DNA of 55,423 bases from an uncultured Flavobacteriales bacterium. Lineage in GTDB: Bacteria; Bacteroidota; Bacteroidia; Flavobacteriales_D; Parvicellaceae. The position numbers and the translations under genes are program-made. A model generated the notes under the pieces. It made no database searches and had not been told where the DNA came from. It worked only from the letters and a program-made list of their open reading frames with translations. Shown piece after piece: positions 1 through 55,423 of this stretch; position 1 is the first letter of the stretch; each line of letters starts with the position of its first letter. The stretch is taken from NCBI GenBank assembly GCA_913030835.1, contig CAJWDP010000019.1, forward strand, positions 1-55,423, read 5' to 3'.

Positions 1-690
1 TGGTATTCGGGATTAAGATGGCATTCAACATCCACAGAGGAGACGAAAAGCATCAAAAAAAGGTTTAAGAATGCAGAAATTATTGAAGCGCCGAATATCG
101 GTTGGCTTCCCGATCAAAAGATTACTGCTGAAAATAAAGTTGAAAATACGATCAGATTAGTAAGTGTTTCAAGAATAGCCAGGATCAAAAACATTGATCT
201 GATATTCAAGGTTTTGGCTAAAATGCCTGATTCAGTTAGTATTAATTATCGGCATATAGGTCCAATCGAGGATGCGGATTATTGGCAAAGCTGTATGAAA
301 TTGGCCAATGAATTAGCCCCAAATATCGAATTTGAATATGTAGGTGAAAAATCTCACGAAGAAATCAGTCAATTCTTGTTAGATGCTCAATTGCTGATTA
401 TGCTTTCGGCAAGTGAGAATTTTGGACATGTTATACTCGAGGCATTTTCTCACGGATTGCCTTGTGTGGTGAGTGACGGAACACCTTGGCGCAGACTGGA
501 AGATAAAAAGGTTGGATTTGATTTGTCCTGTGAGGATATTGATGGAATTACAGAAAAGTTGATATACTTTTGTTCAATGAATGCAAAGGAGTTTGGTGTA
601 TGGTCAGATGCCGCCAGAAGTTTTGCAGAAGACTGTATTTCGAATGATGTAAATTTGACCAACTACAAAAAAGTGTTTTCAATTGAATAA
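1..690 (+). CDS. Glycosyltransferase family 4 (GT-B), 5' end cut by window edge
   Basis: The frame is open from the first base, so the N-terminal (acceptor) half lies outside the window and 229 residues are visible. The visible part is the nucleotide-sugar-binding half of a retaining GT4 enzyme: a beta strand followed by SRIARIKNIDLIFKVL, the usual start of this domain, and then the E-x7-E region in SASENFGHVILEAFSHGLP, whose glutamates contact the donor sugar. It overlaps the next gene by 8 bases and sits in a polysaccharide cluster with an acetyltransferase and a GT2. It probably adds a sugar to a lipid-linked exopolysaccharide or O-antigen repeat in the cytoplasm. Donor and acceptor cannot be told from sequence. 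Confidence 0.88.
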   Translation, partial: WYSGLRWHSTSTEETKSIKKRFKNAEIIEAPNIGWLPDQKITAENKVENTIRLVSVSRIARIKNIDLIFKVLAKMPDSVSINYRHIGPIEDADYWQSCMKLANELAPNIEFEYVGEKSHEEISQFLLDAQLLIMLSASENFGHVILEAFSHGLPCVVSDGTPWRRLEDKKVGFDLSCEDIDGITEKLIYFCSMNAKEFGVWSDAARSFAEDCISNDVNLTNYKKVFSIE

Positions 691-1237
691 AACAGATTTA
701 TCTTCATTCAATAACGATTGGTATCGACCCGGAAGCAAAATCAAGCGATTCTTTTGGTATTTCTTCAATGTTTTCTTTTTGATCAATCCATGCAATCCGT
801 TGAGTGGCCTGAAAATTTTCGTATTGCGTATGTTCGGAGCGAAAATCGGAAAAGGAGTTTGTATCAAACAGAGAGTAAATATTAAGTATCCATGGAATTT
901 AGAAATTGGCAACAATGTTTGGATTGGCGAAATGGTGTGGATAGACAATTTAGCAGATGTTAGGTTGGAGGATAATGTTTGTTTATCGCAGGGCGCCATG
1001 TTACTTTGTGGAAATCATGATTACCGTAAAACCTCGTTTGATCTTATTGTTCGACCTATAATTTTGGAAGAAGGTGTTTGGATTGGTGCCAGGTCGGTAG
1101 TTTGTCCGGGTGTTATGGCACGGTCACATGCACTTTTAACGGTAAATTCTGTTGCGACTGGCCATTTAGAGCCCTATAGTATTTATCAGGGAAATCCCGC
1201 AGTCAAAATCAGAGAAAGAAAGATCAATGAAAGTTAG
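683..1237 (+). CDS. WcaF-like hexapeptide-repeat O-acetyltransferase
   Basis: A 184-residue left-handed beta-helix acyltransferase. The N-terminus (DLSSFNNDWYRPG, then a hydrophobic stretch at about residues 23-37) is typical of the putative colanic acid acetyltransferase WcaF group. Hexapeptide repeats (IGNNVWIGE, VRLEDNV, EEGVWIGARSVVCPGV) follow, and the usual tail YQGNPAVKIRER closes it. The likely catalytic His is in CGNHDY. No ATG precedes the family-conserved N-terminus in this frame near the gene, so a TTG at 683 is taken as start. It overlaps both the upstream GT4 and the downstream GT2, indicating one operon. It should transfer acetyl from acetyl-CoA to a sugar of the polysaccharide unit; the substrate is unknown. 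Confidence 0.87.
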   Translation: MNKTDLSSFNNDWYRPGSKIKRFFWYFFNVFFLINPCNPLSGLKIFVLRMFGAKIGKGVCIKQRVNIKYPWNLEIGNNVWIGEMVWIDNLADVRLEDNVCLSQGAMLLCGNHDYRKTSFDLIVRPIILEEGVWIGARSVVCPGVMARSHALLTVNSVATGHLEPYSIYQGNPAVKIRERKINES

Positions 1238-1976
1238 CATCATAACCATTTGTTATAATGCTGAATCAACTATAGAAGACACAATTAAAAGTGTAGTTGC
1301 TCAGGATTACAAGAACATCGAGTATATTATCGTGGATGGATTGTCTAGTGACAAAACAATGCAAATTGTGGATCGCTATAAAGATGATTTGGCTCAAGTT
1401 ATATCTGAAAAGGATAATGGGATTTATGATGCCATGAATAAAGGTGTATCAGCGGCAACAGGTGATGTTGTTGGGATTCTTAATTCGGATGACTTGTACG
1501 CGCACGATCATGTTGTAAGCGATATGGTAACAGCAATGGCTGATGCCGATGCTGTTTATGCAGACCTTGTTTATGTAATGCGTTATGATACGGATCATGT
1601 GACGCGCGCTTGGAAGGCTGGAGCGTATAAAAAGGGAATGTTCAAAAAAGGGTGGATGCCTCCGCATCCAACCTTTTTTGTGAAGAAGTATTGCTATGAT
1701 CAATACGGATTATATTCATTGAGGCTGAGATCTTCAGCCGATTATGAACTCATGCTTAGATTCATCCATAAGTATGAGATTTCGGTGAATTATCACGCTG
1801 AAACCATCATAAAAATGCGTCTTGGTGGTCAAAGTAATGTAACCATCAAGAACCGACTTGCAGCAAACAAGGAAGATCGGGAAGCATGGAAAATGAATGG
1901 ACTTTCACCCGGTGTAGCAACAATCAGAAAGCCAATATCGAAAATTGGCCAATTCCTTAAGAAGGATAATCAATGA
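1227..1976 (+). CDS. Glycosyltransferase family 2 (WcaE-like)
   Basis: A 249-residue GT-A enzyme. It starts with VSIITICYNAESTIEDTI, carries the nucleotide-binding DGLSSDKT region near residue 40, and has the metal-binding LNSDDLY (DxD-type) near residue 88; KDNGIYDAMNKG is the usual GT2 signature between them. The later W-x-PHPTFF segment is typical of the WcaE/colanic acid subgroup. The ATG overlaps the acetyltransferase by 11 bases, so the two are probably translationally coupled. It is the last gene of the polysaccharide cluster and meets a minus-strand gene 20 bases later. The donor sugar is not predictable. Confidence 0.9.
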   Translation: MKVSIITICYNAESTIEDTIKSVVAQDYKNIEYIIVDGLSSDKTMQIVDRYKDDLAQVISEKDNGIYDAMNKGVSAATGDVVGILNSDDLYAHDHVVSDMVTAMADADAVYADLVYVMRYDTDHVTRAWKAGAYKKGMFKKGWMPPHPTFFVKKYCYDQYGLYSLRLRSSADYELMLRFIHKYEISVNYHAETIIKMRLGGQSNVTIKNRLAANKEDREAWKMNGLSPGVATIRKPISKIGQFLKKDNQ

Positions 1977-1996
1977 AATAAATAGGTGCTGCGCAA

Positions 1997-2935
1997 TTAA
2001 AATTTTGCTCGTACTCTTCTGACTCCACGTTTTCTGTATCCCAACCAACCGTAGTTTCTACTGTAAAATCGATTGGCACCTTTCACTACATAGCTGTACG
2101 ATAGACTCGTAAACATGTAAGTGTCATTGTCTGAAGGGTCTCCTCGCATAGTCAAACTATTGCCTTCTGCATCCACATTATTGGCATGGTACCCATAATT
2201 GGCTGGGTTGGGTCCTGGCCCTTGATATTCCGGATTTCTATTCGCTACTGCCGCAGCTGTTCCTGAAAGTCCGTCCACATATACAGTGCTCACATCATCA
2301 AGATAATCCGTTAGAGTAGGGGTCCAAGAAAGTTCCCAGCCAAAACGATGTCGTCTTTTGTGCGTGAAGAAGAATCCTAAACCGACAGGAGCACCGGCTG
2401 AAACCAATGTATATTTGTCGCCTTCAGTCATCAAAGGCCTCAAGTTTACCCATTCTCCGTTGTAATAGGTTTTTGGCGCATGAACAATCGCTGCAACACC
2501 ACCAAAAAGGAATGCTTGAAAATCTACAATGTAGCGTCCGTGGTTACCCACATCTTTCTCATCGAAAAAGTAATACTCAAAACGGCCATAAACCTCACCA
2601 AAATCATTTCTAAAGCTGAGGTTTCTTGCTCTCCTTGCAGGGTTGGATGAAAGATAGTCTGCTCCTTGAATTCGAGCATAGGTCAAACCACAATTAAATG
2701 CAACACTGTGATTTATTCTATACCGCATGAATGCCCCGAATAATGGACGGGACATATCTAACTTCATATCCCAAATGAAATCTCTTCCCGGCAATTCATC
2801 ACCACCCATTTCTCCCAAATAATTGGCTGAACCGGCTCTAATGCCGTAGTCAAGTTTATATTGGGCGGACACACTCGGAGCAAAAAGGAAAGATGCTGCG
2901 AACAGAATCACTGGTAGTACTACAGAATTTCTCAT
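1997..2935 (-). CDS. DUF6089-type outer membrane beta-barrel protein
   Basis: A 312-residue exported protein. Residues 1-24 form a signal peptide ending in SVSAQ, followed by YGIRAGSANYLGEMGG, the conserved beginning of DUF6089 proteins in Bacteroidota. The rest alternates aromatic and polar residues as expected of an 8-12 strand barrel, and it ends in basic residues rather than a T9SS signal. The family is widespread in the phylum but its function is not established; an envelope structural role is inference. It stands alone on the minus strand between the polysaccharide cluster and a flavoprotein gene. Confidence 0.8.
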   Translation of the reverse strand: MRNSVVLPVILFAASFLFAPSVSAQYKLDYGIRAGSANYLGEMGGDELPGRDFIWDMKLDMSRPLFGAFMRYRINHSVAFNCGLTYARIQGADYLSSNPARRARNLSFRNDFGEVYGRFEYYFFDEKDVGNHGRYIVDFQAFLFGGVAAIVHAPKTYYNGEWVNLRPLMTEGDKYTLVSAGAPVGLGFFFTHKRRHRFGWELSWTPTLTDYLDDVSTVYVDGLSGTAAAVANRNPEYQGPGPNPANYGYHANNVDAEGNSLTMRGDPSDNDTYMFTSLSYSYVVKGANRFYSRNYGWLGYRKRGVRRVRAKF

Positions 2936-2940
2936 AAAGT

Positions 2941-2948
2941 CAAAAATA
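2941..2948 (-). promoter_or_regulatory. Possible -7 box upstream of the DUF6089 gene
   Basis: Reads TATTTTTG on the minus strand, a full match to the Bacteroidetes TAnnTTTG element, but it ends only 5 bases before the ATG, which would give an almost leaderless transcript. No -33 TTG is seen at normal spacing, so it may be chance. Confidence 0.3.
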
Positions 2949-3127
2949 CACGATTTAGTTTAAAACATACTGCTTGAACGGTCATTTTTTGACGAATGTT
3001 TCATGAAAAGGGTTGAATCTGCCTTTAGATCACATGTATTGCCTCTTTGTTATGAAGCTCAGATTTCATGCTTTCTTATCCAAATCAAAAGACTATTTTC
3101 GTAGTACTTAAACGTACCAACTAAGAA

Positions 3128-4081
3128 ATGAATCGTGTTACTTCTCTTTTTGGCATCAAGTATCCCCTAATTCAGGCAGGGATGATTTGGTGCTCCGGGT
3201 GGAAGCTGGCCTCGGCGGTGAGTAATGCAGGTGGATTAGGTATAATTGGTTCAGGATCAATGTATCCGGAGGTGCTTGATCACCACGTCATGAAATGTAA
3301 GGCAGCAACAAATAAGCCGTTCGCTGTGAATTTGCCCATGCTATACCCCTCTATTGAGGAGCACATAGAGACGATAATTAAACACAAAGTACCTATTGTA
3401 TTCACTTCTGCTGGAAATCCCAGAACATGGACCGAAACACTAAAGAAAAACGGGATTCTTGTTGTGCACGTTGTATCCTCTGTGAAGTTTGCTAAAAAGG
3501 CCGAGGATGCGGGTGTTGATGCGGTAGTAGCAGAAGGATTTGAGGCCGGGGGACACAATGGAAGGGATGAAACCACCACAATGTGTTTGATTCCAATGGT
3601 GAGTCGAGAAATTAGCATTCCCTTGATTGCAGCTGGAGGAATTGCAAATGGTCAATCGATGCTGGCAGCGATGAATTTAGGTGCTGATGGAGTTCAGATT
3701 GGAAGTCGTTTTGTTGCTTCAGAAGAGTCTTCTGCGCATAGTTTTTTCAAAAATGAAGTAATTCGAGCAAAAGAAGGGGATACTACACTAACGCTAAAGG
3801 AATTGACTCCGGTAAGATTACTTCACAATCCGTTTTACCAAGAAATCGTAAGGGCGTATGAAGAAAACGCTTCAATCGATGATTTAAAGGCGCTGCTGGG
3901 ACGAGGAAGGGCCAAACAAGGTATGTTTGAAGGAGACTTAGAAAATGGAGAGCTCGAAATTGGTCAAATATCCGGTATGATTGATGAGATAAAACCCGCA
4001 GACCAAATTGTAGAAGAAATCATAGCGGAATATCGAACAGCAGTAAGCAATTGTAACCAAGGAAAATTCCAGTTTGGATGA
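3128..4081 (+). CDS. Nitronate monooxygenase / FabK-like FMN oxidoreductase
   Basis: A 317-residue FMN-dependent TIM-barrel protein of the 2-nitropropane dioxygenase family. It shows the substrate-side segment YPLIQAGMIWCSGW at the N-terminus, the flavin-binding AEGFEAGGHNG near residue 140, AAGGIANG near 176 and GADGVQIGSRF near 192. This subgroup, common in Bacteroidetes, is annotated either as nitronate monooxygenase or as the enoyl-ACP reductase FabK; the EAGGHNG loop occurs in both, so the reaction is not settled here. Its stop overlaps the start of the following M16 peptidase by 4 bases (ATGA), implying one transcript. A near -7 box (TATTTTCG, 3094-3101) lies 26 bases upstream of the ATG. 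Confidence 0.85.
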   Translation: MNRVTSLFGIKYPLIQAGMIWCSGWKLASAVSNAGGLGIIGSGSMYPEVLDHHVMKCKAATNKPFAVNLPMLYPSIEEHIETIIKHKVPIVFTSAGNPRTWTETLKKNGILVVHVVSSVKFAKKAEDAGVDAVVAEGFEAGGHNGRDETTTMCLIPMVSREISIPLIAAGGIANGQSMLAAMNLGADGVQIGSRFVASEESSAHSFFKNEVIRAKEGDTTLTLKELTPVRLLHNPFYQEIVRAYEENASIDDLKALLGRGRAKQGMFEGDLENGELEIGQISGMIDEIKPADQIVEEIIAEYRTAVSNCNQGKFQFG

Positions 4082-5313
4082 TTTGTTTTGATCGATTTAC
4101 CTTAGCAAATGGATTGAGGGTTATTGTTCATCACGATCCATCTACACCAATCGCTTCGTTTAATCTTCTGTATGATGTGGGGGCAAAAGATGAGCACGAA
4201 TCTAGAACAGGATTTGCGCACTTATTTGAGCATTTAATGTTTGGTGGCTCTGTGCACATACCAAGTTTCGATAAACCATTGCAAGAGGCGGGTGGAAGCA
4301 ATAATGCATTCACATCCAATGATATCACAAATTATTATTCAACCTTACCCGTAAACAACCTCGAAACGGCCTTCTGGCTGGATTCAGATCGTATGTTGAG
4401 CCTTGCTTTCTCTGAGAAAAGTCTTGAAGTTCAACGGAATGTTGTAATCGAAGAGTTCAAACAGAGGTACTTGAATCAACCCTACGGGGATGTGTGGTTG
4501 TTGCTCCGACCATTGGCATACAAAGAGCATCCTTACCGGTGGGCTACTATAGGGAAAGAAATTGCACACATTGAGAATGCTAAAATGGAAGATGTAAAGG
4601 AGTTTTTCTATAAGCACTATGGGCCGGAAAATGCCATATTGTGTGTAGCTGGTAACGTTACTATTGATCGGGTCAAAGCCTTGTCGGAAAAATATTTCGG
4701 CTCTATCCCGAAAAGAGAAAAATATCAACGAAAAATTCATCCTGAGCCAAAACAAAACGAATACAGAGAGCTTACCGTTGAGCGGGATGTTCCTGCAAAT
4801 GCCATCTATAAGGCATACCACATGTGCTCGCGTTTGCATCCTGACTTTTATGCTATTGATTTAATCTCTGACTTGCTATCAAATGGTCCTTCTTCAAGAT
4901 TGTACAATACGCTTGTGAAAGAAAAGGGAGTTTTTTCTGAGCTAAGTGCTTACGTCATGGGAAGTCATGATAATGGGTTGTTCATAGCAGCAGGAAAGGT
5001 GAGCAAAGGATTTGATGTTAGAAAAGCGGACGAATTATTGGAGCAGGAGCTAAATAGGTTAACAACCGAAGTTGTGGAAGATGTTGAATTAGAAAAGGTC
5101 AAAAATAAGCTTCAGTCTACCAAGATCTTTAGAGAGGTAAGCTCGTTGCACAAGGCAATGAATTTATGTCTGTTTGAACTGTTTGGTGATGCGGAGATGA
5201 TTAACTTAGAAATGGAAAAATACGATAATGTTGATGCGAATCAAATTCGTATGGTGGCGCAGGATCTGTTGAGAAAAGAGAACTGTTCAACACTATTTTA
5301 TTTGTCGAAGTAA
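4078..5313 (+). CDS. M16 family zinc metallopeptidase, catalytic subunit
   Basis: A 411-residue pitrilysin-family peptidase. The inverted zinc motif HxxEH is intact at residues 48-52 (HLFEH), with the downstream metal-ligand glutamate expected in VVIEEFKQRYLNQPYG about 75 residues later. No signal peptide is visible, so a cytoplasmic site is possible, although many bacterial M16B enzymes are periplasmic. It is followed 49 bases later by an M16 homologue without the zinc site. This arrangement matches known heterodimeric M16B peptidases in which one subunit carries the zinc site and the other the substrate-positioning Arg/Tyr pair. Its start overlaps the preceding flavoprotein gene by 4 bases. 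Confidence 0.93.
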   Translation: MICFDRFTLANGLRVIVHHDPSTPIASFNLLYDVGAKDEHESRTGFAHLFEHLMFGGSVHIPSFDKPLQEAGGSNNAFTSNDITNYYSTLPVNNLETAFWLDSDRMLSLAFSEKSLEVQRNVVIEEFKQRYLNQPYGDVWLLLRPLAYKEHPYRWATIGKEIAHIENAKMEDVKEFFYKHYGPENAILCVAGNVTIDRVKALSEKYFGSIPKREKYQRKIHPEPKQNEYRELTVERDVPANAIYKAYHMCSRLHPDFYAIDLISDLLSNGPSSRLYNTLVKEKGVFSELSAYVMGSHDNGLFIAAGKVSKGFDVRKADELLEQELNRLTTEVVEDVELEKVKNKLQSTKIFREVSSLHKAMNLCLFELFGDAEMINLEMEKYDNVDANQIRMVAQDLLRKENCSTLFYLSK

Positions 5314-5362
5314 TTATTTAGTTATTGACACTTAAAAAACAGAATATTAATTACTTGTAAAA

Positions 5363-6634
5363 ATGGATAGATCTATACCTCCTAAGATTTCTGTTGTGTC
5401 ATCGGTTAATGTTCCGGCCCCCAAGAAACGCTTTCTATCCAATGGAATTCCTGTTTTTTCATTCGATCTATCAGATCAGAAAATAATCCGAATCGAAGTG
5501 GTATTTAGATCGGGAACAGCTCACCAGTCTCGGAACCTAGTTGCGGATTTTACGTCCAGAATGATGGCCGAAGGAACATCGTCCAGATCGGGTGTGGAAA
5601 TTGCAAACGAATTTGATTATTACGGATCTTTTTTTACCCATTCTGTTTCAAAAGACTTTACTACTTTTTCACTGTATTGTTTAACCAAATATGCCCGTGA
5701 ATCGATCGACGTATTTTCAGATATACTAAAGAATCCGATTTTTCCGGAAAAAGAATTTGAAACGAAGAAGCGAAATGCTCTTCAGAGCTTTAAAGTAAAT
5801 TCCGATAAGGTCTCTGTCTTGTGCAAAAGGGAATTTGGAAAGAGGCTTTACCAAAACAACCACCCTTATTTTACTGACATTCACGAGGAAAACTTTGATC
5901 TTAATACAAATTTGTTGATCCAACATCAAAAGAATTATCTGAATTTTTCGGATGCTGTTATTTTTCTGTCCGGATATGTGCAAGAGGATCTTATTGAATG
6001 CATGGATGCCAAGTTTGGTAATCTGAACGTAGAGGATATAGAAAAACCGATTGTAAAGCGTGTAATGGCCTCGAAAGGCGGGAGAGCCGGAGTGGAGAAA
6101 TTGGATGCAATCCAGTCGGGTATTCGAATCGGTCGGATTCTTTCTTTGAGAAGATCAGACCCGGATTACGTGCCTTTTGTTGTTTTGAACACCATTTTAG
6201 GGGGGTATTTTGGCTCGCGATTGATGTCAAATATTCGCGAGGAAAAAGGGTATACGTACGGTATCGGATCGGGGTTGATTCGGAACATCGCATCGACGGT
6301 TTTCTTGATTTCTACTGAAGTTAACGCAGAGCATACAGAGAATACCTTGAATGAGGTTGAGAAAGAGTTGCAACGGCTGCAGAAAGAACTGGTATCGGAA
6401 TCGGAGCTAGATAGGGTGAAAAATTTTCTTACCGGCTCGTATCTCAAAAAATCGGATGGTCCATTTAACATTTGTGATCAATTCAAATCCTACTATCTCT
6501 ATGGATTGAATGAATCCTACAATACCACTTATCTTTCAGAATTGCAGGATGTTAGCGCTGAAAAAATACGTTCGATAGCGGTTAAATATTTGAATTTTGA
6601 TGATATGCTTCAGGTTATTGCTGGTAAGTTATAG
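5363..6634 (+). CDS. M16 family peptidase-like, non-catalytic partner subunit
   Basis: A 423-residue M16 homologue that lacks HxxEH at the expected place; the region around residues 70-80 reads ANEFDYYGSFF instead. It retains the C-terminal hallmark NIREEKGYTYGIGSG near residues 290-300, which includes the Arg/Tyr pair that positions substrate in the partner of two-chain M16B enzymes. It is full length and undisturbed, so loss of zinc ligands reflects its role as partner rather than a pseudogene. It probably forms a heterodimer clamp with the product of the preceding gene; the peptide substrate is unknown. Confidence 0.9.
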   Translation: MDRSIPPKISVVSSVNVPAPKKRFLSNGIPVFSFDLSDQKIIRIEVVFRSGTAHQSRNLVADFTSRMMAEGTSSRSGVEIANEFDYYGSFFTHSVSKDFTTFSLYCLTKYARESIDVFSDILKNPIFPEKEFETKKRNALQSFKVNSDKVSVLCKREFGKRLYQNNHPYFTDIHEENFDLNTNLLIQHQKNYLNFSDAVIFLSGYVQEDLIECMDAKFGNLNVEDIEKPIVKRVMASKGGRAGVEKLDAIQSGIRIGRILSLRRSDPDYVPFVVLNTILGGYFGSRLMSNIREEKGYTYGIGSGLIRNIASTVFLISTEVNAEHTENTLNEVEKELQRLQKELVSESELDRVKNFLTGSYLKKSDGPFNICDQFKSYYLYGLNESYNTTYLSELQDVSAEKIRSIAVKYLNFDDMLQVIAGKL

Positions 6635-6655
6635 CAACGATTGAATTGGTAATCC

Positions 6656-6676
6656 GTCTTTTGTATAACAAAAGAC
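6656..6676. repeat. Perfect 9-bp inverted repeat
   Basis: GTCTTTTGT and ACAAAAGAC are separated by ATA, giving a perfect short hairpin between the M16 partner gene and the giant T9SS cargo gene. It is not followed by a strong T run, so it is either a weak terminator or an operator-like site for the downstream gene. Confidence 0.5.
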
Positions 6677-6695
6677 AATTTATTCCGTTAAAACG

Positions 6696-9600
6696 TTGGT
6701 TAAGAAACAGCACCACAGACAATTGAAATCAGCAATTTTGAAAACGGCGGTTTGTATCTTGCTTACGACATTTGTGATCAATGCTCGTGCAGATCATCTC
6801 ATCGGCGGGAATATTACTTGGACCTGCTTGGGTGGTGGAGATTATGTGTTTCAGCTTGTTCTGATAATGGATTGCAATGGGGTCATAACTCCTTCTCCCA
6901 CAGAGGAAATTCAGGTTTGGAACCATCCTACAGTAACCAATATAACTGTTAATCATGTGCTGGATTATGATGCTTCTCCGGGCTGCATAGCTTCCGGAGG
7001 AACCAATCCAATTACATGTGCTGCCGGTGGAGTCGGAAGTTATACGGTGTCTAAATTCGTTTCGAATCCCGTAACTCTTGGTGGAATTCCTCCTGCTGAT
7101 GGTTGGATTTTTACGTGGAACGATTTCTCTAGATCTGCAGGTATAGACAATCTTAGTGCACCACAAACGTATGGGATGACCCTCATTTCTAAAATGTTCA
7201 ATAATTCGGGATTAAACGGATCGCCATGTTATGATTCGTCTCCGCAGATTTCGGATGATGTAGTTGCGTTATTTTGCGAAGGTCAAAACCCTTATACCAT
7301 ACTAAGCTCTGACCCGGATGGAGATTCGCTGGTTTATTCATTTACTGACCCACTTACCTATCTCATAGCCGTTCAACCTAATTTTGTATTGCCCGCTTCA
7401 ATACCTTATGCTGCCGGTTATTCCAATGCGAGCCAGCTGCCAAATACCAGTCATAATGCTTCCAATATTCCGGTAAATCTCAATGCCGAAACGGGACAGC
7501 TGGATTTCACTTCATTTACGCAAGGAACATTTGTTGTAGGTGTCCGGATAGAGTCGTTTCGCTGTGGGACAAAAATATCAGAGATTAATTTTGAACTGCC
7601 GTTTACCATTGTAAACTGCGGGTTTTCAAACGATGCTCCTGATATTACTCCACCAATTGCAAACCCCGGTGGATTGCCGGTATATCGCGATACTGTTTTT
7701 GCGGGTGAGTTGGTCACCTTTGATGTAATTGCCAATGATATTGAGTTTTTACAAGATGGAATAACACCGCAACAGAATACACTAACGGCTTTTGGTTCCC
7801 AGTTTGGAGCGAATTTCACCGATCCTAGCACAGGTTGTTCAGAACCGCCATGTGCAGTGGTAACAGGTGGCGTTCCCGCCGTTGGAGTGCAAGGCGTTGG
7901 AGCAACGTTTTCCTGGCAAACGGATTGTAGTCATGTTAAAAGTTCAAACTGTTCAGATTTCACCACTTACAATTTTCATTTCATGGTACGGGATGATGTG
8001 TGCCCGATTCCTAAAACTTCTGCAGCTACAGTGCAAATCACGGTTCAGAATCTACCGGTCCTTAGTTCACCGGAAGTGCGATGTGCAAATGTTCAGGCAG
8101 ACGGAAGTGTAGATGTGCACTGGGAACCGATCGAGGACACAACAGATTCATTTTTAGAGTACAGAATATATTCCAGCGTTGGAGGACCATTTTTACTTGA
8201 AGGAGTTGAAACGAATGTGGCGAGCAGCTCATTTACTGATTTGACTGCTGACGCCCAGAATGGAACTGTATCGTACTTGGTTCGGACCGTGTCCGGATGC
8301 AATTCAGGTGAAGCGCTTCCTTACGATACATTGCAAACTATACTACTTAACGTGGCTAATCCAGGAAACGGAACGGCCCTTTTGACATGGAACTCCTTGC
8401 TTGATCCGGTGCTCAGCAGCACGGGTGAATACTATTATATCTACAGAGAATATCCTCTTGGAGTGTGGACTTTATTGGATTCTGTGCCTACAACCAGTGC
8501 CAATTTATATCAGGATACGATTTCCGTTTGCAATGACTCGCTTACCTACTTTGTTCAGCTGCGCGATTCTCTATTTTGTTCCAGTAATTCTTCATTCGAC
8601 GGTGGAATTTTCCAAGATCAAATTCCCCCAACAATACCCGTTATACAGGCGGTGTCTGTTGATACTTCCACCAACCAGGCGGTTATAACCTGGAATATAA
8701 ATCCTCACGAAGACACGTATGGATACATTGTTTTCCAACAAGATAATTTCGGGAACTGGTTCATACTGGATACAGTTTGGGGGCATACCAACAACACCTA
8801 TTACAACATATTGTCAAATGCAGGTTCTACTTCTGAAACGTATGGAATTGCTGCTTTTGATAGCTGCTATAGTGGAAGCCCACCAACCCCAAACACGTCA
8901 CCAATTGGTATTGAACACAGAAGCATACACCTAAACGGTTCATTGGACATTTGTGATAGGAGCTATTCTTTGGAATGGAATGAATATATCAATTGGGCTG
9001 ATCAGGTTGATTATTATGAATTGTATGTTTCGGAGGATGGAAACGCACCCAATTTGCTGGTTAGTATTCCAAGTGGAACGTTCAATTACGTTCATAGCGA
9101 TTTAACATCGAACGCGGAATATTGCTATGTAATAAAGGCGGTTAGTACAGGAGGAAATTCAGCGCTTTCAAATAAGCTCTGCCAGGTTATCTTTCAACCT
9201 TCGGCCCCAGATTATTTGTATATACAAGCTGCTTCGGTTGAAATTCAAAATTCCGTGGAATTGAGAGTGTTATTGGATCCAGGAGCTTCTGTTAATGGAC
9301 TGGAAATAGAGCGAAGCTCATTTGCGAGCGGGCCATGGAACTACATAGGAGGGATTATTCCTTCAAGTAATCCTGAGATTTTCAGAGACTACTCTGCAGC
9401 TACTTCACAATCTTCATATTATTACAGAATCAATGCGATTGATAGTTGTGACCGTTTGGCTTTAAGCAGTCAAGTTTCGCGAACCATTTACCTTACCGTA
9501 ACACCTGACCAGAGTAGATTGGTCAATCTTCTGCAATGGAATGATTACGAGGGATACGATGGTGCCGTTCTAGGGTATAACATTTATCGTTCTGTGAACG

Positions 9601-10067
9601 AAGTGTTTGATCCGATACCAATTGCTACGATAGGAATTGGGCCTAGGTTCTATGAAGATAACGTGGAAAGTTTTGTGGGAAGTACTGCAAATGGAAAGTT
9701 TTGTTACTATGTAGAAGCCATAGAGAATTTAAATTCTTACGGGTTGGAAGAACGTGCCAAATCCAACATTGCTTGTGGGACAGAGGAGCCTTTACTTTTT
9801 GTGCCCAATGCATTTATTGTAGGTGGTGTAAATGCTGAATTTGGGCCGGAAGTCAGCTATATAGATTTTGATCAGTATGAATTCAATGTGTACAACCGTT
9901 GGGGTAAACTCGTTTTTCAGACGAATGATGCAGGTGAAAAGTGGGATGGAAAATTCAATGGGGATCTGTGCAGGGAAGATGTATATGTGTATATCCTCAC
10001 TTTTAGAAATGGCGACGGAGCCACTCGGGTGCAAAAAGGGCATGTCACACTTTTGAAGTCGGAATAA
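6696..10067 (+). CDS. Giant secreted protein with gliding-motility-type (type B) T9SS C-terminal domain
   Basis: A protein of about 1123 residues. The N-terminus is a signal peptide (hydrophobic core in ILKTAVCILLTTFVINARA). The body has a Cys-containing N-terminal region (about 30-330) and then several repeating beta-sandwich segments of fibronectin-III or Ig-like character, recognisable by recurring VTWN/YRIYSSV/YYYRINAID patterns. The last 90 residues (FVPNAFIVGG, then YEFNVYNRWGKLVFQT, WDGKFNG and a final GHVTLLK) are the CHU_C domain that directs export and surface attachment through the type IX system. The start is TTG at 6696, or TTG at 6723, which gives a tidier signal peptide; no ATG is available. 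It probably acts as a surface adhesin; no enzymatic motif was seen. Confidence 0.86.
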   Translation: MVKKQHHRQLKSAILKTAVCILLTTFVINARADHLIGGNITWTCLGGGDYVFQLVLIMDCNGVITPSPTEEIQVWNHPTVTNITVNHVLDYDASPGCIASGGTNPITCAAGGVGSYTVSKFVSNPVTLGGIPPADGWIFTWNDFSRSAGIDNLSAPQTYGMTLISKMFNNSGLNGSPCYDSSPQISDDVVALFCEGQNPYTILSSDPDGDSLVYSFTDPLTYLIAVQPNFVLPASIPYAAGYSNASQLPNTSHNASNIPVNLNAETGQLDFTSFTQGTFVVGVRIESFRCGTKISEINFELPFTIVNCGFSNDAPDITPPIANPGGLPVYRDTVFAGELVTFDVIANDIEFLQDGITPQQNTLTAFGSQFGANFTDPSTGCSEPPCAVVTGGVPAVGVQGVGATFSWQTDCSHVKSSNCSDFTTYNFHFMVRDDVCPIPKTSAATVQITVQNLPVLSSPEVRCANVQADGSVDVHWEPIEDTTDSFLEYRIYSSVGGPFLLEGVETNVASSSFTDLTADAQNGTVSYLVRTVSGCNSGEALPYDTLQTILLNVANPGNGTALLTWNSLLDPVLSSTGEYYYIYREYPLGVWTLLDSVPTTSANLYQDTISVCNDSLTYFVQLRDSLFCSSNSSFDGGIFQDQIPPTIPVIQAVSVDTSTNQAVITWNINPHEDTYGYIVFQQDNFGNWFILDTVWGHTNNTYYNILSNAGSTSETYGIAAFDSCYSGSPPTPNTSPIGIEHRSIHLNGSLDICDRSYSLEWNEYINWADQVDYYELYVSEDGNAPNLLVSIPSGTFNYVHSDLTSNAEYCYVIKAVSTGGNSALSNKLCQVIFQPSAPDYLYIQAASVEIQNSVELRVLLDPGASVNGLEIERSSFASGPWNYIGGIIPSSNPEIFRDYSAATSQSSYYYRINAIDSCDRLALSSQVSRTIYLTVTPDQSRLVNLLQWNDYEGYDGAVLGYNIYRSVNEVFDPIPIATIGIGPRFYEDNVESFVGSTANGKFCYYVEAIENLNSYGLEERAKSNIACGTEEPLLFVPNAFIVGGVNAEFGPEVSYIDFDQYEFNVYNRWGKLVFQTNDAGEKWDGKFNGDLCREDVYVYILTFRNGDGATRVQKGHVTLLKSE

Positions 10068-10114
10068 AGCAGTGTTAATATTACTTAAAGAACGCTTTAA
10101 ATCACTGAAATTTT

Positions 10115-10122
10115 TAACTTTG
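10115..10122 (+). promoter_or_regulatory. guaB promoter -7 box
   Basis: TAACTTTG, a full match to the Bacteroidetes housekeeping TAnnTTTG element, 44 bases before the guaB ATG. It predicts a start of transcription near 10128 and a leader of about 39 bases. No clear -33 TTG is seen. Confidence 0.6.
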
Positions 10123-10151
10123 CGAGAATTTAATTGGTAACTAACAAATAA

Positions 10152-11645
<1,494 letters not shown>

Positions 11646-11661
11646 TATAAGAGATAGAGAT

Positions 11662-13593
11662 ATGAAAAAGTTGATTTTAGGATGTGTTGTTTGCTCACTA
11701 TTTGTGGGAGTCCATGCACAAAATGATCCTGTGGTCATGACAGTGAATGGAAATCAGGTGACAAAATCAGAATTTGAGCACATATTCAAGAAGAATAACA
11801 AGGACGAAGACATTACAAAAGAAGATCTGGACGAGTATTTGGACTTGTTTATAAATTTTAAGCTTAAAGTAACCGCGGCCGAAGAATTAGGAATGGATAC
11901 GGTTAAAAAATTCAAAGATGAACTTTCGCAATATCGGGAACAGTTGGCACAGCCTTATCTGATGGACCAATCTTTAAATGATCAGCTAATGCAAGAAGCC
12001 TATGATCATATGAGCTATGAAGTGAAAGCTAGTCATGTTTTAGTGAAAGTGGATGCTGGAGCCTCGCCTGAGGATACACTAAAGGCATACAATAGAATTT
12101 TGGAAGCGAAAAACAAGGTGAAAGACGGTGCTGAATTTGCAGCAATCGCTAAAGAGTATTCTGATGATCCATCCGCCAAGGAAAATGGAGGAACATTAGG
12201 ATATTTCACAGCATTTAAAATGGTTTACCCTTTTGAAAAGGCGGCGTACGATACGAAACCGGGAGAGTTATCGGAAATTATAAAAACAAGATTCGGCTAT
12301 CATTTTTTAAGAGTAGAAGATAAAAGACCAGCCCGAGGAACAAGACTGGCTGCCCACATTTTAATTCGAGCGGCTCAAAACAACGTACAAACGGATGCAG
12401 ATGCTTCTGAAATTAAGGCCAAGGAGATTTATGAAAAGCTAAAAAACGGCACTTCTTTTGAGCAGATGGCAAAACAATTTTCTGAGGATAGGAATTCTGC
12501 AGGAATTGGTGGTAAGCTAAAATGGTTCGGTGCTGGGGATTTGATTCCCGCTTTCGATGAGGCACTTTTTGCATTGAAGAATATCGGGGACATTAGTGAA
12601 CCGGTAAAAACCAGATTTGGATGGCACATCATCAAATTACTCGATGCAAAGGAATTGGGGTCTTTTGAGGACTTACAAGGTGAGATAAAATCCAAGATTT
12701 CTAAAGACGGAAGGAACAGCAAAACTAGGTCTTCATTCATTCAAAAGCTCAAAAAGGAGTACAATTACGAGCTGAATGAAAAGGTGATGGATTCCTTCAA
12801 AAAGTCATTGGATTCATCTGTGTTGGACAAGGACTATACCTATCAATCAACCAAATTAGATGCAAAGGAACTGGTCACATTTGCGAACCGGTCTTACACT
12901 GTTGCTGATTTCGGGAAAGCTCTGGAAAAGAATCGAAAAAGATCAAGAAAAAAGAGTATAGAACAGACGATTGATTCCAAGTTTGCATTGTGGATGAATG
13001 CTGAGATAATTGACTACGAAAAAACACAGCTGGAAGCCAAGCATGTGAAGTACAAGATGTTGATGAAAGAATACAGAGATGGTATTCTTCTGTTTGAATT
13101 AACAGATCAGATCGTTTGGGGAAAAGCGGTGAAAGATACTTCTGGCCTTAAAAGCTTTTATGAATCTAGAAAGACAGATTTTGTTTGGAAAAAGAGAATC
13201 GATGCGGATTTCTACTACTGTATTGATGAAAAGGCAAGTAGCATGGCTGAGAAGTTGATTCAATCTGGAATCGGAAGAGACTCGATAGCTAAGCTGATCA
13301 ATGAAGACTCTCCTTTGAATGTAAATGTCAAAAGCAAAAAGGATGAGATTGAAGCGCTGGAGTTTATTAATAATGAGCCTAAATTGGGAGTGAATGGACC
13401 GTATCAATACAATGGTCAATTTGTCATGGTCAATGTGAAGGAAATCATAGAGCCAACGAATAAAGAATTGGATGAGGCAAAAGGAATCATTACAGCTGCA
13501 TACCAAGATTATTTGGAAAAAGCCTGGATAGATGAACTAAGAGAAAAGTACCCGGTTCAGGTAGAAAAAGAGGTTCTATATTCCATACGATAA
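11662..13593 (+). CDS. Periplasmic peptidyl-prolyl isomerase with two parvulin domains
   Basis: A 643-residue exported chaperone. Residues 1-19 are a signal peptide (ending VGVHA), followed by a SurA-like helical N-terminal region (20-120). Two parvulin (PpiC) domains come next: one at about 123-220 (KASHVLVK, then GGTLGYF and TRFGYHFLRV) and one at about 228-330 (AAHILIR, GGKLKWFG, TRFGWHIIKL). The C-terminal third is charged and helical without a recognised motif. It should isomerise proline bonds and hold unfolded outer-membrane proteins. It lies 16 bases after guaB; its TAA stop is followed immediately, in the same frame, by the TTG start of the next gene. Confidence 0.9.
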   Translation: MKKLILGCVVCSLFVGVHAQNDPVVMTVNGNQVTKSEFEHIFKKNNKDEDITKEDLDEYLDLFINFKLKVTAAEELGMDTVKKFKDELSQYREQLAQPYLMDQSLNDQLMQEAYDHMSYEVKASHVLVKVDAGASPEDTLKAYNRILEAKNKVKDGAEFAAIAKEYSDDPSAKENGGTLGYFTAFKMVYPFEKAAYDTKPGELSEIIKTRFGYHFLRVEDKRPARGTRLAAHILIRAAQNNVQTDADASEIKAKEIYEKLKNGTSFEQMAKQFSEDRNSAGIGGKLKWFGAGDLIPAFDEALFALKNIGDISEPVKTRFGWHIIKLLDAKELGSFEDLQGEIKSKISKDGRNSKTRSSFIQKLKKEYNYELNEKVMDSFKKSLDSSVLDKDYTYQSTKLDAKELVTFANRSYTVADFGKALEKNRKRSRKKSIEQTIDSKFALWMNAEIIDYEKTQLEAKHVKYKMLMKEYRDGILLFELTDQIVWGKAVKDTSGLKSFYESRKTDFVWKKRIDADFYYCIDEKASSMAEKLIQSGIGRDSIAKLINEDSPLNVNVKSKKDEIEALEFINNEPKLGVNGPYQYNGQFVMVNVKEIIEPTNKELDEAKGIITAAYQDYLEKAWIDELREKYPVQVEKEVLYSIR

Positions 13594-14427
13594 TTGAAAT
13601 TTACGGTCTTCATATGCCTGTTGCTTGCAGGGTTTGGTTGTTCCGAGGCTGATGTGCATGAAGATAGAGTTCAGCTGGCAAGGGTAGGTAGTGAGTTTCT
13701 TTATTTGGATGAGCTAAGCGAAGAATGGTCAGGATCAAATGATAGTATCGAATTGTTGAATCAGGTGGTTGACAAATGGGTGCGCGAGGAAGCCATTATT
13801 CAACGTGCGATCCTTGAGCTTCCGGATGAAGCCCTAGATCTTGAAAGACAGCTGGAAAGCTATAAAAAGTCTTTGCTCATTTACGCCTATGAGAAGGAGC
13901 TGGTAAAAAAGAAATTGGATACACTTGTTACCGATGCAGAAATACAGCAATACTATTTGGAACATCAAGACAATTTTAAGTTACAGGACTACATTGTAAA
14001 AGTCTTTTACCTAAAGGTTGGAAAAGACGCACCTAAATTGGATGAGGTAAGAAAATGGTACAAACTTAAAACAGACGAAGACAGGGAAAACTTACTGAGC
14101 TATTCGCCAGTTCATAGCGTAAATTACTATTTTGATGAGCAAAAATGGGTGTATTTCGACGATGTTTTAAAGGTAATTCCATTAACCGATATCAATAAGT
14201 CGTCCTTTATACGAAATAAACGAAAAGTAACGTTTCAAGAAGACAACTTTGTTTATTTCCTCAATATCCGAGATTTTAGACTGAAAGACGCTGTTTCGCC
14301 TTTAAGCTTGGAAAGAGAAAAAATAAAGAGCATTATACTCAATGTAAGGGCCAATCAACTAAAGAAAAAAATACGAGAGGAATTATACAACGATGCAAAG
14401 AAGAGACAAGATATTGAAACCTATTAA
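13594..14427 (+). CDS. Lipoprotein resembling a parvulin-type chaperone without a clear PpiC domain
   Basis: A 277-residue protein. It begins with a lipoprotein-like leader (MKFTVFICLLLAGFGCSEAD; the lipobox at Cys16 is relaxed but acceptable for Bacteroidota). A helical region shares SurA/PrsA features (VVDKWVREEAIIQRAIL, then DAEIQQYYLEHQDNFKL, the usual entry to a parvulin domain). The following domain lacks the GG-x-LG and FG-x-H-x-x-R signatures of active parvulins, so I infer a degenerate one. The preceding codon is the in-frame stop of the upstream isomerase, so TTG at 13594 is forced as start. Its 3' end overlaps the next gene by 35 bases. It is probably a membrane-anchored partner of the flanking chaperones. 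Confidence 0.75.
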   Translation: MKFTVFICLLLAGFGCSEADVHEDRVQLARVGSEFLYLDELSEEWSGSNDSIELLNQVVDKWVREEAIIQRAILELPDEALDLERQLESYKKSLLIYAYEKELVKKKLDTLVTDAEIQQYYLEHQDNFKLQDYIVKVFYLKVGKDAPKLDEVRKWYKLKTDEDRENLLSYSPVHSVNYYFDEQKWVYFDDVLKVIPLTDINKSSFIRNKRKVTFQEDNFVYFLNIRDFRLKDAVSPLSLEREKIKSIILNVRANQLKKKIREELYNDAKKRQDIETY

Positions 14428-15775
14428 TACCTTAATCGTGCTGTTGGCTATGGGCTTTAATTTAGCTCATGCTCAGGAAGGGCAGGTAATAGATAAGGTC
14501 GTTGCTGTTGTGGGAGAACAGATCATTATGCTTTCCGATATTGAAAGGCAAATTGTACAATTGGAAAGTGAGTCTCGTTCGAAATTACCTGAAGACATTG
14601 ACTGTCAAATTTTGGAAGAATTGCTGTTTCAGAGATTGTTGTTACATCAGGCGGAGGTAGATAGTGTAGAAGTAAGTGAAGCACAGGTAGTTGGTGAGCT
14701 AGACAGAAGATTGCGCTATTTCATTGGGTTATTCAATGGGGATGAAAAGAAGTTGGAAGCCGAATATGGTAAAACGGTCGCTGAGATTAGAGAAGAGTTT
14801 TACGATCAAATTGAAGATCAACTCAAGAGTCAGCAGGTTCAAATGGAGATTACTGCTGACATCAAGATGACCCCTAGAGAGGTAAAAGAATACTTTAAAA
14901 AACAACCAAAAGATAGTTTGCCGCTAATCGATGCGCAAATTGAAATCGCACATTTGGTGCGGTATGCAGAGATCAGCACTGTTCAAAAAGAAGAGCTTCG
15001 AAAGAGAATGGTCGATTGGAAAAATGAGATTAAGGAAGGTGTTGTTTCCTTTTCAACTAAGGCTATATTTGAAAGTGAGGACCCAGGTTCGGCATCTAAA
15101 GGAGGAGATCTCGGTTGGGTTTCCAGAGGAACTTTTGTTCCTGAGTTTGAGGCCATTGCTTTTAGTATACCGGTAGGTCAGATCAGTGATCCTTTTGAAA
15201 CACAATTTGGGATGCACATGTTGGAGGTCTTACAGAGAAGAGGAGATCAGGTGCATTGTCGCCATATATTGAGAAAGTTTAAGGTCGGCACAAAAGAATT
15301 GATCAACATCAGAAATGAAACAGACAGCATCTACAATTTGATCACAAGTGACAGTATTGATTTTTATTCGGCAATTAATCGATTTTCTCAGGATAAGGAT
15401 ACTAAAAATGCTAAAGGGGTGGTATACAACCCTCAAACGGGTGAGCGAAAATGGCGAATGGATGAAATCGACCCGTACACTTTTGCCGGGATTGAAAACC
15501 TTAAGGTAGGGGAATTATCTGGACCGTCTCTGTATGAGGAGGAAAGAAGTGGCAAGCAAGCATATAGATTGATAAAATTGTTGTCTAAATCAGATCCGCA
15601 TAAAGCGAATTTAAAGCAAGACTATCAAATGATCCAGCAGATGGCCAAAGGAGAAAAAGAACAATTGGCGGTCAACAATTGGGTGAAACAAAAAATCGCA
15701 ATGTCGTTTATAAGAATTGATGAAGATTACCAATCGTGTGATTTTCGATTCAATTGGACGAATGCTGCCGATTAA
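14393..15775 (+). CDS. surA: SurA-like periplasmic chaperone / peptidyl-prolyl isomerase
   Basis: A 460-residue protein with signal peptide (cleavage near AHAQEG, residues 25-28), then the SurA N-terminal signature (VIDKVVAVVGEQIIMLSDIE). A complete parvulin domain occupies about 178-280 (IEIAHLVRYAE, GGDLGWVSRGTFVPEFE, TQFGMHMLEVLQRRG), and a second, less conserved one about 285-395 (VHCRHILRKF). SurA escorts unfolded beta-barrel proteins to the BAM complex. It follows two other chaperone genes and is followed by a MoxR ATPase; I recall this order from Flavobacteriia. The 35-base overlap with the upstream gene indicates coupling. Confidence 0.9.
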   Translation: MQRRDKILKPINTLIVLLAMGFNLAHAQEGQVIDKVVAVVGEQIIMLSDIERQIVQLESESRSKLPEDIDCQILEELLFQRLLLHQAEVDSVEVSEAQVVGELDRRLRYFIGLFNGDEKKLEAEYGKTVAEIREEFYDQIEDQLKSQQVQMEITADIKMTPREVKEYFKKQPKDSLPLIDAQIEIAHLVRYAEISTVQKEELRKRMVDWKNEIKEGVVSFSTKAIFESEDPGSASKGGDLGWVSRGTFVPEFEAIAFSIPVGQISDPFETQFGMHMLEVLQRRGDQVHCRHILRKFKVGTKELINIRNETDSIYNLITSDSIDFYSAINRFSQDKDTKNAKGVVYNPQTGERKWRMDEIDPYTFAGIENLKVGELSGPSLYEEERSGKQAYRLIKLLSKSDPHKANLKQDYQMIQQMAKGEKEQLAVNNWVKQKIAMSFIRIDEDYQSCDFRFNWTNAAD

Positions 15776-15780
15776 GTAGG

Positions 15781-15808
15781 TTGTAAGTTGTTCATTTTAC
15801 TACCTTTC
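15781..15808 (+). promoter_or_regulatory. Possible moxR promoter
   Basis: A TTG (15781-15783) lies 17 bases before TACCTTTC (15801-15808), one mismatch from TAnnTTTG. It would start transcription close to the gene start, favouring the ATG at 15822 over the TTG at 15813. Moderate to weak. Confidence 0.35.
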
Positions 15809-15812
15809 AACG

Positions 15813-16796
15813 TTGAAAAAAATGATTCAAATGAATGAAGTTAAATCAGATGTCGAAGCGATAGAATATTTCCGAACCAAGTATGGAGAATTGTACAAGG
15901 AAATAGGTAAAGTTATTGTCGGTCAGGATGCAGTGATTCGCGAGGTTTTAATTTCGATTTTTTCAAGAGGTCATTGCTTACTTGTTGGTGTACCTGGATT
16001 AGCAAAAACTCTACTTGTAAATACCATAGCGGATGCATTGGGGCTTTCCTTTAACAGAATCCAATTTACTCCGGATTTAATGCCTTCAGACATTATTGGT
16101 TCTGAGATTCTAGACGAATCAAGGAATTTCAAATTTGTGAAAGGTCCACTTTTTGCTAATGTGATCTTGGCAGATGAAATTAACCGTACACCGCCGAAAA
16201 CACAAGCAGCATTGCTTGAAGCAATGCAGGAAACCGCTGTAACCACTGCGGGAACAAGATATCCGTTGGATAAGCCATTTTTCGTGTTGGCAACCCAGAA
16301 TCCCATTGAGCAAGAGGGAACATATCCTTTGCCAGAAGCACAACTAGACCGTTTCATGTTTAATGTTTGGGTCGATTACCCCAAGTATGAAGAAGAATTA
16401 GCCATCATTAAGCGAACGACAGGCGATAGTGAACAAAAAGTTAATTCGGTCGTATCGGGCGAAGAAATTGTGTTTTTTCAGAATCTGATTCGAAAAATAC
16501 CCGTGCCTGACAATGTTTTTGAGTATGCGGTCCAACTGGCATCAAAAACGAGACCAGGAGCTGAAAACACACACCCCGTTACCAAGAAATTTATTTCCTG
16601 GGGTGCAGGTCCCCGAGCATCTCAGTATCTGATTATCGGTGCTAAATGCAATGCGGCAATTGCAGGAAAATTTTCTCCGGATATTGAAGATGTGAAGGCG
16701 GTCGCATTACCCATTTTAAGACACCGTATTGTAAGGAATTACATGGCTGAAGCAGAAGGCTATAACATCGAGAAAATCATTCAAGAACTGCTCTGA
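15813..16796 (+). CDS. MoxR-family AAA+ ATPase
   Basis: A 327-residue AAA_3 ATPase. Walker A is at about residues 59-67 (GVPGLAKTL), Walker B in VILADEINR near 113-121, and the sensor-1 region in LATQNPIEQEGTYPLPEAQLD. MoxR proteins act as cytosolic chaperones that help assemble metal-containing or surface complexes, usually with VWA-domain partners. Here no DUF58 or VWA gene follows: the next gene is on the other strand and overlaps its 3' end by 16 bases. The start may be TTG at 15813 or ATG at 15822. It follows surA by 37 bases and may also be read from the guaB-surA transcript. Confidence 0.92.
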   Translation: MKKMIQMNEVKSDVEAIEYFRTKYGELYKEIGKVIVGQDAVIREVLISIFSRGHCLLVGVPGLAKTLLVNTIADALGLSFNRIQFTPDLMPSDIIGSEILDESRNFKFVKGPLFANVILADEINRTPPKTQAALLEAMQETAVTTAGTRYPLDKPFFVLATQNPIEQEGTYPLPEAQLDRFMFNVWVDYPKYEEELAIIKRTTGDSEQKVNSVVSGEEIVFFQNLIRKIPVPDNVFEYAVQLASKTRPGAENTHPVTKKFISWGAGPRASQYLIIGAKCNAAIAGKFSPDIEDVKAVALPILRHRIVRNYMAEAEGYNIEKIIQELL

Positions 16797-17047
16797 TCAG
16801 GTGAACTCCTTGTTAACAGGTCATCTATTGCCTGAGCCAATTGAACATCTTTTTGTGTTACTATTTTGCCTGAATCTATGGTGGTCAATTTCAATTGGAC
16901 TTTACAATAATCGTAAAGCAAAATTTCAGGATGGTGATTTTGCGCCTCGGAAAGTTCGCCTACTTTTACTATGAAATTAAGGGCCTCTTGAAACGATTCA
17001 AACTCATAATTCCCTTCCAGACAATCGTCATTATTCATCCAATTCAT
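16781..17047 (-). CDS. phhB: Pterin-4a-carbinolamine dehydratase
   Basis: An 88-residue cytosolic enzyme, normal length for the DCoH/PhhB family. It carries the active-site motif EAQNHHPEI (two adjacent His) and the conserved strand CKVQLKLTTIDSG. It dehydrates 4a-hydroxytetrahydrobiopterin made by aromatic amino acid hydroxylases. No phenylalanine hydroxylase gene lies in the window; in bacteria without one the protein has been linked to other pterin roles. It is convergent with moxR, with their 3' ends overlapping by 16 bases. The ATG at 17047 is preferred; a second ATG lies three codons on. Confidence 0.92.
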   Translation of the reverse strand: MNWMNNDDCLEGNYEFESFQEALNFIVKVGELSEAQNHHPEILLYDYCKVQLKLTTIDSGKIVTQKDVQLAQAIDDLLTRSSPDQSSS

Positions 17048-17223
17048 TCTTAGCTGGGTTTTTTAGATACTTCAAAAGTGTGGATTACCGGAATGGATTC
17101 AAAGCTTGGGTGAAGCCAATTACTAACTACAAATCTTAGGTTGTTAATAAGTGAGTACGTCGTATATTGGGAATGGAACAAACTATTCGGTTCTTTGTTA
17201 GAATAACACAATTATAAATTGGC

Positions 17224-17691
17224 ATGAAACATTTGAAAGTTGGTGTAAAGGCACCTGACATAGATGCTTTGGATGAACTCGGAAATCAAATTACGTTGTC
17301 TCAGTTCAAGGGCAAAAAATTGATCTTGTTTTTTTATCCCAAAGATAGTACACCAACCTGCACTGTTGAGGCATGCAACCTCAGAGACAATTATTCAGAT
17401 CTGTTGAATAAAGGATTTAACGTAGTTGGCGTAAGTGCAGATACTGAAAAAAAACACCAGAATTTTATCAACAAACACAAATTGCCGTTTCCATTAATTG
17501 CTGATGTTGATAAGAAAGTCATTAATGATTATGGAGTGTGGGGACCAAAAAAATTTATGGGTAGAGAGTACGATGGAATCCATAGAACCACATTTGTTAT
17601 AGATGAGCAAGGAACGATTGAGCTAATCATTGAAAAGGTGAAAGCAAAAGAGCATGCTGCACAAATTTTGGATTCATTGGTTACAACGTAA
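17224..17691 (+). CDS. bcp: Thiol peroxidase, Bcp-type peroxiredoxin
   Basis: A 155-residue peroxiredoxin of the BCP/PrxQ group that reduces hydrogen peroxide and organic hydroperoxides using thioredoxin. The signature YPKDSTPTCTVEACNLRD contains the peroxidatic Cys46 and the resolving Cys51, spaced as in atypical two-cysteine enzymes of this group. No signal peptide is present, so it is cytosolic. The thioredoxin gene at 36562 is a possible reductant. It stands 52 bases before recA on the same strand. Confidence 0.95.
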   Translation: MKHLKVGVKAPDIDALDELGNQITLSQFKGKKLILFFYPKDSTPTCTVEACNLRDNYSDLLNKGFNVVGVSADTEKKHQNFINKHKLPFPLIADVDKKVINDYGVWGPKKFMGREYDGIHRTTFVIDEQGTIELIIEKVKAKEHAAQILDSLVTT

Positions 17692-17712
17692 ATAGGTTAC
17701 GGACAGCACTCG

Positions 17713-17720
17713 GATCTTTG
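17713..17720 (+). promoter_or_regulatory. Likely recA promoter -7 box
   Basis: GATCTTTG, one mismatch from TAnnTTTG, 23 bases before the recA ATG. It is in the only gap (52 bases) between bcp and recA. No SOS-box-like palindrome was recognised around it. Confidence 0.4.
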
Positions 17721-17743
17721 GGTTAACAATAAAATTTAAAAAA

Positions 17744-18739
17744 ATGGCAGAAGTAAAAGAAGAAAAATTAAAAGCGCTCCAGGCAACTTTGGATCGTTTA
17801 GACAAAACATTCGGTAAAGGTACTGTGATGAAATTGGGTGACAACCCGGTCCAGAACCTGGAAGTTATCCCAACAGGTTCGTTAACGCTCGATACAGCTC
17901 TTGGTGTAGGTGGATTTCCGAAAGGACGAGTAATAGAAATTTACGGCCCTGAATCGTCAGGTAAAACTACGCTGGCGATACATGCAATTGCAGAAGTGCA
18001 AAAGCAAGGCGGCATAGCTGCCATGGTTGATGCGGAACATGCATTTGACCAGTTTTACGCGAAATCATTAGGCGTGGATGTCGATAATTTATTAATCTCT
18101 CAACCGGATAACGGGGAGCAGGCTCTTGAAATTGCAGACAACCTGATCCGATCCGGGGCAATTGATTTGCTGATTGTTGACTCGGTAGCAGCGTTAACTC
18201 CAAGAGCTGAAATAGAAGGGGAGATGGGTGATTCTCAAATGGGACTCCAGGCAAGACTTATGTCAAAAGCCCTGCGAAAATTGACTGCTTCGATAAGTAA
18301 AGCAGGGTGCTGCTGTATTTTTATCAATCAGCTACGAGAAAAGATTGGGGTTATGTTTGGAAATCCGGAAACCACAACGGGTGGGAATGCGCTCAAATTT
18401 TATGCTTCAGTACGAATTGATATTAGACGAGCAAGTGCCATTAAAGATGGAGATAAGATATTGGGTAACCGTACTCGGGTTAAGATTGTGAAAAATAAGG
18501 TGGCTCCTCCGTTTAAAAAAGCAGAGTTCGACATCATGTATGGTGCAGGAATCTCGAAAGTTGGTGAAATTATTGATATTGGAGTGGAACACGATATAAT
18601 CAAAAAGAGTGGTTCTTGGTTCAGCTACGAGGATACGAAGTTGGGGCAAGGACGGGATGCAGTAAAAGCGCTCATCAGCGATAACCCGGAGCTAATGGAT
18701 GAGTTGGAACAAAAGATCAAAGAAGCTATTTCAGCATAA
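17744..18739 (+). CDS. recA: Recombinase RecA
   Basis: A 331-residue RecA, near normal length, which forms nucleoprotein filaments on single-stranded DNA for strand exchange and SOS signalling. The P-loop is GPESSGKTT near residue 69, Walker B is [10 protein letters not shown] near 143, loop L1 includes GEMGDSQMG, and L2 follows [19 protein letters not shown]. The conserved C-terminal [16 protein letters not shown] is also present. The N-terminus [20 protein letters not shown] is typical of Bacteroidetes RecA. Confidence 0.98.
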
Positions 18740-18892
18740 TTTTATTGTTTCTCGGATGGCTTTGTATTTCAGCGAAGTCATTCGGGCCAATAAATGGTTC
18801 ATAAACTCTACTGATTGTCTCCATGCCGGTAGGAGTTGAATTCAATGCACTTAAAGGCATATGGTCAATTTGTAAATGCTATTTTTACATCA

Positions 18893-19984
18893 ATGAAGAT
18901 TGTGCATTATTTTTCAGGTACGCTACTGTTGCTCATAGCTGTTTGCTGTGGAGATAACACCACAGTAAATGAGAAGCTCGCTACAATTTCTGCAGATGAA
19001 TCAAACTCTTCTTTGCCCCAAGCTCAGCTGGACTCACTGAACAAAAAGATCCGCGAAAATCCGGATAGTCCAAACGGATATTTTTTACGGTCCCAATACT
19101 ATGTTGAACAAGGACTCTTAGGGAAAGCCAGAGAAGATTTGAACATGTGCATCAATATGAGCCCTGAAACGGCCATATTTTACCTAGAAAAGGCAAAACT
19201 GCTCTATCAACTCTCTGCCCAAGGGATGACCAAAGAGTTTGACAATTGTGAACAATATGCACTGAAAACTTTAGAGCTAGATAGCACTGCTAAAGAAGCG
19301 CACTTGCTGTTGGGTAAAATTTATTTGGCATTACCCAATTTTGGAAAAGCACTTGATCAATTCAATGCGGCACTCAGAATTGATAAATACTATCCGGAAC
19401 CGTATTTTTTTAAAGGTTTAACCTATGCCAGAGCTGGAGATACTGCAAAGGCGGTTTCTTCTTACATCACGGCAACTGAGCAAAACCCGGAACATTATGA
19501 TTCATATATGGAACTGGGTATTCTTTATTCGAAACACGATGGTGAGGAAAGAAATATGGCGCAACTGTATTTTGACAATGCACTTGAAATCAAGCCGAAT
19601 AGTATAGAAGCCTTACTTGCTAAAGGGATATTTTTACAGGACAACAATAATTTTCAATTAGCAGACTCTTGCTACAATAGCATACTTGAATTGGATCCAA
19701 AGTTTGAAATTGCCTATCACAACAAAGGATATATGCACTTTAAAACGTTTAAAGATGATCTTGATCAAGAAAGTAAAGACAGCGTACTGATATTGGCAAT
19801 AGAAGATTTTACCAGCGCAATTGGGATCAATGACCAATACGTTCAGGCATACCACAATCGTGGACTTTGTTTTGAATTAATGGGTGACTACGTTTCTGCA
19901 AAAGTGGATTACGCAACGGCATTAAAAATAGACCCATCGTTTACCTTATCATTGAATGCGCTTAATGCACTGGATAAGCAATGA
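18893..19984 (+). CDS. TPR-repeat lipoprotein
   Basis: A 363-residue protein if it starts at the ATG at 18893; the frame extends back to a TTG at 18836, but the ATG places a lipoprotein leader (LLLLIAVCCGDN, acylation at Cys18 or Cys19) directly at the N-terminus. Tetratricopeptide repeats fill most of the mature part from about residue 65 (for example NGYFLRSQYYVEQGLLGKA, EAHLLLGKIYLALPNFGKA, QAYHNRGLCFELMGDYVSA). TPR lipoproteins act as scaffolds at the inner face of the outer membrane; the specific partner is unknown. It faces a minus-strand gene 26 bases downstream. Confidence 0.82.
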   Translation: MKIVHYFSGTLLLLIAVCCGDNTTVNEKLATISADESNSSLPQAQLDSLNKKIRENPDSPNGYFLRSQYYVEQGLLGKAREDLNMCINMSPETAIFYLEKAKLLYQLSAQGMTKEFDNCEQYALKTLELDSTAKEAHLLLGKIYLALPNFGKALDQFNAALRIDKYYPEPYFFKGLTYARAGDTAKAVSSYITATEQNPEHYDSYMELGILYSKHDGEERNMAQLYFDNALEIKPNSIEALLAKGIFLQDNNNFQLADSCYNSILELDPKFEIAYHNKGYMHFKTFKDDLDQESKDSVLILAIEDFTSAIGINDQYVQAYHNRGLCFELMGDYVSAKVDYATALKIDPSFTLSLNALNALDKQ

Positions 19985-20010
19985 TAGAACCGTGTTGCTT
20001 TTCGACTTGT

Positions 20011-20463
20011 TCAACGTTTAATTGAAGCTTCATAAATCGAGATCCATCGATTCGTATCCATTTTAGTCATCAATTCAGCGATCAAATCGTAAGGTATTTC
20101 ATTGATCTTTTTAAATCGAATACAACTTTTCCCCATGTCCAGTTTGTGAGCGCATCGCTTAGAATATTCTTCAACAAACCAATCCAAGACTTCGGAATCT
20201 GCATAGATTCCCATATGATATAGAGCAACAAATCTTTTTTGTGAGGCAAAACTTACAAATGGCAGTGGAAGCTTAGGATCACAATGGTAGCCATCAGGAT
20301 AAAGTTGATGTGGCACAATATAACTTGGCATGCCATAATTGATTCTTTCTTCAAATCCATTTGGAATGTGCTCAGAAATGGTCTTTCTCAATTCATTAAG
20401 TGCACCATGTCGGTCTGGATCTGCTTTTTCGATGTAAGCATCAATCTCTTTTGATCGATTCAT
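20011..20463 (-). CDS. DUF1801 (YdhG-like) domain protein
   Basis: A 150-residue cytosolic protein with the DUF1801 fold: RKTISEHIPNGFEERINYGMPSY at residues 26-48, then FVSFASQKRFVALYHMGIY, and the C-terminal basic helix GKSCIRFKKINEIPYDLIAELM. Family members include Bacillus proteins proposed as iron chaperones, but the general function is not established. It is the last gene of a minus-strand run, 13 bases after the ArnT-like gene, so it may be cotranscribed without sharing a function. Confidence 0.82.
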   Translation of the reverse strand: MNRSKEIDAYIEKADPDRHGALNELRKTISEHIPNGFEERINYGMPSYIVPHQLYPDGYHCDPKLPLPFVSFASQKRFVALYHMGIYADSEVLDWFVEEYSKRCAHKLDMGKSCIRFKKINEIPYDLIAELMTKMDTNRWISIYEASIKR

Positions 20464-20476
20464 AATTTTGTTTTAC

Positions 20477-22210
20477 TTATTCTGGAGTACGTTTTAGACC
20501 GATGAAGCCTCCATTATTCATCACCACATCCAATTCGGGAAACTGTTCAGGAGAATAATTATTTACTTTCAGCAAAAAATAGGCAGGCTTGTCTATAGCA
20601 CCATGTAACAACCAATCCTGTATACTCGTTATATATTCCAACCGTTCAGCTCCATTCAATTGATTTGATTTTTCTTTTGAAATTGAAGATAAAAAGGTCG
20701 CTTTTTGTTTGGCTAGTCCTGAATTTTCATCCAAAGGTTGCGTTTTTGCATAGAAATAATGCGTGTAGCTTTTGTGTCCTATGGGCCATATGTAAACATC
20801 ACGGTTTTGCAAGGATTCGCAGAATTCTACAGCTGGTCCTTGAACATATTGCTCAATTTTTGGAAGAATCCAAATGCTTGATCCAAGCATAAAGATTGCA
20901 ACTCCCACTGCGTTAACCATAGTGTACCGAAATACGTTATTTTTGAATAATTGCGATGCAGCCATCAGCATAACTATTCCAAATAAGATGCCGACAGTAA
21001 TTTCGAATCCGCTCCAGTTGACGTCCATAGATAGTCCGGATTGAACAAAAGGATCCTGAACCAAGGGGATCAGCCAATCGTCTTTCTTTTTAGCAATTAC
21101 CGGGATAAGCACCAACACGAGGGCATAAAGAATTCCAAACAATAAGACAAGAATCCGCATCCACGATCGGACTTTTTCTCTACCACGATCTACTTGGAAC
21201 AAGAAATAGGTGGCCAAAAAGGAAAGTGGTAAATAAACCATTGATGAGTAATGGATGATTTTTGTGGAGACAATTGAAAACAGGATCATTACCACCCAAA
21301 ACAAAATATTCATCCAGCGTTTAAAATGGAATTTGTCTTCTAGGTACTTACTTCCGAATACATTGCCAAGTGCCAAAATAGAAATAGGAAAGCAACCAAA
21401 CAGGACAACAACAAAGTGGTAATAAAACGGCTGCTGATGTCCTGCAGCTGCTCCACCCTCTGCTCCGGTTAACAGTTCGATCTGATACCCGACAAATTCG
21501 ATCAGGAACCAAGGGCCGTTTTGTATGGTCTCATAACCGAACCAGAGTATAGAGGTTAGAAAAGCAACGCTGATAAAGAGCAGTAAGTTTTGCAGCGAAG
21601 CCAATGGTCTGAATCGATTCAAAATCCAATAAATAGATACGGATAAAAGAAGGATCAATAGACCTACGGGACCTTTGGTAATGATTGCGAGCCCAATAAA
21701 TAATCCGGACACTGCAGCGTATTTTCTACTTTTTTTATGATTCGAATCTTCAATGGTACGAACAAAGTAGTACACGGATGCAAAGATGAAGAGATTGAAA
21801 ATGGGGTCTATAATACCACTTCTTATGTACATATGAGGCAAGATTGTCCCTACGTAAAGTAGCACCCACATGATTCCGAATCGCTCGTTGTACAATCGTT
21901 TACCAATATTGAATACGAATATCAAGGTGATTAAACCGAAAAGCACATTAGGGAATCTTGCACCAAACTCATTTTGCCCAAATACGAGCATACTTAAACT
22001 TTGCACCCAGAAAAAGAAAGGAGGTTTTTCCCAAAATGGCTCAAAATTGATTTGATTTTGAAAATAGTTGCCGGTGAGCATCATTTCTCGTGAGGACTCA
22101 GCGAAATTTATCTCATCCCAATCAAAAAGATGTGTGCTACCCAAGAATGGAAGTAGTACGATTGCACCAAGAATTAAGATTAAAAGCTGTTTGTTGTATC
22201 TAGCGATCAA
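20477..22210 (-). CDS. ArnT/PMT-family integral membrane glycosyltransferase
   Basis: A 577-residue polytopic GT-C enzyme with about a dozen hydrophobic segments. The first periplasmic loop carries DWDEINFAESSREMM (residues 30-44), the Asp/Glu site that contacts the lipid-phosphate sugar donor in ArnT and related transferases. A hydrophilic C-terminal domain follows residue about 440. It should move a sugar from a polyprenyl phosphate to lipid A or a surface protein on the periplasmic side. Its ATG overlaps the PAP2 gene by 4 bases and the GT2 that could make the donor lies upstream, so the three form a biochemical unit. The sugar is unknown. Confidence 0.88.
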   Translation of the reverse strand: MIARYNKQLLILILGAIVLLPFLGSTHLFDWDEINFAESSREMMLTGNYFQNQINFEPFWEKPPFFFWVQSLSMLVFGQNEFGARFPNVLFGLITLIFVFNIGKRLYNERFGIMWVLLYVGTILPHMYIRSGIIDPIFNLFIFASVYYFVRTIEDSNHKKSRKYAAVSGLFIGLAIITKGPVGLLILLLSVSIYWILNRFRPLASLQNLLLFISVAFLTSILWFGYETIQNGPWFLIEFVGYQIELLTGAEGGAAAGHQQPFYYHFVVVLFGCFPISILALGNVFGSKYLEDKFHFKRWMNILFWVVMILFSIVSTKIIHYSSMVYLPLSFLATYFLFQVDRGREKVRSWMRILVLLFGILYALVLVLIPVIAKKKDDWLIPLVQDPFVQSGLSMDVNWSGFEITVGILFGIVMLMAASQLFKNNVFRYTMVNAVGVAIFMLGSSIWILPKIEQYVQGPAVEFCESLQNRDVYIWPIGHKSYTHYFYAKTQPLDENSGLAKQKATFLSSISKEKSNQLNGAERLEYITSIQDWLLHGAIDKPAYFLLKVNNYSPEQFPELDVVMNNGGFIGLKRTPE

Positions 22211-22866
22211 GTATTCTTTTTGAATAACGATTTATTGCCCCAATTTCCAAAATTCTTATCGTTTAACCAAGAATAGACAAGTACCGATGTAAGTGTCCCG
22301 ATAAGCGAACCAAATAGAATGTCATTTGGGAAATGTTGAAATAAATAAGCTCTACTGTAGCCCGCTAGTATTGCAAGAAAACAGAATAAGAATCCAAGAT
22401 ATTTTTTCTTGGACAGTATGAGGCTTAAAAGACAAAAAACAGAAAATGCGGCCGTTGTATGACCTGACGGAAAGGAAAACTGCATATGTAAATCTACCCC
22501 TTCCACCAGATTCATGCTGTCAATAGTTTCAGAATAAACGGCGCCCGGCCGTGGCCAGTTAAAAACCCATCTCTTAAGCACTTGAGTGATGCCGGCCGAA
22601 CCAAGGAAACAAATAGATGCAATAAGGCCCCACCTGAACTTTAAAGCAAATAATAGCAGAGCTACAATTAAAGCAAACCATCCTCCACCCAAATGTGTGA
22701 CATATTTGAATAAAGGATCTAAAATGGGTGTGTGTTGTTCATTTATTAGCTCAAATAGCCCCAGATTCCCGTAGCTAAGTATCAAATAACTCCATGCAAA
22801 GAGGATTACGATAAATAGCCTCATGAACAAAGAATTGGCAAAAATGTATTTCAGAGATCTTTTCAT
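22207..22866 (-). CDS. PAP2-family lipid phosphatase
   Basis: A 219-residue membrane protein with about six helices and the three-part phosphatase site: [10 protein letters not shown] (residues 98-107), PSGH at 133-136, and SR...H...D at 171-182 ([12 protein letters not shown]). In the first motif the basic residue exactly seven before the Arg is Arg99 rather than Lys. Such enzymes remove phosphate from undecaprenyl pyrophosphate, lipid A or phosphatidylglycerol phosphate on the periplasmic side. Placement between a dolichyl-phosphate-mannose-type GT2 and an ArnT-like transferase, with 4-base overlaps on both sides, points to carrier-lipid recycling or lipid A dephosphorylation (inference). 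Confidence 0.92.
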
Positions 22867-23609
22867 CGTTTTTTAAGGAGATGCCACTTCATCAATCCCA
22901 TTCTTGTGAGGAAATGCTTTATTGAAGTCCCTAAAACACCCAAGCCGTAAGTAACGCTTCTGCTGAAATTTATGGATGATGCTTCTTCAAAATATTTTGT
23001 AGGACAGGTCACTTCGGCAATTTCGTAATCAGCATACACGATTTGTGATAGCATTTGATTGTCGAAAACAAAATCATCAGAATTGTTGTTGTAATCGATG
23101 TATTCAAGAACCTCTTTTGAAAAAGCCCGATATCCGGTGTGGTATTCCGACAATTTCTGCCCGATCATGATGTTTTGAAATAAGGTCAGCATTCGATTGG
23201 CTATGTACTTGTATTTTGGCATTCCGCCCTTTAAAGCACCTTTACCCAAAATTCTGGAACCAAGTACCACCGGATAAACCTGGTTGGCAATCAAATAGGC
23301 CATACTTTCAATCAGCTTGGGCGTGTACTGATAGTCAGGATGGAGCATAATCACGATGTCAGCTCCTATTTCCAGCGCCTTGTTGTAGCAGGTTTTTTGA
23401 TTACCACCATACCCCATATTTTTGTCGTGACGAATGACATGGTCAATACCAAGTTTTTTCGCTAAGATGGAAGTGTTATCCGTTCCGTGATCATCAACGA
23501 GTATAACTTCATCCACAATGTCAAAGGGGATTTCGTTGTACGTTTTTTCAAGTGTTTCTTCGGCATTATAGGCCGGCATTACTATGACAAGCTTTTTTCC
23601 TTTGAGCAT
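22863..23609 (-). CDS. GT2 glycosyltransferase, polyprenyl-phosphate sugar synthase type
   Basis: A 248-residue GT-A enzyme of the DPM1/GtrB-like group: [18 protein letters not shown] at the N-terminus, VDDHGTDNT near residue 38, the metal site [10 protein letters not shown] near residue 93, and [17 protein letters not shown] near 158, usual for this subgroup. It ends in a basic amphipathic segment, not the two C-terminal helices of GtrB. It probably makes a polyprenyl-phosphate-linked hexose in the cytosol. It is the first gene of the operon and has a -7 box of its own about 50 bases upstream. Confidence 0.88.
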
Positions 23610-23658
23610 TCTTAATCTTCAATAGTCTATAAAGACAACGATCTTTCGGATTTGAGAG

Positions 23659-23666
23659 CAAAGTTA
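23659..23666 (-). promoter_or_regulatory. -7 box of the GT2-PAP2-ArnT operon
   Basis: TAACTTTG on the minus strand, a full match to TAnnTTTG, 49 bases before the ATG at 23609. It is back to back with the rnpB promoter within about 100 bases. Confidence 0.55.
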
Positions 23667-23706
23667 GTATTTCAAAGCAGAATAGAATCATAATTGATAG
23701 TCTTCG

Positions 23707-23714
23707 TATCTTTG
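23707..23714 (+). promoter_or_regulatory. rnpB promoter -7 box
   Basis: TATCTTTG, a full match to TAnnTTTG, ends 4 bases before the first base of the P1 helix of the RNase P RNA. The spacing is what is expected between this element and a transcription start, so box and RNA 5' end support each other. Confidence 0.7.
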
Positions 23715-23718
23715 CAAA

Positions 23719-24096
23719 GCAAATTGGCTTGTCGCGGTGAATCATCATTTGATTTGCTGAGGAAAGTCCGGGCAACAAAGAGCAGCATACTTCCTAACGG
23801 GAAGGGACTGATTTTGCAGTAATGCAGTTCGGTTACAGATAGTGCCACAGAAAACAAACTGCCGATGTCGATGTTTTTCGGCAGGCGATGGTGAAAAGGT
23901 GAGGTAAGAGCTCACCAGTGCAGCTGGCAACAGTTGTAGCTAGGTAAACCTTATGCGTTGAAAGACCAAATAAACCAGGGATTGAAGGTTGCTCGCCTGA
24001 TCCTGGAGGGTAGGTTGCTTGAGGCCAATAGTGATGTTGGTCCTAGATAAATGACAAGCGTCCATAAGGACACAGAACCCGGCTTATAGATTTGTA
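23719..24096 (+). ncRNA. rnpB: RNase P RNA, bacterial type A
   Basis: The catalytic RNA that trims tRNA 5' leaders. The universally conserved segments are present: GAGGAAAGTCCGGGC at 23759-23773 and ACAGAACCCGGCTTATA at 24072-24088, whose CCGGGC/CCCGG parts pair as P4 neighbours. The 5' CAAATT (from 23720) pairs with the 3' GATTTG (24089-24094) as helix P1, which sets the ends. Length of about 378 is normal. No protein-coding reading is credible inside it. It is followed at once by a strong terminator. Confidence 0.95.
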
Positions 24097-24104
24097 AATT
24101 AAAT

Positions 24105-24136
24105 GAAGGGCTTCCGAAAGGAGGCCCTTCGTCACT
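24105..24136 (+). terminator. rnpB intrinsic terminator
   Basis: GAAGGGCTTCC (24105-24115) pairs with GGAGGCCCTTC (24120-24130) across a GAAA tetraloop; the 11-bp stem has one G-T wobble. The following GTCACTTTCT is only moderately T-rich. Confidence 0.8.
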
Positions 24137-24239
24137 TTCTAACTAATTTGTAGCTTAAGAATTCATGTAATAATTGGTGCAGTTAGATCTATTTGCAAGG
24201 TGGAAAGGTGCAAAATGACCGTTATAAATTAAATTGAAC

Positions 24240-24247
24240 TACCTTTG
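24240..24247 (+). promoter_or_regulatory. DEAD-box helicase promoter -7 box
   Basis: TACCTTTG, a full match to TAnnTTTG, 41 bases before the helicase ATG, implying a leader of about 35 bases. It separates this gene from the rnpB transcript, which ends about 105 bases earlier. Confidence 0.6.
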
Positions 24248-24288
24248 CACCCGCTGTCAGAGTCCGAACGACAGTTAAATTTTTTGAA

Positions 24289-25986
24289 ATGACATTTAGT
24301 GAATTAGGTTTGAGCAATGAGGTGCTTCAGGCCTTAAGCGAGTTGGGATTTGAAAATCCCACACCAATTCAGGAACAGGTAATTCCACAATTGCTTTTAG
24401 GCGAATCGGATCTAGTAGGTTTGGCTCAGACTGGAACGGGCAAGACCGCAGCTTTTGGTATACCATTAGTTGAACGAATTAATTCAGGAGAAAAGAGCGT
24501 TCAAGGTTTGGTAATTTGTCCAACAAGAGAGCTTTGTCTTCAAATTACAAAGGACATTCGATCGTATTCAGTCCATAAGAAACTTAGAGTAACAGCGATT
24601 TATGGCGGGGCAAGCATAGAGCAGCAGGCAAGAGAGATCAAGAAAGGTACTCATATTGTCGTTGCAACCCCCGGTAGGCTTATTGATATGATTGGTAGGA
24701 AGCTGGTCAGGATCAATGCAGTTTCATCGGTCGTTTTGGATGAAGCTGACGAAATGCTGAACATGGGTTTTAAAGAAGATATTGATGAGATTTTAAACAA
24801 TGTTCCTAAGCAAAGAAATACATGGTTGTTTTCAGCAACCATGCCAAAAGAAGTAGCGCGCATTTCAAAAAATTACATGGATGATCCAATTGAAGTATCG
24901 GTTGGTAGTAAAAATCAAAGTGCGGAGAATATAACCCATGCATATTTTGTAGTCAATGAGCGAGACAGGTACTTTGCTCTAAAAAGGTTACTTGATTTTA
25001 ACCCTGACATCTTTGGTTTGGTCTTCTGCCGAACCAGGAGAGAAACTCAAACTGTGGCATCTAACTTGATTAGAGATGGGTACAATGCTGAAGCATTGCA
25101 TGGAGACCTGTCTCAGCAGCAGAGAGACAATGTAATGGGTAAATTTCGAGAAAAAGTTACTCAGATTTTGGTAGCGACGGATGTGGCTGCTCGGGGTATC
25201 GATGTAAATGCAATCACGCACGTGATCAATTACAATCTGCCTGATGAGGTTGAAAATTATACTCACAGATCTGGTAGAACAGCAAGAGCTGGAATGTCAG
25301 GAGAGTCTTTGGTACTGATCAATTCTCGGGAGGCTGGAAAAATCAAGCGTATTGAAAAGATCATTCAAAAGAGTTTTGAAAAGCGAAACATTCCAGAAGG
25401 GACAGAAATTTGTGAAAAACAACTATTGAATTTAATAGACGTAGTTGTTGCAACAGAAATCAATGAAAAGGCGATGTTGAAATACGAGGATATCATATAC
25501 GATAAACTTGGCGGTATGGAAATTGAAGATCTGGTTCACAAATTTTTAAGCTTGGAATTCAATCGGTTTCTGGATTACTATCGTGATGCAAAAGATCTGA
25601 ATGCGAATATTAGAGGGGGATCGGATAAAGGATCTTCTGATCGCGGCAGAAATGTAAAAGGAGATACTCAGCGATTCTTTGTCAATAAAGGAAGATTAGA
25701 TAATATCAATCCTGGAGCTCTTGTTCGAGCAATTTGTGATTATGCAAAAATAGATTCCAGTCAAATTGGGGAGATTGATATTATGCGAGAATTTTCATTT
25801 TTTGAGACGGACAAGAAAGTTGCGGAATCTGTTCTTGCAAAAATGGAAGATGCTGAGATCGACGGTGACTCAATAAACGTGGAATTTGCCGGTCCAAAAA
25901 AGGGAGGCAATCGATCCCGTCAGAGAAGGGATCACCGAAAAGGCAACAATGCACGTAGAAATTCTCGCGGCAGGAGAAGGAGGTAG
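24289..25986 (+). CDS. DEAD-box ATP-dependent RNA helicase with DbpA-type RNA-binding domain
   Basis: A 565-residue helicase. Q motif FENPTPIQEQ, Walker A AQTGTGKT near residue 46, PTREL, LDEADEML near 150, FSATMP near 181, and the second RecA domain with HRSGRTARAG near 330 are all intact. Residues 460-535 match the DbpA/CsdA-type RRM-like domain (VNKGRLDNINPGALVRAICDYA), and the last 30 residues are Arg/Lys-rich, giving extra RNA affinity. Such enzymes act in ribosome assembly and cold adaptation; DeaD/CsdA is the closest named relative. It has its own promoter downstream of rnpB and ends one base from a convergent gene. Confidence 0.94.
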   Translation: MTFSELGLSNEVLQALSELGFENPTPIQEQVIPQLLLGESDLVGLAQTGTGKTAAFGIPLVERINSGEKSVQGLVICPTRELCLQITKDIRSYSVHKKLRVTAIYGGASIEQQAREIKKGTHIVVATPGRLIDMIGRKLVRINAVSSVVLDEADEMLNMGFKEDIDEILNNVPKQRNTWLFSATMPKEVARISKNYMDDPIEVSVGSKNQSAENITHAYFVVNERDRYFALKRLLDFNPDIFGLVFCRTRRETQTVASNLIRDGYNAEALHGDLSQQQRDNVMGKFREKVTQILVATDVAARGIDVNAITHVINYNLPDEVENYTHRSGRTARAGMSGESLVLINSREAGKIKRIEKIIQKSFEKRNIPEGTEICEKQLLNLIDVVVATEINEKAMLKYEDIIYDKLGGMEIEDLVHKFLSLEFNRFLDYYRDAKDLNANIRGGSDKGSSDRGRNVKGDTQRFFVNKGRLDNINPGALVRAICDYAKIDSSQIGEIDIMREFSFFETDKKVAESVLAKMEDAEIDGDSINVEFAGPKKGGNRSRQRRDHRKGNNARRNSRGRRRR

Positions 25987-25987
25987 G

Positions 25988-28264
25988 CTAATCCTGGTGT
26001 AATTTTATCGTGTCAGAGAAATTGTACTGATCTGATGATTCCAATTCGATACAAATGCTTTGGAATAGAGATGTTTGTATTTCAAAATCATCTAGTGGTT
26101 TGAATAGAACAACTTGTGACCCATTGGGTGATACATCCAGTTGCTTTTTCCAAAGCTCGTTTTGATCATTATCGCTTTGCGCAGTTAATGTTAGTGTTAC
26201 AAATGCAGTGTTTGCTTGGTCTGAAACTGCCGTTACTTTGATAGAATCATTGATCAGCTCTACAAATGCTACTAAAGGCCGGTACATGTCACTTACTGCA
26301 TCGAATGCTGGCTTTTCGATTTTATAATAATCGATAACACTCCAGGAAGGACCCGGCCAGCAATCGTTAAATTGCCAGAAAAGTGTGCCCATACAATGTT
26401 TTCGATTTAGTCTGTGGTATTTGATTGCGGTTTTGTAGGCAACGGCTTGAGTTTTTTGACTGTTTTTTATAAAATCAGAAAATGAACTTGCTTTTCCAAA
26501 CAGCTCCTCGCTATGCAGTACAATTAGGTCATTACCAATGTAGCTTTTCTGCCTGTTCTTCATGACGGTATCGTCCAAAGAAAAGTGATCTGGACCAATG
26601 CTACTGCTCAAAGCTGTCGAGTCAGGGAAGCTCTGAAAGCCATATTCGACCATAAATCGTGGAACGTTCTTCTTGAAGTTTTTGAAAGGTTCTTTTCCAT
26701 GCCATACACCCCAGTAATGCATTGAGCCATGGTTGAAATTTTTGGCTTTCCCCCAATTGGAAAGGGGAGAAGTGGACACATAATTTATAAGGGGACTCTC
26801 TTTTTTTAGGAGTCGAGGAATAGCATCTTGAAACAACGATTGATATCCTTCCCAAAGCGCTTCAGAATCTGATTGATTCCAACCAAATTGACCTTGCCAA
26901 CCCCAGTTGTTGAAGGCAACCTCAATTTCGTTGTTGCCACACCACAGTGCTAAACACGGGTGATTCCGCAATCGAATGACATTTTCTTTTACCTCTTCAA
27001 GTACATTTCGCCTAAATGATTCCGTAATGGGATACATGCTTCCTGCGAACATCAGGTCTTGCCAAACGAGAATTCCATGCTTATCACAGAGGTCATAAAA
27101 AATGTCTTTTTCGTAAACACCTCCTCCCCAAACTCTAAGCATGTTAAAATTTGCTTGTTTCGCTTGTAGAATCAACTTTTCATAGTCCTCGTCGGTTACA
27201 CGGGTCAGAAACACGTCTTGCGGAATATAGTTGGCGCCTTTGATAAAAATAGGTTCGCCATTGACTTTAAAGTAGAAGGATGTTCCGATACTATCCGGTT
27301 CGTTGACCAATTCGATGGTTCTTACACCATATTGTATCGACTTTTCCTGTATCGTTTGCAGACTGTCATAAAGCTCAACGTGAATAGTCTGTAGGGTTTG
27401 GTCTCCAAATCCGTTCGGCCACCATAAGTCGTGTGTTGAGTATTCTAAAGTTGTTGTTACGTAGTTTACTCCGGAATCAAGTTTCACATCCTGTTTTTCT
27501 CCGTTTATGGCAATACCGACTTTTCCTTCCTCTGAAGACTCAACTTCAACTTGGACCTCGACGCTAACTGGTTCACCATTGTTTTGGATTGTGGAACAGT
27601 TGATGTTCTTGATCCTTGATTTATTCCAAAAATTCAATCGGACAGGTTTCCATATACCGCAAGTCACAAAGCGTGGTCCCCAGTCCCATCCAAAGTGATA
27701 GGCGGCTTTTCGAATGAATGGACCTACTTGGACTTCCACAGTTTCGCAACCGGAGGGAAGACGGTGTGGATAATCATTGACCTGATCCTTATAATAATTG
27801 ACCGGAGAATAGAAAATAACTTTCAGCTTGTTTTTTCCAATTTTCATTTGATTCTTAACCTCTACCTTCCAGGATCGGAACATGTTGTCGGCCTTTATCA
27901 GCAGAGAGTCATTCAAATACACATCTGCTCGAGTATCTAACCCTTCAAATTCGAGTTCAATGTGTTGATTTGAATGTTCTTTGCTCGACAGATTAAACTC
28001 AGTGAGATACTCCCAGTTTTCGTATTCAATCCATCTTTGCTTAAGCTCATTGTTTTCATAAAATGGGTTTTGAATAATGTTGTTTCTGAGCAGGTCAAGA
28101 TGCACACAGCCTGGAACGGATGCAGGTCTTAAAACCGCTTCACTTTGAGATTGGAATTCCCATTGAACCACCAAGTCTTTACTTTGGACACCACGTTCTT
28201 GTTGTGTGGGAGCACAGCTCATTAGAACAAACATGAAGTATATGTATGCTAGCTTATTTGCCAA
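25988..28264 (-). CDS. GH2 beta-mannosidase-type lipoprotein
   Basis: A protein of about 758 residues. The frame runs back to 28378 inside cutC, but a TTG at 28264, overlapping the cutC stop by 11 bases, gives a lipoprotein leader ending in FVLMSCAP (acylation at Cys17). Domains follow the mannosidase order: jelly-roll sugar-binding N-terminus (WEFQSQSEAVLRPASVPGCVHLDL), Ig-like domain, TIM barrel with LRVWGGGVYE, acid/base Glu in WCGNNEIEVAF and nucleophile Glu in VEYGFQSFP, then FWQFNDCWPGPSWSVIDY. It should release beta-linked mannose from the ends of glycans at the cell surface or in the periplasm. It is last in an operon with GH20 and cutC. Confidence 0.9.
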   Translation of the reverse strand: MANKLAYIYFMFVLMSCAPTQQERGVQSKDLVVQWEFQSQSEAVLRPASVPGCVHLDLLRNNIIQNPFYENNELKQRWIEYENWEYLTEFNLSSKEHSNQHIELEFEGLDTRADVYLNDSLLIKADNMFRSWKVEVKNQMKIGKNKLKVIFYSPVNYYKDQVNDYPHRLPSGCETVEVQVGPFIRKAAYHFGWDWGPRFVTCGIWKPVRLNFWNKSRIKNINCSTIQNNGEPVSVEVQVEVESSEEGKVGIAINGEKQDVKLDSGVNYVTTTLEYSTHDLWWPNGFGDQTLQTIHVELYDSLQTIQEKSIQYGVRTIELVNEPDSIGTSFYFKVNGEPIFIKGANYIPQDVFLTRVTDEDYEKLILQAKQANFNMLRVWGGGVYEKDIFYDLCDKHGILVWQDLMFAGSMYPITESFRRNVLEEVKENVIRLRNHPCLALWCGNNEIEVAFNNWGWQGQFGWNQSDSEALWEGYQSLFQDAIPRLLKKESPLINYVSTSPLSNWGKAKNFNHGSMHYWGVWHGKEPFKNFKKNVPRFMVEYGFQSFPDSTALSSSIGPDHFSLDDTVMKNRQKSYIGNDLIVLHSEELFGKASSFSDFIKNSQKTQAVAYKTAIKYHRLNRKHCMGTLFWQFNDCWPGPSWSVIDYYKIEKPAFDAVSDMYRPLVAFVELINDSIKVTAVSDQANTAFVTLTLTAQSDNDQNELWKKQLDVSPNGSQVVLFKPLDDFEIQTSLFQSICIELESSDQYNFSDTIKLHQD

Positions 28265-28949
28265 TTGCTGATAATATTGCCTGAATTTTCTTGTGGTCGA
28301 TTTCGTATGTTGCCCCCATTTGATCATGCATTGCTTGGCATTTTCTAATTGAAAAGTGCAATGCATCAACACCCGCATCTTTCAGCTGTAGAGCATTTTT
28401 TTCATTCACCCCTCCGCCAGCCATAATTTGAATTTTACCCGAAGCTAAATTGCAGAAGCTTTCAATTGTATCCATCCCTTCCACTACGGAAGCAGCCTTT
28501 CCGGAAGTTAATACGCGTGTAAAACCAAGTCTGATCAATTGGGTCAATCCTTCTGTTGGGTTTTCGCATGAATCCATTGCTCTGTGATACGTCGCTTCTA
28601 GACCGAACGACCTGGCAACTTCCAAAATCATTTTATTGGTTGAGTGATCAAATCGATTACTATTGTCCAATACACCAAAAACAACTCCTGTTACTCCGGC
28701 GGCCGCTGCTACTTCTATGTCTCTTTGAATTAGAGTTAGTTCATCTGGTGAGTAAGTAAAGTTTCCTTCTCTGGGTCGAATGAGTACATGAACTTCTGCA
28801 GAAATACGGGAGCTACATTCTTCGATAAGAGCCAAACTGGGGCTCACTCCACCAACTGGTAGTGCACTGCAGAGCTCAATCCGGTCAAACCCATACTGAT
28901 CCGCGGCCAATGCTTCTTCTAAACTCGTTACACAAGCTTCAATTTTCAT
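28254..28949 (-). CDS. cutC: CutC family TIM-barrel protein
   Basis: A 231-residue cytosolic protein of the CutC family. Signature segments: KIEACVTSLEEALAADQYGFDRIELCSAL at the start (cited here as KIEACVTSLEEAL and DRIELCSAL), HVLIRPREGNFTYS near residue 55, VVFGVLDNSNRFD near residue 92, TYHRAMDSCENP near residue 118, and IMAGGGVNEKNA near residue 175. Members were named for copper homeostasis in E. coli, but a direct copper role is doubtful and no enzymatic reaction is established. It is tightly coupled: its ATG overlaps the GH20 stop (ATGA) and its stop overlaps the GH2 start, which suggests a task linked to glycan use. Confidence 0.92.
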   Translation of the reverse strand: MKIEACVTSLEEALAADQYGFDRIELCSALPVGGVSPSLALIEECSSRISAEVHVLIRPREGNFTYSPDELTLIQRDIEVAAAAGVTGVVFGVLDNSNRFDHSTNKMILEVARSFGLEATYHRAMDSCENPTEGLTQLIRLGFTRVLTSGKAASVVEGMDTIESFCNLASGKIQIMAGGGVNEKNALQLKDAGVDALHFSIRKCQAMHDQMGATYEIDHKKIQAILSAIGK

Positions 28950-31237
28950 TTGATTACGATCTCATCTACAAATAGCCAAGCATCCGATCCGGCGGCTTCA
29001 TGCCAGTCCGGAACTTTATTGACGTTCCAGGCCATAATTCGGACATATTTTGGTGTTTCTGGTTCCCTCAACACGGCTTTCATCTCAATTATATGCTGCC
29101 CTCTTAAGTCTTCCGCTATCTGAGGGGTTTCTATGCCAACCTTTGGCCAGTCAATTCCGTTGTCTGAAATCGCCACGACAAATCGTATCGGACGAAAGAT
29201 CCAGGAATTAACATAATGATAAAAATTCGCCGAAACTTCGTGCACTTCTTGTCCTTCTTCCAGCTCTATGGTAACGACTAAATTTTTGCCCCAGAATCCT
29301 TGCCAGTTCCCATCTCTGAAATTAATTGAGCCCAACTGGCCATCGAATAAGCCATAATTTCCTCCACCAGAATAATGCTCACTGAATCTATTTTTATATT
29401 CCGGAAGTTCTGTAATCTCTATTTTACTACAGAATTTTTGTTGGATAGAATCTCCATAAGGCTTTCCCTTCTTAACAGCACGGGCTGTTAAAAAACAGTC
29501 CCTATTCACATCAATAGGACCTGTATAGGGAGCGAAATGTATCGCTTGCTCTGCAGTATCGTCAGATTCCCACGAATCGATTCTGTATTCAATTTCAATT
29601 CCATTTACTTCTTTTTTCAAAAGAGCCGAATCCCCTTTCTTAACCATGGATATAGGAATCGTTTCGGCACCGTAGGCTACGTTCATAGAATCCAGAATGT
29701 CAAAATGATCGTCGATTCGTTCTTGGAAATCATCAAATCGACTTGTATCTGTTCCTGTCCATAATACTTCGCTAAGCGCCAGCATCCGAGGGAATACTTT
29801 GCTGTCTAGGTTGTTTTCATCGGGAACATGTTCGGTCCACATATTTACTTCGCCTCCAAGAATGAATTTTTTCTGATCAGCTTCTAGAGAATCGGGAATC
29901 GGGTTGAACGAATATACCCGTTCGAGATCTATAGCGTCTAAGGGATAGTCGATGTAGCAATGAGAAGTTGGGCTCATGATTGCAAAATGTCCCGATTCCG
30001 CTGCTTTTATGCCACCTTCCATTCCTCTCCAGCTCTGAACAGTTGCATTTTTTGACAATCCCCCCTCCAAAATCTCGTCCCAACCAATGAGCTTCCGACC
30101 ATGGGCGTTTAGAAAGTTTTCAATTCGTTGAATAAAATAGCTCTGCAGCTCGTGTTCATCTTTTAACCCTTCACTGGCGATCCTCTTTTGGCATTTATCA
30201 CAATGTTCCCATCGATATTTAGGAGCCTCATCACCACCGATGTGAATGTATTCGGAAGGGAAAAGCTCCATCACTTCTAACAATACATCTTCAAGAAATT
30301 GAAAAGTTGAATCGTTTCCCGCACAATAGATTTCCTTAAATACGCCCCAGTCATTGGCTACTTCAACCGGTTGATTTTTACAAGATAAATTAGGGTAAGC
30401 CGCTATGGCTGCTTGTGAATGACCCGGCAATTCAATTTCAGGTATGATGGTTACGTGATGCCTTTCTGCATATTCCACGATCTCCTTTATGTCTTCCTTA
30501 GTATAAAATCCTCCATATAGCTCACCGTTTTGTTCTATTCGCCAAGCTGATTTTTCCGTGAGTTTAGGGTATTTGTCAATTTCAATTCTCCAACCCTGAT
30601 CTTCTGTGAGGTGCCAGTGCAGCACATTCATTTTGTAATAGGCCAACAATTGGATGTACTTTTTGATGATGTCCTTGCTGAAAAAATGGCGGCAGCAATC
30701 AAGTAATAGTCCACGGTGTTTGAATTTTGGATGATCAATAATCTTCAAACCTTGAACTCTAGCAGCAAAACCGTCCTGATGGTCAGTTTGATCAAATACT
30801 TGTTTCAATGATTGTATTGCCCAAAAGACACCATCGGAAGAATCTGCATTGATCAGAATATGATCTGGAGTGATGGACAGCTCGTAATATTCTGGATTTC
30901 CCTTTGAATTCGATAGGGAATCATTTGTGTTGATGGATATTAAGTTGGCTTCGCTAGTTGAATGGCTGATGGCAAGTTCAAGTCCAAATACATCCATGAT
31001 CATGCTGCGCACATACTCCGCTTCTCTCAATTGCTCTATGTTGCAGCAAATTTTTGTGTCCGGGTTAAGAATGAATGAATTAGGTTGATATCCGAATTCT
31101 TGTGGCATGGGAAGTATGGATACCGGTTCGATCATCTCAACTTTAGGATCAGAATTGCAGGAGGTTAGTGCAAAACTGACGAGCACACTACATAGTAAAT
31201 TAATCTTTCCAATATTCAGTAGGTAGTATTTCTTCAT
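28946..31237 (-). CDS. GH20 beta-N-acetylhexosaminidase lipoprotein
   Basis: A 763-residue enzyme with a lipoprotein leader (lipobox LTSC, Cys27). The N-terminal GH20b domain occupies about residues 38-165. The barrel shows HRGLLLDCCRHFF, LHWHLTEDQGWRIEI, IPEIELPGHSQAA, and the catalytic pair Asp336-Glu337 in HIGGDEAPK, used for substrate-assisted cleavage of terminal GlcNAc or GalNAc. After the barrel come a chitobiase/FN3-like segment and a C-terminal discoidin-type domain (about 620-763; FWGKNLVVTIELEEGQEV, IRFVVAISDNGIDW). Likely targets are chitin oligomers or N-glycan-type chains. Operon partner of cutC and a beta-mannosidase. Confidence 0.93.
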   Translation of the reverse strand: MKKYYLLNIGKINLLCSVLVSFALTSCNSDPKVEMIEPVSILPMPQEFGYQPNSFILNPDTKICCNIEQLREAEYVRSMIMDVFGLELAISHSTSEANLISINTNDSLSNSKGNPEYYELSITPDHILINADSSDGVFWAIQSLKQVFDQTDHQDGFAARVQGLKIIDHPKFKHRGLLLDCCRHFFSKDIIKKYIQLLAYYKMNVLHWHLTEDQGWRIEIDKYPKLTEKSAWRIEQNGELYGGFYTKEDIKEIVEYAERHHVTIIPEIELPGHSQAAIAAYPNLSCKNQPVEVANDWGVFKEIYCAGNDSTFQFLEDVLLEVMELFPSEYIHIGGDEAPKYRWEHCDKCQKRIASEGLKDEHELQSYFIQRIENFLNAHGRKLIGWDEILEGGLSKNATVQSWRGMEGGIKAAESGHFAIMSPTSHCYIDYPLDAIDLERVYSFNPIPDSLEADQKKFILGGEVNMWTEHVPDENNLDSKVFPRMLALSEVLWTGTDTSRFDDFQERIDDHFDILDSMNVAYGAETIPISMVKKGDSALLKKEVNGIEIEYRIDSWESDDTAEQAIHFAPYTGPIDVNRDCFLTARAVKKGKPYGDSIQQKFCSKIEITELPEYKNRFSEHYSGGGNYGLFDGQLGSINFRDGNWQGFWGKNLVVTIELEEGQEVHEVSANFYHYVNSWIFRPIRFVVAISDNGIDWPKVGIETPQIAEDLRGQHIIEMKAVLREPETPKYVRIMAWNVNKVPDWHEAAGSDAWLFVDEIVIK

Positions 31238-31238
31238 A

Positions 31239-31925
31239 TCACTGCTTCAATTTTTCCAGCGCTTTATACAGAAGAGTATCCAATTTGTAATTGGTTTCTA
31301 TAGGTACGGAGTACATTCCTAATTTTTTTTCATTTCGCGCAATGGCAACAATTGACTTTCTGAAATTAGAATCAATGAACAAAACGGTCCAGTTCATGGA
31401 TGGAAAATGAGCAACCTTAACGATGCTGAATTGTTGGTCATAAGAATCTAGCTTACAAGATTTCAAATCATTAATGTGTGTTAGCTCGTTAAGAAAATCA
31501 TTCTGATACTCAATCCAGTCTTGACCAAACAACTCTTTGAGTCCTTCGAGTTTCATCCCAAGAAGCTGGTTGAATTTACGCTCATATAAATTCTGATTGC
31601 CTTGATGGGTAAAATACAAGATAAGAACGGTATTGCATACTGAGTATACAATTACATATGGAATCTTTGCCGTGTAAAAATAGAGATCGAACAAAAGGGC
31701 CATAACTATTAGAATTATGTAGGAGAGAGCTGAAAATAATGCATATGGCCGATGCTGGAATTTGAAGTACTCCAATGCAATAAATGGAATGTAAACAATA
31801 GCTAAGCCAACAATTTCCCCGATCACCATTCCCAAATGGCTTGTGATAAAACTGTTACTTAAAAAGTAAATTACCGAAAGCACGGCGAATGGCAAGAAAC
31901 TGTCGATTAGATTTTTCTTTTTCAC
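31239..31925 (-). CDS. Uncharacterised membrane protein with cytosolic tail
   Basis: A 228-residue protein I do not recognise. Four or so hydrophobic helices fill residues 10-105 (LPFAVLSVIYFLSNSF, MVIGEIVGLAIVYIPFIAL, LSYIILIVMALLFDLYFY, IPYVIVYSVCNTVLILYF). A soluble tail of about 115 residues follows, with no catalytic motif visible. The start is GTG at 31925. It is the first gene of the GH20-cutC-GH2 operon, ending one base before the GH20 start, so it is almost certainly cotranscribed. A transport or sensing role in glycan use is speculation. Confidence 0.6.
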   Translation of the reverse strand: MKKKNLIDSFLPFAVLSVIYFLSNSFITSHLGMVIGEIVGLAIVYIPFIALEYFKFQHRPYALFSALSYIILIVMALLFDLYFYTAKIPYVIVYSVCNTVLILYFTHQGNQNLYERKFNQLLGMKLEGLKELFGQDWIEYQNDFLNELTHINDLKSCKLDSYDQQFSIVKVAHFPSMNWTVLFIDSNFRKSIVAIARNEKKLGMYSVPIETNYKLDTLLYKALEKLKQ

Positions 31926-31930
31926 ACGAT

Positions 31931-31938
31931 CAAATATA
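31931..31938 (-). promoter_or_regulatory. -7 box of the glycosidase operon
   Basis: TATATTTG on the minus strand, a full match to TAnnTTTG, ends 5 bases before the GTG at 31925. This predicts a leaderless or near-leaderless first message, or that the true start lies further in. Confidence 0.5.
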
Positions 31939-32035
31939 ACTTGAAAAATTTAATGATCTTGTGAATATCTTGCTCCTTAATTCATCTTGAATCTGATATT
32001 ATAACGTAATTTTATAGTTTAAAACAGTAGGGAAT

Positions 32036-35000
32036 TTGTATCTCATATTTGACACCGAAACAACAGGTCTTCCGCGGAATGACAAGGCTCCGATCAGTGA
32101 CACGGATAATTGGCCAAGAATGGTTCAAATCGCTTGGCAGCTTCACGATGAGATGGGTACTTTATTGGAGCACAAGGACTTTCTGATACAACCCGATGGC
32201 TATTCAATTCCATATAAGTCCGAGCAGATACATGGTATTTCCACTGAATTGGCTCAAGCGAAGGGATCTCCTTTGTCCGATGTGCTGAAAGAGTTTGAGC
32301 TTGTTTTGGGTAAGTCGAATTTTGTAGTTGGGCATAATCTTGGATTTGACATCAATGTTTTAGGGTGTGAATTTTACAGAGAAGATGTAGAGACTAAACT
32401 TTTGGATATTCCTGTCCTGGATACTTGCAGTCGTTCCACAGCCGAAGTTTGTCAGATTCCCGGTGGAAAAGGAGGCCGCTTCAAATATCCAACATTGTCA
32501 GAGCTTCATCAGTTCTTATTTGTTCAGGAGTTTGGCGAAGCACACAATGCTACCGCCGATGTCGAGGCTACTGCGAGGTGTTTTCTCGAACTTGTCAGGA
32601 GAGATAAATTTACAAGCGCTGAATTGCTTCAAGATCAATCGTATCTGCAGAAATTTTTACAGCACAACGAGTCGCCATTTGAACCGGTTGGAATAGATCA
32701 TGTTAGTCTGAAAAAGGAGAGTGCAGCCATTCGTGCCTCAGGAGAGTCAGATGAAGATTCAGGTCAGCAAGCAGATGTTGGAAATAATATCGAATTACTC
32801 CGTTCGGCTCGCTATTCCCATTTGCACAACCACACCCAATTTTCTATTCTTCAATCCACCACGGAAGTAAATACGCTGATAAAAAAGGCGGTTGAGGAGA
32901 AAATGCCTGCTGTAGCACTTACGGATTCTGGTAATATGATGGCAGCCTTTCAGTTTGTTTCTGCGGCTGAGAAACACAATGGAGCTTTGGAGCAACAAAT
33001 ACAGCAGCATGAGAAAGAATTGGAGGAAATTACGGATCCTGAACAAAGGATTGAGATCAGAAAAAAAATTGACCGATACAATGATGGAAAAGTAAAACCC
33101 ATTGTAGGTTGTGAATTAAATGTTTGCAGAGACCGTTTGGATAAAAGCTATCAGGACAATGGTTCAAAGGTTCTTTTCCTGGCTAAAAATAAAAAGGGGT
33201 ATCGCAACTTGTCAAAATTGTCTTCTTTGGGCTTTGTCGAGGGTTTCTACTACGTGCCTCGAATAGACAAACAAGCAGTTCTTGAATACAAAGATGACCT
33301 GATAGTTACTACTGGAGGACTTGGTGGTGAGATTCCCAACCTAATACTGAATTTTGGAAAAGAACAGGCGGAAGAAGCATTTGTGTGGTGGAAGGAACAA
33401 TTTGGTGATGACTTTTATGTTGAACTTCTTCGTCATGATCTAGAGGAAGAGCGAAGGGTCAATCAAATACTTCTTCAGTTTGCGGAGAAATACGAGGTAA
33501 AGTATTTTGCGTCGAACAACACATTTTATCCCGATAAAGAAGAGGCAGGCGCCCACGACATACTCTTGTGTGTTAAAGACGGAGAGAAAAAAGAAACACC
33601 GATTGGAAAGGGCAGAGGATTTCGGTTTGGTTTCCCGAACGATCAATTCTATTTCAAATCTCAAGATGAGATGAAAGAACTGTTTGTTGACCTTCCGGAT
33701 GCCATTCTCACGGTTAGTGAAATTGTAGACAAGTGTGAGACGTATTCCTTATCGAGCAAGGTGTTGCTCCCTGCTTTTGATATTCCTGAACAGTTTCAGC
33801 ACGAGCAGGACATTCAAGATGGAGGCAAAAGAGGTGAGAATGCTTTTTTGAGGCATTTAACCTATGAGGGAGCGAAAAAACGTTACGGTGAACTGACGGA
33901 TGAAATAACGGAGCGCTTGGATTTTGAGCTTTCGGTAATTGCAAACACGGGTTATCCAGGATATTTTCTCATTGTTCAGGATTTTATTGCTGAAGCACGA
34001 AAAATGAATGTTTCTGTAGGTCCAGGTAGAGGATCTGCAGCGGGTTCTGCTGTGGCTTATTGTACGGGCATTACCAATATTGACCCTATAGAGTATGATC
34101 TGCTTTTTGAGCGATTCTTGAATCCAGATCGAGTTTCGATGCCGGATATAGATATTGACTTTGATGATGAGGGAAGAGGCAAGGTCATCCAATACGTTAT
34201 TGATAAATACGGTTCAAGCCAGGTAGCACAAATCATAACCTATGGAACAATGGCAGCGAAGTCGAGTATTCGGGATACCGGGCGTGTTCTGGACCTGCCA
34301 TTGCCGGAGACAGATCGGGTCGCTAAGTTGGTTCCGGACATCAAGTTGGGCAAACTCTTCTCCTTGGATGAAGATAAACTGAAAGAAAAACTGAATACGG
34401 AACAGCTTGGTAAAGCCAAGCAATTGAAAGAAATATCAAATGGCTCCGGTTTGGAAGCAGAAGTAGTGAATCAAGCCCGGTTATTAGAAGGTTCTATAAG
34501 AAACGTAGGAATCCATGCGTGCGGAGTGATTATAACGCCTTCTGACATAAGGGAGTATGTTCCTGTCGCTATCTCTAAAGACGCCAATTTATGGTGCACA
34601 CAATTCGACAACAGCGTTGTTGAAAATGCTGGATTGCTTAAGATGGATTTCCTTGGTCTGAAAACACTGACCTTAATAAAGGATGCATTAAAAATTATAA
34701 AAGCTCGAGATGGCATTGACATTGATATCGATGCGATTCCCCTTGACGATGAGAAAACCTATGAGCTTTTTCAAAAAGGTGAAACGGTTGGAATATTCCA
34801 ATATGAATCTCCGGGAATGCAAAAGCACTTAAAATCGCTGAAACCAACTGTTTTTGCGGATTTGATCGCTATGAATGCCCTGTACAGACCGGGGCCACTG
34901 GAATATATTCCATCCTTTATCAAAAGAAAGCACGGAATTGAAGAGATTGTTTACGACCTCGATGCGTGTAAAGAATACCTTGAAGAAACCTACGGTATTA

Positions 35001-36472
35001 CGGTGTATCAGGAGCAGGTGATGCTGTTGTCTCAATCTTTAGCAGGATTTACAAAAGGTGAGGCGGATACATTGCGTAAAGCAATGGGAAAAAAGAAATT
35101 TGATCTGCTGTCAAAATTGAAACCAAAATTCCTCGATCAAGGAAGTGACAGAGGGCATGACAAAGCGATTCTTGAAAAAATATGGACGGACTGGGAAGCG
35201 TTTGCTTCATATGCGTTTAATAAATCACATTCGACATGTTATGCATGGATTGCATATCAGACAGCCTATCTGAAGGCCAATTATCCGGCTGCCTATATGG
35301 CATCTGTTCTTTCTAATAATATGAACGATATAAAAACCGTTACCGCATTTATGGAAGAGTGCAAAAGAATGGGGTTGAACGTGCTGGGACCGGATGTAAA
35401 TGAAAGCTATTATAAGTTTGCAGTCAATAAAGAAGGGGCAATTCGTTTTGGATTGGGAGCAATAAAAAATGTGGGTGAAAGCGCGGTAAAAGCGATCACG
35501 GGAGAAAGAAAGCAAAACGGACTTTATCTATCCATATACGACTTGGTAAAGCGGGTTGAATTGAAGGCTGTTAATCGTCAGGCAATGGAGGGTATTGCAC
35601 TTGGAGGTGGATTTGACTCGTTTCAAAGTCATCATCGTGCACAATTTTTCGTGAAGGATGAAAAAGGCCAAACGATTATTGATAACCTCCGAAAATTCGG
35701 CGCTTCTGTTCAGGCCCAACAAGATGCGCCGCCCGACCTTTTCGGTAATGCGGTGAGTGTGCAGTTAGCTGAACCCAAAGCACCATATGCAGACCCTTGG
35801 ACAGCCATGGAAAAATTAACCCGGGAAAAGGAAGTGGTAGGGATATATATATCGGGGCATCCTTTAGACGATTTTCAGTTGGAGCTCAAAAATCTATGCA
35901 GGGGAACACTGATGCATCTGAATCGGGGATTGTCCAACCTAGCAAACCAGGAATTGTTGATTGCGGGAATCGTTGTATGTTCTGAGCACCGAATGACCAA
36001 GAATGGAAACCCTTTCGGTACGCTTGAAGTAGAGGACAAAACAGACAACTACAAGTTTTTCTTGTGGTCCGAAGATTACCTGAAATTGAAACATTTTTTA
36101 GTAGACGGAAGCCTTCTAATGATCAGAGGTAAAGTACAGAAGAGGAAGTGGTCCAAGGATGAAAAGGATTTGGAATTCAAGATACACGATATAGAACTGT
36201 TGTCGGAAGCAAGAGAGAAGATGGCCAAGGTGTTCAATTTAAGGATGGCCTGTTCGAGAGTGGATGATCAATTGGTAACCGACTTAAGTAATATTATCTC
36301 AGAACATCCGGGAGAATGTCAAGTGAAACTGAAACTGGTGGATGATATTGACAACATAATCGTTGAGATGCCGTCCAGAAAACGTGGAGTCAAAGTGTCA
36401 AATGAAATGTTGAAGAAAATAGATGACCTGTCAGGAGTGGAATATTATCTCAACGATAGGATGTCAAGGTAA
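32036..36472 (+). CDS. dnaE: DNA polymerase III alpha with fused N-terminal DEDDh exonuclease
   Basis: A 1478-residue replicative polymerase. Residues 1-200 are a DEDDh 3'-5' exonuclease: Asp6 and Glu8 in FDTETTG, Asp near 104 in VGHNLGFD, and His170-Asp175 in HNATAD. The PHP domain (about 260-500) keeps HLHNHT but has TDSGN and ASNNTFY where metal-binding His residues are expected. The palm has catalytic aspartates in PDIDIDFDDEGRG near 703; HhH follows, and an OB fold lies near 1305 (LIAGIVVCSEHRMTKNGNPFGTLE in two parts: LIAGIVVC, KNGNPFGTLE). An in-frame stop lies 7 codons upstream and no ATG occurs before FDTETTG, so TTG at 32036 is forced as start. Confidence 0.96.
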   Translation: MYLIFDTETTGLPRNDKAPISDTDNWPRMVQIAWQLHDEMGTLLEHKDFLIQPDGYSIPYKSEQIHGISTELAQAKGSPLSDVLKEFELVLGKSNFVVGHNLGFDINVLGCEFYREDVETKLLDIPVLDTCSRSTAEVCQIPGGKGGRFKYPTLSELHQFLFVQEFGEAHNATADVEATARCFLELVRRDKFTSAELLQDQSYLQKFLQHNESPFEPVGIDHVSLKKESAAIRASGESDEDSGQQADVGNNIELLRSARYSHLHNHTQFSILQSTTEVNTLIKKAVEEKMPAVALTDSGNMMAAFQFVSAAEKHNGALEQQIQQHEKELEEITDPEQRIEIRKKIDRYNDGKVKPIVGCELNVCRDRLDKSYQDNGSKVLFLAKNKKGYRNLSKLSSLGFVEGFYYVPRIDKQAVLEYKDDLIVTTGGLGGEIPNLILNFGKEQAEEAFVWWKEQFGDDFYVELLRHDLEEERRVNQILLQFAEKYEVKYFASNNTFYPDKEEAGAHDILLCVKDGEKKETPIGKGRGFRFGFPNDQFYFKSQDEMKELFVDLPDAILTVSEIVDKCETYSLSSKVLLPAFDIPEQFQHEQDIQDGGKRGENAFLRHLTYEGAKKRYGELTDEITERLDFELSVIANTGYPGYFLIVQDFIAEARKMNVSVGPGRGSAAGSAVAYCTGITNIDPIEYDLLFERFLNPDRVSMPDIDIDFDDEGRGKVIQYVIDKYGSSQVAQIITYGTMAAKSSIRDTGRVLDLPLPETDRVAKLVPDIKLGKLFSLDEDKLKEKLNTEQLGKAKQLKEISNGSGLEAEVVNQARLLEGSIRNVGIHACGVIITPSDIREYVPVAISKDANLWCTQFDNSVVENAGLLKMDFLGLKTLTLIKDALKIIKARDGIDIDIDAIPLDDEKTYELFQKGETVGIFQYESPGMQKHLKSLKPTVFADLIAMNALYRPGPLEYIPSFIKRKHGIEEIVYDLDACKEYLEETYGITVYQEQVMLLSQSLAGFTKGEADTLRKAMGKKKFDLLSKLKPKFLDQGSDRGHDKAILEKIWTDWEAFASYAFNKSHSTCYAWIAYQTAYLKANYPAAYMASVLSNNMNDIKTVTAFMEECKRMGLNVLGPDVNESYYKFAVNKEGAIRFGLGAIKNVGESAVKAITGERKQNGLYLSIYDLVKRVELKAVNRQAMEGIALGGGFDSFQSHHRAQFFVKDEKGQTIIDNLRKFGASVQAQQDAPPDLFGNAVSVQLAEPKAPYADPWTAMEKLTREKEVVGIYISGHPLDDFQLELKNLCRGTLMHLNRGLSNLANQELLIAGIVVCSEHRMTKNGNPFGTLEVEDKTDNYKFFLWSEDYLKLKHFLVDGSLLMIRGKVQKRKWSKDEKDLEFKIHDIELLSEAREKMAKVFNLRMACSRVDDQLVTDLSNIISEHPGECQVKLKLVDDIDNIIVEMPSRKRGVKVSNEMLKKIDDLSGVEYYLNDRMSR

Positions 36473-36561
36473 TGACAAAATTTGTACTCGGTTTTACTCA
36501 ATAGTCTTTCCGTTTAGAGTAAATTAGGGCTCGGAAAATAAAATTAAAAACAAACATTAAA

Positions 36562-36879
36562 ATGGCAGTAGAATTCACAGAAGACAACTTTGAAGAGTTG
36601 GCACTAAAATCAGATAAGCCCGTATTGGTCGATTTTTGGGCGGAATGGTGTGGCCCATGTAGAATGGTAGGACCGTTAGTAGACGAGATGCATGATGAAT
36701 ATGACGGAAAAGCGGTAATTGGTAAAGTCAATGTCGATCACAATCAGGGAATTGCCGTCAAATATGGTGTGAGAAGTATCCCAACTATTATATTCTTGAA
36801 AAACGGAGAGGTAGTGGATAAATCAGTTGGCGCTGTGCCAAAACAAACCTTAATTGACAAATTGGAAGCTGCAATGTAA
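36562..36879 (+). CDS. trxA: Thioredoxin
   Basis: A 105-residue cytosolic thioredoxin with the redox motif WCGPC (Cys30, Cys33), the cis-proline segment RSIPTIIFLKNG near residue 73, and the buried Asp in VDFWAEW. It reduces protein disulfides, including peroxiredoxins such as the Bcp encoded at 17224. It stands alone, 89 bases after dnaE, and is closed by a clear terminator. Confidence 0.96.
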   Translation: MAVEFTEDNFEELALKSDKPVLVDFWAEWCGPCRMVGPLVDEMHDEYDGKAVIGKVNVDHNQGIAVKYGVRSIPTIIFLKNGEVVDKSVGAVPKQTLIDKLEAAM

Positions 36880-36906
36880 TTGCAATATCTTAAGGCATTT
36901 AACGAA

Positions 36907-36936
36907 TCCCGACATAATCATGTTGGGGTTTTTTTT
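36907..36936 (+). terminator. trxA intrinsic terminator
   Basis: CCCGACAT (36908-36915) pairs with ATGTTGGG (36920-36927) over an AATC loop, followed by eight T residues at 36929-36936. Confidence 0.9.
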
Positions 36937-37025
36937 GCCTTCAAACTGGTGAACAAGTAAAAACGATCAGAGTCTGAAAAAACAAGAAGTTATTGAATAA
37001 GGGTGCAAATTGGCATTTAAAAGAA

Positions 37026-37033
37026 TATATTTG
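37026..37033 (+). promoter_or_regulatory. pyrR-pyrB promoter -7 box
   Basis: TATATTTG, a full match to TAnnTTTG, ends 14 bases before the pyrR ATG at 37048. The predicted leader is only about 8-10 bases. It also overlaps the upstream GTG, arguing against that as start. Confidence 0.65.
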
Positions 37034-37047
37034 TGCAATCGTTCAGG

Positions 37048-37593
37048 ATGGCGAATGAAATAATCTTAAATAGCAAGCAGTTTGAGCTAACAATCAATCG
37101 GCTTTGTTATCAGCTCATCGAGAATCATAATGATTTTTCCAACTCGGCCATTATTGGTCTCCAACCGAGAGGTATTTATTTAGCAAACCGATTACAGAAT
37201 GTAATACGGAAAAAGGCAGGAATAGAAGTTCAAACCGGGGGATTGGATATCACTTTCTTTAGAGATGATTTTAGACGTACCGATCGTCCACTAATACCTA
37301 GCGCAACCAACATGGATTTTGTTGTGGAAGGAAAGAAAGTCATCTTAGTTGACGATGTCTTGTACACAGGAAGAACAGTTAGGGCCGGACTAGATGCAAC
37401 AATGACATTCGGTAGGCCCAGCTCGATAGAGCTAATGGCCTTAATTGATAGACGATTCAGCAGAAATTTACCTATTGAGCCTAACTATGTAGGTAAATCT
37501 GTAGATACGATAGAATCGGAAAGAGTTTCAGTAACCTGGTTGGAAGTAGAGGGCGAGGATAAAGTAATATTATATACCCCGGAAAATGAATAA
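37048..37593 (+). CDS. pyrR: PyrR-type uracil phosphoribosyltransferase / pyrimidine regulator
   Basis: A 181-residue type I phosphoribosyltransferase if started at the ATG at 37048 (a GTG at 37033 lies inside the promoter box). The PRPP loop is VILVDDVLYTGRTVRAG near residue 98, the N-terminal IIGLQPRGIYLANRL and the PyrR-typical GLDITFFRDDFRR are present. In Gram-positive bacteria PyrR binds pyr mRNA leaders and also makes UMP from uracil and PRPP. Here it is translationally coupled to pyrB (8-base overlap), consistent with the pyrimidine pathway, but no attenuator leader precedes it. Confidence 0.94.
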   Translation: MANEIILNSKQFELTINRLCYQLIENHNDFSNSAIIGLQPRGIYLANRLQNVIRKKAGIEVQTGGLDITFFRDDFRRTDRPLIPSATNMDFVVEGKKVILVDDVLYTGRTVRAGLDATMTFGRPSSIELMALIDRRFSRNLPIEPNYVGKSVDTIESERVSVTWLEVEGEDKVILYTPENE

Positions 37594-38521
37594 TGGATTA
37601 AGTACAGATCATCTACTGGGAATAAAGTACCTAACGAAGGAGGATATAGATCTGATTTTTCAGACAGCGGATTCTTTCAAAGGTGTCATTAACAGGCCGA
37701 TTAAAAAAGTGCCGGCTTTACGAGATGTCACAATTGCCAATATGTTTTTTGAGAATTCGACAAGAACAAAGCTCTCATTTGAATTGGCTGAAAAACGACT
37801 TTCTGCGGACATTATAAATTTTTCATCTGGAGCTTCCTCTGTTTCAAAGGGTGAAACACTTGTGGATACGGTCAACAATATTCTTTCAATGAAAGTCGAT
37901 ATGGTGGTGTTGCGACATCCCATTCCTGGAGCTGCCCTTTTTTTATCAAAGGAAGTTGATGCAAGAATTATTAACGCAGGAGATGGGACTCATGAACACC
38001 CGACACAGGCCCTTTTGGATGCGTATTCCATAAAAGAGAAGCTAGGAGAAGTTGCCGGTAAGAAAGTTGCAATTGTAGGCGACATCAAGCACTCTAGAGT
38101 TGCACTTTCTAATATATATGCACTTCAAAAACTAGGGGCCGAGGTAATGGTTTGCGGCCCAACGACGTTAATTCCAAAGCACATTGCCCAGCTTGGAGTG
38201 AGGGTAGAGCACAACCTTAAAGAAGCATTGGAATGGTGTGATGTAGCTAACATGTTGAGAATTCAAATGGAAAGGCAGGATATCAGTTACTTTCCATCTA
38301 TTCGTGAATACACAATGCAGTATGGCTTAACGAAGAAAATTTTAGATGGATTGGGGAAAAATATTGTGATCATGCATCCTGGACCGATCAATCGGGGAGT
38401 GGAAATTACATCCGAAGTTGCAGACTCAGATCAGGCCATTATTTTGGATCAGGTTGAGAATGGTGTGGCAATACGAATGGCGACCATTTATCTGCTTGCT
38501 GCGAAAATTGATAGAGTATAA
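37586..38521 (+). CDS. pyrB: Aspartate carbamoyltransferase catalytic chain
   Basis: A 311-residue cytosolic enzyme that joins carbamoyl phosphate and aspartate, the first committed step of pyrimidine synthesis. The carbamoyl-phosphate site is FFENSTRTKLSFELAEKRL (residues 53-71), with the conserved HPTQALLDAYSI near residue 131 and MHPGPINRGVEI near residue 262. No regulatory chain gene (pyrI) follows, so it is likely the class B or C form that works without it. Confidence 0.96.
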   Translation: MNNGLSTDHLLGIKYLTKEDIDLIFQTADSFKGVINRPIKKVPALRDVTIANMFFENSTRTKLSFELAEKRLSADIINFSSGASSVSKGETLVDTVNNILSMKVDMVVLRHPIPGAALFLSKEVDARIINAGDGTHEHPTQALLDAYSIKEKLGEVAGKKVAIVGDIKHSRVALSNIYALQKLGAEVMVCGPTTLIPKHIAQLGVRVEHNLKEALEWCDVANMLRIQMERQDISYFPSIREYTMQYGLTKKILDGLGKNIVIMHPGPINRGVEITSEVADSDQAIILDQVENGVAIRMATIYLLAAKIDRV

Positions 38522-38539
38522 AAAAGTTTGCTAAATTTG
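38508..38539 (+). promoter_or_regulatory. Promoter of the STAS gene
   Basis: TAAATTTG (38532-38539), a full match to the -7 element, with a TTG at 38508-38510 at 21-base spacing as a possible -33 element inside the pyrB end. Predicted leader about 34 bases. Confidence 0.55.
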
Positions 38540-38578
38540 ATGGCGTAGATTCATCTACACACAAAAAATGACCAAAAA

Positions 38579-38929
38579 ATGAACTTTGTTGTTGAGAAGA
38601 AAGACAAGCATACGCTGATAACGTCTAAAGTTGAAAAATTGAATAACGTTGTTGCGCCGGAGCTGAAAGGTGAAGTTGTAATGCTGGATAAAAATGGTGA
38701 ATCTTCTATGATCATCGATTTGGCGGAAACCAGATACTGTGATTCGTCAGGATTGAGTGCTTTGTTGGTTGCGAATCGACTAACACGAGCTTCCGGAGGA
38801 ACGCTAGTGATATCTGGATTACAACCGTCGGTAGAAAAGCTAATACAAATTTCGCAACTGCACACTGTTCTAAATATTGCATCCACCTTATCTGAAGCCG
38901 AGGGTCTTTTGGTTTCCGGACAAGAGTAG
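38579..38929 (+). CDS. STAS-domain anti-sigma factor antagonist-like protein
   Basis: A 116-residue single-domain STAS protein. The fold-defining strands and the motif CDSSGLSALL (residues 54-63), which holds the serine phosphorylated in SpoIIAA/RsbV, are intact. In Gram-positive bacteria such proteins release a sigma factor by binding a serine kinase. No RsbW-like kinase or PP2C phosphatase gene is in the window, so the partner must be elsewhere. It has its own promoter and stands between pyrB and a secreted protein gene. Confidence 0.88.
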   Translation: MNFVVEKKDKHTLITSKVEKLNNVVAPELKGEVVMLDKNGESSMIIDLAETRYCDSSGLSALLVANRLTRASGGTLVISGLQPSVEKLIQISQLHTVLNIASTLSEAEGLLVSGQE

Positions 38930-38967
38930 GGGATGAAAGGGGAAATGAAGAATAAAAAATACACTCT

Positions 38968-39741
38968 ATGAAAAAGATTTTACTCGTACTTATTATTGTT
39001 GGATCAGCGATTGCAAATGGGTTAGCACAATGTACTCCCGATCCATCTTTTACACTTCCAGGAATTTATCCGGACTCGGCAACCGGGTTGACTGATGCTT
39101 ATACTGGCAGCCCGTATTATGAAACGATTACTGTAATTGTTCCTGCAGATACCCTAGTTACAGATCCCACTTTTGGAACCGTTACTGTTGATATTTCTGA
39201 AATCATCATGGACAGTGTAAACGGAATGCCAAATAACTTTGTTTACGATTGCAACCCTTCCAATTGTGAATTCCCCGGAGGTAGCACCGGTTGTATCGCA
39301 ATGTACAGTACTTCCGATCCTACGGCTTCTGATATTGGTGTGTATCCGTTGAAGATTTATACGACTACGAATGTAACTGTCCCGCCTTTTGGAATTCCTG
39401 CATCGCAAGTTGATACGATAACTTCATACTTTATCGAAATTTTGGATGGATCATCTGTTGGAATAAAAGAGTTCGATAATTCATCTTTGATGGTTTCGGA
39501 AGTCGCACCAAACCCGGTTACTGGATTGTCTAAAATAGAGGTCATTTCCGGAGTTGCTGGAACTGGTAAATTACTTATTTCCAACCTCCTCGGTGGAATT
39601 GTTAGTTCACAACAGATTAATCTGAATAATGGTGTTTCAACATTTACAATAAATGGAGGAGAATTTGAATCTGGGATTTATTTGGTTACTATCTCGAATG
39701 AATATAGAACGGTGACAAAGAGAATTGCGATCAAGAACTAA
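38968..39741 (+). CDS. Secreted protein with type A T9SS sorting domain
   Basis: A 257-residue exported protein: signal peptide at 1-21 (ending NGLAQC), a Cys-containing beta-rich middle of about 140 residues (DPSFTLPGIYPDSATGL, PNNFVYDCNPSNCEFPGG) without a recognised enzyme motif, and a C-terminal type IX sorting domain from about residue 168 (LMVSEVAPNPVTGLSKIEV, GIYLVTISNEYRTVTKRIAI). Export over the outer membrane and surface attachment or release are expected. The middle resembles lipid- or surface-exposed domains only in composition. It starts 38 bases after the STAS gene and is closed by a strong terminator. Confidence 0.88.
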   Translation: MKKILLVLIIVGSAIANGLAQCTPDPSFTLPGIYPDSATGLTDAYTGSPYYETITVIVPADTLVTDPTFGTVTVDISEIIMDSVNGMPNNFVYDCNPSNCEFPGGSTGCIAMYSTSDPTASDIGVYPLKIYTTTNVTVPPFGIPASQVDTITSYFIEILDGSSVGIKEFDNSSLMVSEVAPNPVTGLSKIEVISGVAGTGKLLISNLLGGIVSSQQINLNNGVSTFTINGGEFESGIYLVTISNEYRTVTKRIAIKN

Positions 39742-39762
39742 GGATCAGTACTTCTAAAAAAT

Positions 39763-39794
39763 AAAAAAGCCCTGTTGAACAACAGGGCTTTTTT
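39763..39794. terminator. Strong bidirectional terminator
   Basis: AAAAAAGCCCTGTT (39763-39776) pairs with AACAGGGCTTTTTT (39781-39794) over a GAAC loop; six A before and six T after let it work in both directions. Confidence 0.93.
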
Positions 39795-39818
39795 ATTTCT
39801 TAAATTGAGATTGAAATT

Positions 39819-40730
39819 TTGCGATTTGAAGTCACCATATTGGGATGTGGTAGTGCTGTGCCTACCTTGCATAGATCGGCCAGCGCACAATACATCAATG
39901 TGCTGGAACGACACCTGCTGATCGATTGTGCCGAAGGGACGCAAATACAGCTTAGAAAGTACAAAGCGAAATTTCAAAAAATTGATCATATTTTCATAAG
40001 CCATTTGCATGGTGATCATTTCCTCGGTTTGGTTGGTTTGCTTTCTACTTTTCATTTGTTGGGAAGAACAAGACCGATTCACATATACGGTCCTGAAAAA
40101 CTCAAGGATATTATCAATTTAACACTCCATGGCTTTCATAACAACCTGAACTTTACGTGGAATCTACATAGGTTGAATTTTTCAAAAAAGGAGTTGATAT
40201 TTGAAGACAACTTAGTTGAGGTGCATAGCTTTCCTCTGAAACATCGCATTGATTGCTGTGGTTTCATCATTCAGGAGAAGGAGAGGGAAAGAAACATCAG
40301 GAAGGAGAAGATTGAAGAGTATGATCTTACGCTTGCTGATATTCCCAAAATAAAGAAGGGTGGGGATCACATAACTACTTCCGGTGAAGTGATTTCTAAC
40401 TCCGAATTAACCGATGATCCGCTTCCGCCAAGATCCTATGCCTATTGCTCGGACACGATGTACAGTGAATCGACAATTGATGCGGTTGAAGGCGTGAATG
40501 TACTGTATCATGAAGCTACATTTACCTCTGAGCTGGCAGCTCGAGCTAAGAAAACCTATCATTCCACAGCAACACAGGCGGCAGAAGTGGCTGCAAAAGC
40601 AAAGGTTGGAAAGCTAGTTGTAGGGCATTTTTCAGCACGATACAAACAGCTGACTAAGTTCGACGAGGAGATCAAGCCTGTATTCCCTGATTACGTGCTG
40701 GCTGAAGATGGATTAAAATTAATCGTCTGA
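39819..40730 (+). CDS. rnz: Ribonuclease Z
   Basis: A 303-residue metallo-beta-lactamase-fold nuclease that matures tRNA 3' ends. The zinc motif SHLHGDH is at residues 61-67 (His62, His64, Asp66, His67), the N-terminus VTILGCGSAVPT is conserved, and YCSDTMYSE and YHEATF give further ligands. The flexible exosite arm is the charged segment near residues 150-180 (KERERNIRKEKIEEYD). An in-frame stop lies at 39801-39803 and the only usual start before the conserved N-terminus is TTG at 39819. Same general task, tRNA processing, as the rnpB RNA upstream in the window. Confidence 0.96.
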   Translation: MRFEVTILGCGSAVPTLHRSASAQYINVLERHLLIDCAEGTQIQLRKYKAKFQKIDHIFISHLHGDHFLGLVGLLSTFHLLGRTRPIHIYGPEKLKDIINLTLHGFHNNLNFTWNLHRLNFSKKELIFEDNLVEVHSFPLKHRIDCCGFIIQEKERERNIRKEKIEEYDLTLADIPKIKKGGDHITTSGEVISNSELTDDPLPPRSYAYCSDTMYSESTIDAVEGVNVLYHEATFTSELAARAKKTYHSTATQAAEVAAKAKVGKLVVGHFSARYKQLTKFDEEIKPVFPDYVLAEDGLKLIV

Positions 40731-40754
40731 TTACACTATAAGTTGTATGTCGAA

Positions 40755-41786
40755 TTAAATGGGCATTCTTGCTCTGGGAACACAATCAATAGAAGCAAAT
40801 TCGTTGGCTAAAAATTTATAGTGAGCAGCCATTGAAATCATTGCAGCGTTATCCGTACAGTATTCGAAGTCCGGGATAAATACGGACCACCCTTTTTCTT
40901 CACTCATCTGATGCAGTGCATGACGCAGTCCGGAATTCGCAGATACACCGCCTGCTATAGCTACTTGGTTTATTTTATAATCCTTGACGGCCTTTTTCAA
41001 TTTACTCAAGAGCACTTTGATGATGTGATTTTGCCAAGAAGCGCAAATGTCCGGCAAGTTTTTGGAAACGAATTCAGGGTCTTTTGAGGTTTCCTTTTGG
41101 ATAAAGTAAAGAAATTGGGTTTTTAGCCCTGAAAAACTGTAATTGTAACCTTGTACTGAAGGATGCGAAAACTCAAAGCGGTCCGGGTCGCCTGTCTTTG
41201 CATATTTGTCGATCATTGGTCCTCCCGGATAGGGTAGTCCTAGCACTTTTGCGGATTTATCGAAAGCTTCGCCTGCAGCATCGTCAATTGTTTCGCCGAT
41301 CACTTCCATGTCAAGATGATCACGAACTAAAACCAATTGTGTGTGTCCACCGGACACCGTAAGACAAATGAATGGAAATTTTGGTGACTTTTTCTGTTCC
41401 CCAGGTCGTTCGATAAAATGAGCAAGAACATGAGCGATCATATGGTTTACCTCAACAAGAGGTATGTCCAAAGACATCGCAAGACCTTTTGCAAAAGAAA
41501 CTCCAACAAGCAAGGATCCAAGAAGACCGGGGCCACGGGTAAAGCCAATTGCAGTTAGTTCTTCTGGCCGAATTTGAGCATCCTGTAGAGCCGAGTGCAC
41601 CACAGGAATAATATTCTGTTGGTGAGCACGTGAAGCTAGCTCGGGAACTACGCCACCATACTGTTCATGAATCAACTGACTAGTTACAACATTGGATCTA
41701 ATTTTGCCGTTCTTTATAACAGCCGCAGAGGTATCGTCACAAGACGATTCAATACCGAGAATGATTATATCTTTGTTTTGGCTCAA
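40755..41786 (-). CDS. tsaD: tRNA N6-threonylcarbamoyladenosine synthase subunit TsaD
   Basis: A 343-residue ASKHA-fold protein that transfers the threonylcarbamoyl group to A37 of ANN-decoding tRNAs, with TsaB and TsaE. Signatures: GIESSCDDTSAA at residues 11-22, the metal-binding NHMIAHVLAHF near 115, TVSGGHTQLVLV, YPGGPMIDKYA and VAIAGGVSANSGLR. The start is TTG at 41786: an in-frame stop lies 3 codons upstream (41796-41798) and no ATG is available before the conserved motif. Its 5' end faces tamB, with a perfect -7 box inside the tamB frame. Confidence 0.96.
   Translation of the reverse strand: MSQNKDIIILGIESSCDDTSAAVIKNGKIRSNVVTSQLIHEQYGGVVPELASRAHQQNIIPVVHSALQDAQIRPEELTAIGFTRGPGLLGSLLVGVSFAKGLAMSLDIPLVEVNHMIAHVLAHFIERPGEQKKSPKFPFICLTVSGGHTQLVLVRDHLDMEVIGETIDDAAGEAFDKSAKVLGLPYPGGPMIDKYAKTGDPDRFEFSHPSVQGYNYSFSGLKTQFLYFIQKETSKDPEFVSKNLPDICASWQNHIIKVLLSKLKKAVKDYKINQVAIAGGVSANSGLRHALHQMSEEKGWSVFIPDFEYCTDNAAMISMAAHYKFLANEFASIDCVPRARMPI
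41768..41775 (+). promoter_or_regulatory. tamB promoter -7 box, inside tsaD
   Basis: TATCTTTG, a full match to TAnnTTTG on the plus strand, within the first codons of tsaD. Transcription would start near 41781, 19 bases before the GTG at 41800. Confidence 0.55.
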
Positions 41787-41799
41787 GCGTAAAAATCAG

Positions 41800-44700
41800 G
41801 TGGTCAAAGGTATCAAAAAACACTGGAAAATAGTTCGACTTCTCATTAGTCTGGTACTTGAATGCCTCGTGCTTTTCATCTTTCTTTTTGCATATGGCAT
41901 TCAGACAAGCTATGTCCAAACCAAAGCCGCTCAAGTATTGGTTTCATATATGTCAAATGAGTTGAATACACATGGAAGTATCGGCTATCTTGAAGTGAAA
42001 TGGCCCAACAAACTAGTCATACATGATTTTTATCTGGAAGATCAATTTGGGGATAGTCTTGCCTTCTTTGGAGAACTTGAAGCTAACATTTCAGACTACG
42101 ACCTAAATGAACGTAGGTTAAAGATAAATTCCATTGTTTTGAATGACGCGCTGGTATCCTTGCATAAGAATGAAGGAGAGCAAGAATTTAATTTGGCTTT
42201 TATAGGGAACTATTTTTCCTCTTCAGATTCTACCGGAAGCAAGGATTTCGATATAGCAATCAATAAGGTAAGTATTCGAAATTCTGAATTTAGATTTTAT
42301 GATTCTAATAATGATGTCGTGCCATATGGGGTCGATTATTCTCATTTAAAACTCAAACGGATTAACCTTGAATTGGCCAATTTTAATAGTGGAGCAGACG
42401 GGATAATGGCGTCTATTGATCAGCTTTCTTTTTCAGAAAGGTCGGGTTTTGAATTGGATTCTCTATCTACAGCCGTTCTTTTTTCAGACCGGGCGATCTT
42501 GCTTGATACATTTCGTTTAGCTTCCCCAAATACCAGAATGGTTGCGGACGAATTAGCCCTCAGGTACGATAGCCTTAGCGATTTGAATCAATTCGCTGAG
42601 AAAGTAAATATATCTGCAAAGATTCAAAATAGTACCCTGGGCACTCAGGATTTGAGCTATTTTGCTCCCTTGTACAAGGACCAAAAAGACTCCGTACACT
42701 TCTCCTTAAATGCCAGTGGTAGATTGGCCAATTTTACAGTGAACGACTTTCAGCTTCAATTTGGAGAAGTCTCTAAAGTAAAAGGGAAGGGTTCTATAGT
42801 TGGATTACCCAATGCGTCTCTGGCGCACTTTGATGTTCAATTGTCGGAATTAAGCACCACCACTACAGATGTTAAAAATTTACCATTTCCTTCCGGATAT
42901 AAGGATGTGCTGCAACTGCCACAGCAAATTGAATCATTGGAATACCTCAAAGGCACGGCTTGGTTTAAAGGTACTTTGGATGATTTTGCAGCTGAGGCAA
43001 ACGTTTTTTCTGAGATTGGCGGGCTTGGTGGATCTGTTCAAATGCACTATGATTCAATTCAAGGCAAAGCGGTATACAGGGGAATTGTCAACATGAACAA
43101 TTTCGATGTGGGAGCTATAGCCGGAGTCCCATCTGTTGGGAGAGTAACAACCAAGTTGAACTTAAATGCAAATGGAAAGGATGCTTTTGATCTGCTTTCA
43201 CTAAAATCGGAAGTCGATGCGCAGATCGATCGATTTGATTTTATGGGATATTCTTATAGTAACATTCTGATTGAAGGTCTTGTAAGTGAAAACAAATTTG
43301 ATGGGATCTTAACGGTCGATGACGAACATCTGGCACTTGATTTTGAAGGATTGGTTGATTTTACTACATCCATTCCTGAATATAACTTCACTGCAGAAAT
43401 TCAAAAAGCTCATCTTTATGATCTGAATCTGGAGAAATCAAACGAAACACAGATCATTTGCTCAACCGTAGCTGTAGATGGTTCTGGTTCAAATGCGGAC
43501 AATTTTAAAGGAGAGATCGTTGCCAGAGACTTGTCTTATTATTTGAATGGTCAGGATTACTTTTTTGATTCGATTTATTTGGTTTCTACTCTTGATTCTG
43601 CGAGCCATGCATTATCCGTGTACAGCAACTTTTTGGACATGTCTATTGACGGAAGCTTCAGTATTCAGGATCTTCCAGCAGCTTTTCACACATTGGCCGG
43701 GGAAATATTACCCTCGGTCTTTCAGCCTTCAGATGAAATAGCACTGGAAGAAGAGGATTTTTCATTTTTCGTAGATGTGAAAGACCTATCACTGATTACA
43801 TCCCTGTTCGTGCCGGATATACTTGTGGCTCCCAATACTCAGCTAAACGGAACTTATGAAACCAGAAGTCAAGATCTTAGTTTGAATGTAAATTCAGATT
43901 GGATACACTACAAGAACTTTAAATTAAATAAAGTTCATATGGAAACCGATAAATTCTCTGGACTTTATGAATTTTCAATAACGTCGAAGCAAGCGGATAT
44001 AAATGACAGTGTCCATCTAGACAATCTTCGTTTAGCAGCTACTTTATTTTCAGATAACATCAGTGCAGGTTTGTCGTGGTATGCTGATGACAGATCGAAC
44101 TCTGGTAATATAGATTGGGATGGATATTGGTTGGCAAAAGATCAATTTACAATGAGCTTGAATCCTTCTATTATAAATATTGAAGATGAGGTATGGAATA
44201 TCTACGATAGAGGTGAAATTACACTTGATTCTACCTCCATCAAGGTCGCAAATATCAGAGCTGTGAATGGAGATCAAATTATTGATGTGAATGGAGTAAT
44301 TGCAGAAGACCCGATGAAGACATTGGAATACACCTTAAGTCAATTTGAATTGTCGAACCTAAATGCTTTGGTAACCGGCAACACAGTTTTGCTGGACGGA
44401 CAGATTTCGGCAAATGGTAAACTTCGCGATTTATATGGCCATCCTGTGTACCAAACAGAATTTGACATCAATGAATGTAAATTGAATGGTGAGCTGCTTG
44501 GAGATGTTTGGGGTCTTGTAAAACCGCTTTGGAATGAAACAAATTTTGTCGATGAGGTTACTTCCGGGACCCGTGAGGAAAAAATAATAGCATTTGATGT
44601 GACGGGGAATATCGTAAAAGAAGGAGGATATCAGGTAGATTATGCGGGTAAATACTTTTTGGACGGCAGAAAAGAACCATTGGATTTTGTGTTTAACATG

Positions 44701-46368
44701 AACAATATGAATATGGATGTAATCAACGGGTTGGTTCCTGAAGGAGTATCTGATATAGCGGGTCGAATTGATGGTAATGTTGCTATGACAGGTAGTCCTG
44801 AACGTGTATTGTTCGATGGCTATCTCCTGTTTAATGAGGCAGCTGCTCACATTGATCTGCTGAATACAGATTATACATTTTCAGGTCGGGTTAATATTGA
44901 AAACGATGGATTTTATATGACTCCCGGGTTTAAAGTACTCGACAAATATGGAGCGGCGGCAACGGTATGGGATGCTTCATTTTTGCACATCAACTTTACG
45001 GATTATGCTTATAACTTTCAGATGGAAATGGATGAACCGTTTTTGGTTATGAACACCGATAAGACCATGAGCTCCCTCTATTATGGTGATGCATTTTTAA
45101 CTGGAGATGTTGCAATCGCATACGACAAATTTAATGAGCTGGAAATCGAGGTGTCCGCAAGGTCGGAAAAAGGCACGAATCTGGTCTTACCGCTGGATGG
45201 TGCCGACGAGGTGGTTCTGCCGGATTTTATTACCTGTGTCGATCGAAGTAATCCATTGAAAGTCGAGGACACAGAAATGGATTTAAGTGGTGTAAAGATG
45301 AAATTCAATATGAATGTAACTCCGGATGCCCAAATCAGCTTGATCTTCGATGAGGTGGTGGGTGATGTCATGAAAGGAAACGGAACGGGGGATATAACAC
45401 TAGAGATTGATGAATACGGTGAATTCAGCATGCGCGGACTTTATGAAGTCAATAAGGGAGATTACCTGTTTACCATGTTCGATTTTATCAATAAGCCGTT
45501 TACCGTTAGAAAAGGAGGTACGATTAGCTGGTACGGAAATCCTTACAATGCGGATATTAACTTGGTCGCGGTCTATGAGACCAAAGCATCACTCTATGAC
45601 ATAATGCCGGAAGGAGAAAGAGAAGAGTATAAAGGGAACACCGAGGTAAACTGTTTGATGAAATTGACGGAAAACCTATTCAGTCCGGAATTAGAATTTG
45701 ATATAGAGCTCCCGAAATCGGATGATAAGGCAAGAGCAGTTCTTGAAAATACGATCAGTTCGGATGAAGAATTGAATAAACAGGTGTTCTCGTTAATGGT
45801 TCTGAACAAATTTCTTCCCAGAACCAATGCAATATCTTCGGCGAGTGGCAGTGCATTAGGAGCTGGTGTGGGGGCTACAAGCTCTGATCTGATTAGCAGT
45901 CAAATTGGTAATTGGTTAAATGCTTTATCGGATGATATTGAGATTGGTGTAAATGCAAAACTTGGCAATCAGATTGGAGAAGACGAGATAGCCGTAGCGA
46001 TGTCTAAAGCATTCTTAAATGATCGGTTGGAAATCTCGGGTAATTTTGGCTATAGTAGTACGAATGCAACGACGTCAGACGAACAAAACACCAGATTGAT
46101 CGGAGATGTCAACGTTCAATACAAGCTGAATGAAGAGGGTAACGTAAGAATCAGGGCTTTCAATGAGTCGAACGACTACGACCCAATGCAGACGACCCAA
46201 AACTCGACTCAGGGATTTGGAATTTATTACAAAGAGAGTTTTAACAACTGGTGGGAGCTGCGCCAGAAAATCGCAAATATTTTTAGACCGTCACGAAATG
46301 ATGTGTTGCATTATCGGGGAGTTGGCCGGAGAAAAGACGAGGATTACATTAAAGGTAATCCATTCTGA
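41800..46368 (+). CDS. TamB-like translocation/assembly protein (DUF490)
   Basis: About 1522 residues, an AsmA/TamB-type bridge between inner and outer membranes, thought to move lipids or help barrel protein insertion. After a short basic start there is one N-terminal helix (IVRLLISLVLECLVLFIFLF), then a long repeat of beta strands (residues 60-1250). The conserved DUF490 end follows: GDITLEIDEYGEFSMRGLYEV, YLFTMFDFINKPF, GGTISWYGNPYNADINLVA. The frame is open back to 41692, but ATG 41761 would overlap tsaD; the GTG at 41800 follows a perfect -7 box and gives the usual N-terminus. Its 3' end overlaps hutI by 25 bases. Confidence 0.88.
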   Translation: MVKGIKKHWKIVRLLISLVLECLVLFIFLFAYGIQTSYVQTKAAQVLVSYMSNELNTHGSIGYLEVKWPNKLVIHDFYLEDQFGDSLAFFGELEANISDYDLNERRLKINSIVLNDALVSLHKNEGEQEFNLAFIGNYFSSSDSTGSKDFDIAINKVSIRNSEFRFYDSNNDVVPYGVDYSHLKLKRINLELANFNSGADGIMASIDQLSFSERSGFELDSLSTAVLFSDRAILLDTFRLASPNTRMVADELALRYDSLSDLNQFAEKVNISAKIQNSTLGTQDLSYFAPLYKDQKDSVHFSLNASGRLANFTVNDFQLQFGEVSKVKGKGSIVGLPNASLAHFDVQLSELSTTTTDVKNLPFPSGYKDVLQLPQQIESLEYLKGTAWFKGTLDDFAAEANVFSEIGGLGGSVQMHYDSIQGKAVYRGIVNMNNFDVGAIAGVPSVGRVTTKLNLNANGKDAFDLLSLKSEVDAQIDRFDFMGYSYSNILIEGLVSENKFDGILTVDDEHLALDFEGLVDFTTSIPEYNFTAEIQKAHLYDLNLEKSNETQIICSTVAVDGSGSNADNFKGEIVARDLSYYLNGQDYFFDSIYLVSTLDSASHALSVYSNFLDMSIDGSFSIQDLPAAFHTLAGEILPSVFQPSDEIALEEEDFSFFVDVKDLSLITSLFVPDILVAPNTQLNGTYETRSQDLSLNVNSDWIHYKNFKLNKVHMETDKFSGLYEFSITSKQADINDSVHLDNLRLAATLFSDNISAGLSWYADDRSNSGNIDWDGYWLAKDQFTMSLNPSIINIEDEVWNIYDRGEITLDSTSIKVANIRAVNGDQIIDVNGVIAEDPMKTLEYTLSQFELSNLNALVTGNTVLLDGQISANGKLRDLYGHPVYQTEFDINECKLNGELLGDVWGLVKPLWNETNFVDEVTSGTREEKIIAFDVTGNIVKEGGYQVDYAGKYFLDGRKEPLDFVFNMNNMNMDVINGLVPEGVSDIAGRIDGNVAMTGSPERVLFDGYLLFNEAAAHIDLLNTDYTFSGRVNIENDGFYMTPGFKVLDKYGAAATVWDASFLHINFTDYAYNFQMEMDEPFLVMNTDKTMSSLYYGDAFLTGDVAIAYDKFNELEIEVSARSEKGTNLVLPLDGADEVVLPDFITCVDRSNPLKVEDTEMDLSGVKMKFNMNVTPDAQISLIFDEVVGDVMKGNGTGDITLEIDEYGEFSMRGLYEVNKGDYLFTMFDFINKPFTVRKGGTISWYGNPYNADINLVAVYETKASLYDIMPEGEREEYKGNTEVNCLMKLTENLFSPELEFDIELPKSDDKARAVLENTISSDEELNKQVFSLMVLNKFLPRTNAISSASGSALGAGVGATSSDLISSQIGNWLNALSDDIEIGVNAKLGNQIGEDEIAVAMSKAFLNDRLEISGNFGYSSTNATTSDEQNTRLIGDVNVQYKLNEEGNVRIRAFNESNDYDPMQTTQNSTQGFGIYYKESFNNWWELRQKIANIFRPSRNDVLHYRGVGRRKDEDYIKGNPF
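41805..41812 (-). promoter_or_regulatory. tsaD promoter -7 box, inside tamB
   Basis: TACCTTTG, a full match to TAnnTTTG on the minus strand, 18 bases before the tsaD TTG. It lies within the first codons of tamB. Confidence 0.55.
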
Positions 46369-47612
46369 TGAACGATTTTGCCGTTCAAAATTACGGTATT
46401 GATAACTGGTTTTCCAAAGGAATAGGGGAGGTAGGAGTAAGAAGGAATTTCATCAGTGATGAAAACATTGGCTTTCTTACCTTTCGCTATAGTACCCAGT
46501 TCTTTCTCTACTCCCATAGCATATGCTGAATTAATTGTGGAAGCATTGATGGCTTGCTCAGGTGTTAGGCCCATTCGAATGCATGCAAGGGAGACTACAA
46601 AGTTCATATTACCCGAAGGTGTAGACCCTGGATTATAGTCTGATGCAATAGCCAGTGGAAGGCCTGCTTGAATCATCTCTTTTCCAGGAGCATAGGGAAT
46701 ACCCAAGAAAAACGAGCAGGATGGTAGCGCTGTTGGCATTGTTGACGTTCCTTTTAAGGAATAGATATCTTCTGGTCTCATGATTTCCAGATGATCTACA
46801 GAGAGCGCATTGTGTTTAACGGCAATCTGAACTCCTCCTATTGCATTGAATTGATTGACGTGTACTTTTGGTCGGAGTCCGGCGGCAATTCCGGCTTCCA
46901 GAATTTCATCCATTTGTTCAGGAGAAAAGTAATTGGTTTCACAAAATACATCAATATAATCTGCCAATTCTTCTTCCTGAACTGCGGGTATCATTTCCTC
47001 AATGATTTCCTTGATATATAATTCTTTGTTGCTCTTGTATTTCCCGGGGAAAGCATGTGCTCCTAAAAAGCTGGCTTTGATGGTGGCAGATGAATTCGCC
47101 TTTAGACGTTTAACTACCCGTAGAATTTTTAGCTCTGATTCTAAAGATAGACCATATCCGCTTTTCATTTCAACAGCACCCGTTCCCAAAGCAATTAATT
47201 CCGCCAGCCGTTTTGAAGCTGATTCAAACAATTCATCTTCTGAAGCGCTTTCCAACCGTTTTGCCGAGTTGAGAATTCCCCCTCCTCGTTGAGCGATTTC
47301 TTCATAGGACAATCCATTAATCCGATCTACGAACTCTGATTCTCTTGATGCGGCATAGACCAGATGAGTATGTGAATCACACCAAGTCGGAAACACCAGT
47401 TTTCCAGATGCGTCAATCACCTGGTCTTGATCCGATACATTTATTTGATGTAGATCAGACATTGGCCCGAAATCAAGTATTCTATCTTCCTCGATTACCA
47501 AAAATGCATTTTTTAGGGTGGCTAGCTTACTCATTTTATCACCTGCCTTAAAATCCATTTTTTCGGATTCCGTTTGAATTAGCTCTTGAATGTTCTGTAT
47601 AATCAGTTTCAT
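46344..47612 (-). CDS. hutI: Imidazolonepropionase
   Basis: A 422-residue amidohydrolase-fold enzyme that opens imidazolone-5-propionate to N-formimino-glutamate in histidine breakdown. The metal-binding DSHTHLVYAA near residue 77, the family-typical RINGLSYEEIAQRGGGI, SGYGLSLESELK, HAFPGKYK and HVNQFNAIGG (metal His), and ASDYNPGSTPSGNM (metal Asp) are all present. No hutU, hutH or hutG is adjacent. A near -7 box (TAACTTCG, 47638-47645) lies 25 bases before the ATG. Convergent with tamB, 25-base overlap. Confidence 0.96.
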   Translation of the reverse strand: MKLIIQNIQELIQTESEKMDFKAGDKMSKLATLKNAFLVIEEDRILDFGPMSDLHQINVSDQDQVIDASGKLVFPTWCDSHTHLVYAASRESEFVDRINGLSYEEIAQRGGGILNSAKRLESASEDELFESASKRLAELIALGTGAVEMKSGYGLSLESELKILRVVKRLKANSSATIKASFLGAHAFPGKYKSNKELYIKEIIEEMIPAVQEEELADYIDVFCETNYFSPEQMDEILEAGIAAGLRPKVHVNQFNAIGGVQIAVKHNALSVDHLEIMRPEDIYSLKGTSTMPTALPSCSFFLGIPYAPGKEMIQAGLPLAIASDYNPGSTPSGNMNFVVSLACIRMGLTPEQAINASTINSAYAMGVEKELGTIAKGKKANVFITDEIPSYSYLPYSFGKPVINTVILNGKIVHQNGLPLM

Positions 47613-47877
47613 GACGTCACTTCCATAATGTAGTACTCGAAGTTATGTTTTTCTTTTGTCTATGGAAACGAGAAATAGAATAATTCCAATCTGGGAAAAA
47701 TTGATTTGATTTCCGAAAGGACTAGGTATTGGGCATTCTCTTGATTTCTTTGGTCGTATTTTTTAAAATTCAATTTTACGAGTTCAGAATAGGTATATTT
47801 AAAGTAAAAGAAATGTTACGAAGTGAAGTATGAACCTTTTTTTTACAAACGTGTACATATGATTCGATGATAGAATA

Positions 47878-49008
47878 ATGAAGAATTTTAGCTTACATAG
47901 TATCCTGATCGTATTGCTCTTTTTAGTTGCAATTTCCGGGAATTCGCAATCAAAGGTGAAGAATAAGAACGCGGAATCTCTTGCTCCAAAGTTAAATGAT
48001 GCAAAAATCAGCACTTTGAATTCAGTCGAGGAGCGGGATGAAGAAAACCGGGGGTTGTATTATGAAAATCAATATGTAAAGGAAAGATCAAAAAGAATTG
48101 ATATAAACACAAAGCAATTGGGCGAGAAAGACCAACGTGAATTGGACAAGATCGTAAAGACTTTGGAAGTAGAAGCGCCGAATTCAGCTGGGTATTACTA
48201 CGTTTCCTATCTGAATGCAAATCCTAATTCAGTAAACATTGAAAATCTAGATCGCGCATTTGAATTAACAAGTGATAAAACTTCGTTGTACGATGATTAT
48301 ATCGGTTATTACGAATTGACTCAAAATGCTGACAAGAAAAAAGAATTTTGCGAAAAACTGTATAAATCCAATGTAATACCCTCCGGAGTAATGGAGTACA
48401 ATTACAATGTTTTGATGTCGGTCGAAAAAGGTGGAATCTTGTTCGTGAATGGAGCCGACGATACGTACCCGATATGGGTGTATCAAAACACATTGAACGT
48501 AAGAAAAGATGTCACCATTTTAAATACAGATCTATTGGGCGTTGATTCATATCGAGCAAAAAAATTAAGAGATATAGGTGTTGGGATAAATTTGGATTAC
48601 AACGCCGATAGACTAAAATTCATAATATCTGTGGCAAAGGAAAATCCGGATAAGCCGATTTATTTTGCACTGACTTTTTCAAAATCTGTACTAAACGGCT
48701 TGAAGGACAACCTATATCTGACAGGATTGGCCTTAAAATACAGTCCTAATAAAATGGATAATCTGCCTATTCTTAAGAAAAACTGGGAAGAAAAGTTCAA
48801 AACAAAAACGCTTGAAAAATCTCAAGAAAATGGCACGGTGAAGAATTTGAACAGAAATTACATTCTACCCATGTTTCAACTGTCAGAACTTTACAAAATG
48901 GAAGGAGATGAGAGCGAATCAAAAAAGCTGAAGAAGACAATATTGAAGCTGGCAAAGGAGGGAGGAAAAGAGTCGAAAGTCATTAAATACATGCAAGAAC
49001 GGGAATAG
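47878..49008 (+). CDS. Exported protein resembling the C-terminal soluble part of DUF2723/TMEM260 proteins
   Basis: A 376-residue protein with a signal peptide (residues 1-24, core IVLLFLVAISG). A charged helical stretch (25-100) precedes a repeat-like helical region, then GGILFVNGADDTYPIWVYQ (185-203), PIYFALTFS (260-268) and LKDNLYLTGLALKYSP (275-290). These three segments match, as I recall them, the soluble C-terminal domain of DUF2723 membrane proteins (NGDNDTFPLWY..., PIYFA.T, L.GL.Y...P), here without the membrane helices. It ends 14 bases before an ECF sigma factor gene and is likely cotranscribed with it. The role is unknown; envelope sensing or a glycan-related function is inference. 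Confidence 0.65.
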   Translation: MKNFSLHSILIVLLFLVAISGNSQSKVKNKNAESLAPKLNDAKISTLNSVEERDEENRGLYYENQYVKERSKRIDINTKQLGEKDQRELDKIVKTLEVEAPNSAGYYYVSYLNANPNSVNIENLDRAFELTSDKTSLYDDYIGYYELTQNADKKKEFCEKLYKSNVIPSGVMEYNYNVLMSVEKGGILFVNGADDTYPIWVYQNTLNVRKDVTILNTDLLGVDSYRAKKLRDIGVGINLDYNADRLKFIISVAKENPDKPIYFALTFSKSVLNGLKDNLYLTGLALKYSPNKMDNLPILKKNWEEKFKTKTLEKSQENGTVKNLNRNYILPMFQLSELYKMEGDESESKKLKKTILKLAKEGGKESKVIKYMQERE

Positions 49009-49022
49009 CTGAACTGTCCCAC

Positions 49023-49667
49023 ATGAGTACGACGCGAGAAGAATATACCGATTTAGAGGATGAACTGCTAATGGAAAAAGTAGCGGGTGGGGACAGTGCG
49101 GCTTTCAGTGAACTCTACGACAGATATTCAACAGCATTGATTAACTATTTTTTTAGAATGCTATGGAGAGACAGAGAAAAAGCAGAGGACTTCATGCAGG
49201 AGCTATTTACCAAACTGATACACAAGCCACACCTGTATAATCCGGAAAGAAAATTTAAGACATGGATGTATAGTATTGCGAACAATATGTGTAAAAATGA
49301 ATATAGAAGGATGGAGGTTCGGCGAAATACGAGTAATGGATTGGGGGACAGGGAAGATATAAAAGACAGGAATGCCTTGTCCGATAAACTAGTGGATCGC
49401 GAATTGTTTAATGAAAAGCTGGATGAGGAGCTGTTGGAGTTAAGTGACAATCACCGAACGGTATTTGAGCTCAGGTACAGGGAAGATCTCAGCATCAAAG
49501 AAATTGCAGAAATATTGGAATGCTCCGAGGGAACGATTAAATCCAGACTATTCTATACGATTAAAAAACTATCTGAAAAATTGCAGCATTACAATCCAAA
49601 ATTAGCAGTCTTAATCATTGTGTCAATAGCAAGCGCTTTGACCGAATTCTTTAAATCACTACCATGA
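49023..49667 (+). CDS. ECF-type RNA polymerase sigma factor with hydrophobic C-terminal tail
   Basis: A 214-residue sigma-70 family protein. Region 2 spans residues 28-97 (FSELYDRYSTALINYFFRML, AEDFMQELFTKLIHK, KFKTWMYSIANNMCKNEYRR). Region 4 spans about 138-188 (NHRTVFELRYREDLSIKEIA, CSEGTIKSRLFYTIKKL, a helix-turn-helix for the -35 element). Unusually, residues 194-210 (LAVLIIVSIASALTEFF) are a hydrophobic helix long enough to touch or enter the membrane. Its TGA overlaps the ATG of the next gene (ATGA), so sigma and anti-sigma-like protein are coupled. Confidence 0.92.
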   Translation: MSTTREEYTDLEDELLMEKVAGGDSAAFSELYDRYSTALINYFFRMLWRDREKAEDFMQELFTKLIHKPHLYNPERKFKTWMYSIANNMCKNEYRRMEVRRNTSNGLGDREDIKDRNALSDKLVDRELFNEKLDEELLELSDNHRTVFELRYREDLSIKEIAEILECSEGTIKSRLFYTIKKLSEKLQHYNPKLAVLIIVSIASALTEFFKSLP

Positions 49668-50689
49668 GTTCAGAATTAAAATACCAACCGGAAGATATTG
49701 AGTTCATATTACTGAATAAAGACTTCAATGAACTGAATAAAGAAGAAAGAAGATTTGTTGACGAGTTTATCAAGTCCGAAGAGGAATATTTACTGATGCG
49801 AAAAACGCTGCTGAATATTTCTAAATCGGTTCATCCAGAAGTTGAAATTGTACCGCCGTACTCGATTAAAGACCGTCTAATGGCTGAATTTGATGAAAAA
49901 GAAAGGGTCGGTATAGTTGCATGGTGGAACCGTATGGTGAAGGCATTGTTCCCGGAAAATAGATCGATTCTGGCAAAGCCGGGAATTCAGATGAGTCTGG
50001 TGGTGTGTTCTGTGTTGGTCCTAGTGATTATGATTCCATGGTCGGATCTGGGTACAAAGAAAGAGAATGTGGCGTATAATGAGAACGCAGTGAAAAATGA
50101 ACAGCGTGAAGAACTACAATCAGAAACAAATGTCATTCGCTCGGCAGAGACGGAAGTTGAGAAAGAAATAGCCGGGGAGGATGCCGAAACCAACAACACG
50201 ATTGCTTCGGATGAATTCATGGAAGTACCTGAAGCTTCCTTTTTAGCTGATGAGGTGGTTTCAGCTGATTTTAAAGCTATGGTCAGGGATTCAGTTGGGA
50301 CAATGTCTAATGCTTTGGGAGACATTGATCAGTATGCTTTTTTAAGTGAAAAGCCAGCATCCATTGAGGACATTTCAACGGCTGAATACAAAGATTATGA
50401 AGAAACAGACTCAACAGCAATTTCTCTGCAAGATGACAAGCTAGATTTTGATGAGGTAGCAGTTTCTGGCAATAGCCATATGGTCAATTCTGCTGAAGGA
50501 ACTGCAGAAGCATACAATTATACCTCAGGTGCTGAGTTGCTTAAAGAAACGGTTGTAGTTAGTTCAGAAAGCGTTTCAAAACGAAGTAATTTACGCGCAA
50601 AAAAGGAAACCTCTCTATCTCCAATGGCCACAAGTAGGTCGTTGTCAGATCAACAAGATCTGATTGACTTGTTATTTACCGCAATGTAG
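49664..50689 (+). CDS. Single-pass anti-sigma-factor-like membrane protein
   Basis: A 341-residue protein. Residues 1-105 are cytosolic and helical (DFNELNKEERRFVDEFIKSE, LLMRKTLLNI), similar in layout to anti-sigma domains. One transmembrane helix is at 109-125 (QMSLVVCSVLVLVIMIP). About 215 residues follow on the periplasmic side, acidic and low in complexity, ending LSDQQDLIDLLFTAM. No zinc-binding HxxxCxxC is seen, so it is not a ZAS-type factor. Coupling by 4-base overlap to an ECF sigma gene is the main support for the call. Confidence 0.72.
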   Translation: MSSELKYQPEDIEFILLNKDFNELNKEERRFVDEFIKSEEEYLLMRKTLLNISKSVHPEVEIVPPYSIKDRLMAEFDEKERVGIVAWWNRMVKALFPENRSILAKPGIQMSLVVCSVLVLVIMIPWSDLGTKKENVAYNENAVKNEQREELQSETNVIRSAETEVEKEIAGEDAETNNTIASDEFMEVPEASFLADEVVSADFKAMVRDSVGTMSNALGDIDQYAFLSEKPASIEDISTAEYKDYEETDSTAISLQDDKLDFDEVAVSGNSHMVNSAEGTAEAYNYTSGAELLKETVVVSSESVSKRSNLRAKKETSLSPMATSRSLSDQQDLIDLLFTAM

Positions 50690-50740
50690 TCTTGTCGAAA
50701 TCAGACAAAAATCATAGGAGCTTTTCCCTATATTTAAATA

Positions 50741-51469
50741 ATGTTTGAGAAGTGGAACGTAAGAACTGAATTAACCCGAGAACGAGAGATTCTGGCCGAA
50801 AACTACTGTCCAGTAAGTATAGCGAAAGCAATTTACATCGAACAAGAGTTTGAAGATTGCAGAGTGGTGGAGGCCTTGGGTAGTTCCGGTTGCGGTGTTC
50901 AGGAAATCGATGAACGCTGTTTGGATCAGAATCGGATCTATACACTTAACGAGATCAAAAAAATAGCAATCGATTATAGATTAAGGTTTCTGCCTTCAAA
51001 GTATTTTATTGGGGATATTCCTTACGATGCCATCATGGAGATAAAAAAGCTTCGTAAAGCTACGGGAAGCGAAGTCAACAAATTTAGAGTATTGGCGCCA
51101 TCAAAAAGGTTTGAATTAGAAGATGAAAATGCCGATCCATTGTTATTCACACCTTTGTCCAATGGGAAGTATTACCTCATTCATCAGTGGGGAAACGATT
51201 TAGCATGGTATAAGAAAATTATGGCTATACCGATGAGGTCCTATCGCCATATGGTTGGTTTTGCATGTTTTTGTGCATTTGTTTTTGCATTGATTGTTCC
51301 AGCGGATATCATCATGAATTCGAGTCGGGTAGAATACGATTACTTTGACTTTTACCGCATCGCATTTTTCTTTTTCATGTGTATCTTATTTTGCGCTGTT
51401 TCTGTATTCTGTTCGTTCGCCTTTAGCCTTTTTCCAAGTGATTATATTTGGAAGAAGAAAACCTTTTAG
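50741..51469 (+). CDS. Uncharacterised Cys-rich protein with two C-terminal membrane helices
   Basis: A 242-residue protein I do not recognise. The N-terminal 170 residues are soluble and have four Cys within 38 residues (23, 40, 51, 60), which could bind metal or form disulfides. The C-terminus has two hydrophobic helices, about 174-195 (FACFCAFVFALIVPADIIM) and 208-232 (YRIAFFFFMCILFCAVSVFC), then a short basic tail. With no signal peptide, the soluble part is probably cytosolic. It lies 51 bases after the anti-sigma-like gene on the same strand; short inverted repeats (TTGTC/GACAA at 50692-50708) occupy the gap. Confidence 0.6.
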   Translation: MFEKWNVRTELTREREILAENYCPVSIAKAIYIEQEFEDCRVVEALGSSGCGVQEIDERCLDQNRIYTLNEIKKIAIDYRLRFLPSKYFIGDIPYDAIMEIKKLRKATGSEVNKFRVLAPSKRFELEDENADPLLFTPLSNGKYYLIHQWGNDLAWYKKIMAIPMRSYRHMVGFACFCAFVFALIVPADIIMNSSRVEYDYFDFYRIAFFFFMCILFCAVSVFCSFAFSLFPSDYIWKKKTF

Positions 51470-51587
51470 TTCGTTTTCTTTCGTTTTTAGCTGTTAAACT
51501 GCCCTTTCGTCATACCTAAGTCTTATGTTATTTAGTCACAATTGGCATAGCCATTCCTCTTATCGACATTTTGTCATAAATAATCGG

Positions 51588-51604
51588 TTGGCACGTGCTT
51601 TGAA
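51588..51604 (+). promoter_or_regulatory. Sigma54-like element upstream of htpG
   Basis: TTGGCACGTGCTTTGAA matches the -24/-12 pattern TGGCAC-N5-TTGC with GG and the -12 dinucleotide at correct spacing, but has A in place of the -12 C. It lies 59 bases before the htpG ATG. The same bases also contain GTGCTTTG, a one-mismatch housekeeping -7 box, so the assignment is uncertain. Confidence 0.4.
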
Positions 51605-51663
51605 CAAGGGTGCAGCATATTAGATGATTTTTAAATTGAATATTAATTTTTAATAAGTAGAAA

Positions 51664-53565
51664 ATGCAAACAGGTCAGATAAACGTTCAAACAGAGAACA
51701 TTTTTCCGATAATCAAGAAATTCCTGTATTCCGATACGGAGATCTTTTTAAGAGAACTGGTGTCGAATGCGGTGGATGCAACGCAGAAAATTAAGACCCT
51801 TTCCTCTTTAGGAGAATTCAAAGGTGAGGTTGGAGATCTTAAGGTGGAGGTCATTCTGGATAAAGAAAACAAAACCATCACCATTCGTGATAACGGCATT
51901 GGAATGACTGAAGAAGAAGTGGATAAATACATCAATCAGATTGCTTTTTCAGGCGCTGAAGAATTTGTAGAGAAGTACAAAGACAAGGCTGAAGCCATTA
52001 TCGGTCATTTTGGATTGGGCTTTTATTCGTCCTTTATGGTTTCGGATAAAGTTAATATCATAACCAAGTCTCACAAGAAAGGCGCAAAAGCTGTTAAGTG
52101 GGAGTCGAACGGAACCCCTGAATTTACTATAGAGGAGGTCGAAAAGGAAAACAGAGGGACCGACATTGTTTTGCACGTAAGTGAAGATTCTTCAGAATTC
52201 CTGGAAGATGCAAGAATCAGCTCAATTTTGAATAAATATTGTAAGTTTTTGCCCCATCCAATCATTTTTGGAGAGAAGTCCAATTGGATAGATGATCCGG
52301 AAGGTGAAAAGGACGAAGAGGGACACGTAAAGAAGGTCGAGGAAAAAGTTCCGAATCAGATCAACAATACGGAGCCTACTTGGGTAAAAAAGCCATCGGA
52401 TCTTAAGGATGAGGATTACAAAGGATTTTACAATGAGCTCTATCCATTTACAGATGAGCCTTTGTTTAATATCCATTTGAATGTAGATTATCCGTTTAAC
52501 CTAACAGGGATATTGTACTTTCCGAAGCTGAAAAACAATATAGAAGTTCAAAAAAATAAAATTCAGCTCTATTCCAATCAAGTATTCATAACGGATTCGG
52601 TAGAAAACATTGTTCCTGACTTCTTAACCTTGTTGCATGGAGTTATAGACTCTCCGGATATTCCTTTGAATGTGTCTCGATCCTATTTGCAGAGCGATAG
52701 TAATGTGAAGAAGATTTCGAACCACATAACGAAAAAAGTGGCGGATAAATTAGGTTCTATGTTTAAGAACGATCGTGAAGATTTTCAGAAGAAATGGGAC
52801 GATATCAAGGTGTTCATTCAATATGGTATGCTGAGTGAGGATAAGTTTTACGACAAAGCAAAAGACTTTAATTTGTTTAAAACGTCCGAAGGAGACTATT
52901 ACACTACAGAAGAATTCAAGGAAAAAGTAAGTGCTGCTCAGACGGATAAAGATGGTAAATTGGTTATTCTCTATTCCAATGATCTGGATGAACAACATGC
53001 CTTTATAGCTACTGCGCGTGATCGTGGATACGAGGTGTTGGAAATGAACAGTCCTCTTGATGTTCACCTGATATCCATGTTGGAGCAGAAACTGGAAAAA
53101 GTATCGTTTGCACGGGTTGATGCAGATACGATAGACAAACTCATTCAAAAAGAAGAAGAGCAACCTTCAAAGCTATCTGAGGAGGATGAGAAAACGTTAA
53201 AGCCGGTTTTTGAATCACTTGTGAATAAAGAGCAATTTGTTGTTCAGTTTGAAAGTATGAGTGAAACCGACGTTCCGATGATGGTTACTCAAAGCGAGTT
53301 TATGAGAAGAATGAAGGAACAACAAGCGATGGGAGGCGGAATGAACTTCATGGGTAATTTGCCAGAGATGCACAACCTTGTAGTGAATTCGAATCACCCG
53401 TTGATTTCTGAAATTCTGAATGCCAAAAGCAAGAAGAAACAGGAAGGGCTTGCTAAACAGGCAACTGATCTTGCCTTGTTGGCGCAGGGAATGCTAAAAG
53501 GTGAAGAGTTAACCACATTCATCAAAAGGAGTGTAGAGATTCTTACTCCAAAGAAAAGTAAGTAG
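51664..53565 (+). CDS. htpG: Molecular chaperone HtpG (Hsp90)
   Basis: A 633-residue cytosolic Hsp90. The GHKL ATPase domain is intact: FLRELVSNAVDATQKI (residues 26-41), the ATP-binding IRDNGIGMTEEEV near 74, and GHFGLGFYSSFMV near 115. The middle domain follows with LPLNVSRSYLQSD (as PLNVSRSYLQSD near 340), and the C-terminal dimerisation domain covers about 510-633. Length is normal. It follows a 194-base gap with a sigma54-like element and a GACATTTTGTC inverted repeat (51565-51575), and meets a minus-strand histidine kinase gene 25 bases downstream. Confidence 0.97.
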   Translation: MQTGQINVQTENIFPIIKKFLYSDTEIFLRELVSNAVDATQKIKTLSSLGEFKGEVGDLKVEVILDKENKTITIRDNGIGMTEEEVDKYINQIAFSGAEEFVEKYKDKAEAIIGHFGLGFYSSFMVSDKVNIITKSHKKGAKAVKWESNGTPEFTIEEVEKENRGTDIVLHVSEDSSEFLEDARISSILNKYCKFLPHPIIFGEKSNWIDDPEGEKDEEGHVKKVEEKVPNQINNTEPTWVKKPSDLKDEDYKGFYNELYPFTDEPLFNIHLNVDYPFNLTGILYFPKLKNNIEVQKNKIQLYSNQVFITDSVENIVPDFLTLLHGVIDSPDIPLNVSRSYLQSDSNVKKISNHITKKVADKLGSMFKNDREDFQKKWDDIKVFIQYGMLSEDKFYDKAKDFNLFKTSEGDYYTTEEFKEKVSAAQTDKDGKLVILYSNDLDEQHAFIATARDRGYEVLEMNSPLDVHLISMLEQKLEKVSFARVDADTIDKLIQKEEEQPSKLSEEDEKTLKPVFESLVNKEQFVVQFESMSETDVPMMVTQSEFMRRMKEQQAMGGGMNFMGNLPEMHNLVVNSNHPLISEILNAKSKKKQEGLAKQATDLALLAQGMLKGEELTTFIKRSVEILTPKKSK

Positions 53566-53590
53566 GTTTCCTTTAAACTTATTTAATGTT

Positions 53591-54958
53591 TTAATTGGGG
53601 AGTCGTTTAAATCGAATTTCAAAACGACTCCCCTTATTTTCTTCCGTTTCTACCGATATAGTGCCTTTGTTCAGTTCGATGTAGCTTTTAACAATGGATA
53701 ATCCCAATCCTGAACCGGAAAATTCCACAACATTCGAGGCTCTGTAGAACGGCTGAAATAGTTGGTTTAGGTCTTTTTGGGGAATACCAATTCCCTGGTC
53801 TTCGATAACAATCGAGATTATATCTTGATCTTGATCGAGTATTAGCTTTGGATTACTATCGTTGGAGTATTTGAAAGCATTGGAAACCAGATTAGTGATG
53901 GCATGCCGAAGCATTTTCTGATCTGCTTTGATCATTGTATCAGTTGTTTTCACCGTATACTCTAAACGACGCCCATTTTGGTTTATTTCGTTGAATTGTT
54001 CCGAAATATCCGAACAAAGTTCGTTCAGATTCAAGTCCAACTTATTGATGCTCATCTTGCCTGAGGATACTTTCCCTAGAATTAGCACGTCATCCATAAG
54101 CTCCGTCATTCTGTCAATTTCTGCTGTTATCCTTGCTGTAGATTTGTCCATTTTGTCTTTAAGATCGGGCTGGACTTTCGGAGCAATAATTTTAAGTATA
54201 TCAGAATTGGCTTGAATAATAGCTAGGGGTGTTCTGAATTGATGGGAAGCCACCGAAACAAAATGCGTTTTCATTTCACCGAGGTGTTTTTCTTTTCGCA
54301 ACGCCTTATTCAGTCGTTCTGTTTGTTTTCTTAGCTTCAAGGACGTTTCCTCTCTCTCATTGATGAAATTAGTTGTTAACGTATTGATTCTTCTTGATAT
54401 GATCCATAACAAGGCCGTAACAAATGCAAGTAATATTACCGTAACTAAAGTCAATTTTACAATTGAATTTCTGATTATAATTTGACCATGTTTCTTTGAT
54501 AAGGATAAGACAAACGAACCGATGGGCTCATTCAAGTTGTTTGCGAGTTCTTTATAGATACTTATTGATTGATCTTCATCAACATACTGTGATGATTTTT
54601 TAAATTCAATTGGATTAAAAACATTGTTTTCTCCTTCTCCAACAACCAGTTGTTTCTCTGCATTGTAGAAAGCAAGAGATTTAAAGTCCGGCTCTATGGA
54701 TTTCAATTCAGCTATTCTCTTTACAAGTGCAACCGAGTCTTCCAGTAATAAATCTAGAAGAACGGACCCTTCAATGTGGGCGGAAAGAGCTTTCCCTTTT
54801 GATTCAAGTTCTGATTCAATAAAGTTTTCTTGGTCATTTAAACTTACCCAAATGAGTATATAAAATATTAGACCGACTAAAATGGTAAACGGAAGTATAT
54901 AGCGAACCCTTATTGGACTGAATGGTTTCTTGCCTGAAAACTTCTCGGATGTACTCAT
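53591..54958 (-). CDS. Membrane-bound sensor histidine kinase
   Basis: A 455-residue kinase. TM1 is at about 21-40 and TM2 at about 166-187; a periplasmic sensor domain of about 125 residues lies between, with no recognised ligand motif. HisKA has the phospho-accepting His239 in ASHQFRTPLAII. The ATPase domain carries the N box NLVSNAFKYS, G1 DQGIGIP, F box FQPFYRA and G2 GSGLGLSIV. No response regulator is adjacent; the unknown gene upstream on the same strand is cut by the window edge, and a partner may lie beyond it. Confidence 0.93.
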   Translation of the reverse strand: MSTSEKFSGKKPFSPIRVRYILPFTILVGLIFYILIWVSLNDQENFIESELESKGKALSAHIEGSVLLDLLLEDSVALVKRIAELKSIEPDFKSLAFYNAEKQLVVGEGENNVFNPIEFKKSSQYVDEDQSISIYKELANNLNEPIGSFVLSLSKKHGQIIIRNSIVKLTLVTVILLAFVTALLWIISRRINTLTTNFINEREETSLKLRKQTERLNKALRKEKHLGEMKTHFVSVASHQFRTPLAIIQANSDILKIIAPKVQPDLKDKMDKSTARITAEIDRMTELMDDVLILGKVSSGKMSINKLDLNLNELCSDISEQFNEINQNGRRLEYTVKTTDTMIKADQKMLRHAITNLVSNAFKYSNDSNPKLILDQDQDIISIVIEDQGIGIPQKDLNQLFQPFYRASNVVEFSGSGLGLSIVKSYIELNKGTISVETEENKGSRFEIRFKRLPN

Positions 54959-55011
54959 TTGTTGTAGTGCGATTTATTTCTGTGCGAAACTTCCATTCTT
55001 ACTATCTGAAA

Positions 55012-55423
55012 TTATTGTAGGTCATCAACTATAAACTCTAAATGCTCAACGAGCTGGTTTACGTTATTCTGAAATTGTTCTGAATTATTTATTGAAGAGT
55101 ATGACCTTCTAAATAACAATACAATTTGCTGGCATCTTTTAAAGTGTTTCTTTTTAAATTGATTTTCAACAGATAGATATTCAGCAAATGAAACTCGAGT
55201 TATCTCCTTAGGTTTGGGACCATTTTCTTCATTTGCCGAAGCCAAATAGTCCACACTTCCCATTACGGCTAATTTTGTAATTAATGTGCGAACGGTGTCC
55301 TTATTTCTGTTGATTATATTTTGATCCAACTGACTCGTTAATGATTGGTCTAATTTCTCATCAATGGAAAGTAACAGAGGGCGGATACTAATGACGCATT
55401 CTGAAATTTTCTCCCAGTTTTCA
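55012..55423 (-). CDS. Uncharacterised protein, 5' end beyond the right edge
   Basis: The frame is open from the stop at 55012 to the last base, so at least 136 residues are visible and the N-terminus lies outside. The visible part is helical, charged and soluble (ECVISIRPLLLSIDEKLD, RNKDTVRTLITKLAVMGSV, KKKHFKRCQQIVLLFRRSY), with no recognised domain. It ends 53 bases before the histidine kinase on the same strand and may belong to its operon. A role as a kinase partner is possible only by position. Confidence 0.55.
   Translation of the reverse strand, partial: ENWEKISECVISIRPLLLSIDEKLDQSLTSQLDQNIINRNKDTVRTLITKLAVMGSVDYLASANEENGPKPKEITRVSFAEYLSVENQFKKKHFKRCQQIVLLFRRSYSSINNSEQFQNNVNQLVEHLEFIVDDLQ

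Follow-up and report, generated by a model that had tools for sequence, protein, structure and literature searches.

The locus at positions 47,878 to 51,469 of the window, a stretch of 55,423 nucleotides from an uncultured Flavobacteriales bacterium, raises the question of which of its four closely spaced genes form a signalling circuit around an ECF sigma factor, and of how such a circuit could read the state of the envelope. The four plus-strand open reading frames proposed in the initial annotation were all found again at the same coordinates, with gaps of 14 bases between genes 1 and 2 and of 51 bases between genes 3 and 4, and a 4-base overlap between genes 2 and 3. The features discussed here are the following.

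47831..47856, plus strand: predicted ECF promoter TGAACCTTTTTTTTACAAACGTGTAC (TGAAC, 16 bp, TGTAC), with 21 bp from its end to the gene-1 ATG
47878..49008, plus strand: gene 1, 376 aa; exported protein with a TPR-like N-terminal half, followed by a TMEM260/DUF2723 C-terminal-half motif
49023..49667, plus strand: gene 2, 214 aa; ECF sigma factor (sigma2 and sigma4) with a hydrophobic C-terminal tail
49664..50689, plus strand: gene 3, 341 aa; anti-sigma-like protein, overlapping gene 2 by four bases (ATGA)
49664..49978, plus strand: gene 3 residues 1-105, putative cytoplasmic anti-sigma domain, with helices at 11-18, 26-35, 39-55, and 68-75 (AlphaFold)
49979..50035, plus strand: gene 3 residues 106-124, single transmembrane helix (Kyte-Doolittle 19-mer 2.37)
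50036..50656, plus strand: gene 3 residues 125-331, long variable tether of low pLDDT, taken as periplasmic
50657..50686, plus strand: gene 3 residues 332-341, DLIDLLFTAM, conserved C-terminal hook
50741..51469, plus strand: gene 4, 242 aa; two hydrophobic 19-mers of Kyte-Doolittle value at least 1.6, and 9 Cys

Composition and conservation of the locus

Gene 2 encodes an ECF sigma factor, as first annotated: Pfam Sigma70_r2 (1.9e-12), r4_2 (6.3e-14), and r4 match above the cut-off, with no region 3 listed, and NCBIfam TIGR02937 matches at 115.4 bits (cut-off 42.9). No Pfam or NCBIfam family matches genes 1, 3, or 4 above the cut-off. As to features of FecI/FecR or SusC/D-linked ECF systems, gene 3 has no FecR match in Pfam or NCBIfam, and there is no TonB receptor next door; the genes of the window that flank the locus encode an amidohydrolase, TamB, HSP90, and a histidine kinase. 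The sigma factor had been called unusual, and its hydrophobic C-terminal tail might be the cause. The window's family, f13, and most f9 sequences have such a tail, and f7, f8, f10, f11, and some f9 sequences lack it; being missing in several families, it was ruled out as a defining feature.

Judged from sequence comparison, genes 1 to 3 (the exported TPR/TMEM260-C-like protein, the ECF sigma factor, and the single-pass anti-sigma factor) are a real unit that holds together across the order. Their order is identical in all 20 loci examined from 19 other genera, which were drawn from the anti-sigma matches and picked by hand for diversity with the gene-1 search results already known, and the exported protein proposed as a partner of the ECF/anti-sigma circuit was its constant companion there. 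Profiles of gene 1 and of the anti-sigma factor both match 193 of 399 genomes, and neither matches 151; these counts are uncorrected for phylogeny, and type B copies (see below) may score in either profile. The 55 genomes that match just one profile (31 and 24) count against the module.

Among the matches listed, 87 anti-sigma matches lie in genomes with a gene-1 match, and for 76 of these, gene 1 lies upstream in the same orientation, 591-697 bp away in 75 cases and 960 bp away in one, which leaves room for the ECF gene. This count took in 112 anti-sigma and 149 gene-1 matches among those listed, leaving out second gene pieces in G001 and G011 and the weaker end of the anti-sigma matches. The gene-1 match is on another contig or far off for the remaining 11, some of which are at contig ends, while for others only another gene-1 copy is listed. 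Complete triples were found in 74 of 79 loci, a biased rate, since 40 loci were chosen for known adjacency. The five incomplete ones comprise two contig ends (G038 and G027), a broken gene 1 beside an intact ECF and anti-sigma pair (G011, a genome of the window's family), a broken gene 3 (G036), and a locus with no ECF open reading frame found at the threshold (G097).

The initial annotation had expected all four genes to occur together, which holds for genes 1 to 3 and fails for gene 4. Gene 4 could be imagined as a membrane component of the circuit given its strand, the 51-base gap, and its adjacency to the operon in four genomes (three of the genus and G009). However, 50 of the 299 genomes surveyed in the order carry it, some of them at another site; among the carriers are genomes of g3, g5, and g7 that have neither an anti-sigma match nor a gene-1 match at 1e-20, and no ECF match was flagged beside it in seven other loci read. 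Its two hydrophobic stretches and 9 Cys agree with its description as a Cys-rich protein with two membrane helices, but the Cys richness is not conserved, with no Cys among the invariant columns of a four-sequence alignment. Its distribution excludes it from the unit and makes a role in the circuit highly improbable; by this comparative evidence, it is a neighbor.

Promoter, paralogous operon, and predicted regulon

ECF sigma factors typically have their own promoter with an AAC-containing -35 element, and such an element is present in the predicted promoter of this operon, TGAAC-N16-TGTAC. The looser pattern TGAAC N15-18 GTA occurs in 71 of 74 gene-1 upstream regions, against an average of 2.15 and a maximum of 4 in 20 rounds of dinucleotide shuffles, and exact TGAAC N15-17 TGTAC occurs in 49 of the 74, against 0.10 in shuffles. 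The spacer is nearly constant, with TGAAC-N17-GTA in 70 of the 71 sites. Because this conserved predicted promoter lies ahead of gene 1, the operon is probably transcribed by its own sigma factor.

A paralogous operon, type B, carries a gene-1 family member, an ECF gene, and an anti-sigma gene behind the same -35 element and a different -10 element, GAGTA, in nine of nine loci (shuffle mean 0.0). At that spacing the -10 elements are exclusive: GAGTA is found in none of the 74 type A regions and TGTAC in none of the nine type B regions. A tree of 31 type A, nine type B, and three outgroup ECFs separates two groups (support 94/97 for A and 92/58 for B). One type B locus, in G134, has an extra 314-aa open reading frame between gene 1 and the ECF gene.

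The same promoter also precedes a few genes for envelope and secreted proteins, which make up the small predicted regulon; its members include orthologues shared between two families, and it supports the envelope link proposed at the outset. Among four genomes of another family, where 30 of 38 sites were read, 19 of the 30 lie outside open reading frames of at least 100 aa and near a gene start, against none of 11 sites of the reversed pattern; of the proteins downstream of these 19, 13 were scanned with Pfam, three are gene 1, and three are others. Sites placed in this way make up five of 12 in the window's own genome and six of 13 in two genomes of the same genus. Enrichment over the whole genome is modest in the window's genome (12 sites against seven for the reversed pattern) and nil in G037 (five against five). 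Because gene starts were assigned mechanically, the promoter offset comes out positive in some cases, and the site in G037 lies within a mechanically called open reading frame.

The anti-sigma-like protein and its exported partner

Gene 3 was annotated as single-pass, and it has one hydrophobic 19-mer of Kyte-Doolittle value at least 1.6 (start 106/107), as do 77 of 77 homologues; the helix starts at residue 96-115 in 76 of 79 homologues, and at 93, 94, and, in a frame-broken sequence, 26 in the others. The expected lack of a zinc anti-sigma motif was also confirmed, HxxxCxxC occurring in none of 77 homologues. Ahead of the helix, a two-row AlphaFold model (mean pLDDT 43.8) predicts a block of pLDDT 79-88 at residues 11-50, with lower values beyond, and L24, P64, K69, L72, and F76 are invariant in 17 family sequences. 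We take the pattern P-x4-K-x2-L-x3-F to resemble helix 4 of class I anti-sigma domains (ASDI), in which a bundle of three helices and a fourth helix bind sigma2 and sigma4. An N-terminus that is predicted to be helical, has a suitable size, and stands ahead of a transmembrane helix would also fit an ASDI (PMC7406223); unlike known ASDIs, gene 3 is recognized by neither Pfam nor NCBIfam. Since ASDIs adjoin only 6% of Bacteroidetes ECFs according to the same paper (PMC7406223), the gene-3 family may be absent from ASDI-type surveys. A profile search among solved structures returned no relatives, and a fold look-up with the AlphaFold model gave nothing above Z 3.5 and listed no anti-sigma factor.

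Beyond the membrane, the tether varies both in length (106-260 aa among homologues, with 217 residues after the helix in the window's protein) and in sequence, with a mean right-aligned column entropy of 3.69 bits (sd 0.10) over positions -90..-21 in 77 sequences. At the hook, column entropies are 0.82-2.08 bits at -9..-2 in the same number of sequences and 2.61 at the last residue, and conservation in the last 90 residues is confined to about the last 18. The hook was scored without the frame-broken sequences of G004 and G036; in G004, the break lies in the tether, and the longest open reading frame stops without a hook.

The gene-1 protein begins with a hydrophobic signal-like stretch in which no lipobox was seen. 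A low-confidence two-row structure model (mean pLDDT 54.5) has a helical repeat at about residues 47-170; its best PDB look-alikes are TPR proteins, which are weak matches (Z about 7-8), and a search of solved structures with the gene-1 profile gave one marginal TPR match (E 0.95). Some 60 columns of the same profile (near 154-213) match open reading frames of mostly 900-1450 aa; the E-values are for the most part 1e-22 to 1e-12, with one match at 2.6e-7. One of these, scanned with Pfam, is a TMEM260-like protein (PF11028, 2.1e-74); the part common to gene 1, placed by arithmetic near residues 763-814, lies outside its PF11028 stretch (34-208). The label "DUF2723-C-terminal-like" given to gene 1 thus holds, in that it shares with TMEM260-like (DUF2723, PF11028) O-mannosyltransferases a C-terminal-half motif of about 60 residues, ILF-NG-DDTYP-W. 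Unlike these enzymes, gene 1 has no membrane transferase part and no Pfam match to PF11028, and no catalytic role can be inferred for it. In the window's assembly, the gene-1 profile finds gene 1 only, and no full-length TMEM260-like relative was found, the sole PF11028 match being below the threshold (22.7 bits against a cut-off of 24.2). Relatives of gene 1 are also found where no ECF gene is near, which counts against the module: of 12 gene-1 relatives read outside the order, six have an adjoining ECF gene, and a seventh has an ECF-like open reading frame nearby.

A candidate circuit and its alternatives

The RpoE-RseA-RseB envelope stress system combines an ECF sigma factor, a membrane anti-sigma factor without a zinc motif, and a co-encoded exported partner, all of which have counterparts in genes 1 to 3. 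No sequence relation was seen, however, and here the partner gene lies upstream of the sigma gene and encodes a TPR/TMEM260-C-like protein, while gene 3 has a long variable tether with a conserved tip. Another comparison is offered by the dual membrane-spanning anti-sigma factors (Dma) of Bacteroides, which, according to PMC13088901, have an N-terminal sigma-binding domain, one transmembrane helix, and a long disordered tether that extends into the envelope, with the gene of the partner ECF21 sigma factor adjoining, and for which loss of Dma2 places its own operon among the most induced genes. Gene 3 resembles this description in its putative sigma-binding N-terminus, single helix, long tether (whose predicted disorder was judged from low pLDDT and variability), and adjoining sigma gene. 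It differs from the same description (PMC13088901) in ending in a conserved 10-residue peptide rather than a C-terminal outer-membrane beta-barrel, and in having a separate exported protein, gene 1, in the operon. In Flavobacterium psychrophilum, SM6 likewise involves ECF promoters with one ECF/anti-sigma pair among the targets; compared by description, its -10 element is given as a CGT box and its targets as T9SS components (PMC9723704), whereas the -10 element here is TGTAC. A literature search (general, Bacteroides, and PorA/SigP work) found no description of the gene 1-ECF-anti-sigma system, which does not establish its absence from print. What is new here is the conserved promoter, the hooked variable tether, type B with its GAGTA -10 element, and the predicted regulon.

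We favor, with some confidence, a reading in which genes 1 to 3 form an autoregulated module of ECF sigma factor, membrane anti-sigma factor, and exported partner, with the gene-1 protein as the likeliest docking partner of the hook. The sigma factor would be kept at the membrane by the N-terminal domain of gene 3, the hook that closes the tether would dock in the periplasm, and we infer that the gene-1 protein, as sensor or latch, does its sensing by holding the hook. A change in the state of the envelope would alter the docking, upon which the anti-sigma factor would release the sigma factor or be cut. The freed sigma factor would raise the expression of the envelope regulon and of its own operon, a positive feedback that would supply more latch and more anti-sigma factor.

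Whether gene 1 is a sensor input or an output had been left undecided. Since it lies directly downstream of the predicted promoter of the sigma factor, it can be called an output, and it is conceivable, if rather unlikely, that it is merely the first one, an envelope protein made on demand, while the hook has a different docking partner, for instance an outer-membrane protein or a C-terminus-recognizing periplasmic protease, as in tether-type (Dma) or DegS-type control. The hook is C-terminal in all clades, and in f8 mostly ends in F or Y, as a ligand with a free C-terminus would; Dma anti-sigma factors also carry a disordered tether, which ends in a beta-barrel (PMC13088901). However, gene 1 accompanies the ECF and anti-sigma genes in the same order in both paralogous types, which favors a role in signalling, and an unsystematic look through the gene lists noticed no other constant exported neighbor. 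Several clades have R, P, D, E, K, or N as the last hook residue, a poor fit to a strict PDZ ligand that weakens such a reading of the hook.

Within the favored module, a tentative special case is that gene 1 acts as an RseB-like shield, bound to the tether close to the hook and blocking the first protease cut until it binds a stress ligand. The presence of a membrane anti-sigma factor and a separate exported protein in one operon resembles RseA/RseB, and regulated proteolysis would serve as the release step, but gene 1 has no Pfam family that would relate it to RseB, and its structure model is too weak in the C-terminal half to decide the fold. In a more elaborate picture, which we regard as improbable, gene 1 would be a domain akin to the C-terminal half of protein O-mannosyltransferase-like proteins found throughout Bacteroidota and would physically hold the hook, either in the periplasm or on the outer membrane, so that the circuit reads periplasmic protein glycosylation or surface-protein assembly; it would amount to a "split Dma", with anchor and tether as separate proteins, in two paralogous copies separated by their -10 elements.

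Genes 1 to 3 are thus probably a widespread bacterial envelope-signalling switch that activates itself. Little is known of how Bacteroidota sense envelope stress. The comparison yields an ECF/anti-sigma family that is widespread in one order, for which a promoter and a small regulon are predicted, and which has an exported partner and a putative docking end of 10 residues. The promoter, the hook, and the partner are each open to test by single deletions, and types A and B together provide a natural example of paired ECF circuits with a common -35 element and different -10 elements.

A conserved three-gene operon and its neighbours

The window is a contig of a 3.14 Mb draft genome; of the named relatives found, a Crocinitomicaceae MAG is the nearest. 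The initial annotation read four genes as one envelope-signalling locus, and on re-reading of the sequence its four open reading frames and their gaps (14, -4 and 51 bases) proved exact.

Features of the window
47878-50689, plus strand: genes 1 to 3, coding for an exported TPR/TMEM260-C-like protein, an ECF sigma factor and a single-pass anti-sigma
50741-51469, plus strand: gene 4
41692-46368, plus strand: TamB-like ORF of 1558 aa (PF04357, 9.3e-45), two genes upstream of the operon
6696-10067, plus strand: ORF of 1123 aa; domains fn3 and CHU_C (type IX secretion signal)

A divergent amidohydrolase gene, which we take to be HutI-like, lies 5′ of the operon, and an HSP90-type chaperone gene lies 3′; the neighbours on the TamB side recur in one genome of the same genus (G037).

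The anti-sigma is present in 19 of the 39 genomes of the family, including our own genome, and genes 1, 2 and 3 occur together wherever the contig permits (18 other neighbourhoods), except that gene 1 is broken in G011 and gene 3 is frame-broken in G036, while the flanking genes vary from genus to genus. The break in G011 is a natural one that leaves the ECF and anti-sigma genes intact; in G004, the anti-sigma is frame-broken within its tether, the variable stretch after the transmembrane helix, and genes 1 and 2 are intact. Order-wide, the anti-sigma profile matched 224 of 399 genomes (1e-3) and the gene-1 profile 217 (1e-20); both matched in 193, one only in 31 and 24, and neither in 151, a tally that ignores kinship and may count copies of a paralogous operon (type B). 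Among the matches listed, 76 of 87 anti-sigma matches in genomes with a gene-1 match adjoin gene 1, at 591-697 bp in 75 pairs and 960 bp in one.

The four genes co-occur only in part: 20 loci were picked from the anti-sigma matches of 19 further genera, and each of them has the triple, but gene 4 was found in none. Gene 4 occurs in 50 of 299 genomes, three genera (g3, g5 and g7) have it without an anti-sigma match or a gene-1 match at 1e-20, and an ECF match was flagged beside it in none of seven other loci. Gene 4 is therefore a neighbour in the window's genus and in G009. The anti-sigma gene of one g8 genome is followed by a gene for a hybrid histidine kinase with TPR, HisKA, receiver and Hpt domains (L029:11049-13838); in another g8 genome, an ORF matching a histidine kinase of the window stands in that place, at a contig edge (L035:2-2038).

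The anti-sigma and its exported partner

All 77 anti-sigma homologues have a single transmembrane helix near residue 100, and none carries the zinc motif, in agreement with the earlier reading of a system without a zinc anti-sigma. The tether spans 106-260 residues and ends in a hook of ten residues (DLIDLLFTAM in the window), for which column entropy is 0.82-2.08 bits at positions -9 to -2 and 2.61 at -1, compared with 3.69 bits (sd 0.10) in tether columns -90 to -21. Position -18 is Ser in 51 of the 77. The typical hook reads DLIDLLYTAM in the family of the window, whereas DLLDLLTATF is the type for much of family f8.

Gene 1 has an N-terminus of the exported type: 72 of 74 homologues are strongly hydrophobic over a stretch close to their start, and six carry a lipobox-like motif. 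The N-terminal half may be TPR-like according to weak models, the structure predictions of genes 1 and 3 having been built on two-row alignments, and gene 1 has a motif of about 60 residues in common with the C-terminal half of TMEM260-like proteins. Outside the order, an ECF gene is next door to six of 12 gene-1 relatives and an ECF-like ORF is near one more; no recognised ECF was found near the others.

Predicted promoters and regulon

The regions upstream of gene 1 have TGAAC-N16-TGTAC as their common pattern: TGAAC-N15-18-GTA lies in 71 of 74 of them (shuffle mean 2.15), and its exact TGTAC form in 49 (shuffle mean 0.10). The spacer between TGAAC and GTA is 17 in 70 of the 71 sites, and the base preceding GTA is T in 64, G in seven and never A. 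The type B operon, read in nine genomes, codes for a gene-1 relative, an ECF and a shorter anti-sigma-like protein (187-208 aa), and all nine copies carry TGAAC-N15-GAGTA (shuffle mean 0.0), in which the spacing is equal but A precedes GTA. The type B form is in none of the 74 type A regions, and none of the nine type B regions has the type A form. The common motif and the mutually exclusive -10 forms are strong sequence evidence that the operon is autoregulated through the predicted promoter, and we infer that the -10 element would insulate the two circuits from each other.

Three of five scanned type B gene-1 relatives (L094, L095 and L099) are fused to a second, C-terminal FGE-sulfatase domain (PF03781). 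The type B anti-sigma-like proteins have a different end, but in common is an acidic stretch that begins with Ser and runs into hydrophobic residues, a likeness that is suggestive only. No type B operon was found in our own genome by the gene-1 profile search.

The regulon was predicted from exact matches to TGAAC-N16-TGTAC, of which our own genome holds 12, against seven for the reversed pattern. Five lie outside ORFs of at least 100 aa, all close to a start.

Predicted targets in the window's genome
1: the operon of genes 1 to 3
2: RnfD/NQR2-like membrane gene, then a DUF2330 gene
3: protein of 302 aa, signal-like N-terminus
4: protein of 140 aa, lipoprotein-like N-terminus
5: CarboxypepD_reg/T9SS-tail protein

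Two genomes of the same genus have 13 sites versus eight reversed, six of them intergenic near a start; sites recur before the RnfD-like gene in both, and before the operon and the T9SS-tail protein in G038, while the operon site of G037 (6389-6414) falls inside gene 1 as its ORF was mechanically delimited. A site precedes the RnfD/NQR2-like and DUF2330 pair in L198 (4367-6648) and its equivalents in L202 and L203, which come from three genomes of this genus; the families of the pair were scanned in L198. Four genomes from a different family gave 38 sites versus 11 reversed, and 19 of 30 fetched sites, versus 0 of 11 reversed, lie outside ORFs and near starts. Targets of our own genome that have orthologues there comprise gene 1, the RnfD-like gene at 46% identity, the 302-aa protein at 56%, and a protein whose N-terminus is similar and contains Cys (26% over 175 positions, 39% over 61). 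Further targets there include MuiA/DUF4139, VWA plus CarboxypepD_reg, TonB_C, DUF4846 and WG-repeat proteins. The targets in L199, L204, L221 and L228 have in common a Cys-containing N-terminal stretch with a PC-E-W start and a later C--C, and differ in the C-terminal part, which is a T9SS tail or TonB_C.

A possible envelope-signalling mechanism

Comparison shows conservation of the operon, its predicted promoter, predicted regulon members, the tether and the hook. In the mechanism that we propose, the N-terminal domain of gene 3 would sequester the sigma factor, the hook would dock on the gene 1 protein, and a change in the envelope would lead to release. The closest architecture to gene 3 is that of the Dma anti-sigmas, in which the tip of the tether is a barrel, whereas in gene 3 it is a peptide. 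The predicted regulon points to the envelope and the cell surface.
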